Below are positions 1 through 64,000 of a DNA stretch of 64,000 nucleotides, in pieces; the first letter of the stretch is position 1, and the number at the start of each line of letters is the position of its first letter. The DNA lies in the NCBI RefSeq assembly GCF_030369615.1, contig NZ_CP128494.1, positions 2,065,501-2,129,500 of the forward strand. The letters run 5' to 3'. The translations under genes and the position numbers were made by a program. The notes beneath the pieces were generated by a model, which was not told where the DNA came from, did not search any database, and saw only the letters and a program-made list of their open reading frames with translations. The stretch is from Geobacillus stearothermophilus ATCC 12980. GTDB taxonomy: Bacteria > Bacillota > Bacilli > Bacillales > Anoxybacillaceae.

Positions 1-2155
1 ACAGCTCAGGGCGCACTTGCGGCCACGGAGCGACGGTGATCGATTCGCCTTCATGCGGCAAGTTTTGCCAAATTTCCTCGGTAATGAACGGCATAAACGG
101 GTGAAGCAGGCGCATCGTGTTGTCGAGCACATACGCCAACACGGAGCGCGTCGTCTTTTTCGCCGCTTCGTCGTCACCGTAAAGCGGCAATTTCGCCATT
201 TCAATGTACCAGTCGCACAAGTCGTCCCAAATAAAGTTGTACAGCGTACGCCCCGCTTCGCCGAATTCGTATTTCTCAGCGAGCTTCGTCACCGTCTCGA
301 TCGTTTCGTTGAGACGCGTTAAAATCCAATGGTCGGCGACCGTTTTTTCGCCGCTCAAATCAAGCTCCTCGTACGTCATGCCGCCCATGTTCATCAAGGC
401 AAAGCGCGAGGCGTTCCAAATTTTGTTAGCAAAATTCCACGTCGCTTCGACTTTTTCTGTGCTGAAGCGCAAGTCTTGCCCCGGCGAGCTGCCGGTCGCC
501 AAGAAGTAACGGAGCGCATCGGCGCCGTACTGGTCGATCACATCCATCGGATCGACGCCGTTGCCGAGCGACTTGCTCATTTTCCGCCCTTGGGCGTCGC
601 GGACGAGGCCGTGGATGAGCACGTCTTTGAACGGACGCTTTCCGGTGAATTCAAGCCCTTGAAAAATCATGCGCGACACCCAGAAGAAAATGATGTCATA
701 ACCGGTGACCAGCACATCGGTCGGGTAGTAGCGCTTGTAATCCGGCGAGTCGGTATCCGGCCAGCCCATTGTCGAGAACGGCCAGAGCGCCGAGCTGAAC
801 CATGTGTCGAGCACATCTGGGTCTTGTTCCCAGTTTTCGATGTCTTTCGGCGGTTCATGGTCGACGTAAATTTCACCCGTCTCTTTATGGTACCATGCCG
901 GGATGCGATGCCCCCACCAAAGCTGGCGTGAAATGCACCAGTCGCGGATGTTTTCAAGCCAATGCAAATACGTTTTTTCAAACCGTTCCGGCACGAACTG
1001 CACTTTGCCGTCGGTTTGCTGGAGCTTGATGGCGGCTTCGGCGAGCGGCTTCATTTTCACAAACCATTGCGTCGACAAATACGGTTCAATAACTGCGCCG
1101 CTTCGTTCGCTATGACCGACTGAGTGCACGTGCTCCTCGATTTTAAAGAGGACGCCTTGTTCTTGCAAATCGCGGACGATCTGCTTCCGGCATTCAAACC
1201 GGTCAAGCCCCTGGTATTGCATGGCGTTTTCATTCATCGTGCCGTCTTCGTTCATGACGAGAATGCGCGGCAAGTTGTGGCGATTGCCGATTTCAAAGTC
1301 GTTCGGGTCGTGCGCCGGCGTAATTTTGACCGCCCCAGAGCCGAATTCCATATCGACGTACTCATCGGCGATGATCGGAATTTCGCGGCCGACGATCGGC
1401 AGTTTCACCATTTTGCCGATCAAGTGCTTGTACCGCTCGTCATCCGGATGCACGGCAACGGCCGTGTCACCGAGCATCGTCTCCGGACGGGTCGTCGCCA
1501 CTTCGATGAAGCCGGAGCCGTCGGCGAGCGGATAGCGCATATGGTAGAGCGCGCCTTTCACTTCTTTATAAACAACCTCAATGTCCGACAACGCGGTTTT
1601 CGTCACCGGATCCCAGTTGATGATGTATTCGCCGCGGTAAATGAGCCCTTTCCGGTAGAGCGAGACGAACACTTCGCGCACCGCTTTGGAAAGCCCTTCG
1701 TCAAGCGTAAACCGCTCGCGCGTGTAATCAAGCCCAAGCCCTAACTTCGCCCATTGACTGCGAATATGGCCGGCGTATTCTTCCTTCCACTTCCACGTTT
1801 CTTCTAAAAATTTTTCCCGGCCTAAATCGTAGCGCGACAGCCCTTGCTGGCGCAATTTTTCCTCGACTTTCGCCTGGGTGGCGATGCCGGCGTGATCCAT
1901 TCCCGGAAGCCACAAAACGTCATACCCTTGCATCCGCTTCATGCGCGTAATGATGTCTTGCAGCGTCGTATCCCACGCATGCCCTAAGTGCAATTTGCCG
2001 GTGACGTTGGGCGGCGGGATGACGATCGTAAACGGTCGTTTGTTCGGATCACCGGTCGCTTCAAAAAATTTTCCTTTCAGCCACCATTCGTAGCGCCCGG
2101 CTTCAACGGCGCGATGATCGTATTTGGGTGGCATCGACACTTCGTGCTGTGCCAT
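1..2155 (-). CDS. valS: Valyl-tRNA synthetase (3' end outside window)
   Basis: Class I aminoacyl-tRNA synthetase that charges tRNA-Val and edits misactivated threonine in the cytoplasm. The first 718 codons are present; the C-terminal part (tRNA-binding arm) lies beyond the left edge, since the family has about 880 residues. The HIGH-type motif HLGH lies near residues 56-59 after PPPNVTGK, and KMSKS near residues 525-529, so both halves of the ATP site are visible. The start is the ATG at 2155, giving [13 protein letters not shown], preceded by GGAGGG. It is controlled by the T-box leader just upstream. In B. subtilis folC follows valS, and the position fits. Identification is secure. Confidence 0.97.
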
Positions 2156-2233
2156 GTTTCATTTCCCTCCTTCAACATGATGGACAATGCGGCGACGGCG
2201 GCTTCCCACTAAGCAATGCCGCGCAGCCGGCAA

Positions 2234-2596
2234 GCAAAAAAGCCCCTTTCATCCGAAAAGGACGAAAGGAGCTGCTTTCGCGGTACCACCTTTTTTCTTA
2301 AGCCTAGAAGGCTGGTGATGAAGAGAACCGCAACACGGCCAACCCACCGGTGAAACATCGGCTGGCGAGCCCACAATCAGTTTAGTTGACCGGCCTTCTA
2401 GAAGCTTAAGCGCTTCATTGGCATAACGGCATGATGCCGGCTTCCTCTACTCGGCAGCAGCGCCTTTCAAAGAAGCAGCTCAAGGGCGACCTTCCAGCAG
2501 CCGTCATCCTAGGAAATCTCGCAGCTTCTGATTTCCCTCTCTGCAGGCGCGGACCGCTGTACTCCTCCCCGTCTTCGCTTTTGTCGTCATGATTCG
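2234..2596 (-). promoter_or_regulatory. T-box leader of valS (tRNA-Val sensing)
   Basis: Untranslated leader of about 360 nt that controls valS by sensing uncharged tRNA-Val. The conserved T-box (GGTGGTACCGCG in the minus strand) is at 2278-2291. It is followed by a GC-rich terminator hairpin and T-run at about 2238-2273, the standard antiterminator/terminator arrangement. The Stem I region contains the AGAGAGGGAAAT and AGAAGCTGCGA motifs typical of T-boxes. The most likely specifier codon is GTC (Val), read from the minus strand at 2488-2490. It is followed by G rather than the common A, so the exact codon is less certain than the element. Confidence 0.93.
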
Positions 2597-2602
2597 ATTA
2601 TT

Positions 2603-2631
2603 ATACTACCATTGTCCATCATCTTTGCCAA
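2603..2631 (-). promoter_or_regulatory. Sigma-A-type promoter of valS T-box transcript
   Basis: In the minus strand TTGGCA (2626-2631) and TAGTAT (2603-2608) are separated by 17 bp. The -10 is followed by AAT, so TATAAT is also present three bases downstream. Transcription would begin near 2596, just before Stem I of the T-box. Confidence 0.6.
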
Positions 2632-2668
2632 GTTTTTATTTATTTATTCCATCCGTGTGCATTTGGTG

Positions 2669-2695
2669 ACAAACCACCGCACGTTTCATATTGTA
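2669..2695 (+). promoter_or_regulatory. Sigma-K-like promoter of the small membrane gene
   Basis: AC at 2669-2670, a 16-bp spacer, then CATATTGTA at 2687-2695. This matches the sigma-K consensus AC-N16/17-CATANNNTA exactly and lies about 30 bp upstream of the ATG at 2724. The motif is short, so chance occurrence is possible, but position and spacing both fit. Confidence 0.5.
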
Positions 2696-2723
2696 TAGTA
2701 AACCGGAGAAGGAGGGAACACCG

Positions 2724-2912
2724 ATGCGGCGATTCAACCCGTATTCATGGCCGCCTTGGCTTCGGCAAGTGCGCGCCGTCTGCGCCCAAGTGATCATCCC
2801 GCTCACCATTTTTCAAGCGATCCGCACCATTTTTCTGCCAACGACGTTTGATGTCATTTTATTGGCCATCTTCGTTTTCATTGCCGTGGCGCTCCATTTG
2901 GAATGGATTTAG
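2724..2912 (+). CDS. Small membrane protein, 62 aa, unknown function
   Basis: Encodes 62 residues beginning MRRFNPYSWPPWLRQ. A short basic, proline- and tryptophan-rich N-terminus is followed by two hydrophobic stretches (about residues 17-35 and 40-60), so it is probably a small membrane protein. The ATG at 2724 is chosen because GGAGAAGGAGGG precedes it at good spacing; an upstream in-frame ATG at 2691 lacks a ribosome-binding site. It is one of the few plus-strand genes and lies between the valS promoter and the sporulation pair ysxE-spoVID. A sigma-K-like promoter precedes it, suggesting mother-cell expression late in sporulation. I do not recognise the family. Confidence 0.7.
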   Translation: MRRFNPYSWPPWLRQVRAVCAQVIIPLTIFQAIRTIFLPTTFDVILLAIFVFIAVALHLEWI

Positions 2913-2949
2913 TGCGACGCCGTTTTGTTGGGCTGGATTCAAAATCCAT

Positions 2950-3978
2950 TTAACCATTGCTGCTTTCATCCGCCGGCTGTTCATTATCCATCGCCTCTTC
3001 CTGCTGCGCGGCGTCGCGTTGGACAAGATGCATGACAACGGCCTCCATGTTTTTGAACGCCCAGTAACAACGTTGCAGCGCGGTCACATATTCCCGTTCG
3101 TTCCGCTCGTTCCGCGAAGCGGCCTCATACCGCTCCAAACAGCGGACAAACCCACGCGGCTCCGCCAAATGGCTGTATAAAAACGCCCGCTCCCCGTCGG
3201 ACAGCGGCAGCTCCTTCTCGTACTCCCCCATCCCTTCAAGCCACTCGCGCCCAAGCGGCGGCATTGTCTGTACGTGAAAACGGAGCGCGGCGATCACATC
3301 AAAGAGCGGCGAATTCCAATGCGCCCGCTCCCAACTGATCCAATACGGCGGGAGATGGTGGGAGAGGCGCGCTTTGCCGTGCACCCAGGCGATGCGCCAT
3401 TGCTTCGTCTCTTTGAGCGTCTCTTCCCACACATCGAGCCGTTCTTCAGCGAACGAGTACGCGCGCATCACCTCATGAAAATAGGTGCAGCATTGGAGCT
3501 GAAACGGAGACATGTACCACGCCGCTTCGTACCGCTCAATCCGTTCTTCCCAAACCATCCGCGCCCGTTGCCATTCGTCCTTTTTTTGCTTTCGGTACGC
3601 CGCCGCCTCTTCCTCACTCACCTCGATCGTACGGACGGTGGCGCGATGGAGGCGGGCGAGCTCGCGAAAAAAGGCGTCCACCGCATCCTTCTCCACCTTT
3701 GATTCGCCGTCATGCCATGCTTGCAAATAATAAAGGCGCCTGCCTTCTGTGGCAAACAGCGACCGCCGCCGCGTCAGGTAAAGCGGGAGACAATGGGGGC
3801 CGCCATGCTGAAGAGACTGCCAAACGGCGGCGGCTTCTTGCTCGCTTTCAAGCGGCTTTAAGGCGAAAACACCGCGGTTCGTGTATACTTTGACGGCTTT
3901 GCCTCGCTGCTCCATGCGCTCTGGACGAAGACCGTACTGGGCGAGCACAGCCTCATATCGGTCAGCCTGTGCGGCCAT
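2950..3978 (-). CDS. ysxE: YsxE, CotS-family spore coat protein (degenerate kinase fold)
   Basis: Protein of 342 residues resembling the CotS/YsxE spore coat proteins, which have an aminoglycoside-phosphotransferase-like kinase fold. A candidate ATP-binding lysine lies at K41 (ALKPLE). The usual catalytic HGD motif is replaced by VHGKARLSH near residues 199-207, so the catalytic aspartate seems to be missing and a structural role is more likely than a catalytic one. The start is an ATG with GGGGGCG upstream. It follows spoVID in the same direction with a 44-nt gap, as in B. subtilis, where both genes belong to the mother-cell coat programme. Confident from synteny and sequence together. Confidence 0.9.
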   Translation of the reverse strand: MAAQADRYEAVLAQYGLRPERMEQRGKAVKVYTNRGVFALKPLESEQEAAAVWQSLQHGGPHCLPLYLTRRRSLFATEGRRLYYLQAWHDGESKVEKDAVDAFFRELARLHRATVRTIEVSEEEAAAYRKQKKDEWQRARMVWEERIERYEAAWYMSPFQLQCCTYFHEVMRAYSFAEERLDVWEETLKETKQWRIAWVHGKARLSHHLPPYWISWERAHWNSPLFDVIAALRFHVQTMPPLGREWLEGMGEYEKELPLSDGERAFLYSHLAEPRGFVRCLERYEAASRNERNEREYVTALQRCYWAFKNMEAVVMHLVQRDAAQQEEAMDNEQPADESSNG

Positions 3979-4022
3979 TTGTTACGCCCCCTTATCGGCA
4001 AAAGAAACGGAAAGCGTTCCTT

Positions 4023-5069
4023 TCATGAGAAAGGACGGCTTCCCGCCATGGCCGGAATATAGAGCAGCTGCCCCTCGTGCACGTCATCTGGGCCTTCCAA
4101 ATCGTTGGCGCGCAAAAGCTGCGAGACGGTCACATCATACCGTTCGGCAATCTTGTCCAATGAATCTCCTTGCTGGACGATGCAAATTTTCAGTTTCGTA
4201 AACTCTTTCTCCTCGCTTTTCGCAAACAGTTTCGTCAAGTAAAGCGCATTTTCGCTTTTTGTTTTCGTTTCTTCTTCCTCAACCGCCTTTTTCGCCGCCC
4301 CGATCGATACCTTCGCCTCAGTTGGCGGCAGCAGCGAAGCGATGTCTTCCTCCGTCTGTGCGCTGACCTCCTTCGTTTCCGTCTCAAGCGGCAAAAACGG
4401 CTCTTTGGCCTCCTCTTCTTCCTCAGCCTCCGTTTCTTCATGACGCATGGCGGCCGGCTCCATGACGGAAACGGTCGTTTCGTCGGCGGCAAAAACCGGC
4501 TGTTCATCCGCCTCATCGGTGAGATCATCCGCGGAAGCAAACGCTTCCTTACCGGCCGCTTCCTTGCGGGCGATTGATTCAAACGGGGCAAACAGCGGCT
4601 CATCGTCCTCCTCATCGTCCGGCAAATCATCGTCAAGCGGCGCTTCACTGATGCCGCTGATCGAAATGTCGGCAGTGATCAGCAATCTCCCGTTTTCATC
4701 CAAATCATAATCAAACGATTCAACCGTCACGTACACATCCTCAAGGGAACGAATGCGGTTTTTTGGAATCGTAATATCGATTGGAAAGCGGTGCGACAGT
4801 TCGCTGATCCCGTCTTCGCGCACCGAAATGTGCTGAATGAACCGATAACCAGCCAGCTCAAACACATCGTCATCCGCTTCAGCCTGCCCTTCGCCCGCTT
4901 GGTGGAATTCGCCGCTCAACTCAAGCGCGCCGCGGATCGTAATATATTGGTCGTACTCATCGACGGAAATGACCGGATCAAGAGAAATGGATAAAAACTC
5001 GGCGACTTCCTGTCCTCTTTTAAACCAGACCGATTCTTCCAATGAAAAACGCAAATACGATTGCTCCAA
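4023..5069 (-). CDS. spoVID: Spore coat encasement protein SpoVID
   Basis: Morphogenetic protein required for the coat to encase the forespore. The conserved N-terminal SpoVID domain (LRFSLEESVWFKRGQE onward) is followed by a long, highly acidic, low-complexity middle (about residues 150-290, rich in E/A/D). A C-terminal LysM domain (ICIVQQGDSLDKIAERY, about residues 298-345) is thought to contact peptidoglycan or precursors. I chose the TTG at 5069 (348 residues, MEQSYLRFSL) because AAGGAGGAGG precedes it. The longer frame starting at the TTG at 5099 would place that ribosome-binding site inside the gene. A sigma-E-type -10 lies upstream at 5121-5128. It forms a unit with ysxE. Confidence 0.93.
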   Translation of the reverse strand: MEQSYLRFSLEESVWFKRGQEVAEFLSISLDPVISVDEYDQYITIRGALELSGEFHQAGEGQAEADDDVFELAGYRFIQHISVREDGISELSHRFPIDITIPKNRIRSLEDVYVTVESFDYDLDENGRLLITADISISGISEAPLDDDLPDDEEDDEPLFAPFESIARKEAAGKEAFASADDLTDEADEQPVFAADETTVSVMEPAAMRHEETEAEEEEEAKEPFLPLETETKEVSAQTEEDIASLLPPTEAKVSIGAAKKAVEEEETKTKSENALYLTKLFAKSEEKEFTKLKICIVQQGDSLDKIAERYDVTVSQLLRANDLEGPDDVHEGQLLYIPAMAGSRPFS

Positions 5070-5113
5070 CCGGGCCTCCTCCTTCCGTCCCTTCGGCAAA
5101 TAATTTCTATGAC

Positions 5114-5150
5114 ATTATCCATTGTATGAACGGAAACGAGGCGGTATGAT
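5114..5150 (-). promoter_or_regulatory. Sigma-E-type promoter of spoVID
   Basis: The minus strand contains CATACAAT at 5121-5128, an exact match to the sigma-E -10 consensus CATACAMT. An ATCATA-containing -35 region lies about 15 bp upstream. The predicted start near 5114 lies about 45 nt upstream of the TTG start of spoVID and about 40 bp past the hem operon terminator. Confidence 0.65.
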
Positions 5151-5182
5151 AAAAAATTGGGCTGCCGACGGTCGGCAGCCCC
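5150..5182 (-). terminator. Terminator of the hemAXCDBL operon
   Basis: A near-perfect hairpin with arms GGGCTGCCGAC/GTCGGCAGCCC at about 5159-5182 is followed in the minus strand by AATTTTTTAT. It lies immediately after the hemL stop codon. Confidence 0.9.
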
Positions 5183-5187
5183 TTTCC

Positions 5188-6477
5188 TTATCCGCGCAGA
5201 CGGGCAAACACCCGCTCAGCAGCGGCAATCGTATATTCAATATCATCATCACTGTGCGCCGTCGACAAAAACAGCCCTTCAAATTGCGACGGCGGCAGGA
5301 AAATGCCTTCATTCGCCATTTCCCGATAATAGGCGGCAAACAGCTCCAAGTCGGACGTTTTCGCTGTCTCGTAGTTGACCACCGGCTCGTTCGTGAAGAA
5401 AAAGCCAATCATCGACCCAGCGCGGTTGATCGTATGCGGGATATCGTATTTCTCTGCTGCCTGATGAAGCCCATCCGCAAGGCGCGCCGCTTTGCGGCCA
5501 AGCTCTTCGTACGTTTCCGGCGTCAGCTGGCGGAGCGTCTCGTACCCGGCCGTCATGGCGAGCGGATTGCCGGAGAGCGTGCCGGCTTGGTACACCGGCC
5601 CGCTCGGCGCGACAAGCTCCATGATCTCGGCTTTGCCCCCGTACGCCCCAACCGGCAAGCCGCCGCCGATCACTTTGCCAAGGCACGTCAAATCCGGCTC
5701 AATGCCATAATACCCTTGGGCGCAGTGGTAATCGACGCGGAACCCGGTCATGACCTCGTCGAAAATCAATAAGGCTCCGTATTGTTTCGTCACCTCGCGT
5801 AGCCCTTCCAAAAAGCCAGGCACTGGTGGAACGACGCCCATATTGCCGGCGACCGGTTCGACGATCACCGCGGCGATGTCTTCGCCAAACCGCTCAAACG
5901 CATAGCGGACGCTGTCCAAATCGTTGTACGGCACCGTGATGGTATGCTGGGCGACCGATTCCGGCACGCCCGGGCTGTCCGGCAGGCCGAGCGTCGCCAC
6001 GCCGGAGCCGGCTTTAATGAGCAGCGAATCGCCGTGGCCGTGGTAGCTGCCTTCAAATTTGATAATTTTGTTGCGCTTCGTGTAGCCGCGCGCTAAGCGG
6101 AGGGCGCTCATCGTCGCCTCCGTACCGGAGTTGACCATCCGCACGATTTCCACCGACGGCACCCGCTCAATCACGAGCTTGGCGAGCTCATTTTCAAGCA
6201 ATGTCGGAGCGCCAAAGCTTGTGCCTTGTTCCGCCACGCGCTTCAACGCTTCCACGACCTGCGGGTTGGCATGCCCTAAAATGAGCGGACCCCATGACAG
6301 TACGTAATCAATGTACTCATTGCCGTCAATATCGTAAATTTTCGCTCCTTGGCCGCGCGCCATGAAAATCGGCGTCATCCCGACCGACTTGAAGGCGCGC
6401 ACCGGGCTGTTCACCCCTCCCGGCATCAATTTCACCGCTTCTTCGTAAGCGGTTTTTGACCGTTCGTAGCTTCGCAT
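5188..6477 (-). CDS. hemL: Glutamate-1-semialdehyde 2,1-aminomutase
   Basis: PLP enzyme converting glutamate-1-semialdehyde to 5-aminolevulinate, the second committed step of C5-pathway tetrapyrrole synthesis. The protein has 429 residues with typical class-III aminotransferase features: the [13 protein letters not shown] cofactor-phosphate region, FDEVMTGFR, and the PLP lysine in [15 protein letters not shown]. The start [11 protein letters not shown] at 6477 is preceded by GAGAGGAGGG; longer in-frame starts upstream run into the ribosome-binding site and hemB. It is the last gene of the hem operon, 16 nt after hemB and before a strong terminator. Confidence 0.97.
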
Positions 6478-6493
6478 GCTTCCGCCCTCCTCT

Positions 6494-7468
6494 CTATTCA
6501 GCCAGCCAGCGGGCGACATCTTTGGCAAAATACGTAATGATCAAATCCGCGCCCGCCCGTTTCATCCCTGTCAACATTTCCATGACGACCGACTTCTCAT
6601 CGATCCAGCCGTTTTGCGCCGCCGCTTTGACCATCGCATACTCGCCGCTCACGTTATAGGCGACAAGCGGAAGCGGAAAACGGTTTTTGACGTCGCGGAT
6701 AATATCCATGTAGGCAAGCGCTGGCTTCACCATCAAGAAATCAGCGCCTTCTTTGACATCCGACTCCGCCTCGCGAAACGCCTCAAGGCGGTTGGCCGGA
6801 TCCATTTGGTACGTCTTCCGGTCGCCAAACTGCGGCGCGCTGTCGGCGGCATCACGGAACGGGCCGTAAAATGCCGAAGCGTATTTGATTGCATACGACA
6901 TGATCGGCACATACTCAAACCCTGCTTCATCAAGCCCACGGCGAATGGCGGCGACAAAGCCGTCCATCATGTTCGACGGCGCGATGATGTCGGCGCCGGC
7001 TTGCGCTTGGCTCACCGCCGTTTTGGTGAGGAGCTCGAGCGACGGGTCGTTCAGCACGCGCTCGTTTTCGACGACGCCGCAATGGCCGTGGCTCGTATAT
7101 TCACATAAACACGTATCCGCAATGACGACTAGATCTTTGTGTTCAGCTTTGATTTGGCGGATCGCCCGCTGAACAATCCCTGTTTCGCAATACGCCTGCG
7201 AACCGACTTCATCTTTTTCATTCGGCACACCAAACACCATGACGGCGGGAATGCCAAGCTTGGCGATGTCGTCCACTTCCTCAGATAAACGGTCAAGCGA
7301 TAAATGGTAAACCCCTGGCATCGACGGCACTTCCCGCTTAATGCCGCTTCCCTCGACCACAAACAGCGGATAAATGAGATCCTCGACGCGAAGATGCGTC
7401 TCACGCACCATCGCCCGAATCACAGCCGTTTGCCGCAAACGGCGATGGCGGTCAAATGACAGTGCCAT
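6494..7468 (-). CDS. hemB: Delta-aminolevulinic acid dehydratase (porphobilinogen synthase)
   Basis: Condenses two 5-aminolevulinate molecules into porphobilinogen. The protein has 324 residues. The zinc-site cysteines are visible in [18 protein letters not shown], showing the zinc-dependent type. The two Schiff-base lysines lie in [16 protein letters not shown] and in [12 protein letters not shown]. The ATG at 7468 directly follows the TGA of hemD, and its ribosome-binding site (GGAGGG) lies inside the hemD coding sequence, so translation is probably coupled. Assignment is certain. Confidence 0.97.
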
Positions 7469-8236
7469 TCATCGTCCCTCCATGGAAAAATATTGTTCCA
7501 TCGCTTTGATTATACCATCCGTGGTGTAATCCGTCGGACAAATATGGACCGGAATGCCCGCCCGCTCGGCCGCTTCTTTCGTCACCGGTCCGATGCAGGC
7601 GACCGCAACACCGGAAAGAAGGGCATCCACTTCTTTGTCGAGAAGGCGGACAAGGCTGTCGACCGCCGACGGGCTCATCAAGGTGACCGCATCAAGCTCC
7701 CGCCGGCGCAGCAGCGACAACAACCGCTCCCGGCCGTTTTCATCAGGCTCGGTCTCATACACCGTGAGCTCGTCGACCGCGGCGCCGGCGTTTCGCAACG
7801 CCTCAGGTAAGGTCGGGCGCGCCAAATTGCCTTTGACAAACAGCACCCGGTCGCCTTGTTTGACGCGCGGCATGAGCAAGTCAGCCAGCCGTTCAGCGGT
7901 GTAATCATCCGGCACAAGCGCCGGGGAAAGACCATGCTCGGCGAGCGCGGCCGCCGTCTTCCGCCCGACGACGGCGACATTCGGCAGCGGCCGCGGCAAC
8001 GAAACGTGCGGAAAAAAGAAGCGGACGGCGTTCGCGCTTGTGAAAACGAGCCAACGGTATTCGCCAAGCCGCTCAACCATAGAAGCGATTTCTTCCGGCG
8101 CCGCCGGTCGGATGGCAATGAGCGGGATCTCGACCGGCACGGCGCCGACAGCGCGCAGCTTGGCAGAAAACGATGCCGCCTGCTCTTTGCCGCGCGTCAC
8201 GAGCACCGTTTTGCCGGCGAGCGCGCTGTGTGTCAT
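7469..8236 (-). CDS. hemD: Uroporphyrinogen-III synthase
   Basis: Closes and inverts ring D of hydroxymethylbilane to give uroporphyrinogen III. The protein has 255 residues with two HemD-type lobes. It shows weakly conserved family features ([12 protein letters not shown] at the N-terminus, [11 protein letters not shown], and [10 protein letters not shown] in the second half), as expected for this divergent family. Its start overlaps the hemC stop in ATGA, and its TGA abuts the hemB ATG, so it is locked into the operon. Gene order supports the call. Confidence 0.94.
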
Positions 8237-9165
8237 GATTGGCTCAACTCCTGTTTCACCCGCTCGATGAGCGCTTTCGCCCCTTGTTCGATCAAGACAG
8301 CAGCCGCCTGTCGGCCGACCGCTTCCGGATCGGCGCCAGTGACGATTTCTTTATACATTTCTTTGCCATCCGGGGAGGCGACAAGCGCGGTAAGACGCAC
8401 CGTCCCCTCCTTCACTTCCGCATAGCCGGCAATCGGCACTTGACAGCCTCCTTCCATTTGCTGCAAAAAGGCGCGCTCCGCCCGAACAGCCCGCTCGGTT
8501 TGCTCGTCGTTTAACCGGCTGAGCCATTGGCGCAATTCGTCATCATCCTCCCGGCATTCGACCGCCAGCGCCCCTTGGCCGACCGCCGGAACACAGACAT
8601 CAAAAGGAAGATAGTCGCTGATGACGTCATCGCCCCAACCCATGCGCGCAAGACCCGCCGCCGCTAACACGATCGCATCGTACTCTTCGCTTTCGAGCTT
8701 CGCCAACCTTGTGTCAATATTGCCGCGAATCCATTTGATCGTCAAATCCGGGCGATAGGCAAGCAGCTGCGCCGAACGGCGCAAGCTGCTCGTGCCAATG
8801 ACCGACCCAGGCGGCAAGTCGGAGAGCATCCGGTTTCCTTTGCTGACAAGCACATCGCGTGCATCTTCGCGGCGCGGAACCGCACCGATCACTAAACCTT
8901 CGGGCAGCACAGCCGGCATATCTTTCATGCTATGGACCGCCATATCGATGCCGCCGGCGAGCAATTCATGCTCAATCTCTTTCACAAACAACCCTTTGCC
9001 CCCGACTTTCGAGAGCGTAACATCAAGCACCCGATCTCCTTTCGTGACGATTTCTTTCACTTCAAACGTAAACGGCGCCCCAAGCTGTTTCAATTCGTTG
9101 ATCACCCACTTCGTCTGGGTCAAGGCAAGCTTGCTGCGCCGCGAGCCAACGACAATGTTCCGCAT
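8233..9165 (-). CDS. hemC: Porphobilinogen deaminase (hydroxymethylbilane synthase)
   Basis: Polymerises four porphobilinogens into hydroxymethylbilane using a covalently attached dipyrromethane cofactor. The protein has 310 residues. Recognisable motifs are [14 protein letters not shown] at the N-terminus, [16 protein letters not shown] and the cofactor-binding cysteine in [12 protein letters not shown]. It lies between hemX and hemD, with 15 nt to hemX and a 4-nt ATGA overlap with hemD. Assignment is certain. Confidence 0.97.
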
Positions 9166-9180
9166 CTCGTTCCACCTCGA

Positions 9181-9999
9181 TTACGAATACCAGAAATGAA
9201 ATTTTGACAAACTACCAAACAAGAAAAAGTTGACAAGCAAAAATAAAAACGAACCGATATTCCATAGCGCGATCGCCTTCCCTTGCATCTGCCGGACGGC
9301 TCGCTTGTAAAAATAGACGCCATAGACGAGAAGAACGACAAACGACCCAAGCACTTTCGCATCATACCAATGGAAATGGCCGATTTGAATATACGCCCAA
9401 ATCACGCCAAGAATGAGCCCTAATAACAACATAGGCAAGCCGAGCGCGTTTAAAACATACGACAAACAATCAAGCCGCGACAAATCCGCCATGCGCCAAA
9501 GGCGCGCCCCCCACTTTTTCTTTTTCAGCAAACTGTACTGCAACATGTAAAGCACCGAAAACAGAAACGACAGCGTAAACGCCGCATACGCTCCGAGCGA
9601 AAGGGTGATGTGGATGATCAGCAGCTCCGAGACGAGCCGCTCCGCAACAGCCGGCGACTGCGAAGACGGTGCAAACGTATGAATGGCCAAAATAAAAAAA
9701 GCAAGCACGTTCGTAAAAAAGACGATGAAATCGACGCGCAGCAGCCGATTGATGACGAGCGACAGCGTAATGAGCAGCCAAGCGTAAAAATAAAGCCCTT
9801 CCGACATCGTTAAAATCGGAAAGCGCTTCGTCTCCATGATGCGAGAAACAAACGTCACTGTCTGCAAAAGCCACACAATAGAAAGCAACCAGAAGGCGAT
9901 GTCGTTCGCCTTCCGGTTTTGTTGCAAAAAATCGATGAAATAGAATAGGATCGAAGCGATGTAAAGCAAAATGGACAACTCATACAACAGCGCCACCAT
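9181..9999 (-). CDS. hemX: HemX, multi-pass membrane regulator of HemA level
   Basis: Integral membrane protein of 272 residues with about eight transmembrane segments, related to the CcsA/CcmC cytochrome c assembly fold. In B. subtilis HemX lowers the cellular amount of glutamyl-tRNA reductase. The start MVALLYELSILLY at 9999 is supported by GGTGGGATGG immediately upstream; a longer frame beginning at 10062 would overlap hemA and puts a hydrophilic, non-conserved extension on the first membrane segment. It lies 10 nt after hemA, as in B. subtilis. Confidence 0.92.
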   Translation of the reverse strand: MVALLYELSILLYIASILFYFIDFLQQNRKANDIAFWLLSIVWLLQTVTFVSRIMETKRFPILTMSEGLYFYAWLLITLSLVINRLLRVDFIVFFTNVLAFFILAIHTFAPSSQSPAVAERLVSELLIIHITLSLGAYAAFTLSFLFSVLYMLQYSLLKKKKWGARLWRMADLSRLDCLSYVLNALGLPMLLLGLILGVIWAYIQIGHFHWYDAKVLGSFVVLLVYGVYFYKRAVRQMQGKAIALWNIGSFLFLLVNFFLFGSLSKFHFWYS

Positions 10000-10009
10000 C
10001 CATCCCACC

Positions 10010-11374
10010 TTACAGCTGCCATGATGGGCGGGCGGCACGGACCGCTTCCGCGTCTTGTTCATCGCATTGCACGGATTTCGCCTGCTCTATATGCCGCTCG
10101 GCTTTCACCGCATCTTCGATATTGAAAATTTTCATAAACAGCAAAAGCGCCTCCTCGGCATTCGGGCCGGCGGCGAGTTCCTTCGCCTGCAAAATCGGAT
10201 CGCGGAGCAGCTGGTTAATAATGCTTTTCGTATGCTTATTCAACACTTTCCAGTCGCGCTCCGACAAATGCGGCAGTTTCCGCTCCAAACTTTTCATCGT
10301 TTCTGCTTGAATGGCCAGCGCCTTTTCGCGCAATGCGGCAATGACTGGCACGACGCCGAGCGTCTGCAGCCATTGGCTAAACGCCATAAGTTCCGCTTCG
10401 ATCATCGTTTCAATGCGAGCCGCTGCCTTTTGCCGTTCCGCCAAGTTGGCCGCCACCACATCTTGCAAATCGTCAATGTCGTACAAAAACACCGTTTCCA
10501 AATCAGCCAACGCCGGATCCAAATCGCGCGGCACCGCGATGTCAACCATAAAGAGCGGGCGGCCTTTGCGCATTTTCTCAAGCGGCGCCACCATTTCCTT
10601 CGTCAAAATATAGCCTTTGGCTCCCGTCGAGCTGATGACGATATCTGCTTCCAGCAAAGCGCATGACAATTCGCCGAGCGGCTTCGCTTCGCCGGCAAAC
10701 TGCTTAGCAAGCTGTTTCGCTTTTTCAAGCGTCCGATTGACAACCGTCACCTTCCCGACGCCGCTGCCGTACAAGTTTTGCGCCGCCAGCGTCCCCATTT
10801 TGCCGGCCCCGATAATCAAGACGTGCTTGCCGGCAAGGCGGCCGAAAATTTTCTTCGCCAGCTCAACCGCCGCATAGCTGACCGATACAGCGTGCGCGCC
10901 GATGCCCGTTTCCGAGTGGGCGCGCTTCGCAAAGGTCACCGCCTGCTTGAACAGATGATTGAAAATCGTGCCGCTCGTCCCGACCTCTTGAGCGAGCAAA
11001 TAGCTGTCTTTCACTTGCCCTAAAATTTGCGTTTCCCCAAGCACCATCGAATCAAGGCCGGCCGCCACGCGGAACAAATGCTTTATGGCCGCTTCTCCTT
11101 CAAGCACACGCAAATACGGAGCAATCGCTTCCACTTTGACGCCAAACCATTCGGCTAAAAATGCTTTCATATAGTAACGTCCGGTATGCAGTTGATCAAC
11201 CACTGCATAAACTTCCGTCCGGTTGCACGTCGAGACGATCACATTTTCGAGTACGCTTTTTTGCTCGGCGAGCTGTTTCATCGCCGCACCGAGTTCCGCT
11301 TCTGCAAACGCGAGCTTTTCGCGGATTTCTACAGGGGCGGTTCTATAGTCGACGCCAACGACTACGATTTGCAC
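10010..11374 (-). CDS. hemA: Glutamyl-tRNA reductase
   Basis: Reduces glutamyl-tRNA(Glu) to glutamate-1-semialdehyde with NADPH, the first committed step of C5 haem synthesis. The protein has 454 residues. The catalytic cysteine lies in [12 protein letters not shown] (about residue 50), the Rossmann fingerprint is [13 protein letters not shown], and the C-terminal dimerisation domain follows. Translation starts at a GTG (11374) with AAGGGGG upstream. It heads hemAXCDBL. A TATAAT lies upstream at 11411-11416 (minus strand) without a convincing -35. Confidence 0.97.
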
Positions 11375-11540
11375 GATGCCATCCCCCTTATTGACCGAAT
11401 CCCTTCCATCATTATATCACAACTGTCCATCGTTCCGATTTAAAAAAATTGTGAACATGCCTCCAAAGCTATGCTAAACTGTAGACAGTGATCATTCTAT
11501 CATAAACATGTCCAAAAGGGAAACGGAGGACGCGACGATC

Positions 11541-12026
11541 ATGAAAACCCGAACGGTATTCGCCGGCATCTTGTTCATCGGCCTCGGGCTGTATTTTCTC
11601 GCCGGACAGTTGGAATCCCCCCTTTTCCATTTCTTCCAAGGGTGGCCGGCCTTGCTTGCCATTTGCGGCGCGGCTTTGCTTGGCCAGGCGCATTCAGCGC
11701 GTGAATATGCTTACCTTTTCCCCGGCTTTCTTTTACTCGGATTTGGCGTTGAGTTGCTCCTTGCGAGTGCATTTTCGGCCTGGCCCCGCGGCGTGAACAT
11801 GTTTTTTTTCCTCATTGCGTTCGCTTTTTTCGCCAGCAGCCGCAAACAAAAAGGCGGGGCCGGCTTTGGCGTACTTTTCTTGCTTCTCGCTGTCGTGCTG
11901 ACGTTTTCCGGGCGCGGCCAGCCGTTCTTTCACCTCGTCCAAGCCGGACTTTCCTCTGTCTGGAAGTTTTGGCCGCTCGGACTCATCGCCATCGGCGTCT
12001 ATCTATTATGGACTAGGCGAAAATAG
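11541..12026 (+). CDS. Small multi-pass membrane protein, LiaI/LiaF-TM-like
   Basis: Polytopic membrane protein of 161 residues (MKTRTVFAGILFIGLGLYF onward) with about five or six hydrophobic segments and a short basic C-terminal tail (WTRRK). The repeated GLxLxF-type segments resemble the LiaI/LiaF transmembrane module. The start at 11541 is preferred because GGAGG lies upstream; the earlier in-frame ATG at 11508 has no ribosome-binding site. It occupies the interval between hemA and engB where B. subtilis has ysxD, but here it is divergent from hemA and convergent with engB. Function is unknown; orthology to YsxD is inferred from position. Confidence 0.75.
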   Translation: MKTRTVFAGILFIGLGLYFLAGQLESPLFHFFQGWPALLAICGAALLGQAHSAREYAYLFPGFLLLGFGVELLLASAFSAWPRGVNMFFFLIAFAFFASSRKQKGGAGFGVLFLLLAVVLTFSGRGQPFFHLVQAGLSSVWKFWPLGLIAIGVYLLWTRRK

Positions 12027-12036
12027 CCTTGGAAGT

Positions 12037-12066
12037 GAAAACACCAGCGGAATCGCTGGTGTTTTC
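12037..12066. terminator. Bidirectional terminator between the membrane gene and engB
   Basis: Perfect inverted repeat with arms GAAAACACCAGCG/CGCTGGTGTTTTC and a 4-nt loop. It lies between two convergent genes and abuts the engB stop, with short T tracts in both directions. Confidence 0.8.
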
Positions 12067-12067
12067 G

Positions 12068-12655
12068 TCATGAGGACACAAACGGCAAAAGCGCCGCCCA
12101 TGCTTCGTCTTTCCCTTGTCCGGTCTCGGCGGAAAACAAAATGAGCGGGTCGCCGTCAGCCATCCGCAGCGTCTCGCGCGCGATTTTCGCGTGTTTTTGA
12201 TGCTTGCCGCGCGGCACTTTATCCGCTTTCGTCGCGATGACGATCACCGGGATCTCGTAATGTTTCAAAAACTCGTACATCATCACATCGTCTTTCGTCG
12301 GCGGATGGCGCAAATCAACGAGCAGGACCGCCGCCTTAAGCACCTCGCGCGTCGTAAAGTACGTCTCCATCATGTTCCCCCATTTTTGCCGCTCCTGCTT
12401 CGACACGCGGGCGAAACCATAACCTGGCACGTCCACAAAGTAAAACGAGTCGTTAATCAAATAAAAATTCAACGTTTGCGTTTTCCCTGGCTTTGAGGAG
12501 GTGCGCGCCAAGTTTTTCCGGTTGATCATTTTGTTGATGAATGATGATTTGCCGACGTTCGAACGGCCGGCGAGCGCCACCTCTGGCCGTCCGCCGTCCG
12601 GATATTGTTCCGGCTTGACGGCACTGGTCACAAGCTCTGCTTTCTTCACATTCAT
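12068..12655 (-). CDS. engB: Ribosome biogenesis GTPase EngB/YsxC
   Basis: Essential GTPase of the TrmE-Era-EngA-YihA-Septin group, needed for late 50S subunit assembly. G1 is [10 protein letters not shown]2 the conserved SSKPGKTQ region, G3 DVPGYG, and G4 TKAD. The start MNVKKAELV at 12655 is chosen because it overlaps the lonA TGA in an ATGA and matches the usual N-terminus; the frame is open three codons further without a better signal. Coupled translation with lonA is likely. It ends in a bidirectional terminator. Confidence 0.96.
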
Positions 12656-14979
12656 CGCTTCCACCCCACCAGCGCGTGCGGCAGCACCTCATCGAGATGG
12701 GAGACGAGCACAAAGCGCAAGTCGCGCTTCACCGTTTCCGGAATGTCCGCTAAATCTTTTTCATTGTCTTTTGGCAAAATGACCGTTTTCAGCCCGGCGC
12801 GGTGGGCACTTAACGTTTTCTCTTTCAAGCCTCCGATCGCAAGCACCCTGCCGCGCAGCGTAATTTCGCCGGTCATGCCAACAAAGCGGCTCACCGGCTT
12901 GCCCGTCAGCGCGGAAATGAGTGCGGTGGCGATCGTAATGCCTGCAGACGGCCCGTCTTTTGGCACCGCACCCTCCGGGACATGGATATGGATATCGTAC
13001 ATTTCATGGAATTTCGGATCGATGCCGAGTTCCTCAGCGCGCGATCGAACATAACTGAACGCCGCCTGCGCCGATTCTTTCATCACATCGCCGAGTTTTC
13101 CGGTCAACACAAGTTTGCCGTTACCTTTCGCGAGCGACACCTCAATGGCGAGCGTATCGCCGCCAAACGCGGTGTACGCAAGACCGGTCGCCACGCCGAT
13201 CTGGTCCTCCGCTTCCGCCTGTCCATAGCGGTATTTTCGTTTTCCTAAAAATTCTTCGAGATTGTTTTCTGTGATGACGACCCGTTTTTTCTCACCGGAG
13301 ACAATGAGGCGGGCCGCCTTCCGGCAAATCGCCGCCAACTGTCGCTCCAGCTCCCGCACTCCAGCTTCGCGCGTATAATGGCGGATGATGGCAAGCATCG
13401 CATCATCGCGCACTTGCAGCGCCGCTTTTTTCAAGCCGTGCTCATCGAGCTGCTTCGGCAGCAAATGCCGCTTCGCAATATGGAGCTTTTCAACTTCGGT
13501 ATAGCCCGGAATCTCAATCACTTCCATCCGGTCCAACAGCGGCTGCGGAATCGCCGCCAAATAGTTGGCAGTCGCAATAAACATTACCTTCGACAAATCG
13601 TACGGCTCTTCAATGTAATGGTCGCTGAACGTATGATTTTGCTCCGGGTCAAGCACCTCCAGCATGGCCGCCGATGGATCGCCACGGAAATCACTCGACA
13701 TTTTGTCGATTTCATCAAGCAAGAAGACGGGGTTGATCGTGCCTGCTTTTTTCATCCCTTGGATAATGCGTCCCGGCATGGCGCCGACATACGTGCGGCG
13801 ATGGCCGCGAATTTCCGATTCGTCGCGGACGCCGCCGAGCGAAACGCGGACGAAGCGGCGGCCGAGCGCTTTGGCGATCGAGCGAGCGAGCGACGTTTTG
13901 CCGACCCCCGGCGGTCCGGCGAGGCAAAGAATCGGACCTTTTAACGATTTCGTCAGCTGTTTGACAGATAAAAATTCAAGCACCCGTTCTTTCACTTTAT
14001 CGAGCCCGTAATGCTCCTCGTTTAAAATCGCTTCCGCCTGCTTAATGTCGTGGATGTCTTCTGTTTCTTTCGACCACGGCAAGGCGATGAGCCAATCGAG
14101 GTAGTTGCGAATGACTGTGCTTTCCGCTGAGGTCGCCGGAATTTTTTCATAGCGGTCAAGCTCCTTCAATGCCGTTTGTTTCACATGCTCCGGCATGCCG
14201 GCCGCCTCGATTTTTTCTTTCAGCTCCTCGACTTCGCCCGTTTTTCCTTCTTTTTCGCCAAGCTCTTTTTGAATCGCCTTCATTTGCTCGCGCAAATAAT
14301 ACTCTTTTTGCGTCCGCTCCATCGACTGCTTGACGCGGGCGCTGATCTTTTTCTCAAGCTGGAGCACTTCTTTTTCGTTGTGCAAAATTTGGATGATTTT
14401 ATTGAGGCGCTCTTTCACGTCGATCGTTTCTAAAATACGCTGTTTTTCCTCAAGCTTAAGTGGCAAGTGCGAGGCGATGATGTCCGCCATTCGCCCCGGC
14501 TCATCGATGTCGACGATCGAGGCGTAAATGTCGACCGACAGCCGCTTGGACAAGTTTATGTACTGCTCGAAATATTCAAGCATCGTCCGCTTGAGCGCCT
14601 CATCTTCTAAATCTTTCGCCGCCCGATCAGCAAACTTTTCGACTTTGACGAGAAAGTACGGCTCCTCGCTGATCACTTCCGTAATGAGCGCCCGAGCGAC
14701 GCCTTCGACAAGCACGCGGAACGTGCCGTTCGGGAGTTTTAGAAGTTGCTTGACGCGCGCGATCGTTCCCATTTTATATAAGTCATCCATGTCCGGTTCG
14801 TCGATGGCAACGTCTTTTTGCGACGTCAGCAAAATCATATGATCCTCAACCATGGCTTGTTCGAGCGCTTTGACCGATTTCTCGCGCCCGACATCCAAAT
14901 GGAGCACCATCGTCGGAAACACGAGCAGCCCACGCAGCGGCAAAAGCGGAACGACCGTCTCCTTTTTCTTTCCGTTCAC
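12652..14979 (-). CDS. lonA: ATP-dependent protease LonA
   Basis: Cytoplasmic AAA+ serine protease for misfolded and regulatory proteins; about 775 residues. It has an N-terminal substrate domain, Walker [10 protein letters not shown], Walker B FLLDEID, and the C-terminal protease domain with catalytic serine in PKDGPSAGI and lysine in GGLKEKTL. I place the start at the GTG at 14979 ([17 protein letters not shown]) because GGAGGTG lies 7 nt upstream; the ATG at 14994 would use that ribosome-binding site as coding sequence. Transcription probably starts at 15010 and continues into engB. Confidence 0.96.
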
Positions 14980-15015
14980 GCCGAACACCTCCATCTCTCG
15001 CTTCTATTCGTTTAT

Positions 15016-15043
15016 TGTATAGTACGGTAGCCGGGTTTGTAAA
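15016..15043 (-). promoter_or_regulatory. Sigma-A-type promoter of lonA-engB
   Basis: The minus strand has TTTACA (15038-15043) and TATACA (15016-15021) with a 16-bp spacer, about 35 bp upstream of the lonA start. No CIRCE-like or CtsR-like repeat was seen nearby. Confidence 0.55.
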
Positions 15044-15131
15044 ATTTGACGAACGAAAAAGCGCGCGGCGCTCCATCTGCATGCAAAGAAAAACCGACTT
15101 CAGCGACGATCCGCTTGCGCCGAAGCCGTAC

Positions 15132-15160
15132 ATAAAAGAGAGGCCGGGCGAACCGCCCGA
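15132..15160 (-). terminator. Terminator after lonB
   Basis: A hairpin with TCGGGCG/CGCCCGG arms at 15144-15160, followed in the minus strand by a pyrimidine-rich tract ending in TTTT. It lies about 65 nt past the lonB stop. The rest of the lonB-lonA gap shows only the lonA promoter. Confidence 0.5.
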
Positions 15161-15224
15161 CTCGGTTGCGAGCGGATCGCCCGCTTTCGTTGCCAATCGT
15201 TCGCCTTGCCGCCGTTTCCTTTGG

Positions 15225-16898
15225 CTAGACGAGCTTTTTCTCCGAGCGGTCCATAGCCGCTGGCAGCAGCACGGAGCCGCGGCGGAGCGCCTCTTCGTCG
15301 AACACATGGACGAGCACTTCCTCGAGGCGGCGGACGGCGATGATTTGAATGCCGCTGACTTCGCCTAGCAACGATTGCATATTCTCAATCGGGATGATGA
15401 CTTTTTTCGCCCCAGCTTGTTTGGCCGCTTTGATTTTGGCGAACACGCCGCCGACCGGTTTCACGCAGCCACGGATACTGATTTCTCCGGTCATCGCGAC
15501 CGTATGATCGACTGGAAGCTGGTAAATGGCGGAATAAATGCCGACTGCAATCGCCACCCCGGCTGAAGGGCCGTCAACCGGCACCCCGCCCGGGAAGTTG
15601 ACATGAATGTCGTAACGGTCGGCCGGCACGCCCATCGCCCGCAACACAGTGATGACGTTTTCTGCTGAACCGCGCGCCATGCTTTTGCGGCGCACCGATT
15701 TTTCGGCGCTGCCGATGCTCTCTTCCTCAATAATGCCCGTGACGTTGATCGTCCCTTTTCCTTTCGCCGGCAAGGCGGTCACTTCAATTTCAAGAAGCGC
15801 GCCGGTGTTCGGGCCGTACACGGCAAGGCCATTGACGACGCCGACCGCCGGGGCGGACGCAATTTTCTTTTCATAGCGCGGGGCCATTTGGCTTGAATGA
15901 ATGACCCATTCAATGTCTTTATCCAAAATTTTGTCGCGGTTTTCCGTAATGGCAAGACCGGCGGCGATTTGCATCATGTTCACCGCCTCCCGCCCGTTGC
16001 GCGCATAGGCAGCAAGCAGGCGAATGCCGCTTTCTGACACGTTCAGGCGGATTTTTTCCGCCGCCTTTTTGGCGATGAGGGCGATCTCATCTTGGTCCAA
16101 TTCACGGAAAAATACTTCCAGGCAACGAGAGCGAATGGCCGGAGGAATTTCGTTCGGCGTGCGCGTCGTCGCCCCGACAAGACGGAAATCAGCCGGCAGT
16201 CCATTTTGGAAAATATCGTGAATATGGCTTGGGATTTGCAGATTTTCTTTGCTGTAATAGGCGCTTTCAAAAAATACTTTCCGGTCCTCAAGCACTTTCA
16301 GCAGCTTGTTCATTTGGATCGGATGAAGCTCGCCGATTTCGTCGATGAATAAAACGCCGCCGTGGGCGTTCGTCACCGCCCCTTGCTTCGGCTGGGGAAT
16401 GCCGGCTTGCCCCATCGCCCCGGCCCCTTGGTAAATCGGGTCGTGCACCGAACCGATGAGCGGATCGGCAATGCCGCGCTCGTCAAAACGCGCCGTCGTC
16501 GCGTCAAGCTCCACGAACACCGCATTTTTCTTAAACGGGGAGAGCGGATTTTTTTTCGCTTCCTCAAGCACGAGCCGAGCAGCTGCCGTCTTGCCGACGC
16601 CAGGGGGGCCGTAAATGATGACATGCTGCGGGTTGGGGCCGCATAAAGCAGCTTTTAACGCCTTGATGCCGTCTTCCTGACCGACGATATCGTCAAAACT
16701 TTTCGGCCGCACTTTTTCCGCCAGCGGCTCGGTGAGCGAAATCGAACGCAGCTTGCGGAGCTGTTCCATCTCTTTGCGCGACTCCTTATCAATCGAAACT
16801 TTTTGCACACGTTGCCCTCTTAGCAAATTCCAAAAATAAAGGCCGATGATGACCCCGAAAAACAGCTGGATGACCAGTACGATGTTCGTCCAATCCAT
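15225..16898 (-). CDS. lonB: ATP-dependent protease LonB (membrane-anchored, forespore-type)
   Basis: Lon-family AAA+ protease of 557 residues. Unlike LonA it has an N-terminal transmembrane anchor (about residues 4-22, TNIVLVIQLFFGVIIGLYF) and no large substrate domain. Walker A is GPPGVGKTA, Walker B GVLFIDEIGE, and the catalytic serine lies in PVDGPSAGVA with the lysine in AKIKAAKQAG. In B. subtilis lonB is expressed in the forespore under sigma-F. The start MDWTNIV at 16898 has AGGAGG upstream; longer frames read through the clpX terminators. It sits between lonA and clpX, as in B. subtilis. Confidence 0.95.
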   Translation of the reverse strand: MDWTNIVLVIQLFFGVIIGLYFWNLLRGQRVQKVSIDKESRKEMEQLRKLRSISLTEPLAEKVRPKSFDDIVGQEDGIKALKAALCGPNPQHVIIYGPPGVGKTAAARLVLEEAKKNPLSPFKKNAVFVELDATTARFDERGIADPLIGSVHDPIYQGAGAMGQAGIPQPKQGAVTNAHGGVLFIDEIGELHPIQMNKLLKVLEDRKVFFESAYYSKENLQIPSHIHDIFQNGLPADFRLVGATTRTPNEIPPAIRSRCLEVFFRELDQDEIALIAKKAAEKIRLNVSESGIRLLAAYARNGREAVNMMQIAAGLAITENRDKILDKDIEWVIHSSQMAPRYEKKIASAPAVGVVNGLAVYGPNTGALLEIEVTALPAKGKGTINVTGIIEEESIGSAEKSVRRKSMARGSAENVITVLRAMGVPADRYDIHVNFPGGVPVDGPSAGVAIAVGIYSAIYQLPVDHTVAMTGEISIRGCVKPVGGVFAKIKAAKQAGAKKVIIPIENMQSLLGEVSGIQIIAVRRLEEVLVHVFDEEALRRGSVLLPAAMDRSEKKLV

Positions 16899-16968
16899 GC
16901 CCCGATATCCTCCTGCCTTTAGATGGTATGTAGTATGATAGTATCTCCGCGAACGGGCGGGAATAAAC

Positions 16969-16990
16969 AAAAAAAGCGCCGACCGGCGCC
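16969..16990 (-). terminator. Second terminator after clpX
   Basis: Short GC-only hairpin (GCGCCG/CGGCGC) followed in the minus strand by seven T residues, downstream of another terminator. The tandem arrangement insulates lonB from clpX transcription. Confidence 0.8.
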
Positions 16991-17005
16991 AAGGGCATGG
17001 GCGGC

Positions 17006-17037
17006 AAAAAAAGAAACCGCCGAAAAAAGGCGGTTTT
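17006..17037 (-). terminator. First terminator after clpX
   Basis: Hairpin AAACCGCC/GGCGGTTT followed in the minus strand by CTTTTTTT, starting directly after the clpX stop codon. Confidence 0.9.
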
Positions 17038-17041
17038 CCCA

Positions 17042-18307
17042 TCAGGCAGATGTTTTCCGTTCCAGCTCGATGACGGTGCCGTCATGACGGATCAGCGTCG
17101 GCGGCTTTGTGCCGCGCACCGTGTCGAGCGTGATGATGCACTTTTGCACATCTTCGCGCGACGGCAACTCAAACATCACATCGAGCATAATGCCTTCGAT
17201 GATCGAGCGAAGGCCGCGCGCGCCCGTTTTCCGCTCAATCGCTCTTTTCGCGATTTCCCGGAGCGCCGCTTCTTCAAACTCGAGTTCAACGCCGTCAAGC
17301 TCCAGCATTTTTTGGTATTGTTTCACGATCGCGTTTTTCGGCTTCGTCAAAATATCGATCAACGCCTGTTCGTCAAGCGGCTCAAGCGTCGTAATGACCG
17401 GCAGACGGCCGATGAACTCCGGAATAAGCCCGAACTTGAGCAAGTCTTCCGGCAGCACTTTCGACAGCAAGTTTTTCTCATCAACATCGGCTTGGTTCAT
17501 TTCCGCACCGAATCCGATCACTTTTTTGCCGAGGCGGCGCTTAATGATCGGCTCGATGCCATCAAACGCCCCGCCGCAAATGAACAAAATGTTCGTTGTG
17601 TCGATTTGGATGAACTCCTGATGCGGATGTTTGCGGCCGCCCTGCGGTGGAACGCTGGCGATCGTTCCCTCCAAAATTTTGAGCAGCGCCTGTTGCACCC
17701 CTTCACCGGAAACATCGCGGGTGATGGAAGGGTTTTCCGATTTACGGGCGATTTTATCGATTTCATCGATATAAATAATGCCTTTTTCTGCCCGTTCCAC
17801 ATCATAATCGGCCGCTTGGATGAGCTTTAACAAAATGTTTTCGACGTCCTCGCCGACATAGCCTGCCTCCGTGAGCGATGTCGCATCGGCGATGGCAAAC
17901 GGCACGTTTAAAATGCGCGCCAATGTTTGCGCCAGCAGCGTTTTCCCGCTCCCGGTCGGTCCGATCATCAAAATGTTGCTTTTCGACAGCTCGACATCAT
18001 CGATTTTGCTGCCGGAATTGATCCGTTTATAATGGTTGTAAACCGCAACGGCGAGCGATTTTTTCGCGTCATCTTGGCCGATGACGTATTCATCTAAAAT
18101 TTCCCTGATCTCCATCGGCTTCGGCACGTCTTTAAATTCAAATTCTTCCTCGTTTCCAAGCTCTTCCTCGACGATCTCCGTGCACAATTCAATGCATTCA
18201 TCACAAATGTAAACGCCCGGGCCGGCGACGAGCTTGCGCACTTGGTCTTGCGTTTTGCCGCAAAACGAACACTTTAGCTGCCCTTTTTCATCATTAAATT
18301 TAAACAT
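17042..18307 (-). CDS. clpX: ATP-dependent Clp protease ATP-binding subunit ClpX
   Basis: AAA+ unfoldase that feeds substrates to ClpP. The N-terminal C4 zinc-binding domain is visible (CSFCGK with CDEC). Walker A is GPTGSGKT, Walker [10 protein letters not shown], and the ClpP-docking IGF loop is KVIGFGAEM. The start MFKFNDEKG at 18307 gives 421 residues and has GGGGTG 6 nt upstream; an ATG three codons earlier overlaps that ribosome-binding site. It is a single-gene unit; an extended -10 (TGGTAAAAT at about 18394-18402, minus strand) upstream is a possible promoter. Confidence 0.97.
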
Positions 18308-18490
18308 GTCATTCACCCCTTGCTAACAAAATCGCACCTGCGTTATGTATCATGTCTCGCCATCCCATGTTGCAAAAAACTTATGTATTCGCTATTTTAC
18401 CATACATGCGTCAAAAAAAGCGAATGAAAAACCCGTGATGTATTAGAAAAGTTTGAAAAATCACCTCCAGGCGCCAATGACTGAGATAAA

Positions 18491-18521
18491 GAACAAGGCA
18501 CGAACGTCTCGCGCCTTGTTC
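18491..18521 (-). terminator. Terminator of tig
   Basis: Inverted repeat GAACAAGGC/GCCTTGTTC followed in the minus strand by TTTATCT, 16 nt past the tig stop. The remaining clpX-tig gap (to 18308) holds the clpX leader and promoter. Confidence 0.75.
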
Positions 18522-18536
18522 CTTCTACCTTTATTA

Positions 18537-19823
18537 TTATGCCGCAACCGTGCTGTGCTCCACAAGAAAATCGATCGTTTTCCGCCATTTTAAATCTTCT
18601 TTGACGCCATCCAAGCTGCCGAGCAGCTCTTTTAACTTGTCCACGCTCAAGTTGTAGGCTTCCGCCATTTTTTGGAGTTCTTCCTCCACCTCTTCATCGG
18701 TTACCTCGATGTTTTCTGCTTTGGCGATCGCTTCGAGCGTCAAGGCCGCACGCACCCGTTTTTCGGCGTCTTCTTTCATTTGCTCACGCAACGCCGCTTC
18801 ATCCTGACCTGAGAATTGATAGTACAGCTGCAAGTTCAGCCCTTGCATTTGCAGTCGTTGATCAAATTCGCGAAGCATCCGGTCCGTCTCGTTTTGCACC
18901 ATGACAGCCGGAATATCGATTTCCGCATTGGCAGCCGCTTTTTCGACGACCGCATTGCGCAACGCCGTTTCCGCTTCATTCTTTTTCGCTTCTTCCAGAC
19001 GGGCGCGGATTTTCGCTTTCAGTTCGTCAAGCGTTTCAACTTCTTCATCGACGTCTTTCGCAAACTCGTCATCCAAAGCCGGCAATTGCTTCGCTTTCAC
19101 TTCATGCACTTTCACTTTGAACGTCGCCGGTTTGCCGGCCAGCTGCTCAGCGTGGTATTCTTCCGGGAACGTCACTTGAATTTCTTTTTCTTCGCCGGCT
19201 TTCATACCGACAAGCTGTTCTTCAAACCCCGGGATAAAGGTGCCTGAACCGATTTCGAGCGAATAGTTTTCCGCCTTGCCGCCTTCAAACGGCTCGCCGT
19301 CGACAACCCCTTCGAAATCGATGACGACCGTATCGCCGTTTTCCACCGTCCCGTCTTCTTTCACGACAAGTTCGGCGTAATTTTCTTGCAAACGTTTCAA
19401 TTCGTTTTCGACATCTTCGTCCGTCACGGTTGTATCCATTTTTTCCACTTCAAGCCCTTTGTATTGACCGAGCTTCACTTCCGGCTTTACGGTCACTTTC
19501 GCTTTGAAAATTAAGCTTTTGCCTTTTTCCATTTGCTCAATGTCAATCTCCGGCATTGACACCGGTTCGATGCCTGCCTCTTCGACGGCTTTGGCATACG
19601 CCTCTGGCAGCAAAATATCGAGCGCGTCTTGATAGAGCGCCTCAACGCCAAACCGTTTTTCAAACAGGACACGCGGCACTTTCCCTTTGCGGAAGCCCGG
19701 CAGCGCAATATTTTTCACCACTTTTTTAAATGCGGCATCCAAGCCTTTGTTCACTTGCTCGGCGTCGACCTCAACGGTCAATACGCCTTCGTTCCCTCCA
19801 AGTTTTTCCCATTTGACTGACAT
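18537..19823 (-). CDS. tig: Trigger factor (ribosome-associated chaperone, prolyl isomerase)
   Basis: Binds at the ribosome exit tunnel and assists nascent-chain folding. The protein has 428 residues: N-terminal ribosome-binding domain with the signature GFRKGKVPR, an FKBP-type peptidyl-prolyl isomerase domain (about residues 150-245) and a helical C-terminal chaperone domain. The start [10 protein letters not shown] at 19823 has GGAGGG upstream. It has its own promoter and terminator, upstream of clpX as in B. subtilis. Confidence 0.96.
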
Positions 19824-19945
19824 CCTTGTTCCCTCCACCTGAAATCATTGCTCGGACCATAGCGCACTCCGCTTGTCCATATCTTTTTATGATGCCCAAT
19901 TATGTAGACAAGTATGCGAAAACAGATACATAGCACAGCCACTAT

Positions 19946-19973
19946 ATTATAACATACAACAGCCATGTTTCAA
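19946..19973 (-). promoter_or_regulatory. Sigma-A promoter of tig
   Basis: Minus-strand TTGAAA (19968-19973), 16-bp spacer, TATAAT (19946-19951). The predicted leader is about 115 nt. Confidence 0.7.
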
Positions 19974-19987
19974 CAGAGAACTAGCCA

Positions 19988-20968
19988 TTAGAGGGAGGAA
20001 AGTTCCTCTATTTCGTATAGATTTTGGCAAAGCGTTTCCATCTCCGCCGCCTCCACACCGTAGCGGTCGGCCAAGGCGGTCGCGTCAGCATCCAAGCCTA
20101 AAAACCGGCTCGCCATCCAATGGAGAGCAGCAAGCCAGGCCGCTGCATCCGCCGGCTCTGGCGGAAACGGGTACAACACATATGCATAGCGAAGCCAAAT
20201 GTCCGCCGCCGTTTCATACAAACTCGGGCTTTCCGCCGCGAGCTGCTGTTCAAGCCGACCCAGCAGCGATGAAGCAAATTCCGTTTCCGTCTGTTCGTCC
20301 AACGCTGACGGGACGACCTCCATGCAACGGCCAAATTTCTCAACCGTCACCGTTTCGTTGACTTGCTTCCCTGTCAACAGGCGAAGGAGCATCGTTTTCG
20401 CCATCGGGCTTTTTTCCGGTGCGCGTAAATATTGCTTGAGCAACGGCAGCACCGGCTCGATGTCTTCTTTTTCCAGTTGTTTAATCAGTTGCAGCTGCTC
20501 AGCAATGTCCCCGGACTCAAGCAGCCGTCTCACCCGCTTCCACTCCGCGGGCGGAAGCGTGCGGGCATTCATTTTTTCACTAAACCGGAGCAGCTGATGA
20601 AGCTGTTCGCGCAACGAAGCGGATAGCGACGGATGGCGCAAGGCGGCGCGGATCACCGTTTCCGCCTTGCTGTATCGATTCGTTTGCAGCAGCACAGCGA
20701 GATACATTTGCAACAGATCGCTGTTGTTCGGCTGTTCGTCAAGTAAGGCGGCGAGGCGCCACTCCGCCTCATCGTAGTCTCCAAGCTCATAGCAACAGAC
20801 AGCCAGCCCAAGGCGAACAGGAAAACTGTGGTCGCCAAGCTGTTCAGCAGCGCGCAAAAAGCGGAGCGCTTCTTTGTAGCGTTTCGCTTCAAGCGCCGCA
20901 AACGCTTCTTCCATCAGTCGTTCTTTCGTTTGCGGAAACATGATGATTTTTCCTTTTTTCCCGGTCAT
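19988..20968 (-). CDS. ysoA: YsoA-like TPR-repeat protein
   Basis: Alpha-helical protein of 326 residues with tetratricopeptide-like repeats over roughly residues 15-130 (for example EAFAALEAKRYKEALRFLRAAEQLG and LAVCCYELGDYDEAEWRLAALL), followed by a less regular helical region. The start MTGKKGKII at 20968 is chosen from the family-like KGKIIMFP N-terminus and a GGGAG upstream; longer frames have no support. It lies between tig and leuD, exactly where B. subtilis has ysoA. Function is unknown; TPRs suggest protein-protein contacts. Confidence 0.82.
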   Translation of the reverse strand: MTGKKGKIIMFPQTKERLMEEAFAALEAKRYKEALRFLRAAEQLGDHSFPVRLGLAVCCYELGDYDEAEWRLAALLDEQPNNSDLLQMYLAVLLQTNRYSKAETVIRAALRHPSLSASLREQLHQLLRFSEKMNARTLPPAEWKRVRRLLESGDIAEQLQLIKQLEKEDIEPVLPLLKQYLRAPEKSPMAKTMLLRLLTGKQVNETVTVEKFGRCMEVVPSALDEQTETEFASSLLGRLEQQLAAESPSLYETAADIWLRYAYVLYPFPPEPADAAAWLAALHWMASRFLGLDADATALADRYGVEAAEMETLCQNLYEIEELSSL

Positions 20969-21105
20969 CTTCGCCCGCTCCCATTTGCATTTACCATCAG
21001 TGTAACAAGTTTTCCCTAGCGAAACAACCCGCGCCTTGCTGGGTAACACAAACCGCTTGTTTGCCAAAAAGCAGCCGGCCTCTGGACGCAGGCGCCGTCA
21101 AACGC

Positions 21106-21141
21106 GAAAAAGGCTGCGCCCGCCGATTGGCAGAGCAGCCC
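21106..21141 (-). terminator. Terminator of the ilv-leu operon
   Basis: Hairpin with GGCTGC/GCAGCC outer arms and an inner CTGCC/GGCGG stem, followed by TTTTT in the minus strand, about 35 nt past the leuD stop. The rest of the ysoA-leuD gap shows nothing clear. Confidence 0.75.
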
Positions 21142-21172
21142 ATCTCTCCTTGCCTCCCGAAACACATGGCGC

Positions 21173-21766
21173 TTACGGCCGTGGACAATGCCGTCGTTCG
21201 TAGGCGGCGATATGCGCTTCGTACACAAACGTCAAATCAATTTCGTCCCATCCTTTTAGCAACAGCTGTTTTCGATACGGGTCGATGTCAAACGGACGCG
21301 AAAATCCTTCATCGTCAAATACCCGCTGTTCTTCAAGCGAAACCGTCAGTTCATAGTCTGCGCGCTCGCTTTGGCGCAGCAAGTAGCGGACATCCTCTTT
21401 ATCCAGCCGGATCGGCAACAGCCCGTTTTTTAAGCAGTTGTTGTAAAAAATATCGGCAAACGATGGGGCAATGATGACGCGAAATCCGTAATCTTGGAGC
21501 GCCCACGGCGCATGTTCGCGCGATGAGCCGCAGCCGAAGTTTTCATCGGCGACTAAAATCGTCGCCCCTTCGTTTTCCGGGCGGTTGAGCTCAAACTCCG
21601 GATTTGGCGTGCCGTCGCTCAAATACCGCCAATCGTAAAAGAGAAACTGGCCAAAGCCGGTGCGTTCAATCCGTTTCAAAAACTGCTTTGGAATGATTTG
21701 ATCGGTATCAATATTCGCCCGGTCGATGCCGGCGGTTTTCCCGCGGTGAATCGTAAACGGCTTCAT
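21173..21766 (-). CDS. leuD: 3-isopropylmalate dehydratase small subunit
   Basis: Small swivelling-domain subunit of isopropylmalate isomerase, paired with LeuC. The protein has 197 residues with the conserved GIDRANIDTDQIIPKQFLK and GCGSSREHAPWAL motifs. The start MKPFTIHRG at 21766 has AGGGGAG upstream; the longer reading frame extends into the leuC-leuD gap without a signal. A 96-nt gap to leuC contains a small GCCCC/GGGGC hairpin (21826-21841). It is the last gene of the operon. Confidence 0.96.
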   Translation of the reverse strand: MKPFTIHRGKTAGIDRANIDTDQIIPKQFLKRIERTGFGQFLFYDWRYLSDGTPNPEFELNRPENEGATILVADENFGCGSSREHAPWALQDYGFRVIIAPSFADIFYNNCLKNGLLPIRLDKEDVRYLLRQSERADYELTVSLEEQRVFDDEGFSRPFDIDPYRKQLLLKGWDEIDLTFVYEAHIAAYERRHCPRP

Positions 21767-21862
21767 CCCGTCTCTCCCCTTCCGTCCCGTGTATCGTTCG
21801 TTTCTATGCCGCTTTTGAGAAGATAGCCCCAAAACGGGGGCGGCCATATCAAGGAGCACCCG

Positions 21863-23278
21863 TCATCGGACCAGCTCAGCTTCAAGCTGGCGCACATCGA
21901 CAAAATGTCCGTAAATCGCAGCCGCCGCGGCCATCACCGGGCTGACGAGATGCGTGCGCGCCCCTTTTCCTTGCCGCCCTTCAAAGTTGCGGTTCGACGT
22001 TGACGCACAGTGCTCGCCTTCCGGAATGATGTCCGGGTTCATGCCCAAACAGGCGCTGCATCCAGCATCACGCCATTCAAAACCGGCATCGATGAAAATT
22101 TGCGCCAACCCTTCCGCCTCGGCTTGTTTTTTCACTTGCTGCGATCCAGGCACGACGAGCGCCCGTACACCCGGAGCCACTTTTTTCCCTTTCACGATGC
22201 TCGCCGCCGCGCGCAAATCGCTGAGGCGTGAGTTGGTGCACGAACCGATGAAGACGTGCTGCACCGGAATATCCGCAATCAGCGTGCCCGGCTTGAGCCC
22301 CATGTACTCAAGCGCCCGGCGCACCGCGTTTTGCTCTGTTTTGTTTTCAAACTGCTCGGGATGCGGCACGACACCATCGACCGATGTGCTCATCGCCGGG
22401 GTTGTACCCCATGTCACCATCGGGGCGATCGTCGACGCGTCGATTTCAATCGTCTTGTCGTATTCCGCCCCCTCATCGCTTGCAAGCGCCCGCCACCGTT
22501 CGACCGCTTGCTCAAACGCTTCGCCTTTTGGCGCATATTTGCGGCCGCGCAAATAGGCGAATGTCGTTTCATCCGGGCTGATGAGCCCGGCTCTCGCCCC
22601 CGCTTCAATCGACATGTTGCAAATCGTCATCCGTTCTTCCATCGACATGCGGCGGATCGCCTCACCGGTAAATTCAATAATATAGCCGGTGCCGACGCCA
22701 ACGCCATAGCGGCCGATAATGGCCAAGATGACATCTTTGGCGGTCACCCCTTTGCCGAGGCGGCCGTTGATGCAGATTTGCAGCGTTTTCGGCTTATGCT
22801 GCCAAAGCGTTTGCGTCGCCAGCACGTGCTCGACCTCGCTTGTGCCGATGCCAAACGCCAACGCGCCAAACGCCCCGTGCGTCGACGTATGGCTGTCGCC
22901 GCAAACGATCGTTTTCCCCGGTTGGGTCAAGCCGAGCTCCGGACCGATGACGTGCACGATTCCTTGCTCTTCGCTATGCAAATCTGCCAGTGGGATGCCG
23001 AACTCGCGGCAGTTGCGCTCAAGCGCAGCGATTTGGTTGCGCGCCACTTCGTCGGTAATCACAAATCGGTTAACGGTCGGCACGTTATGGTCCATCGTCG
23101 CAAAGGTCAAATCCGGCCGCCGCACCTTCCGCCCTTTTTGCCGCAATCCTTCAAAGGCTTGCGGCGAGGTCACTTCATGCACTAAGTGCAAATCGATGTA
23201 CAATAAATCCGGTTTGCCCTCCTCACGGTAGACGACGTGGTTTTCCCAAATTTTATCGATGATCGTTTTCGGCTTCAT
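21863..23278 (-). CDS. leuC: 3-isopropylmalate dehydratase large subunit
   Basis: Aconitase-superfamily [4Fe-4S] enzyme isomerising 2- to 3-isopropylmalate in leucine synthesis. The protein has 471 residues. Cluster cysteines are visible in [10 protein letters not shown] and in [13 protein letters not shown]; the [22 protein letters not shown] stretch is also typical. Start ATG with GAGGTG upstream, 20 nt after leuB. Confidence 0.97.
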
Positions 23279-23298
23279 TGGTTTTCACCTCGCACGTC

Positions 23299-24414
23299 TT
23301 AGGTATAAACGGTCCTAATTTGAGCAATGGTCGTATAATCCAGCACCGCCGCTTTGATTTCTTCGACCATTTCGTTCGTGGATACGATGCGGCCGCCGCT
23401 TGGCGCCAAGTCGGCGGTGCGCAAACCTTGATCGAGCGCCTGCCACACCGCGTGCTCTACCGCCTCCGCTTCCGCGGTGAGCCCGAACGACAGGCGAAGC
23501 ATCATCGCGGCCGACAAAATCGCGGCAATCGGATTGGCTTTGTTCATACCGGCAATATCAGGCGCCGAGCCGTGAACCGGCTCATACAAACTCGGCCCGG
23601 AAGCGGATAAGCTGGCTGACGGCAGCATCCCGAGCGAACCGGACAGCATCGAGGCCTCGTCGCTCAAAATATCGCCAAACATGTTTTCTGTCACAATGAC
23701 ATCAAACTGCTTCGGCGCGCGGATGAGCTGCATCGCGGCATTGTCAACAAGCATATGCTCAAGCGTGACGTCCGGAAATTCCTTCGCCACCTCTTCGGCC
23801 ACTTCTCGCCATAATCGGCTTGACGACAGGACGTTCGCCTTGTCGACCGACGTCACTTTTTTCTTCCTCCCGCGCGCAAGCATAAACGCCATGCGCACGA
23901 TCCGTTCGATTTCTTCCTTTTTATATAAGAGAGTGTCAACCGCTCTTTCTTCCCCGTTTTCCACGACGCGGCCGCTCGGCTGGCCGAAGTAAATGCCGCC
24001 GGTCAGCTCGCGGACGATGACAAAATCGACGCCTTTCACGAGATCCGGTTTTAACGGCGAAGCGGAAACCAAACTGTCATAGCAAACAACCGGCCGCAAG
24101 TTGGCATATAAGTCGAGCTGCTTGCGAATGGCAAGCAATCCTTTTTCCGGGCGCAAATGCGGAGGGTTGTCGTCCCACTTCGGACCGCCGACCGCCCCGA
24201 GCAGCACCGCATCGCTCTGTTGGCAAAGGCGAAGCGTCTCTTCTGGGAGCGGCGTCCCGGCTTCATCGATCGCGACTCCGCCAATCAATCCATACTCAAA
24301 CGCAAACTCGTGGCCAAACCGGATGCCGACCGCTTTCAAAACCTCGACCGCTCCGGACGTCACTTCCTTGCCGATGCCATCGCCCGGCAAGACGGCAATC
24401 CGATAGTTTCCCAT
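23299..24414 (-). CDS. leuB: 3-isopropylmalate dehydrogenase
   Basis: NAD-dependent beta-decarboxylating dehydrogenase (371 residues) that oxidises 3-isopropylmalate. The N-terminus [13 protein letters not shown], substrate-loop region [23 protein letters not shown] and the C-terminal [16 protein letters not shown] motif are diagnostic. It lies 17 nt after leuA in the ilvBNC-leuABCD operon. Confidence 0.97.
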
Positions 24415-24431
24415 GTTTGAATCCCTCCGTT

Positions 24432-27039
<2,608 letters not shown>

Positions 27040-27112
27040 TCATTGCGCACAGGCGCGGTTATTCGTATCGACAATGTTTTGACAACGATCGTTGCAACGG
27101 AGACAGCGGCCG

Positions 27113-27631
27113 TTAAATGATAAACGCCGTTTTCTGGTTGGCTGCCGCTTTTTGCGCCCCGCGGGTGAACGCGGTCGTACCGGTGCGCGCCACTTCTTTG
27201 ATGCCATAGGGGCGCAACAGCTCAATCAACGCCTCGACTTTTTCCGGCTCGCCGGTGACTTGAATGACGAGGCTGTCTTTGCTGACGTCGACGATCGAGG
27301 CGCGGAACGGCTCAATGAGCGTGTAGATTTCTTGGCGGATCGCCGGAGCAGCCGACACTTTCACAAGCGCCAGCTCACGGGCGACGATCGCCTGATCCGT
27401 GATGTCATTGACTTTCAATACATCGATCTGCTTGTTTAGCAGTTTGATAATTTGTTCCGCGGTCCGTTCGTCGTCGACATTGACGACAAATGTCATCCGC
27501 GAGACTCCATCGATTTCCGTATGCCCGACGGTGATGCTTTCGATATTGTAATGCCGCTTCGTAAACAGCCCGGTGATGCGGTTTAACACGCCCGGGCGGT
27601 TGTTGACCGTCATCGTGATCATTCTTCGCAC
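27113..27631 (-). CDS. ilvN: Acetolactate synthase small (regulatory) subunit
   Basis: ACT-domain regulatory subunit (172 residues) giving IlvB full activity and valine feedback. The ACT domain begins at [22 protein letters not shown]. The start is a GTG at 27631 lying inside the ilvB 3' end (13-nt overlap) with GGGGGTG upstream, indicating translational coupling to ilvB. Also called ilvH in some genomes. Confidence 0.95.
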
Positions 27632-29337
27632 GCTTTCACCCCCACCATTTCATGAAGCCCTTTGCCAGGCGACACCATCGGATACACGTTCTCGTCGGCG
27701 CGGACGTGGAAATCCAACAGCACCGGGCCGTCCATCGCAAACGCTTGTTTTAACACTTCAGCTGCTTCCGCCTCCGTCTTCGCCCGCAGCCCCGGTATGC
27801 CGTATGCTTCAGCGAGTTTTACAAAATCCGGATGATTCGGGATGAGCGAATGGGAGTACCGTTTTTCGTAAAACAGCTCCTGCCATTGCCGCACCATGCC
27901 GAGCGCCTGGTTGTTGACGATGACGATTTTAATTGGCAACCCCAGCTCTTGAATGACCGACAGCTCTTGAAGCGTCATTTGGAAACCGCCGTCGCCGACG
28001 ATGGAAACGACGGTCGCGCTCCGATCCGCCAGCTGGGCGCCGATCGCTGCCGGAAGCCCAAAGCCCATCGTGCCGAGCCCCCCGGACGTCACCCACCGGT
28101 TCGGTCGATTGAACTTGTAATATTGCGCCGCCCACATTTGGTGCTGGCCGACGTCCGTTGTGACGATCGCTTCGCCATTTGTCAATTCGTAAATCATTTC
28201 GATAAGCTTTTGCGGCTTGATCGTCCCGGCTTCCGGCTCGTAATGGAGCGGGAAGCGCCGCTTCCACTCATTGAGCTGTTCGAGCCACGCCGCGTTGTCA
28301 GCCGGTTTGCCTTGCTGGGCGATCAGTTCCTGCAGCGCCGCTTTGGCGTCGCTGACAATCGGAATTTTGGTCGGCACGTTTTTGCCGATTTCCGCCGGGT
28401 CGATGTCGATATGAGCGACAGTCGCCTTTGGCGCGAAGTATTTCAAGTTGCCAGTGACCCGGTCGGCAAAACGGGCGCCGATGTTGATAAGCAAATCGCA
28501 CTCATAGAGCGCCATGTTCGCCGTGTACGTCCCGTGCATGCCCGCCATCCCCAAGAAAAGCGGATGGTCTGCTGGGAAGCCGCCAAGGCCAAGAAGCGTA
28601 TGAACGACCGGAATGTTTTGCTGCTCGGCGTACTGCCGCAATTCGTTTGCCGCGTCGGCGTGCAAGACGCCGGCGCCGGCTAAAATGACCGGCCGCTTCG
28701 ACTGGCTGACCGCCTCGACAAGACGGCGGATTTGCCAATGGTTCGGCTGTGTCGTCGGCTGATACCCAGGCAAGCAAACTTCTTCATCGTAATCGAATTC
28801 CCCTTCGGCCGTTGTGATGTCTTTCGGAATATCGATCAACACCGGTCCCGGTCGTCCAGTCGTTGCGATGTGGAACGCCTCTTTGATGATTTTCGGCAGC
28901 TCACTGATGTCGCGCACTTGGTAGTTGTGTTTCGTAATCGGCATCGTAATCCCGACGACATCGGCTTCCTGAAAGGCGTCCGAGCCGATGACGCTCGTCG
29001 CTACTTGCCCAGTGAACACGACGAGCGGCAACGAATCCATCATGGCGTCGGTCAGTCCGGTGACGATGTTGGTCGCTCCCGGCCCCGATGTCGCGATGAC
29101 GACCCCCGGTTTTCCCGAAATGCGCGCGTACCCTTCCGCCGCATGAATGGCTCCCTGCTCGTGCCGCGTCAAGACGTGAAACACACCGGCTTTATACAGC
29201 TCATCGTAAAGCGGAAGCACCGCGCCGCCCGGATAGCCGAAAATGACTTCGACTTGCTCCGCCTTCAGCGCTTCGATCAACATCATCGACCCGCTCATCT
29301 TCGTCTTCGTCTGCTCCTCCACGTTCATCTTTGCCAT
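27619..29337 (-). CDS. ilvB: Acetolactate synthase large (catalytic) subunit
   Basis: ThDP-dependent enzyme making acetolactate or acetohydroxybutyrate. The protein has 572 residues with the three ThDP-enzyme domains. The catalytic glutamate lies in the N-terminal [15 protein letters not shown] segment, and the ThDP motif is [12 protein letters not shown] through [12 protein letters not shown]. The start [11 protein letters not shown] at 29337 has GGGGAGG upstream. It is the first gene after the T-box leader. Confidence 0.96.
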
Positions 29338-29365
29338 CGTCGATCCTCCCCGTTGGTTGTGATTC

Positions 29366-29680
29366 ATATAAAAAACCTTTTCACCCACCATGACTGGCAT
29401 TTCCAGCCAAAGGGGCGAAAAGGTTTCCTTTCCGCGGTACCACCCTTCTTCACGGCCATGACGGCCGCCTCAGGAGCAGCCAGCCGAAACCGGCTGCTCG
29501 TTTTTTGTAACGGGTGAAGCGCACATCCCCACCCGTCCGGCCCTACTGGCGAATCTGCGTTCAAGCCGGCGCTCGGAGGTGAGTTCATCAAGCGGCAACA
29601 TCACCGGTTCGCAGCTCCCCCGGCTCTCTGTGGATGTTGGCCCCGCTGACTACTTATCCTCGTCAACGCTTTCTCGCTAT
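29366..29680 (-). promoter_or_regulatory. Leucine T-box leader of ilvBNC-leuABCD
   Basis: The T-box GGGTGGTACCGCGGAAAG (minus strand) lies at about 29431-29448. A terminator hairpin follows at about 29371-29427, with arms AAACCTTTTC/GAAAAGGTTT and a T run. Upstream, Stem I includes ACAGAGAG and the sequence GATGAACTCACC, where CTC (29581-29583) followed by A is the likely Leu specifier, as in B. subtilis ilvB. No convincing promoter is visible between ilvE and the leader, so transcription may come through ilvE. Confidence 0.92.
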
Positions 29681-29697
29681 ATGGTTGTCATTCTTGC

Positions 29698-30597
29698 TCA
29701 ACTGACATTGGCGTTCGTCGGATACACCTTTACTCCTTCGACGACTACGCGGCGGCGGAATTCTTCAAGCAGCCGCTTCGTATGCGGACCCGGCGTCCCG
29801 TCGCCGATCGTCCGGCCATCGACTTTAATGACGGAAATGACTTCGGCTGCCGTCCCGGTTAAAAACACTTCATCTGCCACATACACGTCATGGCGGGTGA
29901 ACGGCTCCTCTTTCACCGTATAGCCGAGATCAACGGCAATTTCCATAATCGCCTGACGCGTGATGCCTTCCAGCGCCCCGACATACCCTGGAGGCGTGTA
30001 AATGACGCCGTTTTTAATGATGAAGACGTTGTCGCCGGAACCTTCGGCCACATATCCTTGGTCGTTTAAGATCAGCGCCTCGCTCACGTTGGCCAAATGC
30101 GCTTCGATCTTCACGAGAACATTGTTCAAATAGTTGAGCGATTTGACCTTCGGACTCAGCACATCAGAGCGGTTGCGGCGCGTCGCTACTGTCACCACTT
30201 CGATGCCGGTTTCATATAAATGTTTTGGAAAGAGCGCGAGCGGCTCCACGATAATGACGATTTGCGGCGTTTTGCATTTGTACGGATCAAGGCCCAAATC
30301 GCCAACCCCGCGCGAAACGACTAAGCGAATGTATGCATCCTGATAGCCGTTGCGGCGGACGGTTTCAAGCACATGGCCGATCATTTCGTCCTTCGTATAT
30401 GGAATGTCGAGCAAAATTGACTTGGCCGAATTGTACAGCCGATCTATGTGCTCCTCAAGACGGAAGACGTTGCCGCTGTAGACGCGAATGCCTTCAAATA
30501 CGCCGTCCCCATACAAAAATCCATGGTCATACACGGAAATTTTGGCGTTTTCTTTTGTCACAAATTCTCCGTTTAAAAAGATCCATTGTTCGCCCAC
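29698..30597 (-). CDS. ilvE: Branched-chain amino acid aminotransferase
   Basis: Fold-type IV PLP aminotransferase (299 residues) interconverting branched-chain 2-oxo acids and amino acids. The PLP lysine lies in SPKVKSLNYLNN; the GITRQAIMEIA and EVFLTGTAAEV motifs are typical of BCATs. It heads the operon but lies upstream of the T-box, so leucine-specific attenuation should act on ilvB and the genes after it, not on ilvE. In B. subtilis the BCAT genes are elsewhere, so this linkage is a feature of the Geobacillus lineage. Confidence 0.94.
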   Translation of the reverse strand: MGEQWIFLNGEFVTKENAKISVYDHGFLYGDGVFEGIRVYSGNVFRLEEHIDRLYNSAKSILLDIPYTKDEMIGHVLETVRRNGYQDAYIRLVVSRGVGDLGLDPYKCKTPQIVIIVEPLALFPKHLYETGIEVVTVATRRNRSDVLSPKVKSLNYLNNVLVKIEAHLANVSEALILNDQGYVAEGSGDNVFIIKNGVIYTPPGYVGALEGITRQAIMEIAVDLGYTVKEEPFTRHDVYVADEVFLTGTAAEVISVIKVDGRTIGDGTPGPHTKRLLEEFRRRVVVEGVKVYPTNANVS

Positions 30598-30682
30598 TTC
30601 GGTTCCCCTCTTCCTTGATCAGTCAACGGTTGCTTTAAACGGCTCGGTGATGCGTTTGAATCGTTTCTTTTGTTTGAAAATT

Positions 30683-30711
30683 ATAATAATCCGAAACGAC
30701 CGCGCCGTCAA
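30683..30711 (-). promoter_or_regulatory. Sigma-A promoter of ilvE and the ilv-leu operon
   Basis: Minus-strand TTGACG (30706-30711), 17-bp spacer, TATTAT (30683-30688). It lies about 80 bp upstream of ilvE and is the best promoter for the whole cluster. Confidence 0.75.
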
Positions 30712-30714
30712 TAA

Positions 30715-30729
30715 CTTTTTTTGAAAATT
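30715..30729 (-). promoter_or_regulatory. Putative CodY box overlapping the ilvE promoter region
   Basis: AATTTTCAAAAAAAG matches 12 of 15 positions of the CodY consensus AATTTTCWGAAAATT and abuts the -35. A second, weaker AATTTTC-type sequence lies just after the -10. CodY repression of ilv-leu is established in B. subtilis; here it is inferred from the motif. Confidence 0.5.
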
Positions 30730-30746
30730 TCGATTCGTCGAACTGC

Positions 30747-30762
30747 TTGTATACGCTTACAA
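30747..30762 (-). promoter_or_regulatory. Catabolite-responsive element (cre) upstream of ilvE
   Basis: TTGTAAGCGTATACAA (minus strand) matches the cre consensus WTGNAANCGNWNNCWW at every fixed position. Its centre is about 78 bp upstream of the predicted start. In B. subtilis CcpA activates ilv-leu from an upstream cre, and this location suggests the same positive control. Confidence 0.75.
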
Positions 30763-30910
30763 TTTGATAGAATCAAGGATTTGCCGTTTAAAAAAATTTT
30801 TTCTTCGCCTAGCAGTGAAGAGGGAAGAAGCTATGTTTCCCCATTCGCAAAAGCAACGCAACGCCTCCGGCTCGAGAAACCCGCCGGCCTCTTGAAAACG
30901 TCCGGAAAAC

Positions 30911-30933
30911 GAAAAAGACGGACGCTTTGTCCG
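30911..30933 (-). terminator. Possible terminator after ysnB
   Basis: Short CGGAC/GTCCG hairpin followed by CTTTTTC in the minus strand, overlapping the last codon of ysnB. Weak stem. The remaining interval to the ilvE control region (30763-30910) shows nothing recognisable. Confidence 0.4.
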
Positions 30934-30934
30934 C

Positions 30935-31441
30935 CTAGATGGAAAACGTTTGTTGCAAGCCTGGGACCGGCTTCCCTGCTGTGTCGTAAAATTCCACTGT
31001 CGCCCGGCCGTTTGCAGCGGTCAGCACCGCGTACGTTCTTTCTTTTCTCCCGCGCGGCAAGGCGATGCTGCCGGGATTGATGAACAGCACCCCCTCGATT
31101 TGCTCGGCCCCAGCCAGGTGGGAATGGCCGAAACAAACGACATGGGCGCTCGTTTCTTTCGCCCGGTAGTAGAGGCGCAGCAGCGACGTTTTGACGCCGT
31201 ACAAATGGCCGTGCGTGATGAGAAAGCGAAGGCCTTCCGCCTCCTCGGTCCGCTCATTCGGAAACGCCGCGAAATCGCAGTTGCCGCGCACGACGACAAA
31301 TGGAGCAAGTTCGGCCGCTTGAGCCGACAGCTCGGAATCGCCGCAATGAATAAACAGATCGGCTTCATGGCGATGGCGCTCGACAATGGCGGAGAGTTCG
31401 CCGCTGAGCCCGTGGCTGTCGCTTACAACGACCGCTTTCAT
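30935..31441 (-). CDS. ysnB: YfcE/MJ0936-type metallophosphoesterase
   Basis: Calcineurin-like phosphodiesterase of 168 residues. Metal-binding motifs are all visible: VVSDSHG (D, H), HCGDSE (D), RGNCD (N), ITHGHLYG (H) and GHSHLAG (H-x-H). Substrate is unknown; family members hydrolyse phosphodiesters such as bis-pNPP. It overlaps the rdgB stop by ATGA, making rph-rdgB-ysnB a coupled unit as in B. subtilis. Confidence 0.92.
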   Translation of the reverse strand: MKAVVVSDSHGLSGELSAIVERHRHEADLFIHCGDSELSAQAAELAPFVVVRGNCDFAAFPNERTEEAEGLRFLITHGHLYGVKTSLLRLYYRAKETSAHVVCFGHSHLAGAEQIEGVLFINPGSIALPRGRKERTYAVLTAANGRATVEFYDTAGKPVPGLQQTFSI

Positions 31442-32052
31442 TCCATCCGTCCCTCCCCTCCCATGATGTCATCCCATTGCTCGTCAAGCTTGGCCAGCGC
31501 CTTCGCCCGGTGGCTGATCTCATTTTTCTCTTCCGGGGTGAGTTCCGCCATCGTCTTCCCCTTTTCCGGAAGATAAAAGACGGGGTCATAGCCAAAACCG
31601 CCTTCTCCCCGCGGCGCTTCGGCGATGTACCCTTCGCACGCCGCCTCCACAACGGCCGTCGGCCGCCCGGGGATGGCGACCGCCAGTGCGCAATGAAACC
31701 GGGCGGTGCGCTGTTCCATCGGCACGCCTTCCAACTCGTGAAGCAGCTTCGCGATGTTGCGCGCATCGTTTTTGTCTTCACCGGCATAGCGGGCTGAATA
31801 GACGCCCGGCCGGCCGCCGAGCGCATCGACCACCAGCCCCGAATCATCGGCGATCACCGGGCAGCCGAAACGGTGAGATATGGCTTCCGCTTTTAACCGG
31901 GCGTTTTCGGCAAACGTGCTTCCCGTCTCCTCGACGTCCGGAACGTCCGGAAAATCAAGCAGCGATTTGACGTCGATGCCCCGCTTCGCAAACAAAGCGG
32001 CAAATTCGCGCACTTTTCCGGCATTTTTCGTCGCGATCACAATCTTGTTCAC
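31438..32052 (-). CDS. rdgB: Inosine/xanthosine triphosphate pyrophosphatase (HAM1/RdgB)
   Basis: House-cleaning nucleotidase that hydrolyses dITP and XTP to monophosphates. The protein has 204 residues with the family motifs [41 protein letters not shown] and GYDPVF. Translation starts at a GTG (32052) that overlaps the rph stop in GTGA, with GGAGGAGGGG as ribosome-binding site. In B. subtilis this is ysnA. Confidence 0.95.
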
Positions 32053-32822
32053 TCTGTCCCCTCCTCCTGCTTCGCTTCTTGCTTCGTCCCGATGCGAGCC
32101 GCCCAATCGCCCAAAACGCGGCGCTGCACGGCGATCAGCTGTTCAATGCCGATGTGCGCCGCCTCAAGCAATTCATCGAGCTCGGCGCGAGAAAAAGTCG
32201 CTTCTTCCCCGGTCCCTTGAATTTCAACAAACTGGCCGGATCCGGTCATGACGACGTTCATATCGACTTTTGCCCGCGCGTCTTCATCGTAATTCAAATC
32301 GAGCACAACGCCATGCTCCGGATCGATGCCAACGGACGTAGCGGCAAGAAAATCGCGGATTGGAAGCGCCTCGAGCTTCCCTTCGTCAACGAACTTGGAA
32401 AGCGCCAGCACGAGCGCCACGTAGCCGCCGGTGATCGAGGCGGTGCGCGTTCCGCCGTCCGCCTGAATGACGTCGCAATCGATCCAAACCGTTCGTTCGC
32501 CAAGCCGCTCCAATTCAACGACCGAGCGGAGCGCGCGGCCGATCAGGCGTTGAATTTCCATCGTCCTCCCCGACACTTTCCCTTTGCTTGCCTCCCTCGC
32601 ATTCCGCTGCTCTGTCGCCCGCGGCAACATCCCATATTCGGCGGTGATCCATCCTTTTCCGCCGCCGCGCATAAACGGCGGCACTTTTTCTTCCACCGTC
32701 GCCGTGCAAATCACTTTCGTGTCGCCGATTTCAATCAACACGGACCCTTCGGCATGTTTCACATAATGCGGCTGTATATGTACAGGGCGCAGCTCACGGT
32801 TATGTCGTCCGTCTGCTCTCAT
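32049..32822 (-). CDS. rph: Ribonuclease PH
   Basis: Phosphorolytic 3'-5' exoribonuclease (257 residues) that trims tRNA 3' ends. The N-terminus [14 protein letters not shown], the phosphate-site arginines in the [17 protein letters not shown] region and [19 protein letters not shown] are diagnostic. Starts with ATG at 32822, preceded by AAAAAGGAGG. No clear promoter was found between it and the gerM terminator. Confidence 0.97.
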
Positions 32823-32911
32823 TCACTCTTCCTCCTTTTTCCTTCCCGTTTGCCAGCAGGAGCCGGTCGGTCCTGCCTCCTTCCTTGCATCACGACTCCG
32901 TGCCGCCGTTG

Positions 32912-32952
32912 CCAAAAAACAAAGAGGCGGAGCACGCTTCCACCTCTTTGTT
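32912..32952 (-). terminator. Terminator of gerM (beyond the inserted element)
   Basis: Hairpin AACAAAGAGG/CCTCTTTGTT (32918-32952) followed by six T residues in the minus strand. It lies about 250 nt past the gerM stop, because a non-coding mobile element separates gene and terminator. Confidence 0.85.
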
Positions 32953-32984
32953 ATACCATAACAGCCTATTCGTTTCCAGCTTGG

Positions 32985-33205
32985 GTGAACACCCCACCAC
33001 TTACGCTTCGCTTAGAGGCGGGGGCTTCAAGCGACTTGTGCGTGTTCGCCGAACGGTAAGCCACACACAAGAACCCTTTACACTTTCCTTCGTTCCGAAG
33101 GGGTCCGTTCTAACCTTATTTTATCCTATTCGTTGGCTAACGCCAACCGACATTCATCTCCCACTTTCACTTTGCTTAGAAGCGGGAGACTTCTTTCGGA
33201 AAGAT
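32985..33205 (-). mobile_element. Non-coding IS200/IS605-type element (PATE-like), copy 1
   Basis: Protein-less element of about 221 bp with ends of the IS200/IS605/TnpB kind. Read in the minus strand it begins after TTTAAC and has a left-end hairpin (TCTCCCGCTT/AAGTGGGAGA). It continues through the GTTGGC/GCCAAC hairpin and the CTTGTGTGTG/CACGCACAAG stem, and ends with a CCCC/GGGG hairpin and GTTCAC. A second copy at 35851-36088 shares nearly the whole sequence. It lies immediately after the gerM stop and before the gerM terminator, so it should be transcribed as 3' UTR. No reading frame in it looks like a protein. The family name is from memory of palindrome-associated elements in Geobacillus. 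Confidence 0.8.
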
Positions 33206-33206
33206 G

Positions 33207-34283
33207 TTAAAACGACCCGGTATTGACGTTTTGTGGGCGGGCGACCGGTTTTGTGAGCGGTTTGCCGTCTTCCGTAACAAGATCGGCTTTGCCGTTCACC
33301 GTAATCGTGACGCTCTCAACGCCGCTTTGCTCGGTGAGCGACAACACAAGCGAGTTCAAGACGACGTCAGAAATCACATTTTTCTTGTTGCTGCCAAAAA
33401 TGCCTTCGTTAAAATTGAGCGTGACTTGGCCATCTTCGTATTTTGGCTTGTCAAGCAGCTTGGCGTCCGGCTGGAAGACGCCGACAAGCACACTGCCATG
33501 TTCCGGCCCTTGAATAAGTTCATGGACCGCCGCCGCGATATCATCTTTTTCTTGGTTGGAAACACGTCTTGTCACAGGGACATAATACGTCGTTTCTCCC
33601 TGTTGGGCAACAAAATACACGGTGACGGGATGCGTATTCGTAATGTCCGGCACACCGCCCGCCTCCATGTTGATGCCGTCGGCGCGGCTCACCCCGTCTT
33701 GAATCGGCGTTTTATTGACCGGCATCACCTCTTGGTCATAACCGTTAATGCGGATTTTGACGCGCTTAATGTTGTCAAACTGCGTCAACGTCCACGCAAT
33801 GGCTTGCAAAATCCGCTTTTCGTCTTCCGGTTTGTATTGCTTGAATTCCGGTGAAAAATCGGCGATCAACGTCCCGTCTTTTTCAAGTTTGGTGCCAAGC
33901 ACGGTTGTCCCTGCCGGAATGACGGCGCGGAAACCGTTCGGCAACATATTCGACACCGGTCCGTCTTCAACCAAATACTCAAGCACTTGTTTCGCAACAG
34001 CCTGCGTTTTTGGCAACTCAACCGTTTGCGGCACGACATATCCGTTTTTGTCAATCAGGTAAAGCTCTCGCTTGACCGTCTCGGTCGCCTTCTCTTCCTC
34101 TTTGGCCCCCTCTTTCCCTTTCGTTGCCTCCTCGAGCGCCTGGCCGTCTTTTACATAGCTCGTGTTTTGCGGCGGATCAATTTCCTTCACTGCTTCATCT
34201 TGGCCAAACAAGCCGCAGCCGCCGAGCAGCAAAAGCGAAGCGAGCACCGGCGCCGTCCATCTATGAACCGTCCGTTTGCCCAT
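33207..34283 (-). CDS. gerM: Germination/sporulation lipoprotein GerM
   Basis: Secreted lipoprotein (358 residues) needed for normal sporulation and germination in B. subtilis; it has been linked to the SpoIIIAH-SpoIIQ channel. The lipobox LLLLGGC (residues about 17-23) follows a basic N-terminus. Two GerM domains follow (about residues 65-205 and 210-345), each with the IADFS/VTLNF-type core. The stop TAA forms part of the TTTTAAC used as insertion site by the mobile element downstream, so the coding sequence is intact. RBS GGAGGG precedes the ATG. Confidence 0.94.
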   Translation of the reverse strand: MGKRTVHRWTAPVLASLLLLGGCGLFGQDEAVKEIDPPQNTSYVKDGQALEEATKGKEGAKEEEKATETVKRELYLIDKNGYVVPQTVELPKTQAVAKQVLEYLVEDGPVSNMLPNGFRAVIPAGTTVLGTKLEKDGTLIADFSPEFKQYKPEDEKRILQAIAWTLTQFDNIKRVKIRINGYDQEVMPVNKTPIQDGVSRADGINMEAGGVPDITNTHPVTVYFVAQQGETTYYVPVTRRVSNQEKDDIAAAVHELIQGPEHGSVLVGVFQPDAKLLDKPKYEDGQVTLNFNEGIFGSNKKNVISDVVLNSLVLSLTEQSGVESVTITVNGKADLVTEDGKPLTKPVARPQNVNTGSF

Positions 34284-34344
34284 TGACGTTCCCTCCTACT
34301 CGTGGTTTGTACTACTATATATACGAGCCACTGTCCAAAATAGA

Positions 34345-34387
34345 ATAAAAAAATCCTTTAGCGTCTATGCGCTAAAGGATTTTTTTG
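34345..34387. terminator. Terminator of racE, symmetrical
   Basis: Long perfect inverted repeat (ATCCTTTAGCG/CGCTAAAGGAT) flanked by A and T runs on both sides, just after the racE stop. It could work in both directions. Confidence 0.9.
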
Positions 34388-34388
34388 C

Positions 34389-35183
34389 CTACAGGCGAAT
34401 CGATTCCACCGTTCCGATCGGTCTGCCAAACCACTTTCTTGAAATCTTTTCAAAAAGCTCTTTCGGACCGGTCGTAAAAAACAAATGCTCCGGCTCGCGC
34501 TGGCCCGTATAAAGAAGGTGGCTGTGATGCAAAATGGCGCTCACTTCGCGGGCCATTTCACCGCCCGAGCAAATCAGTTTCACTTTTTTGCCCATGTAGG
34601 CCCGGATCAGCGGGGCAAGCAGCGGATAATGCGTGCAGCCTAAAATAAGCACGTCAATCGGCAGCGGGCGCAGCGGAGCGAGCGACTCGGCGACGACCGC
34701 CTTCGCTTTCTCCCCTTCAAAATCGCCGCTTTCGACCAGAGGGACAAACTTCGGGCACGCCAAGCTTTCGACATGGACGTGCGGATTGATCGATTGGAGC
34801 GCCTTTTCGTACGCCTTGCTTCTCACCGTGCCGATCGTGCCGATCACGCCAATATGCCCATTTTTTGTCGCCTTCAAGGCGGCGCGGGCGCCGGGATGAA
34901 CGACGCCGAGCACCGGAATGTCAAGCCGCTCCCGCACTTCATCGAGCGCGACCGCGGTTGCCGTGTTGCAGGCAATGACAAGCATTTTCAACGGATATTG
35001 CCGCAAGTAGTGAATCATCTGCCATGTAAATCGGCGAATTTCTTCAACCGGGCGCGGCCCGTACGGACAGCGGGCGGTGTCGCCAAGGTAAATGATCTGT
35101 TCCTTTGGCAGCTGCCGCATAATTTCTTTGGCGACGGTTAAGCCGCCGACTCCTGAATCAATGACACCAATTGCTCTTTCCAA
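34389..35183 (-). CDS. racE: Glutamate racemase
   Basis: Makes D-glutamate for peptidoglycan and, in many bacilli, capsule. The protein has 264 residues; the two catalytic cysteines are in VIACNTATA and LGCTHYPLL, and the N-terminus is [13 protein letters not shown]. Start is a TTG at 35183 with GAGG upstream, chosen because the following residues match the family N-terminus. Nine nucleotides separate it from ysmB, so they probably share a transcript. Confidence 0.96.
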
Positions 35184-35192
35184 GTGATCGCC

Positions 35193-35636
35193 TCATTCTT
35201 TCATCATTTCTTGATGCAGTTTGCGCAAACAGCGCTCAAAAACGACAATTTCTTCATCCGAAAAGTTTTCCAGCACTTGGGCCAAATCGCGCTGGCGTTT
35301 TTCAATCACTTCCTCAATGATGCGCTCGCCTTTTTCGAGCAGGTGAATGCGGACGACGCGCCGATCATGTTCATCACGCACTCGGGCGACGAGACCGTTT
35401 CGCTCCATGCGATCGACCAAGTCGGTCGTCGTGCTGCACGCCAAATACATTTTGTTCGATAACTCGCCAACCGTCAAGTCCCCTTCTTCAAGCAGCCATT
35501 GCAACGCAACAAACTGCGGAGGCGTGATGGGATAGTTCGTTAAAATTTCGCGGCCGCGCTGTTTTAAGTTGGCGGCGATATAGCGAAGCAATTTTTCCAA
35601 CTCGGCAACCGTTTTTTCGTTCATCGCAGACGGCAT
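35193..35636 (-). CDS. ysmB: MarR-family transcriptional regulator
   Basis: Winged-helix regulator of 147 residues with the MarR fold: dimerisation helices at both ends and a DNA-binding core (LTVGELSNKMYLACSTTTDLVDRMERNGLV, about residues 54-84, then the wing RDEHDRRVVRIHL). Start ATG at 35636 has GGGGAG upstream. Upstream of racE as in B. subtilis. Its targets are unknown. Confidence 0.9.
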   Translation of the reverse strand: MPSAMNEKTVAELEKLLRYIAANLKQRGREILTNYPITPPQFVALQWLLEEGDLTVGELSNKMYLACSTTTDLVDRMERNGLVARVRDEHDRRVVRIHLLEKGERIIEEVIEKRQRDLAQVLENFSDEEIVVFERCLRKLHQEMMKE

Positions 35637-35710
35637 ACAATCTCCCCTTGATCATTTTCGCGGCCTGGCCCCAAAACAACGTGCCTCAGCCAACGGCCAT
35701 TCTATTTTTC

Positions 35711-35738
35711 ATTTTACAATACCGGGGGGCATAATCAA
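35711..35738 (-). promoter_or_regulatory. Sigma-A promoter of ysmB-racE
   Basis: Minus-strand TTGATT (35733-35738), 16-bp spacer, TAAAAT (35711-35716). Confidence 0.6.
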
Positions 35739-35765
35739 TACAAAATATAGAACGCCGCTGCAGAC

Positions 35766-35800
35766 AAAAGGCCAGACAGACGGCAAAGCCTCGTCCGGCC
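35766..35800 (-). terminator. Probable terminator of gerE (beyond the inserted element)
   Basis: GGCC-anchored hairpin with several wobble pairs and an inner GGC-TTT-GCC, followed by TTTTGTC in the minus strand. It lies on the far side of the second non-coding element from gerE. A second GCCGGC/GCCGGC hairpin lies at 35818-35843. Confidence 0.5.
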
Positions 35801-35850
35801 GCAAAGGAACATAACAGCCGGCCACCCGGAAAGGGAAAAGCCGGCATTGT

Positions 35851-36088
35851 GTGAACTACCCACCACCTACGCTTCGCTTAGAGGTGGGGGCTTCAAGCGA
35901 CTTGTGTGTGTTCGCTGAACGGTAAGCCACACACAAGAACCCTTTACGCTTCCCTTCGTTCCGAAGGTGTCCGTTCTAGCCATATTCTATCATATTCGTT
36001 GGCTAACGCCAACCGAAATTCATCTCCCACTTTCACTGGTGCTGGCGCACCTTCACGTTTAGAAGTAGGAGACTTCTTTCGGAGGGAA
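35851..36088 (-). mobile_element. Non-coding IS200/IS605-type element (PATE-like), copy 2
   Basis: About 238 bp, colinear with copy 1 (32985-33205). Same minus-strand order: TTTAAC target, left-end hairpin, GTTGGC/GCCAAC hairpin, a fully paired CTTGTGTGTG/CACACACAAG stem, right-end hairpin CCACCT/AGGTGG and terminal GTTCAC. It differs from copy 1 by scattered substitutions and an extra small hairpin (GGTGC/GCACC) of about 17 nt inside the left-end loop. Inserted directly after the gerE stop codon (the TAA is part of TTTAAC) and before the probable gerE terminator. No protein is encoded. Confidence 0.8.
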
Positions 36089-36089
36089 G

Positions 36090-36314
36090 TTAAAGTTTCA
36101 GTTCGCCCATTCGAAGCAATTCAATCACAGCTTGCGAGCGCCCCTTGACCCCAAGCTTTTGCATCGCATTCGAAATATGGTTGCGAACGGTTTTTTCACT
36201 GATGAACAGTTCTTTGGCGATTTCCTTCGTCGTCTTATCTTGCACGAGCAATTCGAAGACTTCTTTTTCTCTTTTTGTCAAAAGCGGCTTCGATTGAAAC
36301 GATTGATCCCTCAA
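36090..36314 (-). CDS. gerE: Spore-gene transcription factor GerE
   Basis: LuxR/FixJ-type helix-turn-helix protein of 74 residues that tunes late sigma-K-dependent coat genes. The sequence LLTKREKEVFELLVQDKTT through AKELFISEKTVRNHISNAMQ is the HTH and is nearly identical to B. subtilis GerE; the length is also identical. Start is a TTG at 36314 with AGGAGGG upstream. A sigma-K-type promoter lies about 60 bp upstream. The coding region is intact despite the mobile element at its stop codon. Confidence 0.97.
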   Translation of the reverse strand: MRDQSFQSKPLLTKREKEVFELLVQDKTTKEIAKELFISEKTVRNHISNAMQKLGVKGRSQAVIELLRMGELKL

Positions 36315-36374
36315 CGGTGGTAACCCTCCTTGCTCTCAATGGGCCCGAACTGCCGGATGGGTATTTCCTCACCA

Positions 36375-36402
36375 TATCGTATGTGAGAGCAAGGACGGCG
36401 GT
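36375..36402 (-). promoter_or_regulatory. Sigma-K-type promoter of gerE
   Basis: Minus-strand AC (36401-36402), 17-bp spacer, CATACGATA (36375-36383). This matches the sigma-K consensus, and gerE is a known sigma-K gene. Confidence 0.8.
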
Positions 36403-36486
36403 GACGAAATTTTGCTTATCTAATAGAAAAATAGGTCTTTTTTTTCGCCTCCCCACCTGATCAAAGACAAGGGGGCTGGGCAAGCG

Positions 36487-36520
36487 CAAAATCCCCTCCA
36501 TGGCTGGCCACGGAGGGGAT
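36487..36520 (-). terminator. Terminator of sdhCAB
   Basis: Inverted repeat ATCCCCTCCGTGG/CCATGGAGGGGAT followed by TTTTGCG in the minus strand, 14 nt past the sdhB stop. Confidence 0.85.
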
Positions 36521-36534
36521 GAGAGGTCCAACTG

Positions 36535-37296
36535 TTACACTTCGTCGCTTCCAAAGAAATCGCGGAACATTTGAATCGTCGTTTCGCGGTTTAACGCCGC
36601 GATCGATGTCGTCAACGGAATGCCTTTCGGGCACGATTGCACGCAGTTTTGCGAGTTGCCGCAGTTGGCCAAACCGCCGTCGCCCATAATCGCCCGCAGC
36701 CGTTCGGCTTTATGCATCGCTCCGGTCGGATGGGCGTTAAACAGCCGCACCTGCGACAGCGGCGCCGGGCCGATAAAGTTCGACTTGCTGTTGACGTTCG
36801 GGCACGCTTCAAGACAGACCCCACACGTCATGCATTTGGACAGCTCGTACGCCCATTGCCGCTTCCGCTCCGGCATGCGCGGACCCGGACCCAAGTCGTA
36901 CGTTCCGTCGATTGGAATCCATGCTTTGACGAGTTTTAGCGCATCAAACATCCGGCTCCGGTCGATGACCAAGTCGCGGATGACCGGGAACGTGCGCATC
37001 GGCTCCAGGCGGATCGGCTGCTCTAATTTATCAATGAGCGCCGCACATGCTTGCCGCGGCTTTCCGTTAATGACCATCGAGCAGGCCCCGCACACTTCTT
37101 CCAAACAGTTCATTTCCCAGGCGACCGGCGTCGTTTTTTCCCCTTTGGCGTTGACCGGATTGCGGCGAATTTCCATGAGCGCCGAAATGACGTTCATGTT
37201 CGGGCGGTACGGAATGACAAACTCTTCTTCATACGGCGCGGAATCCGGACGATCTTGGCGCGTGATGATGAACCGAACCGTTTTGTTTTCGCTCAT
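36535..37296 (-). CDS. sdhB: Succinate dehydrogenase iron-sulfur subunit
   Basis: Electron-transfer subunit of complex II (253 residues). The [2Fe-2S] ligands are in CLEEVCGACSMVI plus a downstream cysteine (RQACAAL). The [4Fe-4S]/[3Fe-4S] ligands are in CMTCGVCLEACP and NCVQSCPKG. It begins one base after the sdhA stop, with its ribosome-binding site inside sdhA. Last gene of sdhCAB. Confidence 0.97.
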   Translation of the reverse strand: MSENKTVRFIITRQDRPDSAPYEEEFVIPYRPNMNVISALMEIRRNPVNAKGEKTTPVAWEMNCLEEVCGACSMVINGKPRQACAALIDKLEQPIRLEPMRTFPVIRDLVIDRSRMFDALKLVKAWIPIDGTYDLGPGPRMPERKRQWAYELSKCMTCGVCLEACPNVNSKSNFIGPAPLSQVRLFNAHPTGAMHKAERLRAIMGDGGLANCGNSQNCVQSCPKGIPLTTSIAALNRETTIQMFRDFFGSDEV

Positions 37297-37297
37297 C

Positions 37298-39055
37298 TTA
37301 CTTCACTTCCTCTTTCTTTTTGCTGTAGTCGCGTTTGCGCGGCTTAATCAACGAGACATCGACATCTTCGTAATGGAACGCCGGACCGTCTGGCGTATAG
37401 CGGGCCATCGTCGTTTTCAGCCATTCTTCGTCATTGCGTTCCGGAAACTCCGGCTTGTAGTGCGCCCCGCGGCTTTCGTTGCGATAGTACGCGCCGAGCG
37501 TAATGACGCGGGCAAGCTGGAGCATGTTGTACAGCTGGCGGATAAACGTCGCCCCTTGGTTGCTCCATCTCGACGTATCGGTGACGCTGATGTTTTTATA
37601 CCGCTCCATCAGCTCTTGAATTTTCTCATCGGTCTTCAGCAGCCGGTCGTTGTAGCGGACGATCGTCACGTTTGCCGTCATCCATTCACCGAGCTCTTTA
37701 TGCAGCACGTAGGCGTTTTCCGTGCCGTCCATCGCCAAAATGTTTTCCCATTTTTCCTGCTCTTGTTTGACATAACGGTCGTACAGCGTCGACGGCATCG
37801 CATCGGCCGATTTCTCGAGGCCGCGGATGTAGCGGACTGCATTCGGGCCGGCGACCATTCCACCGTAAATCGCCGACAGAAGCGAGTTTGCCCCGAGACG
37901 GTTGGCGCCATGAATGGAATAATCGCACTCACCGGCGGCAAACAGCCCTTTGATGTTCGTCATTTGGTCATAGTCGACCCATAAGCCGCCCATCGAATAG
38001 TGAACGGCCGGAAATACTTTCATCGGCACTTTGCGTGGGTCTTCGCCCATGAACTTCTCATAAATTTCGATAATGCCGCCGAGCTTGATATCGAGCTCTT
38101 TCGGATCTTTATGGGAAAGATCGAGGTACACCATGTTTTCGCCGTTGATGCCGAGCTTCAAGTCGACGCACACATGGAAAATTTCCCGGGCGGCGATATC
38201 GCGCGGCACCAAGTTTCCGTAAGCCGGATATTTTTCCTCAAGAAAATACCATGGTTTTCCATCTTTATACGTCCAGACGCGGCCGCCTTCCCCGCGCGCC
38301 GATTCGCTCATCAACCGAAGCTTGTCATCGCCTGGAATCGCGGTCGGATGGATTTGGATAAACTCGCCGTTCGCGTAGTAAACCCCTTGCTGATAGGCGA
38401 TGGAAGCCGCCGATCCGGTATTGATGACCGAGTTCGTCGATTTCCCGAAAATGATCCCCGGGCCGCCGGTCGCCAAAATGACGGCATCGGCAGGGAACGC
38501 TTTAATTTCCATCGAACGCAAGTCTTGCGCGACAATGCCGCGGCAAATTTGTTCGTCATCCAAAACGATCCCCAAAAATTCCCAATGCTCATATTTCGTC
38601 ACAAGCCCCGCTACTTCATGGCGGCGCACTTGTTCGTCAAGCGCATACAAAATTTGCTGTCCGGTCGTCGCCCCGGCGTACGCCGTGCGGTGGTGCTGCG
38701 TCCCGCCGAAACGGCGGAAATCAAGAAGCCCTTCCGGCGTGCGGTTGAACATGACGCCCATCCGGTCGAGCATGTAAATGATCCCTGGCGCCGCCTCACA
38801 CATCGCTTTGACCGGAGGCTGGTTCGCCAAGAAGTCCCCGCCATAGACGGTATCGTCAAAGTGTTCCCACGGCGAATCGCCTTCCCCTTTCGTGTTGACC
38901 GCTCCGTTAATGCCGCCTTGGGCACAGACGGAGTGAGAACGCTTTACCGGAACGAGCGAAAACAACTCAACAGGCACTCCTGCTTCGGCGATTTTAATCG
39001 TGGCCATCAAGCCGGCCAACCCGCCGCCGACAACGATGATTTTTCCTTTTTTCAT
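37298..39055 (-). CDS. sdhA: Succinate dehydrogenase flavoprotein subunit
   Basis: Catalytic subunit oxidising succinate to fumarate at the inner face of the membrane (585 residues). The FAD fingerprint is IIVVGGGLAGLMATI. The covalent FAD histidine lies in RSHSVCAQGGINGA, and the C-terminal active-site region includes HRTAYAGATTGQQ. Size matches the B. subtilis-type complex with a single cytochrome subunit. A 151-nt gap to sdhC contains no recognised signal. Confidence 0.97.
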   Translation of the reverse strand: MKKGKIIVVGGGLAGLMATIKIAEAGVPVELFSLVPVKRSHSVCAQGGINGAVNTKGEGDSPWEHFDDTVYGGDFLANQPPVKAMCEAAPGIIYMLDRMGVMFNRTPEGLLDFRRFGGTQHHRTAYAGATTGQQILYALDEQVRRHEVAGLVTKYEHWEFLGIVLDDEQICRGIVAQDLRSMEIKAFPADAVILATGGPGIIFGKSTNSVINTGSAASIAYQQGVYYANGEFIQIHPTAIPGDDKLRLMSESARGEGGRVWTYKDGKPWYFLEEKYPAYGNLVPRDIAAREIFHVCVDLKLGINGENMVYLDLSHKDPKELDIKLGGIIEIYEKFMGEDPRKVPMKVFPAVHYSMGGLWVDYDQMTNIKGLFAAGECDYSIHGANRLGANSLLSAIYGGMVAGPNAVRYIRGLEKSADAMPSTLYDRYVKQEQEKWENILAMDGTENAYVLHKELGEWMTANVTIVRYNDRLLKTDEKIQELMERYKNISVTDTSRWSNQGATFIRQLYNMLQLARVITLGAYYRNESRGAHYKPEFPERNDEEWLKTTMARYTPDGPAFHYEDVDVSLIKPRKRDYSKKKEEVK

Positions 39056-39206
39056 GGCTACTCACTCCCTAGAAAATTGCTGCTTTTGCTTCAATGTCCC
39101 TCGGTTTGCCTCTGTCGATCAAGCGTTCGTTCGACAAACGGCTGCAGCGTGATCCATCAAGAGCCAACGCAGCGGTTCATGTCATCCAACAGCTGAAATC
39201 AATTTT

Positions 39207-39815
39207 TTACGCAAAAGCCAAAATGGCGCGAATGCCGACAATCGAAAGCGCGACAAAGATGATCATCGTAATGTACGTGAACACTTGCTGTGAACGAGGG
39301 GATACCGTTAAACCCCAGCTGACGAAGAACGACCATAAACCGTTGGCGAAGTGAAAGACGGTCGACAAAATACCGATAATATAAAACCAAAGCATAAATG
39401 GATTATCGACAATATTGGCCATCATATCATAATTCACTTCAGCGCCAAACACGGCTTGCACCCTTGTTTCATACACGTGCCAGACGACAAAAATCAATGT
39501 GATAATGCCCGTAATCCGCTGAAGCATGAACATCCAGTTGCGGAAATAGCCGTACTGGCGCGTGTTGAATTTGGCTGTAAACGCGATGTAAATGCCGTAT
39601 ACCGCGTGGAACAGCAATGGAAGGAAAATAATGAAAATTTCCAAGAAAATACGGAACGGCAAGTTTTCCATAAACGCAGCCGCCCGGTTAAACGCTTCCG
39701 GTCCGCGCGTCGCAAAATGGTTGACGACCAAGTGCTGCACTAAAAACACCCCAACGGGGATAACCCCGAGCAGCGAATGGAGCCGGCGATAATAAAACTC
39801 GCGATTCCCTGCCAT
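39207..39815 (-). CDS. sdhC: Succinate dehydrogenase cytochrome b558 subunit
   Basis: Di-haem membrane anchor of 202 residues, the length of B. subtilis SdhC, with five transmembrane segments. Candidate haem-ligand histidines include those in YYRRLHSLLG, VQHLVVNHF, LFHAVYG and VVWHVYET. Start MAGNREFYYRR at 39815 has AAAGGGGG upstream; the longer frame lacks a signal. First gene of sdhCAB. Confidence 0.95.
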   Translation of the reverse strand: MAGNREFYYRRLHSLLGVIPVGVFLVQHLVVNHFATRGPEAFNRAAAFMENLPFRIFLEIFIIFLPLLFHAVYGIYIAFTAKFNTRQYGYFRNWMFMLQRITGIITLIFVVWHVYETRVQAVFGAEVNYDMMANIVDNPFMLWFYIIGILSTVFHFANGLWSFFVSWGLTVSPRSQQVFTYITMIIFVALSIVGIRAILAFA

Positions 39816-39910
39816 TATGTAAACCCCCTTTAACGTAAGTAAAAATAAATTCTCCTCGTTACAGAATGGATAGAAACGCCTTCCATTTCCATCTTGCATT
39901 TGTCACATTC

Positions 39911-39939
39911 ATTGTACTCCCACATTATACAAGCGTCAA
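39911..39939 (-). promoter_or_regulatory. Sigma-A promoter of sdhCAB
   Basis: Minus-strand TTGACG (39934-39939), 17-bp spacer, TACAAT (39911-39916), giving a leader of about 90 nt. A TATAAT inside the spacer has no suitably placed -35. Confidence 0.7.
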
Positions 39940-40056
39940 GAAAACATCGTCACAAAGTGTTCAAACATTCTCCGTTCACGTTTTTTGCAAGAAAGAGAGT
40001 GCATGCCGGCGGCTGTTTGGCTATAATGGGAAAATGGATAGAAAGAGGGGAACATG

Positions 40057-40509
40057 ATGAGACAGCCATCATTGGAAAAACAGTACGAAACATTTCGATC
40101 GATTACCCAATCGGCGTTTGGCGCTGAGCTGCTCCGCCATTCGCTTCTTCCCGAGCTGCTCGGCAAAAACGCCCCGTCCCTTTTATACTGGGCGGGCAGA
40201 CAGCTGGCGCGTCGCTATCCGCTTCGCGACTTGGAACAAATCGCCGCTTTTTTTGAGGAGGCCGGCTGGGGAACGCTGACGGCTGGCGAAGAACGGAACG
40301 ACGAGCTGCCCATCGAGCTGTCCGGCTCTATCATCGCCGCTCGCTTTTCCTTGTACGGCAGCTGCTCGTTTCAGCTCGAAGCCGGATTTCTTGCCGAACA
40401 GATTGAGCAGCAAAAACGTCTTGTCACCGAAGCGGTTGAACTGCCGGCCAAGCGAGCCGGCCAGGCGCGCATTTTAGTCAAATGGGACCGGAAGCAGCCC
40501 ATCGAGTAA
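40057..40509 (+). CDS. yslB: YslB, DUF2507 protein
   Basis: Protein of 150 residues of the DUF2507 family (TRAPP-domain-like fold), unknown function. Characteristic segments include LLGKNAPSLLYWAGRQLAR and FFEEAGWGTL. Two adjacent ATGs exist at 40054 and 40057; the second is better spaced from AGAGGGG. It is divergent from sdhC, and a TATAAT at 40022-40027 may serve as its promoter, although no good -35 is visible. In B. subtilis yslB is also next to sdhC. Confidence 0.87.
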   Translation: MRQPSLEKQYETFRSITQSAFGAELLRHSLLPELLGKNAPSLLYWAGRQLARRYPLRDLEQIAAFFEEAGWGTLTAGEERNDELPIELSGSIIAARFSLYGSCSFQLEAGFLAEQIEQQKRLVTEAVELPAKRAGQARILVKWDRKQPIE

Positions 40510-40545
40510 CGAAAGGGCGTCCCGGCTCAGCCGGACGCCCTTTCG
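40510..40545. terminator. Bidirectional terminator between yslB and uvrC
   Basis: Inverted repeat CGAAAGGGCGTCC/GGACGCCCTTTCG with an inner GGCT/AGCC, located between convergent genes; T-rich on the plus-strand side. Confidence 0.85.
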
Positions 40546-40558
40546 TTTCCGTTTGCAG

Positions 40559-42331
40559 TTATTCATGCAGCTTCTCATAAATCTTCTCCGCCACCGCCCG
40601 CGGAATGTTCGCCTGTTGCAGCTCTTCCACCGTCGCCTCTTTCATCTTTTTCACCGAGCCGAAATAATTCAAGAGTGCTTTTTTCCGCTTTTTCCCAACA
40701 CCCGGGATGTCATCAAGCACGGAATGGAACATCGTCTTCTGCCGCGCCTGGCGGTGGAACGTGACCGCAAACCGGTGCACTTCGTCTTGAATGCGCTGCA
40801 ATAAATAAAACTCTTGGCTTTGCCGGTCAAGCGGCACGACCGTTGGCGGGTCGCCGGCCAAAAGCTCGGATGTGCGGTGTTTTTCGTCTTTCGCCAGCCC
40901 GGCCAGCGGCACATCGAGGCCAAGCTCGTTTTCCAATACATCCCGCACCGCCGACAAGTGTCCTTTGCCGCCGTCGATGATGATCAAATCGGGAAGCGGC
41001 AATCCTTCTTTCAACACGCGCGTATAGCGGCGGCGCACAACTTCGCGCATCGTTTCATAATCGTTCGGTCCCGCCACTGTTTTTACCTTATATTTCCGGT
41101 ATTCTTTTTTCGCCGGCTTGCCATCGAGGAAAACGACGAGCGCCGAGACCGGATCGGCCCCGTAAATGTTCGAGTTGTCAAACGCCTCGATGCGGCGCGG
41201 CGCCGGAATGCCAAGACGCTCTCCGAGACGTTCGATGGCTTTGATCGTCCGTTCTTCGTCCCGCTCGATGAAATAAAATTTTTCTTTCAGAGCAATGGCC
41301 GCGTTTTGGCTCGCCAGCTCCACAAGCTCTTTTTTCTTCCCTTTTTTCGGCTGGACGACGGCTACGCCGAGCAATTCACGGGCAAGCTCCCCGTCAATGT
41401 CGGACGGGAGGACGACTTCTTTTGGCTTCAAATGATGCGCTTTCGCATAAAACTGGCCCAAAAACGTCAGCATTTCCTCATCCGGGTCTTGATAAAGCGG
41501 AAAAATGGACACGTCGCGCTCGATCAGCTTTCCTTGGCGGAGGAAAAACACTTGCACGCACATCCAGCCCTTGTCGTACGCATAGCCGAATACATCGCGG
41601 TCGATGAAATCATTGAACATCATTTTTTGCTTTTCCATCGTCATCTCAATCGCCGCGATTTGGTCGCGGTATTCTTTCGCCCGCTCAAATTCGAGCGCTT
41701 CCGCCGCCTCGTGCATTTTCTCGGCCAACTCCCGCTTTACGTCTTCATAGCCGCCGTTTAAAAAGCGGACGATTTGTTCAACCATCGCCTTATTTTGTTC
41801 GTCCGACACCGGGTTGACGCACGGGGCGAGGCATTGGCCCATATGGTAATACAAACAGGCGCGCGAAGGCATCGTCGAACATTTGCGGAGCGGATACAAA
41901 CGGTCGAGCAGCTTTTTCGTTTCGTTCGCCGCCTGCACGTTCGGATACGGGCCGAAATATTTGCCGCCGTCTTTTTTCACTTTGCGGGTGATGAGCAAGC
42001 GCGGATGTTGTTCCGCGGTGATTTTAATAAACGGGTAGCTTTTATCATCCTTGAGCATGACGTTGTATTTCGGATCATGCTTTTTGATCAAATTCATCTC
42101 CAAAATGAGCGCCTCGGCGTTTGACGAGGTGACGATGTATTCGAAATCGGCGATTTCCTCCACAAGCCGCTGCGTTTTGCCATCATGCGTCCCGGTAAAA
42201 TACGAGCGGACGCGCGCCTTCAACGACTTCGCCTTGCCGACGTAAATGACCGTTCCGTGTTTGTCTTTCATTAAATAGCAGCCCGGCTGTTCCGGGAGCA
42301 CGGACAGCTTTTCCTTCAGCCGGTCGTTCAT
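40559..42331 (-). CDS. uvrC: Excinuclease ABC subunit C
   Basis: Makes both incisions in nucleotide excision repair. The protein has 590 residues: GIY-YIG nuclease domain ([20 protein letters not shown]), UVR domain ([19 protein letters not shown]), RNase H-like C-terminal nuclease domain ([21 protein letters not shown]) and terminal helix-hairpin-helix ([14 protein letters not shown]). The start MNDRLKEK at 42331 is 6 nt after GTGAGGGG. It is 10 nt downstream of the GT-C gene, so may be co-transcribed with it. In B. subtilis uvrC lies close to trxA; here about 9 kb intervenes. Confidence 0.96.
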
Positions 42332-42341
42332 GGCCATCCCC

Positions 42342-43781
42342 TCACTCTCCGTCCACCCATTCATACAGTGTAATCGTTCCATACACCGGGTCGGCAAGCG
42401 GACTGGAACGATACGTTTTCACTTTGCGCACATGGCGGGAAATATCGATCCCTTGAGCCTCGAACCCTTGGACAACGTGATTGGTCATATATATCATAGC
42501 ATGGCGGTAGTTTTCTTTGTCTTGCAAAAAGAAGGAAAAATGGAGCACGTCTTTATGTGGAAAGGGCACGTTCAAATAGTCTAGGACGCGCGTCTCTTCC
42601 CACGTATATACCACAAACGGCTGCGGCTTGTCACGCAAATCGTCGGCAAGCTGATACACTGCCGGGGGCGTCTTTGCCTGCTCGTGCAGCAGCCCGATGC
42701 CGATTGCAGACTGCAGCAGCACAACCGCCGCTGCCAGCGCTAATCTCCATGCCTTCGGCGCAGCCAAAAAGCGGCCCCACACATAAAACAGCGCAAAATG
42801 AACCAACGGAAGAAGGTGGCGCGGCTTGTCAATATTTTGTCCAAACAGCGCCCAGACAGCATACAGCAACGCGGAAACGACAAGCGCACGCGGCAGCTGA
42901 AACCGCCCCGTGCGCCAGGCGATGGCACCGATTGCCGCATAGGCGGACAGCAATGAAACGTGCTGGCTGGCGATGCCGGTCCAAACAAAGTTGTGGACGA
43001 TAAAGCGGTACAATCGCTCAGAAAACGGCAGCGGGCTCGTTGCCGCCGTTCCGCCCCATTCGCTGAAATGACCGGCAACAAACGCCCAACCAAGCTTGAA
43101 AAACGGCCAAAGGCCGCCTTCCGTCGCCGCGACCGCCGCCACCCAAACAAATTGAAAGGCGGCCGCCGCCAACAGCGATGCCGCCACGCGGCCGAGGCGG
43201 CGGTGCGTTTTCCAGTCTTCATGCCAAAGGATCAACAACGCGGCAGCAAACGGGGCATAAGACAAACGGATGCCCATGAGGATGCTAAACAACGCGGACG
43301 GCCAAAGCTGCGCCATCCATGTTGTTCGCCGCCGCGCCCATTCCACCGCCCATATGTACCACCAAAGCACGCCAAGCGCCGCGCCGTCCGACATCGGTCT
43401 GGCGGCGGCAAGGAGCACGTAGCTTGAAGAAAGCACCGAAAGCGCCGCCCATAGCGCCGCTGAGCGCGGCATATGGCGAGCGAGCAGCCAAACGATGGGA
43501 AAGACAGCGGAATACAACACAAGCACGTTCAAAATCGAAAGCGCTTTGGCTGGATTAGCGATTGCGGCATGAACAGCCATCCCGCCCAAAACGAAATATG
43601 GATATCCTGGAAAATGCGGCTGCATCGCCAACAAATCATAGCGCTCCAGCGCCCGCGCAAAGTCAACTTCGTCCCACGAGGCCGCGTACGGGCTGGCGTA
43701 ACGCAGGCCGGCCCCCAACAAAACGGCAGCCAAGCCGATGCTGAAGCCAAGCCAAACGCGGTCAAGAAACGGTCGTTTCAT
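42342..43781 (-). CDS. Putative GT-C superfamily membrane glycosyltransferase
   Basis: Integral membrane protein of 479 residues with about ten or eleven transmembrane segments and an extracytoplasmic C-terminal region. An acidic pair in the first external loop ([11 protein letters not shown], residues about 36-46) matches the catalytic D/E position of GT-C enzymes such as PMT and ArnT. These enzymes use polyprenyl-phosphate sugars as donors. It has no B. subtilis counterpart here and lies near a glycan operon whose GT2 could make such a donor. Substrate unknown. Start ATG with GGGGGATGCG upstream. Confidence 0.72.
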
Positions 43782-43797
43782 CGCATCCCCCCTAAAG

Positions 43798-43926
43798 GGC
43801 TGGTGATTTAATACAAAATACTGCTATTCCCATCTGTTTCTCAATTAGATAAACCATGCGAAATCAACCTTCTTTTTTGGGGCGAAATGCCACTGATTTA
43901 CTGGTGGCCGCGGTTTTTCACCAGCC
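43798..43926. repeat. Possible small inverted-repeat element (MITE or IS remnant)
   Basis: GGCTGGTGA at 43798-43806 and its perfect inverse TCACCAGCC at 43918-43926 bound 129 bp of AT-richer sequence. CTAAAG occurs directly outside the left end (43792-43797) and two bases outside the right end (43929-43934), which could be a decayed target duplication. An inner GCCAC/GTGGC hairpin is present. Family unknown. Confidence 0.35.
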
Positions 43927-43934
43927 TTCTAAAG

Positions 43935-43963
43935 AAAAAGTACAAGGCATCCGCGCCTTGTAC
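43935..43963 (-). terminator. Terminator of the FTR1 operon
   Basis: Perfect stem GTACAAGGC/GCCTTGTAC (43940-43963) followed by TTTTTCTTT in the minus strand, abutting the FTR1 stop. Confidence 0.9.
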
Positions 43964-43964
43964 C

Positions 43965-44888
43965 TTACATCACCCGTTTTGTCTGTTCCTCCAATGCCGC
44001 CGATGGTTGCTCCTGTTTGCCGCTTTGTTGCCCATGGCGGCTCGTCACGAGCAAGTAAATCACGACAAAATAACCGATATAGGCGATCATTTCCTCGAGC
44101 GACGGCATTGATGAATAGCCAAACAACGCTTTTAAAAAGACGCCGACTTCGCCGGAAAAGACAGGGGCGACGCCATGGTCGCGCACGTAATGTTCGTAAT
44201 CGATCGGATGTTCCGGAAGCAGCCACGTCAAATCGTATACATGCGGCATGACGCTGCCGATGAGGCCGATATCTTGCATCATCGAAATGGCTTGCACGAG
44301 CAGTCCAGCGGCAATTAGGACGATAAACGCGCCGGTGACTTTAAAAAACGTCTTCAACGGAATGCGCATCGTCCCTTTAAAGAAGAAGTAGCTGACGAAA
44401 GCAGCAATGGCAACCCCAGTTGCCGCTCCCCATCCTTGCATCGCCGCTCCGATGTTGCCGTGCGTAATCGCAGCGAAGAAGAAGACCGTTTCCACCCCTT
44501 CACGCAACACGACCAAAAACGAGTGAATGACCATGCCGACGACATTGCCGGCGGTGACAAACTGATCCATTTTCCCTTCCAAGCTTTTTTTCATGTCCCG
44601 GCTGTGTTCGGCCATCCAGAACACCATTTGCGTCAACAGCAGCGTGGAAACGACCATGATGCCGATCTTTAAATATATCTCGCTTCCCATTGCCGCAAAA
44701 CCGGTAAAGACAAGCTGAAACAACATGGCGACACCGACGCTCGCCGCCACAGCGAGAGCGGCGCCAAGCCATACGTATTTCGTGTATTCGCGGTGACCGA
44801 CCCGTTTCAAATACGAGGTGATGATGCCAACGATCAGCAGCGCTTCCAGTGCTTCGCGAAACGTAATGAGCAGCGCTTGAACTTCCAT
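43965..44888 (-). CDS. FTR1-family high-affinity iron permease
   Basis: Membrane protein of 307 residues with about seven transmembrane segments. Both REXXE iron-binding motifs are present: REALE at residues 11-15 and REGVE at 129-133, which is diagnostic for the OFeT/FTR1 family. It lies 26 nt after a secreted partner protein and shares its Fur-controlled promoter. The arrangement recalls EfeU of the EfeUOB systems, but no DyP-type EfeB peroxidase is encoded in the window. Confidence 0.93.
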   Translation of the reverse strand: MEVQALLITFREALEALLIVGIITSYLKRVGHREYTKYVWLGAALAVAASVGVAMLFQLVFTGFAAMGSEIYLKIGIMVVSTLLLTQMVFWMAEHSRDMKKSLEGKMDQFVTAGNVVGMVIHSFLVVLREGVETVFFFAAITHGNIGAAMQGWGAATGVAIAAFVSYFFFKGTMRIPLKTFFKVTGAFIVLIAAGLLVQAISMMQDIGLIGSVMPHVYDLTWLLPEHPIDYEHYVRDHGVAPVFSGEVGVFLKALFGYSSMPSLEEMIAYIGYFVVIYLLVTSRHGQQSGKQEQPSAALEEQTKRVM

Positions 44889-44914
44889 GCCCCCGCCTCC
44901 CCTTCACATGTAAA

Positions 44915-45676
44915 CTAAGCCCGTTTCCGACGTCGCACATAAATCAAGGCAGTGCCAATGATGATCGCAACGATGATAATGAGAGGAATCCAGTTTTTTG
45001 ATTTCGACAAATCCGTCCATTCCTTTTTTTTCACTTCATCCGGTTTTTCTGTAGCACTGTCCGAAAAATGGCCAACTTCTAAGCTTTTCAAACCGAATTG
45101 TTGTTGCAGCACGGTTAAAATAGTCTCTTTGCTTTTTTTAAACGCATTGATGTCCGATTTTTTCTCGCCGACGCCAAATAACCCCGGGTTGCCAAGCGAC
45201 TGCAGAGCCTTGTCAAACTCGGTGCGCAGCTGTTTGTCAAGCGCAGGGTCTTTCCCTTGGATGATTGGCGACAGCGCCTCATACGTCGCAAACGCCTTCG
45301 CCAACAGCCGCTTGCTCGTGTCGTACTGATCAAAGTTCGCCTCAATATTGTCCAAACGTCGGGCGATATTGAGCACTAAAATTTTTTCCATATCTTTGAT
45401 CACAGCCTGGCGGTCCTTCGCTTCGATGGCTGCAAGCACGGCCTTGGACGGCTCAGGTCCCATATGCATGTCGATTTCTTCTTTTATGGTTCCGAAAATT
45501 TCCTTCGCTGCGGCAAAGTTCGGCGGCTGCTCGTTCAACTTTTCTTTCATCTCTTTATACGCCTCAGCAACCGCTTCTTTGTTCGGATCTCCATACAAAT
45601 AGGCGAACGCTTTCAGCGGAATGAGATTGAGAATAATGATCACTGCTATGTAAAAAAAGAAACGGGATGTTTTCAC
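44915..45676 (-). CDS. Secreted, C-terminally membrane-anchored partner of FTR1
   Basis: Protein of 253 residues with an N-terminal signal segment (RFFFYIAVIIILNLIPLKAFA), a predicted all-helical extracytoplasmic domain (about residues 27-215) and a single C-terminal transmembrane segment (WIPLIIIVAIIIGTALIYV) followed by RRRKRA. The topology suggests a tethered outside protein that delivers iron to the FTR1 permease encoded next. Start is a GTG with GGAGGGGG upstream. Expression should be repressed by Fur. I do not recognise a specific family name; the link with FTR1 is inferred from the operon. Confidence 0.78.
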   Translation of the reverse strand: MKTSRFFFYIAVIIILNLIPLKAFAYLYGDPNKEAVAEAYKEMKEKLNEQPPNFAAAKEIFGTIKEEIDMHMGPEPSKAVLAAIEAKDRQAVIKDMEKILVLNIARRLDNIEANFDQYDTSKRLLAKAFATYEALSPIIQGKDPALDKQLRTEFDKALQSLGNPGLFGVGEKKSDINAFKKSKETILTVLQQQFGLKSLEVGHFSDSATEKPDEVKKKEWTDLSKSKNWIPLIIIVAIIIGTALIYVRRRKRA

Positions 45677-45703
45677 GTTTCTGATCCCCCTCCATCAAGA
45701 TCA

Positions 45704-45732
45704 ATGATAATCATTATCACCATCATTGTCAA
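45704..45732 (-). promoter_or_regulatory. Fur box overlapping the promoter of the FTR1 unit
   Basis: TGATAATCATTATCA (45705-45719) is a perfect match to the 15-bp Fur core. In the minus strand TTGACA (45727-45732), a 17-bp spacer and TATCAT (45704-45709) form a promoter, so the box covers the spacer and -10. Iron-dependent repression follows. Confidence 0.9.
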
Positions 45733-45769
45733 TATTGGGAAAAATGGCCGGCGGCCCAAGGCGGCCGCC

Positions 45770-46531
45770 TCACGAACAATGGCGCTCCCGCTCCAAAGAA
45801 AGCAGATGCGCTTTTCGGTCAATGACCGCTTTTGTTACCGGGCGGCGCATTTCCTTCCAGATGGCCGGGATGACCGCGGTCATATAGGCGGTGAACTTGA
45901 TGAACGAACGGCCGGTCGTCCGCACTTGGTAGCGGATCGGCACTTCCTTTAGTCGAAACCCTTTGCGCACTAAGTTGAGCGTCAACACTTGGGCGTAATT
46001 GTAATCGTGGATGATTTCCGCCTCTTCAATCGCTTGGCGGGAAAACGCACGCATCCCCGACTGCCCGTCATACAACCGCTGGCCGAGCAGGAGCGACTGC
46101 AGCCACGTAAAGGCATAGTTGCCGAGGCGGCGGTGCCATTTCATGCCGCGAATCGTGCCAAGAAAGCGCGAGCCGATCGTATAGTCGGCCTCACCGGCGA
46201 AAATCGGCGCCAAAAGGTCAGGAATTTGTTCCGGCGGATATTCGTTATCGGCATCGATCATCACGCCGATATCCGCGCCAAGACGGACACACTCTTCAAG
46301 CCCTCGCCGCACCGCCGCACCGAGGCCGCGGTTTTCCGGCCAGCGGCAAATGTAGTCCGCTCCCGCTTCTTGCGCCGCTTCAGCAGTCCGGTCGGTTGAC
46401 CCGTCATCAATGACCAAGACGCTGACCTCTACATCGGGATGGAAATGACGCGGAATGCGGCGAATCACTTCCCCAATCGCTTCTTCTTCATTGTGCGCCG
46501 GCAAAAAGACGATGACGCGCTGCTTCTTCAT
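45770..46531 (-). CDS. Family 2 glycosyltransferase, polyprenyl-phosphate sugar synthase type
   Basis: GT-A enzyme of 253 residues resembling dolichyl-phosphate mannose/glucose synthases. Motifs are VFLPAHNEEEAIGEVI, VIDDGSTDRT, the DXD-like MIDADNEYPPEQ, and the acceptor-side GQSGMRAFSR with the QVRTTGRS segment. There is no clear C-terminal membrane anchor. It likely transfers a sugar to undecaprenyl phosphate at the inner face, which the GT-C protein at 42342 could use outside. Its start overlaps the stop of the membrane phosphodiesterase gene (ATGA). Last of four coupled genes. Confidence 0.85.
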   Translation of the reverse strand: MKKQRVIVFLPAHNEEEAIGEVIRRIPRHFHPDVEVSVLVIDDGSTDRTAEAAQEAGADYICRWPENRGLGAAVRRGLEECVRLGADIGVMIDADNEYPPEQIPDLLAPIFAGEADYTIGSRFLGTIRGMKWHRRLGNYAFTWLQSLLLGQRLYDGQSGMRAFSRQAIEEAEIIHDYNYAQVLTLNLVRKGFRLKEVPIRYQVRTTGRSFIKFTAYMTAVIPAIWKEMRRPVTKAVIDRKAHLLSLERERHCS

Positions 46532-47988
46532 CGCTCTCCTCCTTTCTTTCGCATCGCTTCGATCAAAACCGGACCGCGGCTATGGCTCGGATACGGAGCG
46601 CCAAGCAAATAGGCGATCGTCGGCGCCAGCGAAACGAGGCTTTTTTTCTCATCGACTCGTTTTCCTGCTTCAATCGCCGGGCCGTATAAAAAAAACGGCA
46701 CATACCGCTCCCCTTCATCGAGGTGGCCGTGGCCGCCGATGCCATCCGCTTGGCCATGGTCGGCGCAGACAATCAATGTCGCGCGCTCGAGCTCGCCCCG
46801 TTCCTCAAGCCAGCCGACAAACTCCGCGATCAACGCGTCGGCTTCTTCAATTTTTTCGATATACTCGTCATACAGCACACCGCGGCTATGGCCGGTCTGA
46901 TCGGTGGCGATCAACTGTACGACAAGCAAATCCGGGTTTTGTTCCTCGACGATGCGTTTCGCCCGCTCGATGATATAACGGTCGGCGAGGTCGTTCGGCA
47001 TGACGGCCGTCACCGTTTCGACATCGTCGCCGAACGAATCGACCAAATGAGCGATGCCAAGCAAGCGGCCGGTTTTTCCGATTTTCCGGAGCGAATCGAA
47101 AATCGTCTCCACTTTTGCCCCAAGCTTCCATACCATATTGGACCGGATGCCGTGCTCAAACGGATACGTCCCCGTCAGCATCGAGGTGAAGCAAACGACC
47201 GTGCGCGCCGGATAGACGGTTTCCATTTGCGCAAATTCCGTCCCTTGAGCGCGCAACCGTTTCAAAAACGGGGCGTTGGCCGCTTCAAACCGGTCTTTGC
47301 GCATGCCATCAATCACGATGACATACACTTTGTCACTGATCGGCACGGTTGGACTCGGCACATTGTTTGTATAAGTCGGAATGATCTCCGGCTGCCAGTC
47401 GAACAAATTCCGATGCAAAATCCATGAAAACAGCCACACCCCAGCGGCAAACAGCCAAAGCGCCCCGCACAGCGGCGCCAAAGCCGCTCCTTGATCGATC
47501 TGCTGCGAAGCGTATTCCCATACAGACAAAAGAAGAAAACATTTTGGCAGCTGCTCTTGGGCGTTGCCGCTCGTCGAATCGCTGTTTTTCAACACCAGCT
47601 TCCAAAAGCGGGTGAAATTCCACCACGACGTGCCGATGCGCAAATGGTAATACAGCGTCCCCCAAAAAAAGACGGTAAAGAAAAAGTAAAGCCCCGACGC
47701 CAACAACAACAACGACGCATCAGCGAACGACCAAACGATGAGAAACACGACATAAGGGATCCATAAATAATTGCGCAAAAACAGCGGATAATCATAGACA
47801 TAGTAGATGACAAACAGCGGCAGCGCCGCCGCCAGACCAAGCATCCATCCCCATGAGCCGCCCATCCAATCAGCGGCATGGTAGATCGTCATCGTTCCCG
47901 CGACAAAAATCGGCGTAAACGGCTTTCCTTCATTCAGCAAATTCCAGCAGCGCGCCGCGATTTTTTCGAATCGTGATGCTTGTTTCAT
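46528..47988 (-). CDS. Membrane-bound alkaline phosphatase/phosphodiesterase-superfamily protein
   Basis: Protein of 486 residues. The N-terminal half (about residues 25-215) has about six hydrophobic segments. The C-terminal half is an alkaline-phosphatase-superfamily domain: metal site YVIVIDGMRKD, nucleophile region YPARTVVCF (candidate Thr), ATDQTGHSRG (D, H), CADHGQADGIGGHGH (DH, H). Family members include phosphodiesterases, phosphopentomutases and lipid-headgroup transferases, so the exact reaction is open; phosphoglycerol or phosphoethanolamine transfer or cleavage on an envelope glycan is plausible. Start MKQASRF at 47988 overlaps the flippase-like gene by ATGA. Confidence 0.8.
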   Translation of the reverse strand: MKQASRFEKIAARCWNLLNEGKPFTPIFVAGTMTIYHAADWMGGSWGWMLGLAAALPLFVIYYVYDYPLFLRNYLWIPYVVFLIVWSFADASLLLLASGLYFFFTVFFWGTLYYHLRIGTSWWNFTRFWKLVLKNSDSTSGNAQEQLPKCFLLLSVWEYASQQIDQGAALAPLCGALWLFAAGVWLFSWILHRNLFDWQPEIIPTYTNNVPSPTVPISDKVYVIVIDGMRKDRFEAANAPFLKRLRAQGTEFAQMETVYPARTVVCFTSMLTGTYPFEHGIRSNMVWKLGAKVETIFDSLRKIGKTGRLLGIAHLVDSFGDDVETVTAVMPNDLADRYIIERAKRIVEEQNPDLLVVQLIATDQTGHSRGVLYDEYIEKIEEADALIAEFVGWLEERGELERATLIVCADHGQADGIGGHGHLDEGERYVPFFLYGPAIEAGKRVDEKKSLVSLAPTIAYLLGAPYPSHSRGPVLIEAMRKKGGER

Positions 47989-48917
47989 CGCTTCTCCCTT
48001 TCCTTTTTCCATACACCCCGCACCATCTGCCAGTCGGACCGCCAAAACCACAATACCGCGGCACCAGCGGCGTAAGAAAACAAAAACTTAAACGCATGGG
48101 TCAACACTGCCGCCGCATATGCTTTCTCCCACGGTGCGCCGAGCCGGGTCAACGCAAACGCCATCACCGCCTCGTATGTTCCGATCCCGCCGGGGGCGAC
48201 TTGGGCGATCTGGCCGGAAACGGTCGCGCTGTTTGCCCACACCGCCTGTCCAAAGGAAAGCGGGATGCCGACTGCTTTCGCGATCACGCCAATGACTGCC
48301 GCCTCACACAGCCAGCTCGCCGCCACCGCCCCGACCATCGCCGCGCCGCTCCAGCCGTGAAATACGCTCCGCCATCGCCGCCATAACCGATCGAGGCGGA
48401 GCGGACGGCGAAACACGATCACGGTCAGCACGAACCCGGCCGCAACGGCCGCTGCCAAGAGAGAAATGCGGGGAATGTAATGCATATACGCATACATCCC
48501 AATGACAGTCAATCCACCAAGCACCGCCATATCAAGGAGCCGCATCACCGCCACCGATTCAATGGCCTCGCTGGCTGAAACACCGGGCTGGCGGGCAAGC
48601 AAAGCCATACGCACAGCATCACCGATTTTCACTGGGGCTAGATGGTTAACAAACAAACTAAGCAGCACGGCACGCCAATAAACAGAGAAGGCGATTGGCT
48701 TTCCGACATATCGCTTCCACGCCCACGCCCGCAGCCAAAACGACAAGCCATATACGAAAGCAGCGGCAGCCATCTCGATCGGGCGGCTGACTATCCTGGA
48801 TAGATGATGGAGCATCTGCCGGCCGTCAAAGCAGCGGTATGTCAACCAAGCGGAAAAGAAAAGAAGCGCGAGCCCAGCTGCTTGCAACGCCGCTTTAGCC
48901 GCCGGTTTACCGCTCAT
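47985..48917 (-). CDS. UPF0104/LPG_synthase_TM flippase-like membrane protein
   Basis: Integral membrane protein of 310 residues with about seven or eight transmembrane segments and the family hallmarks FVNHLAPVKIGDAVRMALLARQ and GQIAQVAPGGIGTYEAVM. Relatives include the MprF flippase half and AglD-type proteins; they move or modify lipid-linked intermediates. The start MSGKPAAK at 48917 overlaps the epimerase gene by 11 nt. It is the second of four coupled genes and so probably acts on the same lipid-linked sugar. Confidence 0.82.
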   Translation of the reverse strand: MSGKPAAKAALQAAGLALLFFSAWLTYRCFDGRQMLHHLSRIVSRPIEMAAAAFVYGLSFWLRAWAWKRYVGKPIAFSVYWRAVLLSLFVNHLAPVKIGDAVRMALLARQPGVSASEAIESVAVMRLLDMAVLGGLTVIGMYAYMHYIPRISLLAAAVAAGFVLTVIVFRRPLRLDRLWRRWRSVFHGWSGAAMVGAVAASWLCEAAVIGVIAKAVGIPLSFGQAVWANSATVSGQIAQVAPGGIGTYEAVMAFALTRLGAPWEKAYAAAVLTHAFKFLFSYAAGAAVLWFWRSDWQMVRGVWKKEREKR

Positions 48918-49851
48918 ATTCGCGCGCCCACGCCACCGTGCGGGCGAGCCCTTCGGCAAACGCCACCTTCGGCTTGTAACCAAACGCCCGCTCCGCCTTC
49001 GTGATGTCCGCCCATGTCGCTTTCACATCGCCTTTCCGCTCCGGCGCGTGCACGATTTTCAGATCGGGAAAGTGCTTCCGCAACTCAGCGAGCAGCTGCT
49101 CCATGGTGACGGGCGCCCCGGCGCCCAAGTTGAACACTTCGCTTCGCCCGCCGCTGCGGTGAAGTGCTGCGATCATGCCCTCCACAATATCATCGATGTA
49201 CGTATAATCGCGCGCCGTCCCCTTGCCATACACGACAATCTCCTCGCCCGCCAGCAATCGGCGCAAAAACGTGCCGATCGCCATATCCGGACGACCCCAC
49301 GGCCCGTAAACGGTGAAATAGCGGAAAATCGTCATTTGGTAGCTATACAAATGGGCATAGGCATGACAAAACGATTCCGCTCCGTATTTCGCCGCCGCAT
49401 ACGGCGACACGACGCGGCCGTCAGCCATCTCTTCCCGGAGCGGCACATTGCCTCGGTCGCCGTACACCGATGACGATGAGGCAAACAGCACGTGCGCCGC
49501 ACCCGCTTCCCCCGCCGCCGCCAACACATTGACCGTCGCTTTGATGTCATAATCGATATACGCGAGCGGCTCCTCGAGGGAATACGGCACGCCCGGCAGC
49601 GCCGCCAAATGGTAGACGACATCGGGGCGAAACTCGACCAGCCACCTTTTCGTTCGCTCCCCATCAAGCAAATCCAAGCGGACAAGCGGCACCCGGCCGC
49701 CGGTGAGCGTCTGAAACTGCCGCTCTTTCCGTTCAGCAGAATAATATGGATGAAAACAATCCACTGCAGCCACGTCATATCCGAGTCCGCTTAACCGGGC
49801 GGCTAGATGGCTGCCAATAAATCCGGCTCCCCCGGTCACCACCACTTTCAT
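48907..49851 (-). CDS. NAD-dependent nucleotide-sugar epimerase/dehydratase
   Basis: Extended SDR protein of 314 residues. Cofactor fingerprint VTGGAGFIGSHLA at the N-terminus; catalytic serine region ASSSSVYGD, and YxxxK in YAAAKYGAE. Substrate segment RYFTVYGPWGRPDMA resembles UDP-glucuronate or UDP-glucose 4-epimerases. It likely supplies the activated sugar for the downstream GT2. Start MKVVVTGG at 49851 with GAGGTG upstream; first gene of the operon. An extended -10 (TGGTAAGAT) is visible upstream without a clear -35. Confidence 0.86.
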   Translation of the reverse strand: MKVVVTGGAGFIGSHLAARLSGLGYDVAAVDCFHPYYSAERKERQFQTLTGGRVPLVRLDLLDGERTKRWLVEFRPDVVYHLAALPGVPYSLEEPLAYIDYDIKATVNVLAAAGEAGAAHVLFASSSSVYGDRGNVPLREEMADGRVVSPYAAAKYGAESFCHAYAHLYSYQMTIFRYFTVYGPWGRPDMAIGTFLRRLLAGEEIVVYGKGTARDYTYIDDIVEGMIAALHRSGGRSEVFNLGAGAPVTMEQLLAELRKHFPDLKIVHAPERKGDVKATWADITKAERAFGYKPKVAFAEGLARTVAWAREYER

Positions 49852-50019
49852 CGCCTTCACCTCATCATCGAATTCCATTGTCCATTAGCATCTTACCATA
49901 AACCGTCGGGGAACGTCGTGGCCAATCGGCAAAAACCAAATGTTTTCATTTCCCGCCTTGGCTCGGTGAGGCAAGCGGCAGCCCAGCCATCGCTGCCTTC
50001 GCTCCGGATGGACGCCTGC

Positions 50020-50047
50020 AAAAAAAGGGAGCCGCGCCGGACACCCT
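50020..50047 (-). terminator. Terminator of the iron lipoprotein gene
   Basis: Hairpin AGGG...CCCT with an inner CCG-GCG-CGG stem, followed by TTTTTTTG in the minus strand, about 10 nt past the stop codon. Confidence 0.65.
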
Positions 50048-50057
50048 TGCTGATCAT

Positions 50058-51263
50058 TTAGTTCGCTTTCTGGATCACTTGCTGAAGCGCAGCCTCGATT
50101 TGCGGCAGCCATTTGTCACCCTCAGCTTTGTTTTTTGCCTTTGCCGCCTCTAGGTAGCGTGTCGCCTGTTCGTTCAAGTCGGTGTATGCTTTGTCGCCAA
50201 GCAGCGTTTTGATATCCTGTTCGATCATGTTAATAAAGAGCGCGCCTTCTAAGGCGGTGATCACCGACTTGTCTTGCCCCCAATTTTCTTTGCTTTCTTC
50301 ATATTCATGAAGCGCCACTTTCGCCCATCCGCGCACGAACGCATGGTTCACCGCTTTCGGATCGAGCATTTTGACATCGGTTTGCAGGTCAAACTGTTTC
50401 AAAATGTAGTCCGCCTCCTCCGCGGCATGCCGTTTCATATACGGATAGACGGACTGATAAAACGCCCAGCCTTCCGCCTGCTCCACTTTGGCTTCTTCGG
50501 CGTTTTCCTTGGCCGCAGCCGCCGCCTTCGCCGCATAGCCGTGCGGCAGCGCTCCGCTCGCTAAATAGAATGTTTTCATCAATGTTTTGTCCACGACTTG
50601 CTTACCGAGGGCAAATGAGAGCGCATCATCGTTTTGGACCGCTTGCTCCATTTGGGCAAACGCCCCGTTGATCGCGTCAACCAACTTCGTTCCGTAAGCC
50701 GCATCGCGCTTTTCCACGGTCGACTGCAAAATCGCGTAAAAGGTTTTGGCTTCCTCAAGCTCTTCCTTTACTTCTTCCTTATTGGCCCAATGTTCTTCTG
50801 CTTCGGTAAACTCATGCTTGATCGTCGTGTAAAACACTTTTTGCATCAGCTTGTCAAAAATTTGCTTGACAACCAACGGCTCAAGCGACCCGTCTTTGCC
50901 GGCGGCCAGTGCGTTGGTAATATGTTGGTCAAGCGTATCTTCAAATTCCGCGTCACGTTTTTGTACAAGCGGCTGCAGCTTTTCTTTGTAGATGCTCTCC
51001 ACTTTGCCGAAGTCGACCGCCCCGCCTTGCTTCGCCTTCTCAAGCTCCGCGAGCGCTTCGCTGAACGCTCCCGCATAATCGACTTCCGCTTCTTCCTTCT
51101 CGTTCTCCGTCTTCTCTTCCTCTTTCGGCTTTTCTTGTTTTTCCACAGCCGTTTGGTTGCTGCTTTCTTTTTCTGTTCCCGCCGTCTGTTTGCTCTGGCC
51201 GCACGCGCCAAGCGCCAACGCCGCGGCGGCCAACAAGGCCAGCCACTTCCATTTTAATGACAT
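50058..51263 (-). CDS. Fur-controlled lipoprotein, probable iron-uptake component
   Basis: Lipoprotein of 401 residues: signal segment ending in lipobox ALGAC (cysteine about residue 21), a charged Glu/Lys-rich linker (about residues 25-60), then a long helical domain made of two or three similar modules (for example GKVESIYKEKLQPLVQKRDAEF and EEAKTFYAILQSTVEKRDAAYG), ending QVIQKAN. It resembles extracytoplasmic parts of FTR1-associated proteins in length and helix content, and a Fur box overlaps its promoter region. Function is therefore inferred as iron capture for the FTR1 permease about 5 kb away. Start at 51263 has GGGGG upstream. Confidence 0.72.
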   Translation of the reverse strand: MSLKWKWLALLAAAALALGACGQSKQTAGTEKESSNQTAVEKQEKPKEEEKTENEKEEAEVDYAGAFSEALAELEKAKQGGAVDFGKVESIYKEKLQPLVQKRDAEFEDTLDQHITNALAAGKDGSLEPLVVKQIFDKLMQKVFYTTIKHEFTEAEEHWANKEEVKEELEEAKTFYAILQSTVEKRDAAYGTKLVDAINGAFAQMEQAVQNDDALSFALGKQVVDKTLMKTFYLASGALPHGYAAKAAAAAKENAEEAKVEQAEGWAFYQSVYPYMKRHAAEEADYILKQFDLQTDVKMLDPKAVNHAFVRGWAKVALHEYEESKENWGQDKSVITALEGALFINMIEQDIKTLLGDKAYTDLNEQATRYLEAAKAKNKAEGDKWLPQIEAALQQVIQKAN

Positions 51264-51293
51264 TATGTATCCCCCGTTCACACATCCAAAAAA

Positions 51294-51348
51294 TGATAAT
51301 CAATATCAATACAATAAGATTATAAGAGAAAATGAATTTCAATGTCAA
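51294..51348 (-). promoter_or_regulatory. Promoter and Fur box of the iron lipoprotein gene
   Basis: Minus-strand TTGACA (51343-51348), 18-bp spacer, TATAAT (51319-51324). TGATAATCAATATCA (51294-51308), one mismatch from the Fur core, lies just after the predicted start. Confidence 0.85.
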
Positions 51349-51414
51349 CACATGATGAAAAAGAGAGGACTCCCTTCTTGCTGAAAATCCTCTTTTCCTA
51401 GCTGATCACACCTT

Positions 51415-51453
51415 AAATAAAGAAATCCAGAGGCTTCTTCCCCTCTGGATTTC
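51415..51453 (-). terminator. Terminator of trxA
   Basis: Inverted repeat GAAATCCAGAG/CTCTGGATTTC (51422-51453) followed by TTTATTT in the minus strand. Confidence 0.88.
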
Positions 51454-51465
51454 CTTCTTTCTCCG

Positions 51466-51783
51466 TTATGACACATGTTTGCCAACCAGCTGCACAAGCG
51501 CCTCTTTCGGCTGGTAGCCGATCGCTTTGTCGACAAGTTGGCCATCTTTGAACAGAAGCAGCGTCGGGATGCTCATGACGCCGAACTTCGACGCTGTTTC
51601 TTGGTTTTCATCGACATTCACTTTGACGATTTTCACTTTGTCGCCCATTTCACGGTCAAGCTCTTCCAGCACCGGAGCGATCATGCGGCACGGTCCGCAC
51701 CATGGCGCCCAAAAGTCAACGAGCGTGAGGCCGTCTTTCGTTTCTGCGGCGAACGTTTGGTCAGTGGCGTTGACAATCGCCAT
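51466..51783 (-). CDS. trxA: Thioredoxin
   Basis: Thiol-disulfide oxidoreductase of 104 residues with the active site WAPWCGPCRM and the cis-proline in MSIPTLLLF. Start MAIVNATDQ at 51783 has GGGAGGG upstream. An extended -10 (TGGTATACT, AGTATA at 51821-51826 on the plus strand) lies about 40 bp upstream, so it has its own promoter and does not depend on the decayed fatty-acid operon upstream. Confidence 0.97.
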   Translation of the reverse strand: MAIVNATDQTFAAETKDGLTLVDFWAPWCGPCRMIAPVLEELDREMGDKVKIVKVNVDENQETASKFGVMSIPTLLLFKDGQLVDKAIGYQPKEALVQLVGKHVS

Positions 51784-51898
51784 ATGGATTCCCTCCCATC
51801 TTCTTGAATGCTGCAAGCAAAGTATACCATGGAATGCATGTCGGCGCGAATGTTTTGCTTCGTTTCTACTATTCGCTTTTGCCGCGGAATTTATCCGT

Positions 51899-51927
51899 CA
51901 AAAAAACGGACGGCTGCAGCCGCCCGT
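51899..51927 (-). terminator. Terminator of the former etf operon
   Basis: Strong hairpin ACGGGCGGC/GCCGTCCGT followed by seven T residues in the minus strand. It is retained downstream of the etfB/etfA relic. Confidence 0.85.
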
Positions 51928-51949
51928 GTTGTTCATTACGAATGCACTT

Positions 51950-52406
51950 TCAGTTTTTCTTTTCAAACGCTTTGCCGGAGTAGATCGGACGGGTAAAGAC
52001 GATGTTGCCGCCCGCCTCTTCGACGGCGATGACGTCGCCCGCTTCGGCGCAAGAACACTTCAATCGTTTTCGTCTTCGCTTCAACATCGTCTTCGTCGAG
52101 GTCCAAATCGTCAAGCTCTAGCTCTTCAAGCGGTTTCTTTTTCGCTTTCATGATCCCCGGCAGCGACGGATAGCGCGGTTCGTTCAAGCCTTGTTGAGCG
52201 GTGACAAGGAGCGGCAGCGACGTTTCGATGATTTCCTCATCCCCTTCGACATCGCGCACGACCGTCACGTTGCCGCCGTCGGCAATGTCGAGCTTTGTGA
52301 TCGTCGTTACATATGGAATGCCGAGCAATTCCGCCACACGCGGGCCGACTTGGCCGGAGCCGCCGTCAATGGCGACGTTGCCGGCTAAAATCAAGTCCGG
52401 GTTTTT
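51950..52406 (-). pseudogene. Chimeric relic of etfB and etfA (electron-transfer flavoprotein)
   Basis: What remains of etfB-etfA. From about 52406 the frame reads NPDLILAGNVAIDGGSGQVG through LDEDDVEAKTKTIEVFL, the C-terminal half of EtfB, whose first ~105 codons and last ~30 are missing. It then runs, in another frame, into DVIAVEEAGGNIVFTRPIYS and GKAFEKK, which is an internal piece of EtfA (about residues 105-135), ending in a TGA at 51950. So at least two deletions occurred: one joining EtfB to EtfA and one removing the rest of EtfA. No functional ETF can be made from this locus. The upstream boundary abuts an IS200/IS605 left-end relic. Confidence 0.88.
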
Positions 52407-52522
52407 TCTATAACTGATTATATTGTAATACACAAAAAAGAGACAATTTTAGGCTATACCTAACCGAAATTCATCTCCCACTTTCACTTCGTTTAGAAGT
52501 GGGAGACTTCTTTCGGAAAGAT
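52407..52522 (-). mobile_element. Left-end relic of an IS200/IS605-type element
   Basis: About 70 bp (52459-52528 with target) are nearly identical to the left ends of the two non-coding elements elsewhere in the window. They contain the target TTTAAC, the hairpin TCTCCCACTT/AAGTGGGAGA and the GAATTTCGGTT continuation. After this the sequence diverges from those copies and contains a TTGTCT-N18-TATAAT promoter, perhaps that of a lost transposase gene. The right end and any tnpA/tnpB are absent. It sits at the 3' end of fadB and abuts the truncated etfB. Confidence 0.75.
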
Positions 52523-53287
52523 GTTAAAGACGGGCGGCTGTTTTTCCAAAAACGCCTGCACGCCTTCTTTTGCATCCTCGGATCCAAACACGCGGCCAAA
52601 CCATTCCGCTTCCTCGCGCACGGCCTCAACGAACGTTTTTTCCTTGGCGGCGTTAAGCAACTCAATAACCGCCCGAACGGAAAGCGGACTTTTGGCGGCA
52701 ATCTTTTTCGCCAACGCTTTGGCTTCATCAAGAAGCCGCTCTTCCGGCACCGCCTTGTTGGCAAGCCCCCATTCAACCGCTTCGAGTCCGGTGATCGGCT
52801 CGCTCGTCCACATCATTTCCGGCGCTTTGCCAAAGCCGACGTAGCGCACAAGCCGATGCGTTCCAGCAAATCCAGGGATGAGGCCAAGCTGCAGCTCCGG
52901 AAGGCTGAGTTTGGCGTTTTCCGCCACCACACGAATGTGGCAGCTCATAGCCAGCTCCAACCCACCGCCTAATGCAGCGCCGTGAATCGCCGCAATGACT
53001 GGTTTGGAAAAGCGTTCGATCCGCTCCATCACGAGTTGGCCGTTGCGCGACAAGCCGGATGCCTCCTCGACGGAAGCGATGGACGTGAATTCTTTAATAT
53101 CGGCGCCGGCTGAGAAAAACCGCCCCTCGCCATGAAGCAACACGACGCGCACGTCCGGGTCGGTCTCAAGCTCGTCCAACAAGTTTGAAAGCTCTTTCAA
53201 AACAGTGGATACAAGAGCGTTCGCCGGCGACCGCGAAAACGTCACGACGGCGACGAACTCCTCTTTCGCTACGCGAAAAAAATTCAT
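52493..53287 (-). CDS. fadB: Enoyl-CoA hydratase/isomerase family protein, 3' end altered by IS
   Basis: Crotonase-fold enzyme (264 residues) hydrating 2-enoyl-CoA in beta-oxidation. Oxyanion-hole segments FSAGADIKEF and GAALGGGLELAMSCHIR and the catalytic glutamate in LPELQLGLIPG are intact. The last ten codons (NIFPKEVSHF) come from the IS200/IS605 left end inserted at GTCTTTAAC; native coding stops at about PPVF. The catalytic core is complete, so it may still be active, but its partners LcfA and EtfBA are broken. Next gene upstream is fadR (25 nt). Confidence 0.88.
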   Translation of the reverse strand: MNFFRVAKEEFVAVVTFSRSPANALVSTVLKELSNLLDELETDPDVRVVLLHGEGRFFSAGADIKEFTSIASVEEASGLSRNGQLVMERIERFSKPVIAAIHGAALGGGLELAMSCHIRVVAENAKLSLPELQLGLIPGFAGTHRLVRYVGFGKAPEMMWTSEPITGLEAVEWGLANKAVPEERLLDEAKALAKKIAAKSPLSVRAVIELLNAAKEKTFVEAVREEAEWFGRVFGSEDAKEGVQAFLEKQPPVFNIFPKEVSHF

Positions 53288-53312
53288 GAAGCCTCTCCCC
53301 TTTCTGCCTTTC

Positions 53313-53900
53313 CTAACGCCCGGCGGCGCACCCTTTGATGAGCAGTTCGTACACCGGATCGGCGAGCGCGGCTAGGTCGTACTTTTGCTCGTTCATCACC
53401 CACGTCGTCACCGTTTCATCAAGGGTGCCAAAGATCATTTGCCGGGTGAGCCGGACGTCTAAATCTTGGCGAAATTCCCCTTTTTCCATCCCCTCCATGA
53501 TGATGCGGTCGATGAGCCGCAAATATCCTTTCAGCACGTCATTAATGCGATGGCGCAGCTCTTTGTTCGACTGACGCAACTCAAGCTGCGTCACGACCGC
53601 CATATGCGGATCAGCAGCGAGGGCGGAAAAATGAGTTTTCACCAACACATACAATTTCTCTAGGGGGCTTGAAATTCCTTCTGTCTCTTGTTCAATTTTC
53701 TCGATGAACGCCCCCATCTTTTCCTGAAAAAGCGAAATTAAAATATCCTCTTTGTTTTTAAAATAAAGGTAGATCGTGCCGTCGGCGACACCGGCCTGCT
53801 TGGCGATTTTCGACACCTGTGCTTGATGGTAGCCGTGCTCGGCGATGACGACGACGGCCGCGTCAATAATTTGCTTGAACTTCGGCTTTTCTCTGCGCAA
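53313..53900 (-). CDS. fadR: TetR-family fatty-acid degradation repressor FadR (YsiA)
   Basis: Repressor of beta-oxidation genes, released by long-chain acyl-CoA. The protein has 195 residues: N-terminal HTH (IIDAAVVVIAEHGYHQAQVS through YLYFKNKED, residues 11-55) and a ligand-binding C-terminal domain. Start is a TTG at 53900 with AAAGGAG upstream. A near-consensus FadR operator lies 38 bp upstream, so it is probably autoregulated. It is intact although the operon it controls here is largely destroyed; other fad targets in the genome may keep it useful. Confidence 0.92.
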   Translation of the reverse strand: MRREKPKFKQIIDAAVVVIAEHGYHQAQVSKIAKQAGVADGTIYLYFKNKEDILISLFQEKMGAFIEKIEQETEGISSPLEKLYVLVKTHFSALAADPHMAVVTQLELRQSNKELRHRINDVLKGYLRLIDRIIMEGMEKGEFRQDLDVRLTRQMIFGTLDETVTTWVMNEQKYDLAALADPVYELLIKGCAAGR

Positions 53901-53937
53901 TCGTCATTCTCCTTTGCTTCCGATCCCCATCTTCAAG

Positions 53938-53955
53938 TGAATGAATCATCATTCA
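53938..53955. promoter_or_regulatory. FadR operator
   Basis: TGAATGAATCATCATTCA is a palindrome differing at one position from the B. subtilis FadR consensus TGAATGANTANTCATTCA. It lies between lcfA and fadR. Confidence 0.85.
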
Positions 53956-53988
53956 TATTCCCATTTTACGAATTGTTCCGACGATTTG

Positions 53989-55529
53989 TCAAGTCTTATT
54001 TTTTTCTTGCTCTGCGAGAACACGGCGCAAAATTTTGCCGACCGCCGTCTTCGGCAATTCGCTGCGGAACTCGTACAGGCGCGACACTTTGTAAGCAGCC
54101 AGGCGCTGGCGCATAAACGCGTCAAGCTCCTGTTCGCTGCACATCTCCCCGGCTTTAACACGACGAACGCTTTCACCGTCTCGCCGCGGTACGGATCCGG
54201 AACGCCGATCACGGCCGCTTCCTGCACTTTCGGGTGCTCATACAGCGCTTCTTCGACTTCGCGCGGGTAAATAACCGCCGGCGATAATGACATCTTTCTT
54301 GCGGTCGACGATATAAAAATACCCACGCTCATCCATATAGCCAATGTCGCCGGTGTACAGCCATCCGTCGCGCAGCACTTGCTCAGTCTCCTCCGGCTGG
54401 TTCCAGTAGCCTTTCATCACTTGCGGCCCGCGCACGACGAGTTCTCCACGCTCGCCGGGCTTTGCTTCCTCACCCGTTTCCAAGGAAACAATTTTCGCGT
54501 CCGTATCCGGCCGCGGAACACCGATGCTTCCTTTCACCCGCTCCCCGTCCCAAAGGAAGTTGCTATGGGTGACAGGGGATGCCTCGGTCAACCCGTATCC
54601 TTCAATCAATTTTCCGCCCGTCACCTGTTCAAACTGCTCCTGCACCTCAACCGGTAGCGGAGCGGATCCGCTGATGCAGACGTTGATCGAAGATAAATCA
54701 TATTTCAGCAAATCCGGATGGTTCAACAAAGCGATGTACATCGTCGGTGCGCCTGGGAACATCGTCGGCCGGGTGCGCTCGATTGCTTTTAATGTTTGCT
54801 TGACATCAAAGCGCGGGAACAGCACCATTTTGCTCGCCATCATCACGGACAAATTCATCACCGTCGTCCTGCCGTACACGTGGAAAAACGGAAGCACACC
54901 GAGCACCGTTTCTTTTCCTTTTTCGCATTTATACACCCAATGGGCGCACATGAGCGTATTGGCGATCAAGTTGCGATGCGTCAACATGGCCGCTTTCGGA
55001 TGTCCCGTCGTGCCGCCTGTATATTGCAGCAGCGCCACATCTTCCACGGGGTCGATGTCCACCCCGATCGGAGCGGTTTCCTTGCGGCTCATGATCGTAC
55101 GGAACAGATGAACAGTTTCGCTTTCCGCGATGCGGACAATCGGCATGTTTTGCTTCCATTGCACAAGCGGATACAGCCATTTCTTCACCGTGGGCAAATA
55201 CTCTTGCATTCTCGTGACAATCCAATGCTTGACCGGCGTCCTCCCTTTCACCTTTTCCGTCTTTGGATACAAAAGATCCATCGTCACGAGCACCGAGGCG
55301 CCGCTGTCGTTCAGCTGGTATTCAAGCTCATACTCGGTGTAAAGCGGATTCGTCTGCACGACGATGCCGCCCGCTAGGAGCGTCCCGTAGTAGCTGATCA
55401 CCGCCTGCGGGCAGTTTGGCAGCATCACCGCCACCCGGTCTCCTTTTTTGAACACCAAGGCGGCGCAAAAAGTGGGCGAATGTGAGCGCCTGTTCATACA
55501 CTTGGCGGAACGTCATCGTCTTTCCGAAA
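53989..55529 (-). pseudogene. lcfA: lcfA 3' portion (long-chain acyl-CoA synthetase), frameshifted
   Basis: The larger part of a long-chain-fatty-acid CoA ligase (normally about 560 residues), from MTFRQVYEQ to the end [13 protein letters not shown]. The AMP-binding signature YTGGTTGHPKAAMLTHRN and GYGLTEASPV are visible. Three frameshifts are seen: an extra A in a run of six (55444-55449); loss of about five bases after IIAGGY (about 54268-54272); and loss of one G after LKPG (54147-54150). The 5' end is cut off by the IS1595-family insertion at 55530. Non-functional. Confidence 0.92.
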
Positions 55530-55606
55530 GGCTATTTTCGTATAGATTGTTGCTATATAGGACATTATGTACAATAGAGTCATAAAAGGTAGAAAGGGTG
55601 TTCCGT

Positions 55607-56629
55607 ATGGCAATGGCTTGGCACGATGTTTACCAAGACTTCTATACACTTCCAAAGAAAGAACAGTTGGAATTATTTAGAGCCATTAAAAAGGACTTGT
55701 TTCCAGAGCCAAAATCCGACATTTCAAAAATGGTCAGAGAGGTTCGTGAAACTCGCTTTTCTAAAGGATTAGCGTGTGTTCACTGTGGAAGTATGTCCGT
55801 TAAACGTAATGGGAGATATCGTTCTCGCCAACGGTATCTATGTAAAGATTGTGGGAAGTCATTCAACGATATGACAGGTAGCCCATTGTCAGGAACAAGA
55901 TACCCTCATAAATGGCTGAAATACTTTGAGATGATGGTGAAAGGCTACACATTGCCAAAGATAGCGGAAGAACTTCATATTCACATTTCAACTGCCTTTT
56001 ATTGGCGACACAAAATTCTATATGCGATTCGTTCTCTTGGTCATCCAACACTAAAGGGAATCGTGGAAAGCGATGAAACTTACTTTTTAGAAAGTGAAAA
56101 AGGCAAAAAGTTCATCGCTCACAGAAAGGCTCGTAAACGTGGCGGTGTAGCCAAAAAACGTGGCATTTCTGAAGAACAAATTTGTGTGGTAGTTGCACAC
56201 GATAGAAACGGACAAATCCTTTCCCAAATGGTAGGAAGAGGTCGTGTTACGGCTATGGAAATTGATGAGGTGTTAGGAAAACATATTGACACCTCTGCTT
56301 TGCTATGCACAGATACAGCAACCAACTATAAAAAATTCGCTACGATGAAGGAATTACAACACGAAGCCATTAATGTTCGCAAAGGTGTCTATACAAAGAA
56401 AGGAATTTACCATATTCAACACGTCAACGGGTATCATACTCGTTTGAAAAAGTGGATGGATAGGTTTCAAGGTGTAGCAACGAAATACCTTGATAACTAC
56501 TTATTCTGGCATCGTTTTCTTGAATTGAATAAGAAGATACCGAAAAAAGAACAAGCGAAAGAAATGTTCCTTGCCTCTTGCCAACAAGTAAATTTTACAA
56601 CTGTTGAAACAATTAGAAGGAGTGCATAA
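55607..56629 (+). CDS. IS1595-family transposase
   Basis: Protein of 340 residues with an N-terminal zinc ribbon (CVHCGSMS with YLCKDCGK), a helix-turn-helix-like segment (YTLPKIAEELHIHISTAFYW) and an ISXO2-like catalytic domain. Candidate catalytic residues are D in VESDETYF, D in LCTDTATNY, and N/K in HVNGYHTRLKKW, the DDNK type of IS1595. The start ATG at 55607 follows GAAAGGGTG; a GTG nine bases earlier is part of that ribosome-binding site. A promoter (TTGTTG-N17-TACAAT) lies within the left end. The frame is complete, so it may be active. Confidence 0.9.
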   Translation: MAMAWHDVYQDFYTLPKKEQLELFRAIKKDLFPEPKSDISKMVREVRETRFSKGLACVHCGSMSVKRNGRYRSRQRYLCKDCGKSFNDMTGSPLSGTRYPHKWLKYFEMMVKGYTLPKIAEELHIHISTAFYWRHKILYAIRSLGHPTLKGIVESDETYFLESEKGKKFIAHRKARKRGGVAKKRGISEEQICVVVAHDRNGQILSQMVGRGRVTAMEIDEVLGKHIDTSALLCTDTATNYKKFATMKELQHEAINVRKGVYTKKGIYHIQHVNGYHTRLKKWMDRFQGVATKYLDNYLFWHRFLELNKKIPKKEQAKEMFLASCQQVNFTTVETIRRSA

Positions 56630-56641
56630 ATCAATCCCCTC

Positions 56642-56932
56642 CTAAGGCATTGACCTTGTAATTACTTCAATGACTAACGTAAGAACACCTAAAACGATGG
56701 TCATTAAAGTTGAACTGAATAATACTTTTCTACTGACAACAGTAAATTTTTGGTTTTTAATGAACTTTCGATAAGCAAAATAGACGAAAATACCCAATAT
56801 AATTGAGAAAATCCAACTTATTAAGCCCACTTGTGTAACCAATTTTCGCCAATCGAAAACCCAAAAGTATAGAATGGCGAAATGAATGGCTACTAAGGGT
56901 ATCGTTATGATTACCGATATTAACCTTAACAT
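56642..56932 (-). CDS. Passenger membrane protein inside the IS1595 element
   Basis: Protein of 96 residues with three predicted transmembrane segments (SVIITIPLVAIHFAILYFWV; VGLISWIFSIILGIFVYFAY; STLMTIVLGVLTLVIEV) and a short basic loop (FRKFIKNQK-like YRKFIKNQKF). It is convergent with the transposase, 13 nt apart. Start ATG at 56932 has GGGAGTG upstream. A TATAAT at 56952-56957 (minus strand) precedes it, but IS982 has inserted between that -10 and any -35, so expression is probably altered. No recognised family; not needed for transposition as far as known. Confidence 0.68.
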   Translation of the reverse strand: MLRLISVIITIPLVAIHFAILYFWVFDWRKLVTQVGLISWIFSIILGIFVYFAYRKFIKNQKFTVVSRKVLFSSTLMTIVLGVLTLVIEVITRSMP

Positions 56933-56972
56933 AATCATCACTCCCAGATTTATTATACCATTATTTTTAAAA

Positions 56973-57976
56973 ACCCGTGGTGCTAGTTGAGCGTCAGCGC
57001 TCAACTAGCCCTAGTGTGACCAGGGAATACGCCAACAAGATGCCATCGAGTGCCACTTCAAACCCGGTAATGGAATTCGCTCGAATGTCGGTGATCCGGT
57101 ATTGGTCTACGAGAATCGAAAACACCGTCTCGATGACTTTGCGTTTTTTCCTGATCCATTCTTCCCATGCCTTGGATGGGCCGTGCTTTTGATTGTGTCG
57201 AGACGGTGTCCAGAACGCGGCTTGGTGTTCTTCGTACAGCTTTTCTCGAAGAGCGTGGCTGATGTACCCTTTGTCCCCAAAGTTGTAGGGATGAGGGATT
57301 TGAGTCATCACCGTTTCAGCGGCTTTGACGTCGTGGCAGGACGCTTCCGTCACGACATAGCCCATGGCCAGCCCTTGATTGGTCACTTGAAGATGCAGCT
57401 TGAAACCGTAGTACCATTGCTTTTTGGAAGCACAATACCCCATATCCGCGATCCCTCGAAATCGCTTGACGCGCTGCATTCTTGCGGGATGGCACAACGG
57501 AAGAGGCAAGCTGTCGACGACCGCATAAGCATGGTGTTGGCCACGTTTCGCCAGCTCATGACGGATCCATTTGATGGCGAAACCAAGCGCCCGGCAGCGG
57601 CGGTTGTATCGGGAGCGTTCAAGAAACGAGCCGTTTGTGAACAAATTTCCCGTGACAAAACGATGCCAGGCTCGTTCGGAAGAAAAGCCCAGCAGCTTCC
57701 CCAAAAGGTGAACCGCCATGACCACTTCGTCTTCTTGCTTGACCAAGTGACGGTTGCGGCGATGAAGATACATTTGAATCAACGACAGTTGGGCAGAAAC
57801 AAAACAGAAAATAGCGGCATATTGTTTTTGAAGTTTGGCTGGATCTGTAGTAAAATGAAAGTGCTCTTGCATGGGGGATCTCTCCTTTCGAATGTTGGGT
57901 GACACTTTCATTCTACTGGAGATCCGCCAGCAAGGGCTATTTTTATGCTTGATCAAGTTTATCTAGCACCACGGGT
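56973..57976. mobile_element. IS982-family insertion sequence nested in IS1595
   Basis: 1004 bp bounded by perfect terminal inverted repeats ACCCGTGGTGCTAG/CTAGCACCACGGGT, flanked by an 8-bp direct repeat TTTTAAAA (56965-56972 and 57977-57984). It holds one complete transposase gene. Size, repeats and transposase fit IS982. It landed just upstream of the passenger gene. Confidence 0.92.
56994..57872 (-). CDS. IS982-family transposase
   Basis: Protein of 292 residues with the DDE domain of IS982: D in YAVVDSLPLPLCH, D in NFGDKGYIS, and E in RKKRKVIETVFSILVDQYRI. The start MQEHFHFTTDPAK at 57872 follows GAAAGGAGAG. The frame is complete with no interruption, so the element looks recent and potentially active. 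Confidence 0.93.
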   Translation of the reverse strand: MQEHFHFTTDPAKLQKQYAAIFCFVSAQLSLIQMYLHRRNRHLVKQEDEVVMAVHLLGKLLGFSSERAWHRFVTGNLFTNGSFLERSRYNRRCRALGFAIKWIRHELAKRGQHHAYAVVDSLPLPLCHPARMQRVKRFRGIADMGYCASKKQWYYGFKLHLQVTNQGLAMGYVVTEASCHDVKAAETVMTQIPHPYNFGDKGYISHALREKLYEEHQAAFWTPSRHNQKHGPSKAWEEWIRKKRKVIETVFSILVDQYRITDIRANSITGFEVALDGILLAYSLVTLGLVER

Positions 57977-58038
57977 TTTTAAAAAAATTTGGTAAACATT
58001 TATTGAGGTTATTAGCAACAATTTTTTAGAAAAGAGCC

Positions 58039-58174
58039 TTCCGAAAAAATCGATGGCGTCTTTGTCGCCATATTGTTCCGCCGTCTCCCACAAATAGTCG
58101 GAAATCGTTTTCTTTGGATAGTCGAGCGTAGCAGGAATGGACGGCGGATAATGAGCGAGCCACGGTTTTTCCAT
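58039..58174 (-). pseudogene. lcfA: lcfA 5' fragment
   Basis: The first ~45 codons of the acyl-CoA synthetase, MEKPWLAHYPPSIPATLDYP through GDKDAIDFFG, cut by the IS1595-family insertion. Start at 58174 with AGGAGGG 6 nt upstream (an ATG at 58180 lies too close to it). The reading frame continues into the element and ends there. Rejoining the 5' and 3' parts across one copy of TTCCGAAA restores the gene apart from the frameshifts in the 3' part. Confidence 0.92.
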
Positions 58175-58224
58175 ATGCATCCCTCCTTGTTTCTATTTTA
58201 TTTCACTTTTTGTAATTTTTCATC

Positions 58225-58251
58225 AAAAAAACGCCTCGCCTGAGCGAGACG
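58225..58251 (-). terminator. Terminator upstream of lcfA, after the small membrane gene
   Basis: Stem CGTCTCGC/GCGAGGCG with a 4-nt loop, then seven T residues in the minus strand. It ends the polX-mutS2-yshE transcript. Confidence 0.9.
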
Positions 58252-58416
58252 TCACCAAAACCAGTACACCAAACCAATGAAGAAAAAGCACGCGCAAATG
58301 ACAAACAAGATTTTCGCCAGCACATCGACCGATCGGTTGCGCACCGCCATATACGCGATGCCGGCGATCAAAAACAGCCCGACCGCAATCAACAACCATT
58401 TGACTACTGCGTTCAT
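58252..58416 (-). CDS. Small membrane protein, 54 aa
   Basis: Encodes MNAVVKWLLIAVGLFLIAGI and so on, ending FIGLVYWFW: two transmembrane segments (about residues 5-23 and 33-53) joined by a basic loop (VRNRSVD). ATG at 58416 with AAAGGGG nine nucleotides upstream. It lies 14 nt after yshE in the same direction and directly before a strong terminator, so it is probably the last gene of that transcript. Unknown function; it is short, but the signals are good. Confidence 0.72.
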   Translation of the reverse strand: MNAVVKWLLIAVGLFLIAGIAYMAVRNRSVDVLAKILFVICACFFFIGLVYWFW

Positions 58417-58430
58417 TCGGTTGTTCCCCT

Positions 58431-58841
58431 TTACTGAATCCCTTCGCCGATGACAAACGACAAACCGACGGAAATGACCATCGAGATAAAGCCGACCGCC
58501 CGGTTGTCGTTGGCGATTTCATCATCGATGTTAAACTTCGGCGTCAAAAATTCATAAATAAAATACGCAGCGAGCAGAAGCAAAAACCCGTACACGCCCC
58601 AGCCGACCATCGACAACAGCGACTCATGGTGGGCGAGCGCGTAACGAAAAATATTGGCAATGCCAAAAATCTTTCCGCCGGTTGCCATCGCCACTGCCAT
58701 ATTGCCTTTTTGAATTTCTTCCCAGTTTTTATACTTCGTGACGAGTTCAAACACGGCCAAAAACACCACGATGCACAGCACGGCGACGCTGAAATTGGCA
58801 GCGGTTCTCACCATTTCGTGCTCCCAAAACGGCGCCATCAT
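58431..58841 (-). CDS. yshE: DUF350 membrane protein YshE
   Basis: Integral membrane protein of about 136 residues with four hydrophobic segments and the typical DUF350/UPF0719 sequences AMATGGKIFGIANIF and FLTPKFNIDDEI. Start taken at 58841 (GGGGG five bases upstream); the preceding ATG at 58856 overlaps the mutS2 stop codon. It follows mutS2 as in B. subtilis. Function unknown. Confidence 0.88.
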   Translation of the reverse strand: MMAPFWEHEMVRTAANFSVAVLCIVVFLAVFELVTKYKNWEEIQKGNMAVAMATGGKIFGIANIFRYALAHHESLLSMVGWGVYGFLLLLAAYFIYEFLTPKFNIDDEIANDNRAVGFISMVISVGLSFVIGEGIQ

Positions 58842-58852
58842 TCTCGCCCCCA

Positions 58853-61207
58853 TCATTTCAGTTCCACGACCGTCACCCCGGTCCCGCCTTCATTCGCCTC
58901 ACCAAATCGGAAGCTTTTGACCGCCCTGTGCTGCTTTAAAAACTGCTGCACCCCTTGACGGAGCGCGCCTGTCCCTTTGCCGTGGATGATGGAGACGCGC
59001 GCATATCCGGCGAGCACGGCGTCATCCAAGTATTTCTCAAGCCGAAGGAGCGCGTCTTCGTACCGTTCGCCGCGCAAATCAAGCTCAAGGCTCACATGGG
59101 CGTCCTTGCCTTTCACGGTCGCAATCGGCGTCACGTCGTTCACCGGCGCGCTGCCGATGTATTCTAAGTCACGCTCGTGAATTTTCATTTTCAAAATGCC
59201 GAGCTGCACTTGCCATTCATCGTCCGACACTTTTTCGATCAAGTAGCCTTTTTGGTTGAGGCTCGTCACCTTCACTTCATCACCCGGCTGGAATACATGG
59301 CGCGGCGCCTGTTTTTTTGCTCTTTTCCGTTTCTCGACTTTCGGCACGGCGGCGGCGAGCCGCTGTTTTGCCTCGGCGAGCTCATGTTCTTTCACTTCCG
59401 CCTGCTTTTCTTTTTGCAGGCGGCGCAGTTCATGGATCACCCGCTCGGCTTCGCGCTCGGCGGCGCGGATGATGTCCGTTGCCTGCTTCGCCGCTTCAGC
59501 CAGCCTCTCTTCTTTTTCCTCTTCGAGCGCTTCGAGCTTTTGCTCCCACTCGGCGCGCAGCCGCTCCGCTTCCTCCAACGCCGCGCGCGCCCGTGCTTCG
59601 TCTTCCTCGGCTTGCTTTTTGCTCCGTTCGAGCGACGCGATCATGTTTTCCACGTTATGGCTTTCCGCGCTCACTTGCGCTTTCGCCCGCTCGATAATCC
59701 GCTCATCCAACCCCAAGCGGCGTGAGATGTCAAAGGCGTTGCTGCGGCCGGGAATGCCGATCAATAGTTTATACGTCGGACGGAGCGTTTCGGTGTCAAA
59801 TTCAACGCTCGCGTTCACCACCCCGGGGCGGTTGTAGCCGTACGCTTTCAATTCGGGATAATGCGTCGTCGCCACCGTCCGCGCCCCGCGCCCGTGCACT
59901 TCATCCAAGATGGCGATGGCAAGCGCCGCCCCTTCCTGCGGGTCGGTGCCTGCTCCGAGCTCATCAAACAGCACAAGGCTTTGGCCATCGACATGGCGCA
60001 AAATGTCGACAATATTGACCATATGGGACGAGAACGTGCTCAAGCTTTGTTCGATCGACTGCTCGTCGCCGATATCCGCGTACACTGCGCGGAACACCGC
60101 CGCTTCCGATCCGTCGGCCGCCGGGATAAACAGCCCCGCTTGCGCCATTAATGTCAACAAGCCGACCGTTTTTAACGTCACCGTTTTCCCGCCGGTGTTT
60201 GGGCCTGTTATGACGATCGTCGTATAATCGCCGCCGAGTTCAATGTCATTCGGCACCGCCTTTTCTTGATCAAGCAGCGGATGGCGGGCCTGCACAAAGC
60301 GAAGATAGCCTCGGTTATTGACCGCTGGCTTCGCGGCTTGCAGCCGGCGGGCGTATTTCGCCTTGGCAAACGCAAAATCGAGCGCCGCAAGCGACTCAAC
60401 CGCCCGCGCAAGCGGTTCAGCCTGCTCAGCGACTTTTGCCGACAGTTCGCGCAAAATGCGTTCGATTTCTTGCTTTTCTTTCGCCCGCGCTTCGCGGAGT
60501 GCGTTGTTCAACTCGACGACCGCCTGCGGCTCGATAAACAGCGTCGCCCCGGACGCCGACTGGTCGTGGACGATGCCGCCATAGGCACTGCGATACTCTT
60601 GTTTCACCGGAATGACATAGCGGTCGTTGCGGATCGTAATGATGGCGTCCGACAGCCGCTTTTGCGCCGACGGCGAGCGAATGATGCTCTCAAGCTTCTC
60701 GCGGATGCGCGCTTCCACTGACCGAATTTGCCCGCGGAGCGAACGGAGGCGGTCGCTTGCGGCATCCAATACCTCGCCATGGTCGTCGATCGAACGGCGA
60801 ATGTCATGCTCAAGCGCCGGCACCTCCACGAGCTCATCGGCATAAATGGACAGACGATCCAATCCCCCGTGCTCTTCATGCAGATCCATAATCAGCCGTT
60901 TCATCTGCCGGCTTGCGGTCAAGGTGGATGCCGTTTCCACGAGTTCTTGCGGACTGAGCACGCCGCCGATCGACGCCCGTTTCAAATGAGGGCGAATGTT
61001 GACAACTCCGTCAAGCGGCGCATAGCCAGCAAGTCGCAAAACAGCGGCCGCTTCATCCGTTTCCTCAAGCCAAGCGGCCATCTCCTCCAAATCGGATGAC
61101 GGCATGAGCGCCTCGATTTTTTCCAAACCGAGCGGCGAGGACGCATGCTCAGCCAACTGCTCTTTCACTTTATCGAACTCCAAGGTGTGAAGCACTTTTC
61201 GTTGCAC
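58853..61207 (-). CDS. mutS2: MutS2 ATPase/endonuclease (MutSB)
   Basis: MutS-family ATPase of 784 residues without the mismatch-recognition domain. It has a core/clamp region, the ATPase domain with Walker [12 protein letters not shown] and DELGAGTDP, a coiled coil (about residues 515-630), a KOW-like segment and a C-terminal Smr domain ([16 protein letters not shown] and [10 protein letters not shown]). Family members act in recombination control and in rescue of collided ribosomes. I place the start at a GTG (61207; [11 protein letters not shown]) because GGGGG lies 8 nt upstream; an ATG at 61231 overlapping the polX stop is the alternative. Confidence 0.94.
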
Positions 61208-61227
61208 GTATCTGACCCCCAGCTCAT

Positions 61228-62952
61228 TCATTTCGTTCGTTTGTCGCGCAAAAACTGCCGCAGCTTGTCAAGCGGCCATGTGTTGATGACCGTTTCGTTC
61301 TTGATCCAGCCTTTCCTTGCCGTCGCCACGCCAATAGCCATATCATCAAGCATGTCCAAATGGTGGGCGTCCGTGTTAATGGCAATATACGCCCCCGCTT
61401 CCTCGGCTTTTTTCACGTAAGCTGCCGACAAATCGAGACGGCTCGGGTTGGCGTTTAACTCAAGCACCGTGTTCGTCTCGGCCGCGAGTTTCATGAGCCG
61501 ATCGAGATCGACGTCATAACCGCCGCGCTGGCCGATGAGCCTTCCGGTCGGATGGGCGATGACATCGACGTACGGATTGCGAAACGCCGCCTCGAGCCGC
61601 TTCATGATCGCCTCGCGCGGCTGTTTGAACGCAGAGTGAATGGCGGCGATGACAAAATCCAGCTCCTTGAGCACGTCATCATCGTAATCGAGCGTCCCGT
61701 CCGGCAAAATATCCATCTCAATGCCGGCGAGGATGGTAAAATCCGAATAGCGCGCGTTCAGCCGTTCGATTTCCTCGCGCTGGCGCCGCAATCGATCCGG
61801 CGTCAAACCGTTGGCGACTTTCAAAAATTGCGAATGGTCGGTGATGGCCATATACCGATAGCCGAGGCGGCGGCACGCCTCAACGAGCTCCTCAAGCGAA
61901 CACGCCCCGTCGCTCCATGCCGAATGCATATGCAAATCGCCTTGAATGTCTTCAAGGCGGACAAGCGGATATCGATCCGAATAGCGCTCGATTTCCGTGC
62001 CGTCTTCACGCAGCTCCGGGGGAATGTGCGGCAGCCCGAAATGGGCGTAAAACGCCGCTTCATCCGGGAACGTTTTCACCTTGCCAGTCGCTTCGTCTTC
62101 CACGCCGTATTCGCTGATTTTCTCCCCGCGCTCTTTGGCGAGCTGGCGCATGCGCACGTTATGCTCCTTCGATCCGGTGAAATGATGGAGCGCGGTCGCA
62201 AACTGCGCCCCGCTAACCAGCCGGAAGTCGACGGCCACATCGTCGTCATAGCGAAGCAGAAGCGACACTTTCGTTTCCCCAGCAGCGATGACCTCGCGGA
62301 CACGCTCAAAACGAAGAAGCCCGTCGCGCACCGCAGCCGGACGGTCGGTGGCGATGACATAATCCAAATCTTTCACCGTTTCGTTTACGCGACGCAAACT
62401 GCCGGCCCGCGAGAAGCGGATCACGCCATCAAGACAAGCAAGCTGGCGTTCCACATCCGCCGCGGCGGCGAGCACCCGAGCGAGCGGCAGCCGCTCAGGG
62501 CGTTTGCCCGCCTCCTCAATCGCCGCCAACAACTTTTCCTCCGTTTTCGCGCCAAAACCAGGAAGCTCCCGCACTTTTCCCACCAGACACGCTTCTTTCA
62601 ATCCATCCATATCGACAATACCGAGCTCTTGATGCAGCTTGGCGATTTTTTTGCCGCCAAGCCCCGGGATCTTAAGCAAGGAAAGAAGCGTTTCCGGAAT
62701 ATCGCGCTTTAATTCCTCGAGCACCGATGATGAACCGGTTTCGACAAACTCGGTGATGATCGCCGCCGTGCTTTTGCCGATGCCGGGAATGGCGGTGAAG
62801 TCGCCGATTTCCGCGAGGCTCCGCTCATCCGTTTCCAAGGCGTTCGCCGCTTTGCGGAAGGCGTTGACCTTAAATGGATTTTCTCCTTTGATCTCCATAT
62901 ACAGTGCGATCGTTTCAAGCAGGCGGATGACTTCTTTTTTATGGACGCTCAT
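61228..62952 (-). CDS. polX: DNA polymerase X with PHP exonuclease domain
   Basis: Family X repair polymerase of 574 residues. N-terminal helix-hairpin-helix repeats ([29 protein letters not shown]) bind DNA. The polymerase active-site acidic residues lie in VKDLDYVIA and [10 protein letters not shown]. The C-terminal PHP domain (about residues 335-574) has [17 protein letters not shown] and INTDAHH metal motifs and gives 3'-5' exonuclease or AP-endonuclease activity. Start MSVHKKEV at 62952 is 8 nt after GGGAGG. Confidence 0.95.
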
Positions 62953-62994
62953 CCCCATTTCCTCCCTTTCCCGCAAAACCGCGGCCACGCCCGG

Positions 62995-63531
62995 TCAGAC
63001 GCGGCCATGAATCCACCAATGATTAAGCATGTCCGACAACACCGGCGTATGTTTCACAATCACGGTCGCCATAAGCGAACGCTGCAGCTGCTCCTGCACG
63101 CTGTCAATCGGCACGAGCGCCCCGATATACAACAGCAAAAAGACGAGCAAATACACTTCCGCAAACCCGAGCGCCGCCCCCGCCAGGCGGTTGACGCTTC
63201 GCAAGAGCGGCAGTTGGGCGACGAAATCAAGCATCGAGCCGATTTGCAGGACGATTTTCACAGCAAAAAACAAAAGCGCAAAGGAAATCGCCCGATAATA
63301 GGCATCGTCCAAATGCGTGCTCTGAAACAGCAGCTTCATCGTCTCCGGGTCTCCGAACGTCGGATACGGAATCCAAAGGCGCAATGTCGGCACAAACCGT
63401 TCATAATAGCGATAGGCGACGAAAAAGGCGATGAGAAACCCGGCCATATGAATGAATTGAAGGATAAAGCCGCGCTTCAGCCCGATCATCGCCCCCATCA
63501 ACAGGACAAATAGCAGCACGACATCAATCAT
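62995..63531 (-). CDS. yshB: CvpA-family membrane protein YshB
   Basis: Membrane protein of 178 residues with four hydrophobic segments, typical of the colicin V production protein (CvpA) family: VVLLFVLLMGAMIGLKRGFI at the N-terminus and SVNRLAGAALGFAEVYLLVF. Function in Gram-positives is unknown. Its start overlaps the zapA stop by 8 nt; polX follows after 42 nt. Confidence 0.9.
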   Translation of the reverse strand: MIDVVLLFVLLMGAMIGLKRGFILQFIHMAGFLIAFFVAYRYYERFVPTLRLWIPYPTFGDPETMKLLFQSTHLDDAYYRAISFALLFFAVKIVLQIGSMLDFVAQLPLLRSVNRLAGAALGFAEVYLLVFLLLYIGALVPIDSVQEQLQRSLMATVIVKHTPVLSDMLNHWWIHGRV

Positions 63532-63799
63532 CCTGTTTCCCGTCCTTTTCCTGTTTCAGCTGTTCCGCCAGCCGTTGATATTGTTCTTTCAGTTTGAGAT
63601 ACTCACTGGCGATGTTGACGGCTGTCAACACGGCCAGCTTCGGCACATCAAGAAGCGGATTTTTCTCGCTGAATTCATGCATTTTATCATCAACGAACGC
63701 CGCCACGAGCCGGATGTGGGCCGGGCTTTCCGCGCCGACGATCGTGTAGTCTTGTCCATAGATGCGGACGCTCACTCGCGTTTTTGGCTGTTCTGTCAA
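63524..63799 (-). CDS. zapA: Cell division protein ZapA
   Basis: Z-ring associated protein of 91 residues that promotes FtsZ bundling. N-terminal globular part (TRVSVRIYGQDYTIVGAESPAHIRLVA) and C-terminal coiled coil (SEYLKLKEQYQRLAEQLKQE). Start is a TTG at 63799 with GGGGGAG upstream; a longer reading frame to 63880 has no signal. First gene of zapA-yshB-polX-mutS2, divergent from rnhC as in B. subtilis. Confidence 0.93.
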   Translation of the reverse strand: MTEQPKTRVSVRIYGQDYTIVGAESPAHIRLVAAFVDDKMHEFSEKNPLLDVPKLAVLTAVNIASEYLKLKEQYQRLAEQLKQEKDGKQDD

Positions 63800-63852
63800 G
63801 CTTTCTCCCCCATTTCGCCAAATCCTACTGTTTATCATATCATGAACGCTGG

Positions 63853-63858
63853 TATAAT
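63853..63858 (+). promoter_or_regulatory. Extended -10 promoter of rnhC
   Basis: TGGTATAAT at 63850-63858 with only a weak -35 (TTTATC-like). About 55 bp upstream of the rnhC TTG start. Confidence 0.5.
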
Positions 63859-63911
63859 GGAAAGAAGCGACACATAGCAACGATAGAGAAGATTAAAGGA
63901 GCGATCGAACG

Positions 63912-64000
63912 TTGTCAAACTATGTGATTCAAGCCGACCAACAGCTGCTTGACGCCTTGCGCGCCCACTATGAAGGCGCCTTGTCCGACCGGCTTCCGGC
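63912..64000 (+). CDS. rnhC: Ribonuclease HIII, N-terminal fragment
   Basis: The first 29 codons (MSNYVIQADQQLLDALRAHY onward) of the RNase HIII gene, which continues beyond the window. Start is a TTG at 63912 with AAAGGAG upstream. This N-terminal domain is the TBP-like substrate-binding part of RNase HIII; the sequence fits that of G. stearothermophilus RNase HIII as I recall it. Divergent from zapA, matching B. subtilis gene order. Confidence 0.9.
   Translation, partial: MSNYVIQADQQLLDALRAHYEGALSDRLP

What the first reader, a model, noticed from the sequence alone, without database searches (positions are those of the whole stretch)
32985..33205. Protein-less IS605/TnpB-type element placed in the gerM 3' UTR
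Seen: a ~221-bp structured element starts exactly at TTTAAC, whose TAA is the gerM stop codon, and the gerM terminator lies beyond it at 32912-32952. The gene is therefore unharmed and the element must be copied into gerM mRNA. Known: IS200/IS605 elements insert 3' of a short TTTAA-like motif, which TnpB recognises as TAM, and the omega-RNA scaffold comes from the right end with the guide taken from flanking DNA. Inference: gerM transcripts carry an omega-RNA-like 3' part ending in GTTCAC, followed by a natural guide (CCAAGCTGGAAACG...). Such a sporulation-coupled guide RNA could serve a TnpB encoded elsewhere.
Basis: partly seen in the sequence, partly recalled or inferred. Interest (0 to 1): 0.8.

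Follow-up and report, generated by a model that had tools for sequence, protein, structure and literature searches.

The report
Protein-less transposon carrying guide-like RNA
A small gene-free piece of jumping DNA sits exactly at the end of a spore gene in a heat-loving Geobacillus-type bacterium; besides the ends a transposase needs, it carries a conserved folded RNA with what looks like its own promoter, laid out like the guide RNAs of TnpB DNA-cutting enzymes, but no enzyme with a matching RNA was found in this genome.

Summary
A 222-bp element (window 32985-33206, minus strand) starts right after TTTTAA, whose TAA is the gerM stop codon, and ends in GTTCAC before the gerM terminator. It is one of about 20 related copies in the genome. 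Ten of 14 genus genomes have gerM without it; there is no target duplication. It is a protein-less IS200/IS605 derivative (PATE): G004 and G011 carry tnpA+tnpB elements with a near-identical left end and right-end hairpin.

The striking part is a 130-nt RNA body behind a promoter-like sequence. Its pseudoknotted fold is supported by compensatory changes (60 copies: 88% of cells pair, against 38-45% in slid controls). It matches models in 23 of 41 family genomes, has no Rfam match, and its layout parallels right-end regions of some tnpB elements. I read it as an orphan omega-RNA-like scaffold with flanking DNA as guide.

Not supported: coupling to sporulation, or a working partner here. Copies lie beside other genes too, no Y1 TnpA was found in the genome, none of its tnpB elements shows this scaffold, and none of 158 fetched bodies (101 with at least 1 kb upstream) follows a tnpB. 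PATEs are known; the widespread orphan scaffold is the unusual part.

The parts
33207..34283 (-). gerM coding sequence; its stop codon TAA (33209-33207) is the end of the insertion target TTTTAA
   Evidence: Pfam PF10646 Germane 5.1e-45
33207..33211 (-). TTTAA target / TAM-like motif directly 5' of the element
   Evidence: TTTAA precedes 18 of 19 own copies with an intact left end, of 21 examined; TTTTAA kept in 8 of 10 unoccupied gerM sites
32985..33206 (-). the element (PATE), 222 bp, C ... GTTCAC
33156..33190 (-). left-end imperfect palindrome (GTCTCCCGC...GTGGGAGAT)
   Evidence: near-identical left end (94% over 63 nt) in tnpA+tnpB elements L098/L099
33118..33146 (-). promoter-like TTGGCG-17-TAAAAT in front of the RNA body
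   Evidence: 1 found, shuffles mean 0.2; best site in this same register in 24 of 59 distinct upstream stretches
32985..33114 (-). conserved RNA body (scaffold), 130 nt
   Evidence: models R1/R2; covariation
33105..33110 (-). pseudoknot strand GAACGG (partner 33056-33051 CCGTTC)
   Evidence: 92.8% of cells paired, 3 of 6 pairs with a double change
33087..33101 (-). hairpin H1 CCTTCGGAACGAAGG
   Evidence: 90.9% paired, 4 of 6 pairs with a double change
33081..33085 (-). 5' strand of closing stem H0 (AAGTG here, AAGCG usually); partner CGCTT 33033-33029
   Evidence: 86.8% paired, 4 of 5 pairs with a double change, two sequences each, by eye the two Priestia copies
33035..33071 (-). hairpin H2, its loop holding the pseudoknot partner
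   Evidence: 89.4% paired, 9 of 10 pairs with a double change
32992..33025 (-). right-end hairpin H3 (GCCCCCGCC...GGTGGGG)
   Evidence: weaker support, 70.6-84.4% paired; near-identical hairpin at the right end of tnpB elements L098, L099, L221, L224
32985..32990 (-). right-end motif GTTCAC, 3' end of scaffold
32965..32984 (-). flank-derived guide-equivalent CCAAGCTGGAAACGAATAGG
   Evidence: only its own site in this genome at <=3 mismatches
32914..32949 (-). terminator-like hairpin and U tract after gerM and the element
   Evidence: not listed by the scan; similar hairpin visible by eye in the sequences
35851..36089 (-). second copy, 239 bp, starting exactly after the gerE stop codon (CTT TAA)
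   Evidence: Pfam GerE 7.5e-24 for 36090-36314
52462..52528 (-). left-end remnant of the same group after TTTAA

Best explanation
A palindrome-associated, protein-less IS200/IS605 derivative (PATE) that was moved in trans by a Y1 transposase and landed 3' of the TTTTAA at the gerM stop codon. Between the ends needed for transposition it keeps a promoter-like sequence and a 130-nt pseudoknotted RNA that ends at the right boundary. The RNA is most likely an omega-RNA (reRNA)-type scaffold: transcription runs through GTTCAC into the flank, the first 16-20 flanking nucleotides become the guide, and a compatible TnpB would cut the excision scar (TTTTAA + flank) so that repair restores the element. 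Shown: ends, target, copy number, unoccupied sites, RNA conservation and covariation, promoter-like sequence. Inferred: transcription, the TnpB partner, cleavage. In this genome no Y1 transposase and no tnpB with this scaffold were found, so this copy is probably immobile and perhaps idle; the gerM reading frame is intact.
For: Multi-copy; TTTAA before 18 of 19 own copies with an intact left end. Unoccupied sites without duplication. tnpA+tnpB elements with a near-identical left end and right-end hairpin in G004 and G011 (L098, L099). RNA body under structural selection: 60 sequences, 33 pairs, 88.1% of cells paired (slid 37.6-44.9%), 73 double-change cells (slid 22-42, shuffles mean 31.6, 0 of 500), 23 of 33 pairs with a double change (slid 11-21, shuffles 14.9, 0 of 500); similar with 50 sequences. 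Found in 23 of 41 family genomes, 7 of 9 genera. Layout hairpin - closing stem around an inner hairpin - GAAG - terminal hairpin - TTCAC parallels the region downstream of tnpB in L221, less completely in L098 and L053. In 15 of 28 tnpB loci the R2 model's best hit lies just downstream of tnpB, 13.0-28.3 bits, mainly through H3. PATEs that keep the L098-type scaffold also exist (L101, L105, L106, L108).
Against: No tnpB was found with this scaffold: none of 158 bodies in fetched loci (101 with at least 1 kb upstream held, some places counted more than once) has a same-strand tnpB ending within 400 nt upstream, by tblastn with 8 TnpB queries. The 420-aa tnpB occurs in 7 of 14 genus genomes and does not track the RNA: G004 has 11 RNA matches and none of it. 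The promoter register is kept in 24 of 59 upstream stretches only. The minimum-energy fold of the gerM copy lacks the closing stem, and that of tnpB element L224 lacks it too. Some copies are 5' leaders, in Priestia without recognisable IS605 ends. The structure was drawn by eye on these sequences and revised once (the GGG/CCC stem gave way to H0 after the Priestia copies were seen); two of five measures did not exceed shuffles.
Confidence: 0.62

Rival explanations
1. The body is a real structured RNA carried by the PATE but not a TnpB guide: for instance an RNA that controls a transposase or a host gene in cis, picked up as cargo.
For: In five genomes of three genera the body lies in one shared place directly before a start codon, with a TATAAT in front (L174, L186, L188, L190, L192); the gene of L174 is a LytTR regulator, the others inferred from the shared flank. 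In Priestia taiwanensis two copies precede an ArsC-family (Spx-like) gene and a POR-family gene without IS605 ends recognisable by eye. No tnpB neighbour in any fetched locus.
Against: In most copies the RNA ends exactly at the IS605 right end, and its layout parallels tnpB-linked regions. PATEs with other bodies but similar ends exist (L152, L153), which fits either reading.
Confidence: 0.25
2. One reading: gerM transcripts in sporulation deliver this guide to a TnpB encoded in the same genome.
For: Sense orientation after gerM and before the terminator-like hairpin; 11 tnpB frames of 234 codons or more in the genome.
Against: Own promoter-like sequence; 21 model matches in the genome, at varied genes; no tnpB with this scaffold; TTTAT, not TTTAA, before the 420-aa type.
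Confidence: 0.06
3. A dead MITE-like repeat with no RNA role; the body looks conserved only because copies spread recently.
For: No Y1 transposase found in this genome; 2 of 21 longest own copies lack an intact left end and shorter fragments exist. Structures counted on 40 close copies alone exceeded shuffles clearly in one measure only.
Against: Compensatory changes across genera, including in the pseudoknot, are not expected of neutral copies; the body is kept where the left end is lost.
Confidence: 0.07

Closest known systems
PATEs (palindrome-associated transposable elements) of IS605 type, Haloquadratum and Halanaerobium
   Same: protein-less, IS605-like near-terminal palindromes, no target duplication (PMC3119063, passages); often mobile by a trans-acting transposase, and the Halanaerobium PATE-like sequence keeps the last 58 nt of tnpB and a whole 160-nt right end (PMC7290912, passages), so it too may keep a guide-RNA region
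   Different: here the retained part is conserved with compensatory changes over genera behind a promoter-like sequence, and no parent tnpB with that scaffold was found
TnpB reRNA / omega RNA of ISDra2
   Same: about 150 nt from the right end plus about 16 nt of flank; proposed to cut the donor joint next to the TAM (PMC8612924, passages)
   Different: that RNA overlaps the 3' end of tnpB in cis; here there is no tnpB
Sulfolobus SisTnpB (IS605-type)
   Same: TTTAA TAM and UUCAC scaffold end (PMC11043419, passages)
   Different: archaeal, tnpB present; scaffold not compared here
Geobacillus stearothermophilus ISGst elements and their PATEs (Meers et al. 2023, recalled only; paper not held)
   Same: as I recall, TnpA/TnpB IS605 elements and protein-less PATEs in this genus, with TnpB promoting retention
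   Different: I could not check whether this RNA body was described there

Membership tests
IS200/IS605-type PATE | no protein, near-terminal palindromes | tested here: met
   222 bp, no tnpA or tnpB match there
IS200/IS605-type PATE | inserts 3' of a short fixed motif without target duplication | tested here: met
   TTTAA before 18 of 19 own copies; gerM unoccupied in 10 of 14 genomes, no duplication
IS200/IS605-type PATE | ends shared with an autonomous tnpA element | tested here: met
   near-identical left end and right-end hairpin in L098/L099, which end TATGTCAC, not GTTCAC; GTTCAC-ended elements with tnpB-like frames in L221, L224, L227, L236, L240 (frames judged by eye, tnpA not checked there)
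IS200/IS605-type PATE | transposase available in trans | tested here: not met
   0 Y1_Tnp matches in the own genome; 11 of 14 genus genomes have one
TnpB omega RNA / reRNA | structured scaffold ending at the right boundary, flank as guide | tested here: met
   (structure and position only)
TnpB omega RNA / reRNA | scaffold linked to a tnpB gene | tested here: not met
   0 of 158 bodies, 101 of them with at least 1 kb upstream
TnpB omega RNA / reRNA | match to a described reRNA/omega RNA family | tested here: not met
   no Rfam family at gathering score; 3 weak matches far below cut-off; none at relatives
TnpB omega RNA / reRNA | RNA is made, bound by TnpB, directs cleavage | not testable with these tools
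   needs RNA sequencing and biochemistry

The most novel reading that the evidence does not exclude
An orphan guide-RNA transposon: a protein-less IS605 element whose cargo is a self-promoted omega-RNA-type gene that outlived its own TnpB, spreads through Geobacillus-related bacteria and their phages by borrowed transposases, serves TnpBs in trans, and has been taken over several times as a 5' leader of host genes (LytTR, Spx-like and POR-family genes).
Probability: 0.25. Interest if true: 0.78.

Novelty: new variant of a known kind. Interest (0 to 1): 0.52.

Why it matters
If the RNA is a guide, guide production and nuclease have come apart: one TnpB could police many protein-less copies, each reporting its own insertion site. 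That would make retention and gene-drive ideas about TnpB testable with about 20 natural guides in one genome. The TTTAA target also suggests how such elements settle harmlessly: its TAA can be a stop codon, as in 7 of 19 own copies with an intact left end. The leader-like copies offer a test of whether guide scaffolds become host regulators.

Tried and rejected
Rfam: gathering scan of the window gave only two T-boxes; the E-value scan of the site gave 3 weak matches far below cut-off; relatives gave none; loci of PATEs with other bodies gave rRNA, T-box, CRISPR-repeat and one partial SAM match, none of them at the PATEs.

Structure: the RNAalifold consensus of 40 close copies was poor, 15 pairs. 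Hand-drawn structures on them exceeded shuffles clearly only in double-change cells (7 of 500 and 0 of 500). With 51 copies and another closing stem, pairs with a double change (307 of 500) and pair types (353 of 500) did not exceed shuffles. With H0 and the Priestia copies all five measures did.

The 420-aa TnpB (L053 type) as partner: R2 scores 12 bits at its right end, E 0.2 in 82 kb, and its distribution does not follow the RNA. Left open, not claimed.

Stop-codon preference: the background (12 sites outside genes) includes the two window elements themselves and its n of 18 was a miscount (19), so the P value printed there is not used.

Order-level hits (20 of 299 genomes) are not all this RNA: of 19 loci outside the family read (L221, L224, L227, L231, L232, L236, L240) follow an open tnpB-like frame, L233 a shorter one and L222 a fragment; these match mainly by the terminal hairpin. 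L220, L229 and L238 look like the body itself, L230 doubtfully. Plasmids: 3 records with short partial matches.

Literature: searches (listings; one search found none) brought up PATE papers; in none of the listings or passages seen did I find this RNA. Term look-ups in PMC11870625 and PMC10969869 gave nothing on PATEs. The library lacks most subscription journals, so this is no proof of absence.

Full report
What is there. The window lies in a 2.86-Mb genome of two contigs. On the minus strand gerM ends TTT TAA and a 222-bp element follows at once, 33206-32985, ending GTTCAC; a terminator-like hairpin lies beyond it. DNA search of the own genome gives 31 matches, itself included; 21 match the RNA model R1 at E <= 1e-5. 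Of the 21 best-scoring copies (L001-L021), 19 have an intact left end by my pattern, 18 of them after TTTAA; L018 follows GTTAA. All 14 genus genomes hold DNA matches, some of them the left end only.

Unoccupied sites. Of 14 gerM loci, 4 carry an element (G000, G011, G007, G012) and 10 do not; 8 of the 10 read TTTTAA, 2 read TTTTAG. The copies of G000 and G011 are 99.1% identical. The gerM copy of G007 is 95.5% identical to three other copies of its own genome (identical to one another), 89.8% to a fourth, and 92.3% to that of G000, so it is best read as a separate insertion into the same site; for G012 (81.9% to G000, 83.4% to one other G012 copy) the data do not decide, and gene conversion is not excluded.

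Transposase and tnpB. The own genome has no Y1_Tnp match; 11 of 14 genus genomes do. It has 14 PF07282 matches, 11 of them in open frames of 234 to 420 codons. None of their right ends shows this RNA; the best model scores there are 14.0 and 12.0 bits, E 0.057 and 0.2. In G004 and G011 tnpA+tnpB elements have a near-identical left end and terminal right-end hairpin but another inner scaffold (L098, L099). GTTCAC-ended elements with tnpB-like frames and the same hairpin occur in other families of the order.

The RNA. The right 130 nt are better kept than the left part. I counted a structure of four stems (the terminal one in parts) and a pseudoknot, 33 pairs, on sequences chosen from the fetched copies by eye and by a similarity cut. 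With 50 sequences 89.4% of 1606 cells pair (slid 35.4-44.4%), 64 cells have changes on both sides (slid 18-28; shuffles 24.9, 0 of 500) and 19 of 33 pairs have such a change (slid 11-17; shuffles 12.0, 1 of 500). With 10 rows put back that I had left out (L126, L130, L135, L136, L137, L139, L175, L176, L177, L230) 88.1% of 1888 cells pair (slid 37.6-44.9%), 73 double-change cells (slid 22-42; shuffles 31.6, 0 of 500), 23 of 33 pairs (slid 11-21; shuffles 14.9, 0 of 500). Near-duplicates and some strongly deleted copies stayed out. The structure was drawn by eye on these sequences and revised once, which favours the percentage paired. Examples: pseudoknot G-C to A-U in 12 and 7 sequences, H2 G-C to A-U in 13. 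A promoter-like TTGGCG-17-TAAAAT precedes the body; the best site has this register in 24 of 59 distinct upstream stretches.

Why omega-RNA-like. Folded alone, the right end of tnpB element L221 shows hairpin, closing stem with an inner hairpin, AAG, terminal hairpin and TTCAC; L098 and L053 show the closing stem, inner and terminal hairpins with a different first part; L224 lacks the closing stem in its minimum-energy fold. The body of this element has the same order by covariation, although its own minimum-energy fold does not show the closing stem and the pseudoknot cannot be predicted by that program. The R2 model, built without tnpB elements, has its best hit just downstream of tnpB in 15 of 28 tnpB loci, mainly through the terminal hairpin, which is shared anyway; 13 loci do not show this. 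PATEs that keep the scaffold of L098 show that such deletion products occur here (L101, L105, L106, L108). By analogy this body would come from a TnpB lineage not seen in the genomes searched. That step is inference: none of 158 fetched bodies, 101 with 1 kb upstream, has tnpB beside it.

Where it does not fit. In five genomes of three genera the body sits in one shared place directly before a start codon, a LytTR gene in L174 (L174, L186, L188, L190, L192), and in Priestia taiwanensis before an ArsC-family and a POR-family gene. Six genomes of the genus share another insertion with the same flanks (L138, L140-L144). These could be exapted guides or could mean that the RNA never was a guide.

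Sporulation. Of 19 own copies with an intact left end, 7 follow a TTTAA that is the stop codon of an open frame of 81-453 codons, gerM and gerE among them. A target that contains TAA makes such landings harmless and puts the element in the 3' UTR in sense. I see no need for a sporulation role; no enrichment was shown. The guide of the gerM copy matches only its own flank in the genome at up to 3 mismatches.

Phages. Four viral contigs carry the element with its ends (L245-L248, three after TTTAA, one after TTTAT), which suggests a route of spread.

Known context. PATEs: PMC3119063, PMC7290912 (passages). reRNA and donor joint: PMC8612924 (passages). TTTAA/UUCAC: PMC11043419 (passages). TnpB processing its own mRNA: PMC10278001 (start of abstract and passages). 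Work on G. stearothermophilus ISGst elements and PATEs is recalled only. Confidence and interest were not changed by the recount.

Noticed in passing
window 35851-36089: Second copy of the element starts exactly after the gerE stop codon, also in sense orientation.
   Followed up: yes
window 52462-52528: Left-end remnant of the same IS605 group after TTTAA; the rest of the element is missing.
   Followed up: partly
L174, L186, L188, L190, L192: Body as a 5' leader directly before a start codon (a LytTR regulator gene in L174) in five genomes of three genera, with TATAAT in front.
   Followed up: partly
L241, L244 (Priestia taiwanensis): Body before an ArsC-family (Spx-like) and a POR-family gene, without IS605 ends recognisable by eye.
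   Followed up: partly
L152, L153, L113: PATEs with a similar left end and promoter region but a third, longer body (about 250 nt); no Rfam match reported there.
   Followed up: partly
L101, L105, L106, L108: PATEs that keep the scaffold of the L098-type tnpB element.
   Followed up: partly
L138, L140-L144: Insertion of the element with the same flanks in six genomes of the genus.
   Followed up: partly
G006: 25 matches to the 420-aa TnpB, yet no Y1 transposase was found in that genome.
   Followed up: no
window 2255-2584 and 29408-29675, minus strand: Two T-box leaders (Rfam RF00230).
   Followed up: no
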